Source: a virus
Length of the DNA stretch: 20,757 bases
Direction: 5' to 3' (one strand)
IMG/VR virus record: IMGVR_UViG_3300050821_017361
Span: 1 to 20,757 of that record
Shown: piece by piece, positions 1-20,757 of the stretch
Numbering within the stretch: the first letter of the stretch is position 1
Layout of the letters: every line of letters begins with the position of its first letter
Made by a program: the position numbers and the translations under genes
Notes under the pieces: generated by a model
Seen by the model: the letters and a program-made list of their open reading frames with translations, nothing else
Databases searched by the model: none
What the model was told of the DNA's origin: nothing

Positions 1-137
1 GGTTCCGGCTCCGCCGGCTTAGGGAGGAGAAACCGCAGCGAGAAGGGCCAGCTTACCGGCGGCTGCTGGGACGGGCACCGAATCGACGTGTCGATTGGGA
101 CCCGAGTTGTCGGATCACATGACCTTTTCAGGCCACG
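1..137. other. Window edge without a supported gene
   Basis: No reading frame with protein-like composition is visible. A 5-bp inverted pair (CCGGC TCC GCCGG) lies at 5-17 and a 7-bp pair (AATCGAC GT GTCGATT) at 81-96. On the minus strand AAAAGG precedes an ATG immediately followed by TGA, and a GTG frame of about 20 codons, neither of which is convincing. Confidence 0.4.
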
Positions 138-341
138 TCAGAACTGCGGGCTGCGCGCCGCGCTGCTTGGCGGGCGCGGACGGAGGGCGGATGGCGCGGT
201 CGCAAGGCAGGGTCGATCGGTGTCGGTCTGGACCGAGTAGCCAGTGCCTCCCTTGCCTGTCCACGACCTCGCGCCGACATTGCCCTTTGCAGTGGACTTC
301 TCGCTGACGGTGTCGCGGCCCGATCCCTGCTTTAGCGGCAT
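138..341 (-). CDS. 67-residue hypothetical protein with strong ribosome binding site
   Basis: AAAGGA lies about eight bases before the ATG. The N-terminus MPLKQGSGRDTVSEKS resembles a widespread family of small phage/proteobacterial proteins that begin 'MPLK.GSS...IS.NI...'. However, the remainder here (GNVGARSWTGKGGTGYSVQT, then an Arg/Pro/Ala-rich tail) does not follow that family and the tail looks like out-of-frame text. The gene may therefore be frameshifted within its first 20-40 codons, as its neighbours are. Function unknown. Confidence 0.45.
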   Translation of the reverse strand: MPLKQGSGRDTVSEKSTAKGNVGARSWTGKGGTGYSVQTDTDRPCLATAPSALRPRPPSSAARSPQF

Positions 342-413
342 AGTGGTGTCCTTTCGATCAGGCGAAAGGTTACAGAAGCGGGCCGCGTAGTCCGGCATGT
401 GGCCCCAGAAACA

Positions 414-524
414 CTACCAGCGCGAGACTGCTTCGAGAATGGTCAGGATGATCCACAGCGGCGGCGGCAATGCCGCAAACCAGGTCAGGATGAAAACGCA
501 CAGCAGGATGAGCAGGAGTGACAT
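414..524 (-). CDS. 36-residue membrane peptide
   Basis: The frame MSLLLILLCVFILTWFAALP then PPLWIILTILEAVSRW begins three bases after the stop of the two-helix protein. It is almost entirely one or two short hydrophobic segments separated by a PPP turn. The tight coupling to the upstream gene and the hydrophobic profile argue that it is real, though no clear ribosome binding site is present. It may be a small membrane-active or lysis-related peptide; no family was recognised. Confidence 0.5.
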   Translation of the reverse strand: MSLLLILLCVFILTWFAALPPPLWIILTILEAVSRW

Positions 525-527
525 CGG

Positions 528-742
528 TCAGTACCGCAGATGGCTGAAGCTGCTGAAGCCCCCGCCGAACAGGAACAGTAGCAGTAGCAGCAGGATCAGC
601 AGCACGAGGCCGAGGCCGGCGTGCGGATATGCTCCACCCCAGCGGCTCTGCGCGTAGCAGCCGCCACCCCGCCGAAGAGAACCACGATGAGGACGATTAG
701 CAGGATCAGGAACATAAGCCATCCCAGGGTGTCAACGCACAT
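528..742 (-). pseudogene. Two-helix small membrane protein interrupted by a -1 frameshift
   Basis: ATG at 742 opens 48 codons (to TGA at 598-596) beginning with a strong membrane helix LGWLMFLILLIVLIVVLFGG. In the -1 frame the next stretch reads GGGCYAQSRWGGAYPHAGLG and then a second helix LVLLILLLLLLFLFGGGF, ending at TGA 528. Joined at the GGCGGGGTGGCGG tract, the two give a typical small two-helix protein with a Gly/Tyr-rich loop, as in DUF3309-like and other short membrane proteins. A single missing G in the G-tract would explain the split. An AAGGAG site lies at 776-771, but the GTG after it meets an in-frame TGA after four codons. Membrane location is clear; function unknown, with holin-like or envelope roles possible. 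Confidence 0.55.
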
Positions 743-784
743 CAGTCAGTCCTGTTGCACGATCGGAATACTCCTTCAATCCGG

Positions 785-1111
785 TCAGTTTTTCAGTACC
801 TTAGCGACCAGGCATGTGACGCCGTTGATGATGAACAGGTTGCCGCCCTTGCGCGCCTTGTGCACGAGATCCGATCACCGCAAGCTTCACCCCCGTCAGA
901 TTGAGCCCTGTGACCTGATGGCACTCGTCCGCCGACAAGGCGCTGTGCCTGGACCGACACGTTGGGGATCGTCGTATAGGTCGGGAACTGGGTGCAGTCG
1001 GTGTCGACTGGCGGCTTCTTTGCGTCGTAGTTATCCGCCTTGGGCAGATCGGCCGCAGCCTTCGGCCACTTCCTTGGCGATCATGAACGGACACAGCGGC
1101 CAGCCTCGCAT
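785..1111 (-). pseudogene. Small secreted/Cys-containing protein broken across three frames
   Basis: A good start with GGGAAG eight bases before ATG at 1111 opens only 26 codons (to TAA). Protein-like text then continues in other frames. About 1058-950 reads ADLPKADNYDAKKPPVDTDC then TQFPTYTTIPNVSVQAQ; about 937-870 reads LSADECHQVTGLNLTGVKLA; about 862-788 reads HKARKGGNLFIINGVTCLVA followed by KVLKN and TGA. Joined, they give a protein of about 110 residues with a signal-like start (RLAAVSV is readable in yet another frame). At least two, probably three, single-base shifts separate the pieces. This is either a decayed gene or a stretch with base-call errors. The function is unknown; its place after the fibres suggests a lysis-module or accessory protein. 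Confidence 0.55.
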
Positions 1112-1127
1112 CAATATTCTTCCCGGT

Positions 1128-3887
1128 TCATGCTGCAACTTGCGAGCCACTGCATACCGAGACCCAGTGGCTGCCGTCGTAGAAGACCTCGACTCCAGTA
1201 CCGTCGCCTGTGTTTTCATTCGGTTTGCGACCATTGCTGGTGAAGGCTTTCGCTCCTGCGCCCGGAGAGCTCGGCAGCGTTGACACCGTGTACGACGGGA
1301 GTACGGGAGGGCCGGAAAAGTGCGGGTTCACCGCATTCGTGCGGAACACTTCGTGCCAGGCCGATGTGCCGTCTGACACGACGTGATAGCGATCGTTTGG
1401 ACGCAGTGTGACGGGGCCGTTGTCGATCGTATCGCTGCCTGTCACCGCTGCGTTCACATTGGCCGAGCCGAGCACTGAGAAGGTGAATCCGGTACCGGCG
1501 GCGACCGTGCTCGCTGCCGGGAGAGTAATCGTGTATGGCGAGCCGCCGATCAGAAAGACGATATTGCCAGACACGTAATTTGGCAGAGTTGCGCTACTGG
1601 CATAGACGGTCTGCCAGCCAACCGCGATTCCCTTGCCGACCGGATAGGAGAGTGCTCCCTGGTTCCAGCGAAGTGTGTTCGTGACGCTGTCGTATGCGAG
1701 CTGACATGTGTTGGTGGGTTCAAAAGCGATCGCGTGCCCAGCGGCCATGCGGATCGCTGCCGCTCCCGCCATCTGTTGGGCGCCGGTGGTGTCCAGCACC
1801 GATGTCGAAAATGGCACATTGACGTTGAAGACTCGATAGGCCTGACCTGTGCATCCCGCGTCAAGATAGACGCCGATGATCGTGCTGACCTCGACAGGCG
1901 CCCCTGACGTGTTGTGCTGTCCAATGACCAGAGACTGGATCTGACGCATGCCGCCGTCGTCGGGACCATTGCCGAACCAGTCCATCTCTACGGCTATTGA
2001 GGAAGCCGCCATGCTGGATGGCTGGCCGGTAGTGTCCCGGTATTCGAGGCACGCGGCCCAAAGGTTGGGCTGCGGCAGAGCCTTGCCCGAGGAATTCAGG
2101 CCGACGTTCTGCCTGATCGTCTGCACGTAGCGCCCGACATGCTCGGCAGCAGGAGCGCCGCTTGGAGTTTGTGAGCCGCACCATAGCAATCTGTCGACGC
2201 CGCCCCAGACGAAATTGCCAGGGCTGTTGTATATGATCGTGTCATTGCGGGTGTTTGCGATGACCGCACCGCCGGTTGGTCCACCGCTGTGGTTGACGAT
2301 GTAGGATGAATGGGCCACAGCGAAGTCTGTGGGCTGGGAACCGTTCTGCGAGACCTCGACGCTGGCTGAACTGTTTCCAACGACGATCCCAGGCAAATAA
2401 TTGCTTGCGGGGCTGACGCCACCTGGAATTGTATCCGCCAGTGGCGTGCCGTCGGGCAGCGATGTACCGTCGACTATCCACTTTACCCGCTTGGTCAGGG
2501 GGACACCCCAGCTGGGCGGAGGCTGCAGCACGGTGACGCCATTCGGCACATGGATGACCGAGCCTGCCGCGGCTGCTTGGTAGGCCGCCGTGAATGCGGC
2601 GGTGTCGTCCGTGACTCCATTGAGCTGTGCGTTATAGGGGGCCGAGCGAACGTTTATGACGCCGGTGTTGCTGCCGCTCGCGGAATCCACGTAGCGCTTG
2701 GTTGCGGCCTGCAGGACCGATGTGGGATCCCCTACCAAGGTCAGCGCGCCGGTAAGCGTGCCACCGGCGATGGGAAGGGCGGAGGAGACCTGGCCGTCAA
2801 CGTACTGTTTCGGCGCCGCCTGGAGCGGTTGGGTAGGACTGGATGGCAGCGACAGTGGACCCGTGAGGGTGCCGCCGCTGATTGGCAACGATACAGCCGC
2901 CTGCGCATCGACGTAGTGCTTCGTGGCTGCCTGCATTGACAACGTGGGGTCGGCTGCCAGCGTGAGGACGCCTGTGAGCGTACCACCCGCCTTGGGCAAT
3001 GCGCCGCCTACCTGGGTATCGACGTATCCTTTCGTCGCAGCCTGCAGCGGAGCTGCCGGATCCGCAGCAAGTACTAGAGGTCCAGTAAGTGTGTCGCCGG
3101 TGCGCAGCACACGCGTATCGGCGTACTGCTTTGTCGCTGCCTGAAGCGAAGCTGTGGGATCCGCCGATAACGTCAGAGCGCCAGTGAGTGTGCCGCCAGT
3201 TCGGGGTACCGCGGTGGCGACCTGCCCATCAACGTATTGCTTGGTGGCCGCCTGCAACGACGTGGTAGGATCGGCGGCCAAGGTCAGTGCGCCCGATAGA
3301 ACACCACCTGTTTTCGGAACTGCTGTCGCGATCTGTGCATCCACATACCGCTTCGTTGCTGCCTGCTGGGACGTCGAGGGATCGGCGGCCAGAGTCAGTG
3401 CACCGGTCAGCGCACCCCCCGCTAGTGGTAGAGTATCGGCGGCAAGGTCACCGAGTTGGGTTGGCGACTTAGCGCCGGTCGGTGTCACCAGAAGATGGCT
3501 GATATCAACGTTCGCGATACCGGCGAGCCCGCTCATGAACTGACTGTAGCTTACGGCGGTGTTGCTGCCGGCTTGCCCGAGCGGAACGAGGTCGCCGCCG
3601 GCGGGAACCGTGCCAGCGGGCAGCGATGCGACGTTGAAAGGCGCAGCATTGGCCGACAGACCGCCATTGATCAGGGCGAGATTGGCGCCGATTATGATTT
3701 GCTCGGGTGTGCCCGTGCCACAGCTGATACGGCCCAGCAGCGTTCCGGAACTGATCGCAAGCTGCGATTGGACGCCTGCCAGAACCTGCGCCCGGGTCAC
3801 CTTGCGAGCGATGCCGCTTTGGCTGACCAGCAGCTCGTCGGTATCGGACGCTGCCGTGGCGGGCGCGAGCTGATCGATTGTAGGCAT
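1128..3887 (-). CDS. Long tail fibre with seven 37-residue repeats and pectate-lyase-like motif
   Basis: 919 residues. Residues 1-150 are an N-terminal tail-attachment part (LVSQSGIARKVTRAQVLAGV). Residues about 153-408 are seven repeats whose cores are GGTLTGALTL, AADPT and LQAATKQYVDGQV. Residues from about 409 read GVINVRSAPYNAQLNGVTDD and TAAFTAAYQAAAAGSVIHVP. That 'GV.DDT.A......A' motif opens pectate-lyase-like beta-helices in phage tailspikes. The remaining part is beta-rich, with YHVVSDGTSAWHEVF near residue 835 and a final LPSSPGAGAKAFTSNGRKPN then GTGVEVFYDGSHW. This C-terminal pattern is shared by many phage fibres. It is the main receptor fibre or spike. I see no obvious catalytic set for polysaccharide cleavage, and the beta-helix is not proven. 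Confidence 0.88.
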   Translation of the reverse strand: MPTIDQLAPATAASDTDELLVSQSGIARKVTRAQVLAGVQSQLAISSGTLLGRISCGTGTPEQIIIGANLALINGGLSANAAPFNVASLPAGTVPAGGDLVPLGQAGSNTAVSYSQFMSGLAGIANVDISHLLVTPTGAKSPTQLGDLAADTLPLAGGALTGALTLAADPSTSQQAATKRYVDAQIATAVPKTGGVLSGALTLAADPTTSLQAATKQYVDGQVATAVPRTGGTLTGALTLSADPTASLQAATKQYADTRVLRTGDTLTGPLVLAADPAAPLQAATKGYVDTQVGGALPKAGGTLTGVLTLAADPTLSMQAATKHYVDAQAAVSLPISGGTLTGPLSLPSSPTQPLQAAPKQYVDGQVSSALPIAGGTLTGALTLVGDPTSVLQAATKRYVDSASGSNTGVINVRSAPYNAQLNGVTDDTAAFTAAYQAAAAGSVIHVPNGVTVLQPPPSWGVPLTKRVKWIVDGTSLPDGTPLADTIPGGVSPASNYLPGIVVGNSSASVEVSQNGSQPTDFAVAHSSYIVNHSGGPTGGAVIANTRNDTIIYNSPGNFVWGGVDRLLWCGSQTPSGAPAAEHVGRYVQTIRQNVGLNSSGKALPQPNLWAACLEYRDTTGQPSSMAASSIAVEMDWFGNGPDDGGMRQIQSLVIGQHNTSGAPVEVSTIIGVYLDAGCTGQAYRVFNVNVPFSTSVLDTTGAQQMAGAAAIRMAAGHAIAFEPTNTCQLAYDSVTNTLRWNQGALSYPVGKGIAVGWQTVYASSATLPNYVSGNIVFLIGGSPYTITLPAASTVAAGTGFTFSVLGSANVNAAVTGSDTIDNGPVTLRPNDRYHVVSDGTSAWHEVFRTNAVNPHFSGPPVLPSYTVSTLPSSPGAGAKAFTSNGRKPNENTGDGTGVEVFYDGSHWVSVCSGSQVAA
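2664..3431 (-). repeat. Seven tandem repeats of about 111 bp in the tail fibre gene
   Basis: Seven in-frame units of 37 codons, one of them 34, encode the GGTLTG...QAATK pattern. On the plus strand the repeat anchors gcctgc or gcctga appear near 2705, 2818, 2930, 3033, 3140, 3251 and 3362. They are imperfect copies, so they are protein-level repeats rather than recent duplications. The fourth unit begins LRTGDTLTG and the sixth has PSSPTQPLQAAPK, the two most diverged ones. Confidence 0.85.
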
Positions 3888-3966
3888 GATCGAGACGACC
3901 TCTCAGCGACGCGCCATAGACTGCACGGGCTGTAGTGGGTTGCGAACAGAAGTGGCAGGCCCGGTG

Positions 3967-4449
3967 CTACGACGTGAGAACTGGATTGCCATTCTGGTCG
4001 GTTAGCACGACTCCGGTGTCGGTGATCAGAGCGTTTGGTGGAATCGGCGGCACCGACAGATAGAGTACGGGCAGCAGAATGGTACGATTGATTGCGCGGC
4101 CGTTCACCGTGGTAATTACGAGGTTCACTGTGTAGATCGTCCCCGCCTGACCGCCCGACAACCACACGATAGCTAACGCGCCGTCAGTCGTCGCGCTGTT
4201 TAGAACGAGATCCCCGGGATTCGCCGGTTCAATCGTCACATCGAGCGTGGCAATGGCATCACCATCATTGCCGACCAGCGCCGGTGATATGTCGAACTGG
4301 TAATCCAGCACATCGGCGGGATCCTTCGCCGGCCAGTTGAGAGGTGGCGGAGCCAGCGCTGTTGAGCCGCGTGGCACCGGGATGAACGAATCCAGCACAA
4401 CAGTCCGCGCGTTGCTGGGTTTCCAGACGTGTGTTGCTGGAGTGGGCAT
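3967..4449 (-). CDS. Fibre-tail adaptor-like protein
   Basis: 160 residues, ribosome binding site AGGAG seven bases before the ATG. The text LNWPAKDPADVLDYQFDISP, then ALVGNDGDAIATLDVTIEPA and IVWLSGGQAGTIYTVNLVIT, followed by TVNGRAINRTILLPVLYLS, matches the family called phage fibre-tail adaptor proteins ('F..KDP.D..DY..D.S..L...D.I'). In these, an Ig-like fold carries 'WLSGG..G..Y.V...I.T..GR'. The C-terminal 25 residues hold a short domain (GVVLTDQNGNPVLT) that may contact the fibre. The gene stands between fibre genes, so a role joining fibre and tail is likely, but the biochemical role is not shown by sequence. Confidence 0.7.
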   Translation of the reverse strand: MPTPATHVWKPSNARTVVLDSFIPVPRGSTALAPPPLNWPAKDPADVLDYQFDISPALVGNDGDAIATLDVTIEPANPGDLVLNSATTDGALAIVWLSGGQAGTIYTVNLVITTVNGRAINRTILLPVLYLSVPPIPPNALITDTGVVLTDQNGNPVLTS

Positions 4450-4476
4450 GCCAGGCTCCTGATCGGAGTGCTGTGT

Positions 4477-4743
4477 TCAATTCTTGTCGGATAATTTTGC
4501 GAGCTCTGCACTGAGGGCCTCGAGCCGAGCTCGAAGCTCGGGGAGAGTCGGAACCGATGCGATCGCCGGCGACGGAGATGGTGGCGTGAATTTCGTGCCA
4601 TCAAAATGCCAACCCTCGCCAACGTTTGGCTGCGACGAGATGTCCACCCAGACCAATGCGCGATTGAACATGCTTGTGATGTCTCCGTTAGTCTGGAGCA
4701 ATTCTGCGATGAGACCGTCCTGAATGCGCGCATAAGCCTTCAT
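4477..4743 (-). CDS. Putative tail fibre assembly or accessory protein
   Basis: 88 residues from the ATG at 4743, which is preceded by TAGGAAC at the right distance; an ATG at 4758 inside the adhesin stop would add five residues. The N-terminus MKAYARIQDGLIAELLQTNG, then WVDISSQPNVGEGWHFDGTK, has the pattern 'YA.I..G.V.......' followed by 'V..GW..DG..F..P'. This is common in short proteins that follow phage fibre genes. The C-terminal helix PELRARLEALSAELAKL is a likely coiled coil. Such proteins help fold or trimerise the fibre, or form part of it. The role is inferred from position and this pattern. Confidence 0.7.
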   Translation of the reverse strand: MKAYARIQDGLIAELLQTNGDITSMFNRALVWVDISSQPNVGEGWHFDGTKFTPPSPSPAIASVPTLPELRARLEALSAELAKLSDKN

Positions 4744-4751
4744 TTTTGTTC

Positions 4752-6005
4752 CTACCATCTGACGACGACGAGGCCGGAAGATCCTGGCGCGCCGTTGTAC
4801 GATGTCGCGCTGTTCGCCCCGGTACCTGCGCCAGATGCGCCGCCACCAGGCGAGATCCCCTGGACGCCATACGTCCCGCTGTTCTGGGAGCCACCCATGG
4901 GCGCGGCTCCGCCGAGCCCGCCTTGGTTAAAAACCCCAGCCTGGCCTGCTGAACCAAAGATGTTGACGTCACCGGCAAAGCCATTGCCGGCCGGCGTAGC
5001 GCCATTCTGGGGACTTTCCACGCTGGCCAATATGTTCAGGCTGCCACCCGTCGCGCTGACATAGGTGCCGAAGCTGGACGTTCCGCCTGCCGCGGGCGTC
5101 GCTCCGCTGGTGCTCCCAGCGGCACCGCCACTGCCGACGGTCACCGGAATTGTCTGACCAGCAACCAGAGCGGTGACGCGCTTGCGCGCATAGCCGCCGC
5201 CCGAGCCGCCACCGCTGGGAATGCTACCGTACGAAGCATAGGTTCCCGACCCGCCACCCCAGACTTCCACTTCAACTTGCGAGACGCCGGCCGGTACGGT
5301 GAAGGTACCGCTGTTAGGATACGTCTGCACCGCCGACGCAAAGCCGGGGCGCAATGTCGGAAGTTTGAAAGGTAAAAAAGGTGCGGTGATCAATTGAGCA
5401 ATGCTCGCCGCACCGATTGCGGTTTGCCCATATGAGACAGTAACAACGTACAAACCCACCCAGCCACTGTCTATCGGCGGGGTGGTCTGTGAGCCGGCAT
5501 TTGCGGGGGCACCTGCCTTGAGCTGGAGTTGCACCTGCTGAACTCGGCAGGTGTTTTGTGCGACCCCGGAATTGTTTGGGCCACTATATGGTTGCGCCGG
5601 ATTTGCCGCATTGTAGTAGGGAAGGACCACCGGGTTCGTATCGCTCTCCAGGAGCGCTGCCTGGATCAGGTAGTTGATCGATTGGCCGGACGTGGCCGGC
5701 GCCGTGAGTGTGAATGACGTGGCGGTGAGATTGATACCTAACTTCACCAGCGGATCAATTGTGTCGGCTGGCAGCGATCCGTAAGCGAGGGTGTCAACAA
5801 TCGACAATTGGATTATGCTCCCTGGCCCCACTGTCACAGCCAGCGAACCCGGTGTCGTCGGCAAACAGCCAAGTCCGTCGACGACGATGTTGCTCCCGAG
5901 CACTGCCTGAGCGAGATACCCCAGCGCGACCATGGTGTTCCGATTGATATTGAGAACATCGGTATCGAGCGGGATGCTCCCGGGATAAACCAGGATTCTG
6001 TCCAT
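4752..6005 (-). CDS. Tail fibre tip/adhesin with glycine-rich domain
   Basis: 417 residues; ribosome binding site AGAGGGA five bases before the ATG. Residues 1-230 form an Ala/Thr/Leu-rich collar-like part (PGSIPLDTDVLNINRNTMVA, IDPLVKLGINLTATSFTLTA). It matches the base of phage fibre proteins in which 'I..D......N......GYL...V.G' repeats. From about residue 235 the pattern is FTVPAGVSQVEVEVWGGGSG, then a long stretch with many GG and GGG runs, ending GAPGSSGLVVVRW. The 'F.VPAGV..V.V...GGGGGG' start and final 'G..GG.G.VVV.W' are the signature of glycine-rich adhesins in tail fibre tips, which can fold as polyglycine helices. The protein would bind the host surface. Host receptor unknown. Confidence 0.85.
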   Translation of the reverse strand: MDRILVYPGSIPLDTDVLNINRNTMVALGYLAQAVLGSNIVVDGLGCLPTTPGSLAVTVGPGSIIQLSIVDTLAYGSLPADTIDPLVKLGINLTATSFTLTAPATSGQSINYLIQAALLESDTNPVVLPYYNAANPAQPYSGPNNSGVAQNTCRVQQVQLQLKAGAPANAGSQTTPPIDSGWVGLYVVTVSYGQTAIGAASIAQLITAPFLPFKLPTLRPGFASAVQTYPNSGTFTVPAGVSQVEVEVWGGGSGTYASYGSIPSGGGSGGGYARKRVTALVAGQTIPVTVGSGGAAGSTSGATPAAGGTSSFGTYVSATGGSLNILASVESPQNGATPAGNGFAGDVNIFGSAGQAGVFNQGGLGGAAPMGGSQNSGTYGVQGISPGGGASGAGTGANSATSYNGAPGSSGLVVVRW

Positions 6006-6035
6006 GAGTCCCTCTTTGTTGATCGTGTCACCAGC

Positions 6036-6710
6036 TCAGTTTGCGATACTGGTCCAACCGATGGCGGCGACCGGCAGCACGTCGGCCACAGCCGCATAAA
6101 TGTCGGCATCAGTCACCTGGCCCTGCACCATCGCCAGGCTGGCGTATTCGATTGTGCCTTGGCCATAGCCTCCAGCAGGTGTGCTCCAACCGAACACGGT
6201 CGCGATACCGCTGCCTAGTGGCCGATAGGCTGTGATGAAGCACTGAAATGGCAGCGCGAGACTGCCCCAAGCTCCGGCGCTGCAGTAGCCGATGCCGCCC
6301 CCGGCGCCATTCAGCGACGTGTAGCCACCTGTATCGGTCGATCGGGCGGGTTCGAACACGACCGGTGCACGCCCCGTGAGGTCCTGCAGCACCGAGACGA
6401 TGGCACCCCTTGTTCCGCGTTCACGGAACAGCTCACGCTGAATTCGGCTGCGGAACGCGTCGTCGCTTTGAGGAACTCGTCTGACCAGCCGGTTGCCGAA
6501 GAAGTCGAGCGCGATGATGTCGAGCCAGATATCGGTTGCCGTGGCAATACGAGTTTGTGCCTTCACGTATTGCAGCTGTTGGTAAACCCAGCTCCAGCCG
6601 GACGCGAGGCCGCTCAACAAACCCGCCAGTACGGGAGCGTCGTCCGGAAACCAGCGCGTCGGCAATACAGTACGCAGCCGCGTCAGAATATCCTGTTGAT
6701 CACCCGTCAT
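6036..6710 (-). CDS. Tail protein I-like (Mu gp48 / P2 gpI-like)
   Basis: 224 residues. The N-terminus DILTRLRTVLPTRWFPDDAP, then VLAGLLSGLASGWSWVYQQL and QTRIATATDIWLDIIALDFF, resembles the tail protein I family that follows J and links wedge to fibres. A segment PQSDDAFRSRIQRELFRERG carries the 'DD.FR.RI..EL......T' motif shared with J. Residues about 120-190 are Gly-rich (TSLNGAGGGIGYCSAGAWGS). They contain aromatic residues that may form a beta sandwich. The C-terminus reads DADIYAAVADVLPVAAIGWT. The tail fibre gene follows 30 bases after its stop. Supported by order and the N-terminal pattern. Confidence 0.8.
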   Translation of the reverse strand: MTGDQQDILTRLRTVLPTRWFPDDAPVLAGLLSGLASGWSWVYQQLQYVKAQTRIATATDIWLDIIALDFFGNRLVRRVPQSDDAFRSRIQRELFRERGTRGAIVSVLQDLTGRAPVVFEPARSTDTGGYTSLNGAGGGIGYCSAGAWGSLALPFQCFITAYRPLGSGIATVFGWSTPAGGYGQGTIEYASLAMVQGQVTDADIYAAVADVLPVAAIGWTSIAN

Positions 6711-6711
6711 G

Positions 6712-7836
6712 TCAGTTCACCGCGATCACGCCGGCCTTCACAACGCCCGTGATGGGAACCGTGAGGTCGCTCGCGCTGCCATTCGTCAGCACAGCGCTGA
6801 CGTTGACCACCGTCGGACTCGCGGAATAGGCGATCTGCGCTAGCTTGGTCAGCGGGAGACACGCACCGATGGGCAGGCTGTTTATGTAGGACCCGATGGC
6901 CGTCCCGACCAGTGCCTGGATCGGAGCCTTGGCTGTTCCAGTTGAGGCAGTGATGGTGAGAGACACGCCGGCCGTAAGCACCGTGGGCGGCTGCACACTG
7001 AAGATCGACCCGACCGGCCGCACGGCATCGACCGCCGATTGGACCGTTGACAGCAGTGCAGTCGAGGGACTGCCGGAACCGTCATCGACCGTCACAACGA
7101 AGCTGCCCATGTGCGGCTGACCTGATGGGTCAATGTTCTCCTGGAGCGCATAGTTCAGTCCCTGCTGAATGCTGCTGATCGCATAGCCCACAGCAAGCGG
7201 TGTCGCACGCGACCGAGTTGCGATGAAATTGCTAAATCGGCTCCTGAATGCATCATCCGACTCGGCATCCAGTCCGTTCTGAAACCCGCTCGCATTGTTG
7301 ACTGAGTCAATGCCAGGAATGGCCGATGCCAGCAACGTAATTGAGCCGGCCTGCACGTTGCCGGCGCTCCCTGCAGTTTGCGCGATCACCGGCACATCGA
7401 GCGAAGCTATGCCGCCTGCCACTATATATCCGTTGCTGGTAACCGACCATGAGGCTTGTGATGTGTCTGCTGTCACTGTGAATGTCTGTGTACCGTCCGC
7501 GGTTCGCACCATCGCGCCGGTCGGGATCAACGCGGACACTGTCGCAGTAAATCGGGAAAATGTCGCAATCCCTGTGGCCCCGACGGCAGGCAGGCGGGTC
7601 AGCGTCAAATCGGCCATCCAGCTATCCAGATCGCCACCGCTGCTGGTGGCCGCGCGCGTTGTGCGCAGGACCAACAATATAAGCCACTGCATCCACAGGC
7701 CGATCGAGGCATTTGCCTCCAGCACTGCGCGAAGCGTTGAGCCCACGGTCAGGTCGAGAAGCTGTGCCGCCGACGCTTGGACGGCGGCTGCCATCGACTG
7801 CACCATAGTGTCGAATGTGCGGAGTGAGAGTTGCAT
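6712..7836 (-). CDS. Baseplate J-like wedge protein (Mu gp47 / P2 gpJ-like)
   Basis: 374 residues. The N-terminal helical part has TVGSTLRAVLEANASIGLWM, WLILLVLRTTRAATSSGGDL, then DSWMADLTLTRLPAVGATGI. This is the J-family opening ('G.. L..L.EA.A......L........A.G..LD......G..R...A.GT'). Next come a beta domain (IPTGAMVRTADGTQTFTVTA), a GNVQAGSITLLASAIPGIDS motif and NASGFQNGLDAESDDAFRSR with its ESDD-FR signature. The C-terminal part has HMGSFVVTVDDGSGSPSTAL and VRPVGSIFSVQPPTV, matching 'VRP.G......P' in gp47. It builds the wedge with the gp25-like and I proteins. The stop overlaps the region just before the I start with one base between them. Confidence 0.92.
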   Translation of the reverse strand: MQLSLRTFDTMVQSMAAAVQASAAQLLDLTVGSTLRAVLEANASIGLWMQWLILLVLRTTRAATSSGGDLDSWMADLTLTRLPAVGATGIATFSRFTATVSALIPTGAMVRTADGTQTFTVTADTSQASWSVTSNGYIVAGGIASLDVPVIAQTAGSAGNVQAGSITLLASAIPGIDSVNNASGFQNGLDAESDDAFRSRFSNFIATRSRATPLAVGYAISSIQQGLNYALQENIDPSGQPHMGSFVVTVDDGSGSPSTALLSTVQSAVDAVRPVGSIFSVQPPTVLTAGVSLTITASTGTAKAPIQALVGTAIGSYINSLPIGACLPLTKLAQIAYSASPTVVNVSAVLTNGSASDLTVPITGVVKAGVIAVN

Positions 7837-7839
7837 GGC

Positions 7840-8226
7840 CTAGCTGGAAATTGAAAAGGCAAGTACCTGGGTCTGACTGCTCTGAGCGTCGACATAGCGT
7901 ATATATACGTAGACTGTTCCGGATGCGCCGCCGGGCGTGCCCTGCACGTCGATTACCGGCTCAGGCAAGCGCGCAACGGCTGTCTCCTTGAAGATCTGAC
8001 TGCGGATTACTGCCCTGATCTTCAGGGAATTGGCCGGCTGACCAATGAAACGGGCCAGGCCCGCGCCGTAATCGAGCTGCCAGATGTAGTCGCCCGGATT
8101 GGTGAGCAGGCGGCGAAGCACACGCTGCTGGCCGAGCAGTGAACCGTCTGCTGTGCTGATGTCGCCGGTGGCACCAATAGCCAGGTCAGATCCCCATTGG
8201 TGCGATGCGTCGGCCACGATCCTCAA
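7840..8226 (-). CDS. Baseplate wedge protein (gp25 / gpW-like)
   Basis: 128 residues if translation starts at TTG 8226; a GTG at 8217 is an equal candidate and no clear ribosome binding site decides it. The text DLAIGATGDISTADGSLLGQ, then QRVLRRLLTNPGDYIWQLDY and GAGLARFIGQPANSLKIRAV, is the typical gp25/gpW pattern. In that family 'R..L...PGE......YG..L......' forms the wedge core and the following helix reads 'I...I..AL...'. It would form part of the wedge that links hub and sheath and starts sheath polymerisation. The stop TAG is three bases before the J start. The position between spike and J is the canonical one. Confidence 0.88.
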   Translation of the reverse strand: MRIVADASHQWGSDLAIGATGDISTADGSLLGQQRVLRRLLTNPGDYIWQLDYGAGLARFIGQPANSLKIRAVIRSQIFKETAVARLPEPVIDVQGTPGGASGTVYVYIRYVDAQSSQTQVLAFSISS

Positions 8227-8738
8227 TCCGGTTGATTGGCAACTGTGGTCGCGCCGCCACGGGAATCGGTATGCGTGTGCGCATCGTAATGACCACGCAG
8301 ACGCGACAACGATCCGTTCTGGTCATAGACATCACCTGCGACGTGCAGATCACCGTGCATCTGGATCGTTCCATCATTCTGCAGTTTGATGAAGCTGCCT
8401 GAGCCGTGAATCAGCCAGAGCTCGCCGACCGGCGTGGCAGGAGGCGTCTGCGTGCTGGAGAATGCGCGTCCAATGATGACTCCGTGCTCGGCGTTACCTT
8501 CCTGCGCGAGAACCAGTACCTGATCACCAGGAGACGGCGGGCTCCATAAGCCCCATCCGGCACCGATCCAGGGCGAAAGGATAGGCAGCCAACCGCTGAG
8601 CACGCCTTCGGGCTGCAGAGTGACCCGCGCCGTCGCGGCTGGTGCATTTACCGAGGTCACCGTGGCGAAGCGAGGCTGACTGCTGCCCTGATCGAGCGCT
8701 CCAGCGTGCTGCTTGATGATGTTCAACAGTCGCTCCAT
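8223..8738 (-). CDS. Baseplate central spike protein (gpV / Mu gp45-like)
   Basis: 171 residues. The N-terminal oligonucleotide-binding-like domain (FATVTSVNAPAATARVTLQP) is followed by WLPILSPWIGAGWGLWSPPS and PGDQVLVLAQEGNAEHGVII. This is the signature of gpV/gp45 spikes ('W.......AG.....P.. GEQV..L...G......V'). After that comes a short beta-helix part with repeated strands (ELWLIHGSGSFIKLQNDGTI, QMHGDLHVAGDVYD). The C-terminus has H150-Y-D-A-H154-T-H156; the HxH motif in P2 gpV and phi92 spikes binds an iron ion at the needle tip. The spike punctures the outer membrane when the sheath contracts. The stop overlaps the next gene's start region. Confidence 0.9.
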   Translation of the reverse strand: MERLLNIIKQHAGALDQGSSQPRFATVTSVNAPAATARVTLQPEGVLSGWLPILSPWIGAGWGLWSPPSPGDQVLVLAQEGNAEHGVIIGRAFSSTQTPPATPVGELWLIHGSGSFIKLQNDGTIQMHGDLHVAGDVYDQNGSLSRLRGHYDAHTHTDSRGGATTVANQPD

Positions 8739-8741
8739 GGG

Positions 8742-9866
8742 CTATATCGTATTGCCTGATGAGGCGCTGGACATCGTCGTCTCTGTCCGCGGCGAAGAGT
8801 TCTTGGCCATAACAAACTGCGTAAAACCGCCATTTTGCCGTAAACGGCGCTCAATGACGTCGACGTAGTAGAGCTGGTCGAATTCGGTTTCGGTTCCTTC
8901 CAACGCGATCATGCTGCGCGGACTGAGTGAAAGGTCACCGGGCATGCTGATTCGGACGGTGCGCTCGTGGCGTATAAGTTCGGCGAGCCGCTGCTGAGCA
9001 AATTTCAGAGCTTCATCCGGCGTCAAATTAGGCTGCACAAACACATAGCGCAGCGGTGTTTCGCCAGATCCTTGCGCACTGCCTTGCCCGGACGCACGTG
9101 CCTGTTGAGCAAATGCGCTGTTCTGTCGGGAATTCCAGCTCTTGATCACGACTTCTATATCGTGCGCCAGGGTCAATGACCTTTCCAGCTTAAGATCGAT
9201 CACATCTCCGGGACGCAATGAAACAGCAAGGTCAGTCGCTTGTGCCGCAGGTTGGAAGTGCAGCGCCTGACCCTGAACGTATACATCGAACCCTTCCTGC
9301 CGCGCGAGAAAAACGAGGAGATCCCATTCTGTGGTGGTACAGCTGAACTGGCTCAGCGTGATGCGATCATGCTCGCTTTGATAGTATCGACCAACTGGGG
9401 TCGTTGTGGGGGTAATCTGCGGTGTCAGATTATGGCGCTGCGCTAGAAGCGACGCGATCTCGCTTGACGTCCGATTGGCAAACGTCTCCTGTGTGCGTGC
9501 TTCGATCAGTGCTGACGTTAGGTCACGACCGTCGAGACGAACCAACCCGAGCGTGGGATCGATATTCACGCTATCGACGGCGCCTTGCACCAGGCTGACA
9601 AAAGACGCACCTCCATCCAGACTGAATTGAACATCCAACAGGATGTCAGATTCGCTGGCCCAGAAGGACGCTCCAGCCCATGGATCGATACCCAGGGCGA
9701 TTGACGCACGGAACCGATCCGCCGCATAGTAGTTATTGGAGATTACTTCGGCCTCCATTGCGCCCAAGATGATCTGACCATTGGCGATGACTTTGAGTCG
9801 CGGAGTTCGCCAAGCAGGCTGCGGCTCATTGGGCAGCAATACCGCCTCCAGCACTGGGATCGACAT
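8742..9866 (-). CDS. Baseplate hub protein (P2 gpD / gp27-like)
   Basis: 374 residues. The N-terminus PRLKVIANGQIILGAMEAEV, then ISNNYYAADRFRASIALG, and LVQGAVDSVNIDPTLGLVRL plus DGRDLTSALIEARTQETFAN form the first hub beta-barrel ('G...V......A.D.F....' and 'GRD....L'). Residues about 130-175 have SSEIASLLAQRHNLTPQI, and TEWDLLVFLARQEGFDVYVQ matches the 'S..D.L..LA...G......' part of late control gpD and gp27-like hubs. The C-terminal part contains NLTPDEALKFAQQRLAELIR and HERTVRISMPGDLSLSPRSM, the second barrel. It would form the trimeric hub that carries the spike encoded next. The ATG start is inside the LysM gene; a TTG nine codons later is an alternative. Confidence 0.88.
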   Translation of the reverse strand: MSIPVLEAVLLPNEPQPAWRTPRLKVIANGQIILGAMEAEVISNNYYAADRFRASIALGIDPWAGASFWASESDILLDVQFSLDGGASFVSLVQGAVDSVNIDPTLGLVRLDGRDLTSALIEARTQETFANRTSSEIASLLAQRHNLTPQITPTTTPVGRYYQSEHDRITLSQFSCTTTEWDLLVFLARQEGFDVYVQGQALHFQPAAQATDLAVSLRPGDVIDLKLERSLTLAHDIEVVIKSWNSRQNSAFAQQARASGQGSAQGSGETPLRYVFVQPNLTPDEALKFAQQRLAELIRHERTVRISMPGDLSLSPRSMIALEGTETEFDQLYYVDVIERRLRQNGGFTQFVMAKNSSPRTETTMSSASSGNTI

Positions 9867-10011
9867 CGGGGATCAGCAGTGTCACGACTCCGCCTAGCAT
9901 TGGGTCAGAAAGGTTGTTCAGCTCGGCGACTCGTATCCATTGCGTTGCATCCGCTAGCTGAGCCGCGGCAATGTGGAACAAGTCGTCACCAGCCACAGTG
10001 ATCGTCTTCAT
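9826..10011 (-). CDS. LysM-containing tail protein X
   Basis: 61 residues from the ATG at 10011, which lies two bases after the upstream stop; a TTG two codons earlier is also possible. The whole protein is one LysM-type domain: TITVAGDDLFHIAAAQLADA, then TQWIRVAELNNLSDPML, and a final VTLLIPD. The motif '..V..GD.L..IA....G....W..I...N...DP..L..G..L.IP' is complete. P2 gpX and related small LysM proteins sit at the tail tip between tube and hub. The stop lies 41 bases inside the next gene, a larger overlap than elsewhere here. Confidence 0.85.
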   Translation of the reverse strand: MKTITVAGDDLFHIAAAQLADATQWIRVAELNNLSDPMLGGVVTLLIPDVDPSAGGGIAAQ

Positions 10012-10013
10012 GG

Positions 10014-10754
10014 TCAAGTACTTGCATTGTTCAGATTGGTCGCCGTTCGACCGACATACGCGCCAGCGGAGACTAGCGAACTGAGTTGGCCAGCGGCGTC
10101 GGTAGCGGCAAGCAGACCAGCCACGCCGGCTTGCGCGGAACCGGCATCCGCGACAGTCCTGCCCACGAGTGTTCCGTTAGCTACGGATATGGATGCGCTG
10201 ATCGAGGCGTTCGTGCCAGCGAGACAATCTTGGGCAGCCGAGTAGGCAGCCGTTCCGCGGGTGGTGGCTCCTGGCGCAGCAAATACCGCCTGTAGTGGCG
10301 ATAGATCCAGACCGGCATTCATGGCGTAACCAGCCGCGGCTCCGACGTCCGTCAGCGCCGTGGTGGCAAGCGAGGTTGCCAGCTGCACGAGTTCTGATGC
10401 TTCGTCGCGCAAAACGGTGCAGACGATCCGATACGGAATCCACCAGCCGTTGCGATAGCTGGCCTGAAATTCGCTAATCAGCACGGTATAGAACAAAACA
10501 TCCCACGTGAGCGGCAAGGCAATACCCGCAACACGCAACTGGTCGAGACTTCGAGCCCGAAGAGTGGCGTCGGAGCCGCTGAAGATACCGGAGAAACTGA
10601 TTTGCGCGTCGTCCCGTCCTAGCGCATCAATCACCCGCGAACCACCCGGCAAGCGATGCAACGCCAGACGCTGCCTGCCACCGAAATTGACCCCGCACGG
10701 AACTTCAAAGTCCTGAAAGGCGACTGGCCCTAGTAGCAGTGTCACATCAGCCAT
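10014..10754 (-). CDS. Tail/baseplate protein with DNA_circ_N-type domain (Mu gpN-like)
   Basis: 246 residues from the ATG at 10754; the upstream start three codons earlier is inside the previous gene and less likely. The N-terminal 110 residues contain FQDFEVPCGVNFGGRQRLAL, then HRLPGGSRVIDALGRDDAQI, then GIFSGSDATLRARSLDQLR, and ALPLTW. This is the clear signature of the DNA circularisation N-terminal family ('F.DFE.P..I.FGG.Q.L..H..PGG.R..D.LG.D...I...G.F.G..A..RA..L'). Despite the name, Mu gpN and relatives are baseplate/tail hub proteins. The C-terminal 130 residues are Ala/Ser/Gly-rich and helical. The gene lies between tape measure and the LysM protein X, as in Mu-like tails. Confidence 0.85.
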   Translation of the reverse strand: MADVTLLLGPVAFQDFEVPCGVNFGGRQRLALHRLPGGSRVIDALGRDDAQISFSGIFSGSDATLRARSLDQLRVAGIALPLTWDVLFYTVLISEFQASYRNGWWIPYRIVCTVLRDEASELVQLATSLATTALTDVGAAAGYAMNAGLDLSPLQAVFAAPGATTRGTAAYSAAQDCLAGTNASISASISVANGTLVGRTVADAGSAQAGVAGLLAATDAAGQLSSLVSAGAYVGRTATNLNNAST

Positions 10755-10935
10755 CGGCTTCACTGCCCGCTCTGACTATCGGACTCTGGCCATTATCTTT
10801 TTCGCCTTGCGGTGTCGTCGTCTCAACTTCAGAGTGAAACGACACTGCGACGGCAACGGGCACTATCAAAATGGTGAAATCGGGTGGAGCTTCGTCACGG
10901 AACCAGAGAACGAAGGGAATGCGGAGCTCTGCCAT
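10747..10935 (-). CDS. Small tail-module protein, unknown function
   Basis: 62 residues starting MAELRIPFVLWFRDEAPPDF, with a hydrophobic central stretch TILIVPVAVAVSF of about 13 residues, then a charged polar tail (ETTTPQGEKDNGQ). It begins four bases after the tape measure stop and overlaps the next start by 8 bases, so it lies within the coupled run. The hydrophobic stretch is too short for a firm membrane call; a beta strand is as likely. No family recognised. The fixed position between tape measure and hub genes suggests a minor tail or baseplate part, but nothing in the sequence proves it. Confidence 0.65.
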   Translation of the reverse strand: MAELRIPFVLWFRDEAPPDFTILIVPVAVAVSFHSEVETTTPQGEKDNGQSPIVRAGSEADG

Positions 10936-10939
10936 CTGC

Positions 10940-12040
10940 TCAAGTGCCAGTCGGAGCGCCGGGATAGGTCGCGTTCATCCGTGGGTCGATTCCCGTCGTC
11001 ATCGCGCCCGGCCGTGATGCGCTATTCTCAAGGTGATCGATCACCCAACGGCCAAGCTGTGCGCCATCCAGTACAAGCACCCCTTGACGCGGTTCTGAGC
11101 TCACTTGCTGTGATTCCGAGGAAGCGGATGCCGACTCGGACGCAGCAGGCTTCGCGAACGCATTGTTAACCAGAAAGGATGGCGCGGTCGTGTTTGGCGC
11201 GGTACCGGAACCATCTACTGGGGCGGCAAAAGACGCTGCAGGCATATTCGTCGCCAGTCCCAACGACGGGCCTGGAGCCATTGTGTCCATCATTATCTGT
11301 TGCACGCCGGTCTGCGACGTTACATCACTTCCATGAGTCTTTGTCACGTGTGCGGCCATAATTTGCAGTGGGTTGGTCATTTTCAATGATGACTGTGTAG
11401 TGACAGGGGCCTTGGGCGAAATCGATGGCGTAATTGAAGGCTCAGTCATCGAGTTCGCACTGGGGGATGATAGTAAGGTCGAGGATGATGAAGGCGCTTG
11501 TAGTGGCGTTGAAGCGGGAGCATAAACCGGTTTGGGCTTACTGGGGGCAGGCATTGCCATCCGTTGTGTTGCCGGTAACACCGTTGACGATATCGCTGTC
11601 GGCAGCTGCGCTCTTTGAGAGGATCGTGGTGTATCTTGACGTGGTAGGTTATAACCTGAGGACAAGTTCTCACTGGGTGGCGAGACTTTCACTTGATGCG
11701 TCCATGCGGCCTCATGCGGCTGCGTTGGCGAAACTAAAATTTCGTGCGCTGTTGGTCGATCATCCGTGCGGGTCGCCCTCAGCTCCGGTACGTTCGCGCG
11801 TGATGATCCCATACTGGCCTCTGTCGATTGCCGAACATGCAAAGGTACGACAATCGGGGCCATGTTGGCGCTGAATGGACTCAACCTGCCACCGAGTTGC
11901 GTCATTGTTCTCAACATTGCGCTGGAGGATGCAGTACGATCCAGTGCCTTGAGCTCAGGCTCCAGCATCGCGATCATGCTGGATACGCCGTGGCCCAGCG
12001 CGAGCTTGGTTCCAATCGTCGGAGCCTCGTCGACGGTCAC
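10940..12040 (-). CDS. Tail tape measure protein, unusually short
   Basis: Only 366 residues from GTG at 12040, which overlaps the GT stop as GTGA; a TTG at 12070 in the same frame would give 376. The N-terminal part is helical (SSMIAMLEPELKALDRTASS, LRTMTQLGGRL). Residues about 75-310 are Pro/Ser/Thr/Ala-rich and probably disordered (PAPSKPKPVYAPASTPLQAP). The C-terminus LVLDGAQLGRWVIDHLENSA, then SRPGAMTTGIDPRMNATYPG, resembles the terminal segment of tail proteins at this position ('G..MADHLA......P..G.T..D.R..P..PG'). Its place after G/GT and before the DNA_circ_N gene makes it the tape measure, which sets tail length and exits into the host. Using about 0.15 nm per residue, the tail would be near 55 nm. 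No membrane segment is seen. It could also be a chaperone-bound protein with another role. Confidence 0.65.
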   Translation of the reverse strand: MTVDEAPTIGTKLALGHGVSSMIAMLEPELKALDRTASSSAMLRTMTQLGGRLSPFSANMAPIVVPLHVRQSTEASMGSSRANVPELRATRTDDRPTAHEILVSPTQPHEAAWTHQVKVSPPSENLSSGYNLPRQDTPRSSQRAQLPTAISSTVLPATQRMAMPAPSKPKPVYAPASTPLQAPSSSSTLLSSPSANSMTEPSITPSISPKAPVTTQSSLKMTNPLQIMAAHVTKTHGSDVTSQTGVQQIMMDTMAPGPSLGLATNMPAASFAAPVDGSGTAPNTTAPSFLVNNAFAKPAASESASASSESQQVSSEPRQGVLVLDGAQLGRWVIDHLENSASRPGAMTTGIDPRMNATYPGAPTGT

Positions 12041-12554
12041 GTTCGCGGTTTCCAGTGCAAGGTTCGCCAATCGAATGCTCTGCCATCCAATGTGCCGAGT
12101 GCGACCACAAAAGCCATCCGCTCATCAGTTGGCAGGCTAAACGCAACGTCGAACGGCACCCCATTCCGGATCAGATAGAGGCAGTCGATCAGGTCAGGGT
12201 GCCGACTCAGTTTCCCGCGTTGGCTACCAGCTCCTCGGAAGTGGGGTCCGCCGATTGTTGCAATGCCAGTGCGACAGCCGCAACCCCCGCGTCGCCAAGT
12301 CGACCAACCATGGTTTCGATCTGAATTTCGTTGCATGGCGGGGGCACCGGCACATCGTCGATCGCAGCCACTGAAGAAGCTATCAGTGCCATCCCCAGCC
12401 AGGGTTGATTCTGGGCCAGCAACGGACCGGCCGCTTTGAAAAGCCGCAGTCGATCGAGAGCGGTGAGCCTGCGGATGGTGATGCAGCGACCGCCGCCGTC
12501 GATGACGGTTTCGGTGGTGGATGCTGCCGTAAGTATTGATGCAGTGGGAGTCAT
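12037..12554 (-). CDS. Tail assembly chaperone long form (GT) by -1 frameshift
   Basis: A ribosome that slips back one base on GGGAAAC (12216 down to 12210) skips the TGA at 12209-12207. It then reads on in the -1 frame for 57 codons to TGA at 12039-12037, giving a product of about 172 residues. The added part reads LSRHPDLIDCLYLIRNGVPF, then DVAFSLPTDERMAFVVALGT, and GRAFDW. This is a natural protein sequence, with the 'F..A..L....R.A..VALGTLDGR.F' pattern of T-type extensions. It has no start codon or ribosome binding site of its own, which supports production by frameshift. In lambda and many long-tailed phages the G and GT forms are made in a fixed ratio for tail assembly. The extension ends in a GTGA overlap with the tape measure start. 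Confidence 0.8.
12207..12554 (-). CDS. Tail assembly chaperone (G-type)
   Basis: 115 residues between tail tube and tape measure genes, the fixed place of tail assembly chaperones. The text shows VIDGGGRCITIRRLTALDRL and then LRLFKAAGPLLAQNQPWLGM with an acidic helical tail (SADPTSEELVANAGN). This is the pattern of the 'mutable' chaperone family with a beta hairpin followed by helices. The chaperone binds tape measure protein during tail assembly and is not in the virion. The last sense codons before the TGA form a GGGAAAC slippery heptamer, so a longer -1 frameshift protein is predicted (separate entry). The start overlaps the tail tube stop by one base. Confidence 0.85.
   Translation of the reverse strand: MTPTASILTAASTTETVIDGGGRCITIRRLTALDRLRLFKAAGPLLAQNQPWLGMALIASSVAAIDDVPVPPPCNEIQIETMVGRLGDAGVAAVALALQQSADPTSEELVANAGN
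12210..12216 (-). promoter_or_regulatory. Programmed -1 ribosomal frameshift site GGGAAAC
   Basis: The heptamer GGGAAAC fits the X XXY YYZ rule in the zero frame (G GGA AAC) and sits immediately before the TGA of the chaperone G gene. Both tRNAs can re-pair in the -1 frame (GGG AAA). A short inverted pair downstream (AGTCG at 12207-12203 with CGACT at 12187-12183) could form a weak stem as stimulator. Lambda uses the close relative GGGAAAG at the same gene junction. The heptamer and open -1 frame are seen; the use of it is inferred. Confidence 0.8.
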
Positions 12555-12982
12555 TAGATGCGCCGCCTGCGGATGGCGAAGAACTCGAGCTTTTGCTTCA
12601 CGCTGCTGTCACCCTTCCAGGTCCCGGCATTGCTCAGCCGGAAGATCACATTGTCATACTGGTAAGTCGATGTAGACCCATCCGTCTCCGTTACGTACTG
12701 ATACATCGTGCCAGGCGCAACACTGTTTCCGTTGAAATATTGCTGCTCGGCTGCGGCTATGAAGTCGTCGATGGTGGAGTTGCCGCGGTCCAGTTCGAAA
12801 CTGCCTTCCCAGCCCTTGGGCAGCTCGGTCCCCATCTGAGTACCGTCCAGTCGGTCCACTCGCACCGATTGGGTGAGCTGGCGGCTATCGAACGACGTAA
12901 CGTGGGTCAGATCGATCCGTCCCGTTGCGCCGATCACCACCAGCTGTGTATCGCGGCCGATCGAGAACGAGGTAAATGACAT
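12554..12982 (-). CDS. Tail tube protein
   Basis: 142 residues with a strong AAGGAG site 7 bases before the ATG. The N-terminus SFSIGRDTQLVVIGATGRID, then LTHVTSFDSRQLTQSVRVDR and LPKGWEGSFELDRGNSTIDD, matches tail tube proteins of contractile phages, which have 'G....G.I.......F......' and 'GW.G.F...R' segments. The C-terminal YDNVIFRLSNAGTWKGDSSV plus KQKLEFFAIRRRRI is the expected last beta segment. Hexamers of it would stack inside the sheath to form the DNA conduit. It follows the sheath directly, the invariant order in myovirus genomes. The stop TAA overlaps the next ATG (TAATG). Strong positional and sequence support. Confidence 0.88.
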   Translation of the reverse strand: MSFTSFSIGRDTQLVVIGATGRIDLTHVTSFDSRQLTQSVRVDRLDGTQMGTELPKGWEGSFELDRGNSTIDDFIAAAEQQYFNGNSVAPGTMYQYVTETDGSTSTYQYDNVIFRLSNAGTWKGDSSVKQKLEFFAIRRRRI

Positions 12983-12994
12983 GCGGATTGCTCC

Positions 12995-14557
12995 TTACGC
13001 TGGCTGCCCAGTGGGCAATGTCTGGCGGGATACCTGCACGGTCTGGCCGCCTTCGATGTTGACAATGAACTTTTCGTTGATCGCCTGGTATTGTACCTGA
13101 GCGTCCGATTGTACGTAGCCGAGATCAGTCCTGCTGTCGGGGTTGTTAGAAGTGTCGCAGATCACGCTGAACGGCAGACTACCGTCGGTGCTGCCAAGTA
13201 GACCTTGCCCGAGCATGTTTTGCAGGAATGACAACTGTGTCGAACGGATTCGCAGGAACAGGTCCGAGGTGATCACCTGACCGACAAACAGCCCCATACC
13301 GGCAGCGAGCGTCGCTGCGATGTAGTTGGTCAGCCGAGTGTAATTGTCACCGTTGATTGCCGCATTGGTTGATGAGTTGTGGCCGCCGCGTACCCCCCAG
13401 AACGTGCCGCCAGGCTGCGGGCTGCTGATCACGTCAATGCCCGCGCCCAACAGTACGGCCAGATCCGCGGACGAATAGGAGGAGTTCTGACCTGAGCCGG
13501 GCGTGCCAGACTTCTGGCTGCCGATCACGCTATAAAGCTGTTTGTTCAGACTGGATTGTTCGGGCGAAAGATTCGCAAGGCGTCCGGCGGCGAACCCCTG
13601 CGGTGACACGAGGCGAATCATGGCGTTGACCTGATCGGACCACCACAGCCAGTCACCGAACATCAGCTTGGCCGCGTAGCTGTCCAGTCCCGCCTGCTGC
13701 TTGACCGTGACCGCGTTTTGGATGGTGTCTCCAGCGGGACCGGTGAGGATCATGTAGGTCCCTTCCTGGAGCCCAAATCCCGCCTGGGTTGTCCAGTAGT
13801 CAGGATCATCGGCATCCGCCAGAATCGCAATGCCGCAGCCCTGCCCGCGAAGCGAGTACATGCCCGAGCGGGGGGGAATATCGGTGCCTGCAAGGCCCGT
13901 CACCGTAACGTTGACTGCGCCATCCGAACCGGCCGTCGTCGATCCGAGCGCGATGGAGAATTGGCTCGGTGCAATGGTGGCTCCGCCGGCGCTGGCGACG
14001 ATCAACTGTGAGGGGCCTCGCTGTGGACCCTGTCCCTGGTTTACGGCCGTCACAAGGGTCGAACAGAAAACTGCACCGGATCCCGCTATGTTGTCGTAGA
14101 CTTCCGGTTGCAGACCTGGCAACGAGACGGTCAGGCGCCAGGTATTCGCCCTTGATCCCGTTGTCAGTGCCAGGATAACCAGATTGCCGAGCGACCCAGT
14201 GTTAAGCGCAGTAAAGGTCACTGTCGTTCCGGCGAGGATGGTCTGCGCAGCGGAGTCGGTATTGTCGGTGACCCGGACACAACGGAAGTTCTGTGCGCCT
14301 TGCTGCACCGCTGTTGCAACCTGGGTGCCCATGTCGTACTTGCGTGCCAAAATCGGACCAAAGCCCTGTGCATAGTCGGCCATGGTGGCCACGATGACAG
14401 GTTGTCCGACCGGTCCCCAGGACGCAGTGCCGATGACGCCAATTATGTTTGTCGGCACCCCATTCAGAACCAGGTTCTGTGGTGGGACAATCTGGACATA
14501 CAGATCCGGCACTACCAGCGCTGTGGTGTTGATACTGCCCTGCTGAACAATCGGCAT
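12995..14557 (-). CDS. Contractile tail sheath protein
   Basis: 520 residues from the ATG at 14557; a longer start at 14593 would overlap the preceding 49-residue gene. The N-terminus MPIVQQGSINTTALVVPDLY and then GVPTNIIGVIGTASWGPVGQ is the diagnostic beginning of Mu gpL/P2 FI-type tail sheath proteins ('PGVY......P......GIVG.A..GP'). The middle has AILADADDPDYWTTQAGFGL and the C-terminal third FWGVRGGHNSSTNAAINGDN followed by YTRLTNYIAATLAAGMGLFV. This matches the C-terminal sheath domain 'W.VRT......Y.RL..YI...L'. The end SDAQVQYQAINEKFIVNIEG fits the domain that binds the tail tube. It forms the outer sheath that contracts on infection, so the tail is of the myovirus type. The stop TAA lies 12 bases before the tail tube ATG. 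Confidence 0.93.
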   Translation of the reverse strand: MPIVQQGSINTTALVVPDLYVQIVPPQNLVLNGVPTNIIGVIGTASWGPVGQPVIVATMADYAQGFGPILARKYDMGTQVATAVQQGAQNFRCVRVTDNTDSAAQTILAGTTVTFTALNTGSLGNLVILALTTGSRANTWRLTVSLPGLQPEVYDNIAGSGAVFCSTLVTAVNQGQGPQRGPSQLIVASAGGATIAPSQFSIALGSTTAGSDGAVNVTVTGLAGTDIPPRSGMYSLRGQGCGIAILADADDPDYWTTQAGFGLQEGTYMILTGPAGDTIQNAVTVKQQAGLDSYAAKLMFGDWLWWSDQVNAMIRLVSPQGFAAGRLANLSPEQSSLNKQLYSVIGSQKSGTPGSGQNSSYSSADLAVLLGAGIDVISSPQPGGTFWGVRGGHNSSTNAAINGDNYTRLTNYIAATLAAGMGLFVGQVITSDLFLRIRSTQLSFLQNMLGQGLLGSTDGSLPFSVICDTSNNPDSRTDLGYVQSDAQVQYQAINEKFIVNIEGGQTVQVSRQTLPTGQPA

Positions 14558-14561
14558 CTGG

Positions 14562-14711
14562 TCAGGCTCCCTTGCTCGCAGGCACAGCCACACGCACGAC
14601 CGAGCGTGCGTGCTCGCTGTTTAGAATCTCGTTGATGCGAATCGTATCGGTGACGATATCCCCACGCGCGAGACCGGCGAAGGGCTTCACCACGACCAGA
14701 TGCATATTCAT
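14562..14711 (-). CDS. Small conserved-position protein before tail sheath
   Basis: A 49-residue reading frame fills the gap between the tail completion gene and the sheath gene. It starts MNMHLVVVKPFAGLARGDIV, continues TDTIRINEILNSEHARSVVR, and ends VAVPASKGA with TGA. It starts 13 bases after the upstream stop (14725) and ends 4 bases before the sheath ATG (14557). Its composition is protein-like, with alternating hydrophobic residues and a helical end, unlike the Arg-rich text of the other frames here. Short proteins with 'VVKPFAG...GD.I.D...I..IL.S.H...VVRV' occur at this position in related tail operons, as far as I recognise. The function is unknown. The second ATG two codons on could also be the start. 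Confidence 0.7.
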   Translation of the reverse strand: MNMHLVVVKPFAGLARGDIVTDTIRINEILNSEHARSVVRVAVPASKGA

Positions 14712-14724
14712 GAGTACTCCGATA

Positions 14725-15534
14725 TCAGGCGATAGTTGGCACAGAATTCAGCAGAAGATCGCCGAACAGCATCGCTGGCAATGTGGTGGAGAGTATCGTC
14801 GGGTATTCCACGTTGTAGGTGAGGTCTCGCCGATACAGCCGCGCGTTTTGCGATTGATCAAATACTGTGTTGCCGGCATAGGTTAGTCTGCCGCTAGTCC
14901 CATCCGGCAGTGCGATGAAACGTTGGGTACTTAGCGCCTGATCGACTGCAGTTGCCACTGCATCTCGTGCCGCGGGTGTGGGACACCAACAGGTAACGCG
15001 AAAACCTTGCTCCTGCCGGCGAACTTCCTGTTGCACAAAAGCGTTCGCGACCACCCGCGCCAGGAGATTGCCTGCACCGGCTATCGTCAACGTGCTGTTC
15101 GACAGGTGGACAATCGAGTCAACGCGGGCCATCGATGCAAGATTGGCTGCCACTGACTGCGGGGTGTCCCCTGCTTGCGTGCGATAGGCGTAACTTGTGC
15201 CGTCGACCAGGATGCCCGCCACGTGGCCGACATTTGCTGTACCGCCAAAGCTCACCGACGTGCCGTCAACCGCAACGGTCAGAGTTGGCTGTGCGGGCGC
15301 ACCTGCCCACTGTTCGGCGTAGCGCGTGGTGGTATGACAAGCGCCGCCACCGGGGAAGATAGTGACGTTGATCTTGCCGGCAGCCAGATCGGCATCTAGT
15401 GCAGCCGAGTTCGGCCAACCGCGGTAAATTCGGCAGTCCGGCCCCGGACTGCTGGCTGCACTGGTCCCGTTCGGATAGAGAGCAGCCGAGACCACATTGA
15501 CCAAGGCGAGTTCGACATCGGATTGGTCGGCCAT
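14725..15534 (-). CDS. Putative tail completion/terminator protein with inserted beta domain
   Basis: 269 residues from the ATG at 15534, which overlaps the previous stop as TGATG; the longer frame upstream is inside the previous gene. The N-terminus MADQSDVELALVNVVSAALY, followed by a segment with CRIYRGWPN, resembles the minor tail/tail terminator proteins found just before tail sheath genes. About residues 80-150 form a Gly/Thr/Val-rich insertion with VDGTSYAYRTQAGDTPQSVA, a motif also seen as a repeated module in other phage structural proteins. The C-terminal part returns to the terminator-like text (FRVTCWCPTPAARDAVATAV, ARLYRRDLTYNVEYPT). The role would be to cap the tail tube and bind the connector. 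This is inferred from position and partial pattern match. Confidence 0.6.
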   Translation of the reverse strand: MADQSDVELALVNVVSAALYPNGTSAASSPGPDCRIYRGWPNSAALDADLAAGKINVTIFPGGGACHTTTRYAEQWAGAPAQPTLTVAVDGTSVSFGGTANVGHVAGILVDGTSYAYRTQAGDTPQSVAANLASMARVDSIVHLSNSTLTIAGAGNLLARVVANAFVQQEVRRQEQGFRVTCWCPTPAARDAVATAVDQALSTQRFIALPDGTSGRLTYAGNTVFDQSQNARLYRRDLTYNVEYPTILSTTLPAMLFGDLLLNSVPTIA

Positions 15535-16178
15535 CAGGTGGTTGCCTGTTTCACCGTGATGCGCCACCCAAGATCGGTCAGTTCGGCGCCTGCAACGACG
15601 GCATTCCGCCCGAGATCATCCATCATCAGGTCCGCTGGCAGCAGGACCAAGCCGGTTATCACCGGCAATAGTACGGTCCAGTAGGGAATCGAGCTGTCAC
15701 TTGGCAAATCGGCACTTGGATGTCCACGGCCAGCCACGCCGAGGACACTAGCCGGCCAATTCGCGAGCATCATCTCATTCGTCGCGGTGACCGCGCCACC
15801 GTAAGTATTGATGCCGGTGCTCGACGGCGCGGCCGGGCGCGAGAATGAGACAATGCGGTTGGTCTGCACGCACAGTACCGGCAATAGATGTTGCTGTCCC
15901 GCAATGAACCAGGTTTTGTCGGCCTGCACGAGGTAGTCGCCCGGGCGCGTGTAGGCGGCATCGAAGATCCCGTACCAAAGAGCATCGCCATACGCATTGG
16001 GATGCGCGAACCTGGCGTCGCGTGCTGTGAATGCGGCGCGTAGCCGCAAAAAGCGGTTCTGCCGATCCAGAGGCTCAGAGAGTCCCGATGGCCTGTAGGC
16101 GTCCGTGTCCACGCCGACGGCGCGCGCCGCCGCATTCAGGCCTCGATAAACCCGGTCCTGTAGCTGCGTCGGGTCCAT
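15534..16178 (-). CDS. Neck or head-tail joining protein, unknown family
   Basis: 214 residues from the ATG at 16178. Longer upstream starts would overlap the previous gene by more than 100 bases and add Arg/Pro-rich text that looks like out-of-frame translation, so I chose this ATG, two bases after the previous stop. The protein starts MDPTQLQDRVYRGLNAAARA and contains PGDYLVQADKTWFIAGQQHL, which resembles phage neck proteins with 'GDYL......TWFI' motifs where a packed beta region follows a helical start. The C-terminus reads AELTDLGWRITVKQATT. Its place between connector and tail completion candidates suggests it joins head and tail. It could instead be a minor structural protein; I see no enzymatic motif. 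Confidence 0.6.
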   Translation of the reverse strand: MDPTQLQDRVYRGLNAAARAVGVDTDAYRPSGLSEPLDRQNRFLRLRAAFTARDARFAHPNAYGDALWYGIFDAAYTRPGDYLVQADKTWFIAGQQHLLPVLCVQTNRIVSFSRPAAPSSTGINTYGGAVTATNEMMLANWPASVLGVAGRGHPSADLPSDSSIPYWTVLLPVITGLVLLPADLMMDDLGRNAVVAGAELTDLGWRITVKQATT

Positions 16179-16180
16179 GG

Positions 16181-16558
16181 TCAGACAACCAGACTGATGC
16201 CACTGTCGGTCAGCGCGGGTCCCGATGGAATACCGAAAAAGCCGCACAGGCGGCGGCGCCAGTCGTCGAACAATCTTGTGCGGTCGCGCAGCTCGTCCCG
16301 ATTGCGGGTCCACACTGCCGCTTGGTCGGTATCAAGATTGTCGCCGGCACGCGGCACTGCAAACTCCAACACGGTCAGCGTGCCAAGGTAACGCCGCACG
16401 ACCGCTTCCTCCGCAGTAGAAAGGTTGTTCATACGGAATTCCAGTAACCCGTAGACCTGAAAGAACCGCCAGTTCTCGAAGCCCGAGGCGGCGGCACCAT
16501 AGGCCGGATAGCCGCAGAAGCGACGAATGTCCGCTCTTTCGGAGTCCGTGAATGCCAT
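16181..16558 (-). CDS. Putative head-tail connector protein
   Basis: 125 residues. The N-terminus MAFTDSERADIRRFCGYPAYG, with aromatic-rich text following (ENWRFFQVYGLLEFRM), and a helical charged region (RNRDELRDRTRLFDDWRRRL) are seen. Alpha-helical proteins of this size after capsid and decoration genes usually form the head-tail connector or adaptor below the portal. The start overlaps the stop of the previous gene by one base and the next gene begins two bases after its stop, so it lies within a tightly coupled run. No catalytic motif is visible. The family was not recognised with certainty. Confidence 0.6.
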   Translation of the reverse strand: MAFTDSERADIRRFCGYPAYGAAASGFENWRFFQVYGLLEFRMNNLSTAEEAVVRRYLGTLTVLEFAVPRAGDNLDTDQAAVWTRNRDELRDRTRLFDDWRRRLCGFFGIPSGPALTDSGISLVV

Positions 16559-16866
16559 CAGACAAAGGATCCGTCGCCACGCGTGAACAGCACAACACCG
16601 CTGCCGGCCGTCAGCACAGCAGCCGCAAAATTTACCAAACTGTTCACGGACAGCAGAACCCGTGAGTTCGCCATCACCGGCATATCTGAGCTGGAGGCCG
16701 TCGCTGACTGATCGGCACCAAAGGCCACGTAGGCGAGCGACGCACTGGCGTTTGTCACCACAACCGAGTCTCCCCCTCCTGCCAGGGCAACCGCCGCGGA
16801 CAACGTGCCCGCGCTGAGTGAAACCGTTCCGGTTGGACGGAACGGCGTTATGGACCCGATGGCCAT
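16558..16866 (-). CDS. Putative head decoration or stabilisation protein
   Basis: 102 residues, rich in Ala, Ser, Val and Thr with almost no charge. It alternates hydrophobic and small residues in a beta-sandwich-like way (SVVVTNASASLAYVAFGAD, then SVNSLVNFAAAVLTAGSGV). The gene follows the major capsid gene by 22 bases and has a clear GGAG site 6 bases before the ATG. Small beta-rich proteins at this position are often capsid decoration proteins, which bind the outer shell and stabilise it after expansion. I do not recognise the family from sequence alone, so the role is from position and composition. The stop TGA overlaps the next ATG (TGATG). Confidence 0.6.
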   Translation of the reverse strand: MAIGSITPFRPTGTVSLSAGTLSAAVALAGGGDSVVVTNASASLAYVAFGADQSATASSSDMPVMANSRVLLSVNSLVNFAAAVLTAGSGVVLFTRGDGSFV

Positions 16867-16888
16867 GTGCTACTCCATCGCGCCGAGA

Positions 16889-18211
16889 TCAGCCGATGTG
16901 CTCGACCATCACGGCGCGCTTGAACGCGGCGTTGGTCGCGGTGGGAACCGTGGTCGGATTGGTCGTGGTGTCGGACGGTGCGCAGAAACCCCCGATCCAG
17001 TACCAGGACTGGGCGATAATCTGCTGAAGGCGATCGATCGGTTCGCGTGTTACCATCGCCACGTCATCGACGACAGCAACGATCGAGTCCTTCGGTATAA
17101 CATCCTCGGCCGCCATTCCGGCAAAGTCGCCCTCGATCAGCGCGCCCTGGCCGCAGACGATCGGCCGTCTTACCATCAGGCCGGCGAGTGTCGGGTGTGG
17201 CTGCACGAAGGCCTCGGTCGTCGGGATAAAACGCAAACCCAGGAAGTCGTTCGTCATGCCTTGGCGAAACACCTGGTTTGCTGACGTGGCACCTTGGAAC
17301 AACTGCTTGAAGTCCGGATCCGCAAACAACTGGCGCGCAGAAACCGGATCGAGATAGCAGTTGTACACACCGTCGATTTCCGGCACGGCGTTCATGCGCA
17401 GTTTGGCGACCGCGTCCAGTAGGCCCGACATGGTCAGCACGTCAGTGGCAGTTAAGGCGGCGGTGGTGGCGCGCTGGGATGGCCGGACAACTACCGATGC
17501 ACTGGCTGCGGTCACGGCGTTTCCCGCCGTGCCGTCTGAGACCGATACGTTGCCCGAGAATGTCAGCGTGCCGGACACGCCATTCGGAGTGGTCGAGACA
17601 TTTGTGACGTCGGCCGTGACGCCGACCAGCGAGTAGACGTTGGCACCAATGGTCACGGTCAGCGGATTGGATGCGCCAACTGCCTGCTGCACGCCGTTGA
17701 CAAAGGCGTACTGGAAGCCGCGAACGTCATCGACCGTTACAGCAGTGCCAGTGCTTCCCAGCGTCGTCCGCACCCGCGAATTGCCACCGAAATAGCTGCT
17801 GAACAGGGCATTGCGCGCCAGTTCATCCAGGCTGCGCGCTGCCTGTTCACCATTCACATATGCATTTTGCAGAAACTGCGACGCAATGCCCACACGACTT
17901 GTGACCATGTTGAGGTCGGTCGTAGCGGCGTAGTGGTTGATTGTGATGGTGTATTGCTCCACACCCCAACCGGTCGCCGTCAGGCCGTTATCGAAATTGG
18001 TGTTCGTGTTGACCGCCAGCGGAGTGGTGATACTGGGTTTCAGCCCCGCGCGAGTCCTGGTCAGCGTTTCGCCAATGCCGACCGAGATCTTCACGCGATC
18101 AGCGCATGCACGATAGCCAAGGCGCGACTTCAGCGCCTGCTGAAACTCGCGCTCCAGGAAGCCTTGCTGAATGATTGGCTGCAAGGCCGCCGGGAAGTTC
18201 TGAATGCCCAT
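16889..18211 (-). CDS. Major capsid protein
   Basis: 440 residues. The gene sits after portal and scaffold and has a good ribosome binding site (AGAAGGGA, about 7 bases before the ATG). The N-terminal part reads FPAALQPIIQQGFLEREFQQ and RARAGLKPSITTPL-like text follows (TRTRAGLKPSI). The central SRVGIASQFLQNAYVNGEQA and the late YLDPVSARQLFADPDFKQLF plus GLRFIPTTEAFVQ are typical of HK97-fold capsid proteins of the N4-gp56-like group. Residues about 165-250 are Gly/Thr/Val/Ser-rich and beta-strand-like (NPLTVTIGANVYSLVGV, SGTLTFSGNVSVSDGTAG). They look like an insertion domain on the capsid surface. The C-terminal text YWIGGFCAPSDTTTNPTT resembles other phage capsid tails. The order and length make the call strong; the exact fold group is inferred. 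Confidence 0.88.
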   Translation of the reverse strand: MGIQNFPAALQPIIQQGFLEREFQQALKSRLGYRACADRVKISVGIGETLTRTRAGLKPSITTPLAVNTNTNFDNGLTATGWGVEQYTITINHYAATTDLNMVTSRVGIASQFLQNAYVNGEQAARSLDELARNALFSSYFGGNSRVRTTLGSTGTAVTVDDVRGFQYAFVNGVQQAVGASNPLTVTIGANVYSLVGVTADVTNVSTTPNGVSGTLTFSGNVSVSDGTAGNAVTAASASVVVRPSQRATTAALTATDVLTMSGLLDAVAKLRMNAVPEIDGVYNCYLDPVSARQLFADPDFKQLFQGATSANQVFRQGMTNDFLGLRFIPTTEAFVQPHPTLAGLMVRRPIVCGQGALIEGDFAGMAAEDVIPKDSIVAVVDDVAMVTREPIDRLQQIIAQSWYWIGGFCAPSDTTTNPTTVPTATNAAFKRAVMVEHIG

Positions 18212-18224
18212 TCGGGTATCCCTT

Positions 18225-18635
18225 CTATACTTGATGTTTCAGGATCGCCGCACGGGCGGCGCGGTATTCGTTGTCGGTCATTTCGGTGGCTAGCTTTTGT
18301 CGCGGCGGCTGGGCAGGTGGCGGACTGGCGCGGCTGGACGACGACGTGCCACCAAACAGCCAGGGCTTCGCTCGCCTCAGTTGCGCCACGAGTTCGGCGG
18401 CATTTGCCAACTCACCATCCGAAGTGAGTTCCACGTTCTTGAGATCGAGCAGCTTCAACCCGTCGAGATCAACAATTCCCGCGCGCACGGCCTCGACCTT
18501 TAGTTCGGCGCGAACGACGCGTGTTTGTGCGTCGTGTTCGATTTCGGCCAATCGGCGCTCGAGTGACTCGGCGCGCGTACGCAGGTCCGTGCCCGGGTCG
18601 GTATCCGGCACGACAGGCTTATCGTCTTCTGGCAT
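18225..18635 (-). CDS. Scaffold-like head assembly protein
   Basis: 136 residues. The N-terminal third is highly charged and probably a coiled coil (RTRAESLERRLAEIEHDAQT). It is followed by ELKVEAVRAGIVDLDGLKLL and a KPWLFG motif near residue 92, then a Ser/Pro/Ala-rich linker and a charged tail (TDNEYRAARAAILKHQV). This pattern, with its place between portal and major capsid genes, matches small phage scaffolding proteins (GP20-like). No protease Ser/His motif is visible, so this is not a protease-scaffold fusion. It is expected to guide capsid protein assembly and then leave the prohead. Its start overlaps the portal stop by one base, and the capsid gene begins 13 bases after its stop. The scaffold role is inferred from position and composition. 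Confidence 0.7.
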   Translation of the reverse strand: MPEDDKPVVPDTDPGTDLRTRAESLERRLAEIEHDAQTRVVRAELKVEAVRAGIVDLDGLKLLDLKNVELTSDGELANAAELVAQLRRAKPWLFGGTSSSSRASPPPAQPPRQKLATEMTDNEYRAARAAILKHQV

Positions 18636-20053
18636 TAGTTGCTTTCGTCGATGTTTCGCTCGGCGGAGATGCGTCCGAGTTCTGCCGGCACGTCCTCGAT
18701 GTCAAACTCATTGGCAATCGCCTTCACGGCGCTCTCGCGACTGATCTGGCCCGCACTCGCCAGGGTGCTCAGCGTCTGTGCGTCCTTCTGCCGGTCATCG
18801 GCAGTTGTGGGATACCAGCGCGGCCAGTTGAGTGAGAGCCGCGCTACAGGATCCATGGCAGGTATTTCGCGGCCCATGACCCGCAGTCGATAGACCTGCG
18901 AAGCCCGCAGTACCATACGCGCGAGCGACAGCAGAGCGCCTTCCCCGTAGCTTATGCGCAGATTGTCAGCGAGCCAGATCAGACCTTGGTTCATCAACTC
19001 CAATGCACGGCCCGATTGAGCTGCGGTCAGCCGATCAGCGTTCGCCCGGTTGCCATGCACGCTTTCCAGAGCCAGCTCGCGAAGTGTCCGCACATATTCG
19101 ATGACGGCAGCCGATGCGGTGCCGCCTATCTCTAGCAGCCTGGCGTCACCCTTCTCGCTGACCACGAGCGCGTTGCCTGCGCCTTTTATGATCTGACTGT
19201 CGGTGGTCGCGGGTTCCTTGATCAGCAACGTTGGATCGCTACTATATTTTAGCCCGCGGCCCGCTTGGCTGAGCTGATAATCAATTTCGATCTGTGTTTC
19301 GATTGCGGCCCGGAATGTGCAAGCGCCGTCGGCAGCGTCGCCGGTGGAGGACGGACCCGGAAGGTTCCGAATCCAGACGACAGGTACGAACCCAAGATTG
19401 TGTTTTGCACTGCGCGCATCGTCGATGTCAGCCTCGAAGGAGGTGCCCACTGGCAGAGGCACGAACCATATCTCACCCTCCGCGTCCCAAGTGCGCGTGA
19501 ACCAGTAGTCGATCGCGTTGTCAGCGATCTCGTATCCGCTGGAAGCAAGCTGGGCTCCCGGTACCTTATATTTCTCAGTTACCCGCAGCAGTGTATCGGG
19601 CTCCTGCGGGTCCCATTCCGGTGTCAGGAATGTCGTGTCCAGAACGTTGAAGAAAACACGCCCTCGCAGCACGCGCATGACAATTGCAACAGACCCGATG
19701 GCGCCTTGTATCGCTGCCTCGGTCATCGTCAGGTTGAGACGGGTTTCTTTCACGATATCGGCAAGCGAGCCGCGGATCGCACGGTCAGCGCAATCGATAG
19801 TCGGGAAATGCCCCTCACTGAACAAGAGCGAAATGCTGTCCTCCACCACAATGCGGCACAATGCATAACGTACGCTGGGTCTGCGGTTGCGCAGTGGAAT
19901 GTATTCGCCGCCGGCGCCACGCTCTTCGTGGAACTGATACGGCAGGACTTCGTATAGCTTGCCATCCAAGACACGTTTGAGAATATCAAGAGTGCGCCCA
20001 CGCCCCGGATACTGCGGGTCGCGCGGTATTAAGTTACAGATTGTCTCGAACAT
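18635..20053 (-). CDS. Portal protein (SPP1 gp6-like)
   Basis: 472 residues, the usual size for a phage portal, and placed directly after the terminase. The segment RPSVRYALCRIVVEDSISLL near residues 58-78, a middle part with EYVRTLRELALESVHGNRA, and the C-terminal LSLNWPRWYPTTADDRQKD plus LASAGQISRESAVKAI are typical of the SPP1 gp6 portal family. In that family the terminal segment forms the crown and reads 'W......D......L...G.IS.ET'. Twelve copies would form the ring at one capsid vertex through which DNA enters and to which the tail attaches. The stop TAA overlaps the ATG of the next gene by one base (TAATG), so the two are translationally coupled. The ATG start has only a weak Shine-Dalgarno-like GGCGAG. 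The family assignment rests on pattern recognition and gene order. Confidence 0.9.
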   Translation of the reverse strand: MFETICNLIPRDPQYPGRGRTLDILKRVLDGKLYEVLPYQFHEERGAGGEYIPLRNRRPSVRYALCRIVVEDSISLLFSEGHFPTIDCADRAIRGSLADIVKETRLNLTMTEAAIQGAIGSVAIVMRVLRGRVFFNVLDTTFLTPEWDPQEPDTLLRVTEKYKVPGAQLASSGYEIADNAIDYWFTRTWDAEGEIWFVPLPVGTSFEADIDDARSAKHNLGFVPVVWIRNLPGPSSTGDAADGACTFRAAIETQIEIDYQLSQAGRGLKYSSDPTLLIKEPATTDSQIIKGAGNALVVSEKGDARLLEIGGTASAAVIEYVRTLRELALESVHGNRANADRLTAAQSGRALELMNQGLIWLADNLRISYGEGALLSLARMVLRASQVYRLRVMGREIPAMDPVARLSLNWPRWYPTTADDRQKDAQTLSTLASAGQISRESAVKAIANEFDIEDVPAELGRISAERNIDESN

Positions 20054-20081
20054 GGGCTCGCCGAATTGAATGTCGTGTTGT

Positions 20082-20757
20082 CTAGCGTGCCAGGAAAGGC
20101 ATGGAGAGACGCCGCGCTGGTGCCCCGGCCGCGATCAGCATGGTGAATGCGTGCGACAGCGCGTCGACCTGGTCGTCCTTGCGGTTGAATGGAAAATCAC
20201 GCAGTTCCTCGAGGAAGGCATGGTTCCAGCCGGCTCGCACAATGGCGAAGTTTCGTCCCTCGACCTGGGATGCCACCGGCATCGCACGTGTCGCCTTGGC
20301 ACCGGTTTCGCGCGAAGTTGCCACGCGGTAGCCGGCCAGGCGGCCGGTGAGATAGGTGGCCTGGTGCTTACCCGCCTGTCCAGGGTCTTCCGTCAGGCCA
20401 ATGGTGACTGATGTGCCGTCCACGCGCGCCGCTTCTCCGATTGCAGCTTCGACCTCATGTGGTGTTCCGCGCATGTGCACCACATCCAGCACAACGAACC
20501 GACCGGTCCCGTCGCGCGTCAGTTTCACGCCAGCGGTCCAGTCTGGATCGTTGCCTCCGGTCGCCGCGGTCGCGGCAAGATCCCAGGCGCGCACCACCAC
20601 GCCATCAACACGTGTCGGCGGCTCATCGAGAATGTCGATGCACTCGATCTTGAACAGGTTGCCGACCATTGGCCGTGGCGATTGCTGAAACAGTGACGAC
20701 CAGGCCCGTTCACCGATCGTGTCCCGCTTGCGCGACAGGGCGGCTGCGTCCTCCCAC
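20082..20757 (-). CDS. terL: Terminase large subunit, C-terminal nuclease part (partial at window edge)
   Basis: The frame stays open to the right edge of the window, so the gene is partial and only about 224 C-terminal residues are seen. The first visible residues read WEDAAALSRKRD, then IGERAWSSLFQQ, then SPRP and GNLFK. This is the usual linker of phage large terminases between the ATPase and the RNase H-like nuclease (Terminase_6C type): 'GERAWSALYQQ.P.P..G.LF'. The segment VVRAWDLAAT carries the first catalytic Asp of the nuclease fold, and the late segment KDDQVDALSHAF is the conserved terminal motif with its acidic residue. The protein would cut concatemeric phage DNA and drive it into the prohead through the portal encoded next. 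The stop is TAG and the portal starts 28 bases later. An internal ATG at 20669 is not the true start, since the homology continues upstream of it. Confidence 0.93.
   Translation of the reverse strand, partial: WEDAAALSRKRDTIGERAWSSLFQQSPRPMVGNLFKIECIDILDEPPTRVDGVVVRAWDLAATAATGGNDPDWTAGVKLTRDGTGRFVVLDVVHMRGTPHEVEAAIGEAARVDGTSVTIGLTEDPGQAGKHQATYLTGRLAGYRVATSRETGAKATRAMPVASQVEGRNFAIVRAGWNHAFLEELRDFPFNRKDDQVDALSHAFTMLIAAGAPARRLSMPFLAR

Follow-up and report, generated by a model that had tools for sequence, protein, structure and literature searches.

Organization of the putative G/T cassette

The window, that is, the whole stretch of 20,757 nucleotides of viral DNA analyzed here, carries on its minus strand a group of tail genes in the order tail sheath, tube candidate, G/GT, tape-measure candidate and baseplate genes. 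The features relevant to the present analysis are the following:

12995..14557, minus strand: tail sheath gene (phrog_23, tail sheath, E 2e-43; 50% identity to the sheath of phage phiKX1)
12554..12982, minus strand: tail tube candidate, 142 aa (phrog_12993, unknown function; position after the sheath gene; phiKX1 homologue)
12207..12554, minus strand: putative G-like tail assembly chaperone, 115 aa, zero frame, ATG start (open reading frame, phrog_20383, predicted fold)
12210..12216, minus strand: slippery heptamer G_GGA_AAC adjoining the stop codon of G (sequence, related loci)
12207..12209, minus strand: zero-frame stop codon TGA adjoining the heptamer (sequence)
12195..12203, minus strand: 5' arm of a conserved stem (GGCACCCUG), beginning 6 nt after the heptamer
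12166..12193, minus strand: inner, more variable helix in the loop of the stem (12193-12186 with 12173-12166)
12155..12163, minus strand: 3' arm of the conserved stem (UGGGGUGCC; frozen synonymous codons)
12040..12210, minus strand: putative T-like extension in the -1 frame, 57 codons (LSRHPDLIDCLYLIRNGVPFDVAFSL...FDWRTLHW; conservation, -1-frame coding, predicted fold)
10940..12040, minus strand: next gene, 366 aa, GTG start, tape-measure candidate by position

The 115-aa G reading frame (12554..12207) terminates with GCG GGA AAC TGA and the GGGAAAC at 12216..12210, which sits in the X_XXY_YYZ phase on the minus strand, lies directly before the stop codon of G, as the original prediction had stated. 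Past the heptamer the -1 frame reads on as CTG AGT CGG... and encodes LSRHPDLIDCLYLIRNGVPFDVAFSLPTDERMAFVVALGTLDGRAFDWRTLHWKPRT over 57 codons until a TGA at 12039..12037 is reached. The GTG start codon of the next gene (12040..12038) overlaps this stop, so that the predicted GTGA overlap is indeed found at 12040..12037, and the next start is likewise located one base before the stop of the extension in 103 of 171 scorable relatives. As the string GGGAAAC occurs twice in the window and 1.9 occurrences are expected by chance, it is phase, place and conservation that decide about its meaning. The second GGGAAAC (17525..17519, minus strand) is also in phase and lies inside the major capsid gene. 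This copy serves as a control, because it has no zero-frame stop nearby, is followed by a short open -1 frame of 25 codons and shows a weaker fold with no comparable stem; its presence within the capsid gene is probably due to chance.

Conservation of the heptamer among related loci

With G, the extension and the tube candidate as queries, about 300 loci were gathered from viral contigs and bacterial genomes, in addition to the cultured phages phiKX1 and phiKX2; the heptamer was scored in 198 distinct related loci. The tube candidate as query led to phiKX1 and phiKX2 where G had not; a direct tblastn search with G found no match among 50,697 phage records, nor did a megablast search with the 10-kb module. 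The hosts are mostly Acetobacteraceae and, further out, include Rhizobium, Rugamonas, Paraburkholderia and Planctomycetes.

An alignment of homologues had been proposed as a check of the frameshift reading and its outcome favors that reading: a canonical slippery heptamer is present, in phase and at the same codon, in 193 of the 198 loci, far more than chance would give. GGGAAAC accounts for 161 of these heptamers, AAAAAAC for 30, and AAAAAAA and GGGAAAT for one each; the swaps between GGGAAAC and AAAAAAC preserve slipperiness and the X_XXY_YYZ rule. The A-site codon is AAC in 191 of the 193 heptamers and AAG in none. The zero-frame stop adjoins GGGAAAC in 72 loci and follows the heptamer 18 nt further on in 30 loci. 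Among the exceptions, L028 and L273 lack one base inside the heptamer (GGGAAC), which may be a sequencing error, and L216 has no recognised slippery site. In L219, from Rhizobium lusitanum (around 3990-4010), GGGGGAA stands directly before TAG in place of GGGAAAC. This is the 'fivetwo' motif, which is common in the frameshifts of SEA-PHAGES according to PRFect (PMC10885494), here seen in an alphaproteobacterial prophage.

The change of frame could in principle arise by transcriptional slippage rather than on the ribosome, and the AAAAAAC sites do offer a run of six A that might act as a polymerase slip tract. However, the window and most relatives have GGGAAAC, which contains no run longer than three, the sites keep strictly to the phase of tandem tRNA slippage, and the hairpin described below is spaced as expected for a ribosomal stimulator, which makes this explanation barely credible.

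The -1 frame evolves as a protein

That the 57 open codons represent natural protein sequence, as originally claimed, was borne out by the pattern of substitutions. In the stretch from the heptamer to the 3' stem arm, the share of differences that are synonymous is 56% in the -1 frame, as compared to 21% in the zero frame and 19% in the +1 frame, and a -1-frame synonymous excess is likewise seen further downstream. The extension is conserved across 26-31 diverse sequences. This type of analysis shows that the DNA downstream of the heptamer evolves as -1-frame protein and that, with the distant L224 and L225 as exceptions, the -1 frame constitutes a conserved protein module without a start of its own.

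The claim that the extension has no start codon of its own holds in effect, as an ATG near the junction occurs in only 5 of the 198 relatives. Taken literally it does not hold for the window, where the -1 frame happens to be open upstream of the heptamer as far as an ATG at 12336 and where an in-frame GTG is found at codon 18 of the extension. The upstream opening is not conserved, a -1-frame stop being present within 12 codons upstream in 39 of the 198 relatives. The extension's in-frame GTG is conserved, and one might consider that T is a separate protein, translated from an internal start such as this GTG or by reinitiation after the G stop, all the more as the phiKX1 annotation begins T at an internal ATG. 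Two relatives point in the same direction: T is apparently a separate gene without a slippery heptamer in L225 (3636-4170), where its own ATG overlaps the stop of G as ATGA, and in L224 (near 3950-4170), where it also has its own ATG. Against this explanation, the 17 codons before the GTG are themselves under -1-frame protein constraint, including the conserved LSRHPDLIDCLYL, an ATG near the junction is rare, and the retention of the heptamer would be left without a reason. A separate T is therefore considered very unlikely for the window. Homologues in which T is read in the zero frame or has a start codon to itself, named beforehand as evidence that would speak against frameshifting, were looked for, and about 2 of the 198 relatives, both distant, appear to encode T separately; for the group to which the window belongs the frameshift reading survives.

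A conserved stem downstream of the heptamer

The original prediction had described the downstream stem candidate as weak, a view that has to be given up. Counting from the heptamer, positions 14-22 pair with 54-62 (12203-12195 with 12163-12155) to form a strong, conserved stem of 9 bp behind a 6-nt spacer, which in the window is extended to ten pairs by C-G at 13-63. The 61 nt from 12207 on fold with -23.4 kcal/mol in the window (z -2.47 versus dinucleotide shuffles), and when the -1-frame codons were resampled synonymously, 6 of 1000 sequences reached so low an energy. In 91 relatives, folding energy averages -28.4 kcal/mol as observed versus -14.8 kcal/mol after synonymous resampling.

Among the relatives the nine pairs form in about 98% of cells. 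RNAalifold, applied to 93 diverse sequences aligned without gaps, yields a consensus that consists of the 9-bp stem alone, with changes on both sides at three pairs; the covariation score is 0.180 versus 0.037-0.070 when the partner is slid. Compensation is seen in L122 (GGCACUCCG/CGGAGUGCC), L133 (GGCACGCCG/CGGCGUGCC) and L221 (GGAACCCCG/CGGGGUUCC). The inner helix (24-31 with 44-51) is less constant and absent from the RNAalifold consensus; it shows 9 both-side changes at the column pair 27-48.

Both arms of the stem encode protein and part of the sequence conservation must be due to the protein. It might be argued from this that the heptamer is used and the stem is not a stimulator, the conserved bases reflecting constraint on the residues RHP and NGVP or some other role of the RNA: both arms code for highly conserved residues, and downstream structures are often but not always found at phage sites (PMC3483164). 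However, third positions within the arms are fixed to a degree far above background, with GGG in 172 of 181 distinct segments (25% background), GTG in 178 of 181 (42%) and CAC in 168 of 176 (62%), whereas the third position of the Pro codon just outside the arms is free, and the both-side changes in the three loci named above preserve pairing. Frozen third positions together with compensating changes argue for RNA structure, so that a stem without a stimulatory role seems improbable. From these patterns we infer that the stem stimulates frameshifting, and the earlier suggestion of an efficiency possibly governed by the heptamer alone finds no support in view of a conserved, covarying stem downstream.

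Other stimulatory elements were also considered. A search for a second shared helix found none longer than 5 bp besides the 9-bp stem, and a pseudoknot is thus not supported, although a short one may be present. An upstream Shine-Dalgarno-like stimulator of the dnaX type was rejected, as the respective 4-mers occur in 57 of 192 upstream stretches versus 52 expected after shuffling and are therefore not enriched. Rfam gave no match in the region.

Protein identities and neighboring genes

In the scan of 53 G relatives, each gave a match to phrog_20383 (unknown function) and 3 a weak one to phrog_508 (tail assembly chaperone). Pfam gave no match for G or T, and sequence profiles found no real match in the PDB. 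An AlphaFold2 model of G built from 52 sequences reached a pLDDT of 89.8, and in the PDB its fold ranks the HK97 tail assembly chaperone (2ob9) first, with moderate scores (Foldseek E 0.23; VIA-align Z 5.3, rmsd 4.5 over 95 residues, 10-15% identity). Other PDB neighbors are YqbN (3klu, Z 5.2) and the PICI protein 5ir0 (Z 4.1), and several tail assembly chaperones are among the BFVD matches. The first rank of the HK97 chaperone is what the chaperone hypothesis predicts, and the predicted fold, with its moderate match scores, would fit that hypothesis. The T module is also predicted to be well folded (pLDDT 90.5); the fold search revealed no PDB neighbor with a Z of at least 2, and its BFVD neighbors are weak.

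The firmly identified sheath gene and the Phage_base_V and Baseplate_J genes near the cassette indicate that the tail is contractile. The 142-aa gene is a tube candidate and the 366-aa gene a tape-measure candidate by position, no family match being obtained for the latter. At the tape-measure position, close relatives encode proteins of about 290-420 aa and distant relatives proteins of 570-740 aa; a tape measure of 366 aa, if this is the protein's role, would make for a short tail. The 366-aa protein is rich in Ala, Ser, Thr and Pro. Some relatives possess an extra gene of 110-130 aa between T and the tape-measure candidate. Elsewhere in the window (1128-3887, minus strand), a 919-aa protein whose N-terminal half contains many near-repeats (GGTLTGALTLAADPT..LQAATKQYVD) looks like a repetitive tail-fibre protein.

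Proposed frameshift mechanism and its significance

From the comparison of related loci it is highly probable that the locus is a tail-assembly-chaperone frameshift cassette of a contractile-tailed phage, belonging to an Acetobacteraceae prophage group, in which a hairpin-aided -1 slip would yield G-T. The comparison shows that the relatives keep slippery heptamer, -1-frame protein module and downstream stem as a set. We infer that frameshifting occurs in the following manner and at a low rate. Ribosomes decoding GGA in the P site, with AAC as the A-site codon, would meet the stem across the 6-nt spacer. Most of them would stop at TGA and release G of 115 aa. In a minority, both tRNAs would slip one base back on G_GGA_AAC to pair with GGG AAA, the next codon being CTG, and 57 more codons would then be read to give G-T of 172 aa. 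The 9-bp hairpin starting 6 nt downstream would help the slip. If both tRNAs slip after AAC has been read, the junction would be GN|LSR, and if the P-site tRNA slips first it would be GK|LSR. By analogy with lambda, the G part may bind the tape-measure protein and the T part may bring in tube subunits.

The combination of a hairpin with a heptamer that places AAC in the A site is typical of viruses of eukaryotes and works poorly in E. coli. In E. coli such heptamers slip poorly, because non-cognate re-pairing to AAA is poorly tolerated, and high levels require a ZZN made up entirely of purines or entirely of pyrimidines (PMC4066793). On mammalian ribosomes, by contrast, G_GGA_AAC ranks with the sites that shift most readily (PMC5009743). 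Most likely the heptamer, weak by E. coli rules, is raised by the hairpin to a low ratio of G-T to G, and a weak heptamer with a stem would suit the low ratio known from lambda, where the two chaperones are made at about 30:1 (PMC5009743). A more specific proposal, that the hairpin on an A-site-AAC heptamer sets the chaperone ratio and that AAC is perhaps favored through the tRNA-Lys(CUU) of the hosts, is put forward tentatively and considered rather doubtful. One possible reason for Z = C would be that many hosts possess tRNA-Lys(CUU) besides UUU, so that AAG would be read by a tRNA that re-pairs poorly to AAA. This idea is partly consistent with the host genomes: anticodon-loop patterns of tRNA-Lys(CUU) were detected in 12 of the 15 genomes scanned, and ARAGORN confirmed the five checked; the pattern was not found in two Rugamonas genomes, which also use AAAAAAC, and in one draft.

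What is new here is large-scale comparative support in an uncharacterised phage group, the covarying downstream stem and the strict AAC preference. The large and mostly unannotated Acetobacteraceae prophage group thereby receives firm comparative support for a frameshift cassette, G and T can be named and annotated correctly where PHROG family 20383 is still of 'unknown function', and the two separate hypothetical proteins listed for phiKX1 and phiKX2 by their depositors become correctable. Hundreds of natural variants offer a means of learning how a hairpin and an A-site codon jointly set a low frameshift rate, and this natural system sits in bacteria that have another set of tRNA-Lys than E. 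coli.

Comparison with known frameshift systems

The kind of site is known, as GGGAAAC has already been predicted in Burkholderia phage KL1 (PMC3483164) and is also given for Caulobacter phage Colossus (PMC3556154) and halovirus HCTV-1 (PMC5009743). In KL1 gp18/gp19, GGGAAAC likewise adjoins the TGA of the short protein, is followed by a predicted stem-loop and would give rise to a -1 product (PMC3483164). KL1 differs in being a siphovirus, with products of 142 and 264 aa, and its stem was predicted for one sequence without comparative support. The HK97 chaperone resembles the window's G as its top-ranked PDB fold but not in sequence, where no match is obtained.

The Komagataeibacter phages phiKX1 and phiKX2 (LC644975/LC644976; PMC8566455) possess homologous sheath, tube candidate, G and T genes, with AAAAAAC-TGA in the corresponding position and an identical GGCACCCCG/CGGGGTGCC stem; they differ in that G and T share 25-36% identity with those of the window and in a larger tape-measure candidate of 742 aa. 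For phiKX1 (L148 6429-6970, LC644975) the depositors list G and T as separate hypothetical CDSs, T starting from an internal ATG. AAAAAAC-TGA together with the conserved stem indicates a single frameshift cassette.

The G/G-T frameshift of phage lambda (Levin 1993; Xu, Hendrix, Duda 2004, 2013, as summarised in PMC5009743) is among the closest known systems, and the original reading of the locus as a lambda-like G/GT pair in a contractile tail is supported by heptamer conservation, -1-frame coding, gene order and predicted fold. As in lambda, a putative chaperone gene with two products lies in the window between candidates for the tube and tape-measure genes, both assigned by position, and a -1 slip site GGGAAA-Z is found near the end of G. 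In lambda the short form is abundant and the long form rare, and the same would be expected of the window's G and G-T. Lambda G shows no similarity to the window's G in the family libraries used. Compared to lambda, the window's cassette belongs to a contractile tail, has C and not G as Z, and carries a T module of only 57 aa, and its heptamer touches the stop codon and is followed by a strong, conserved stem.
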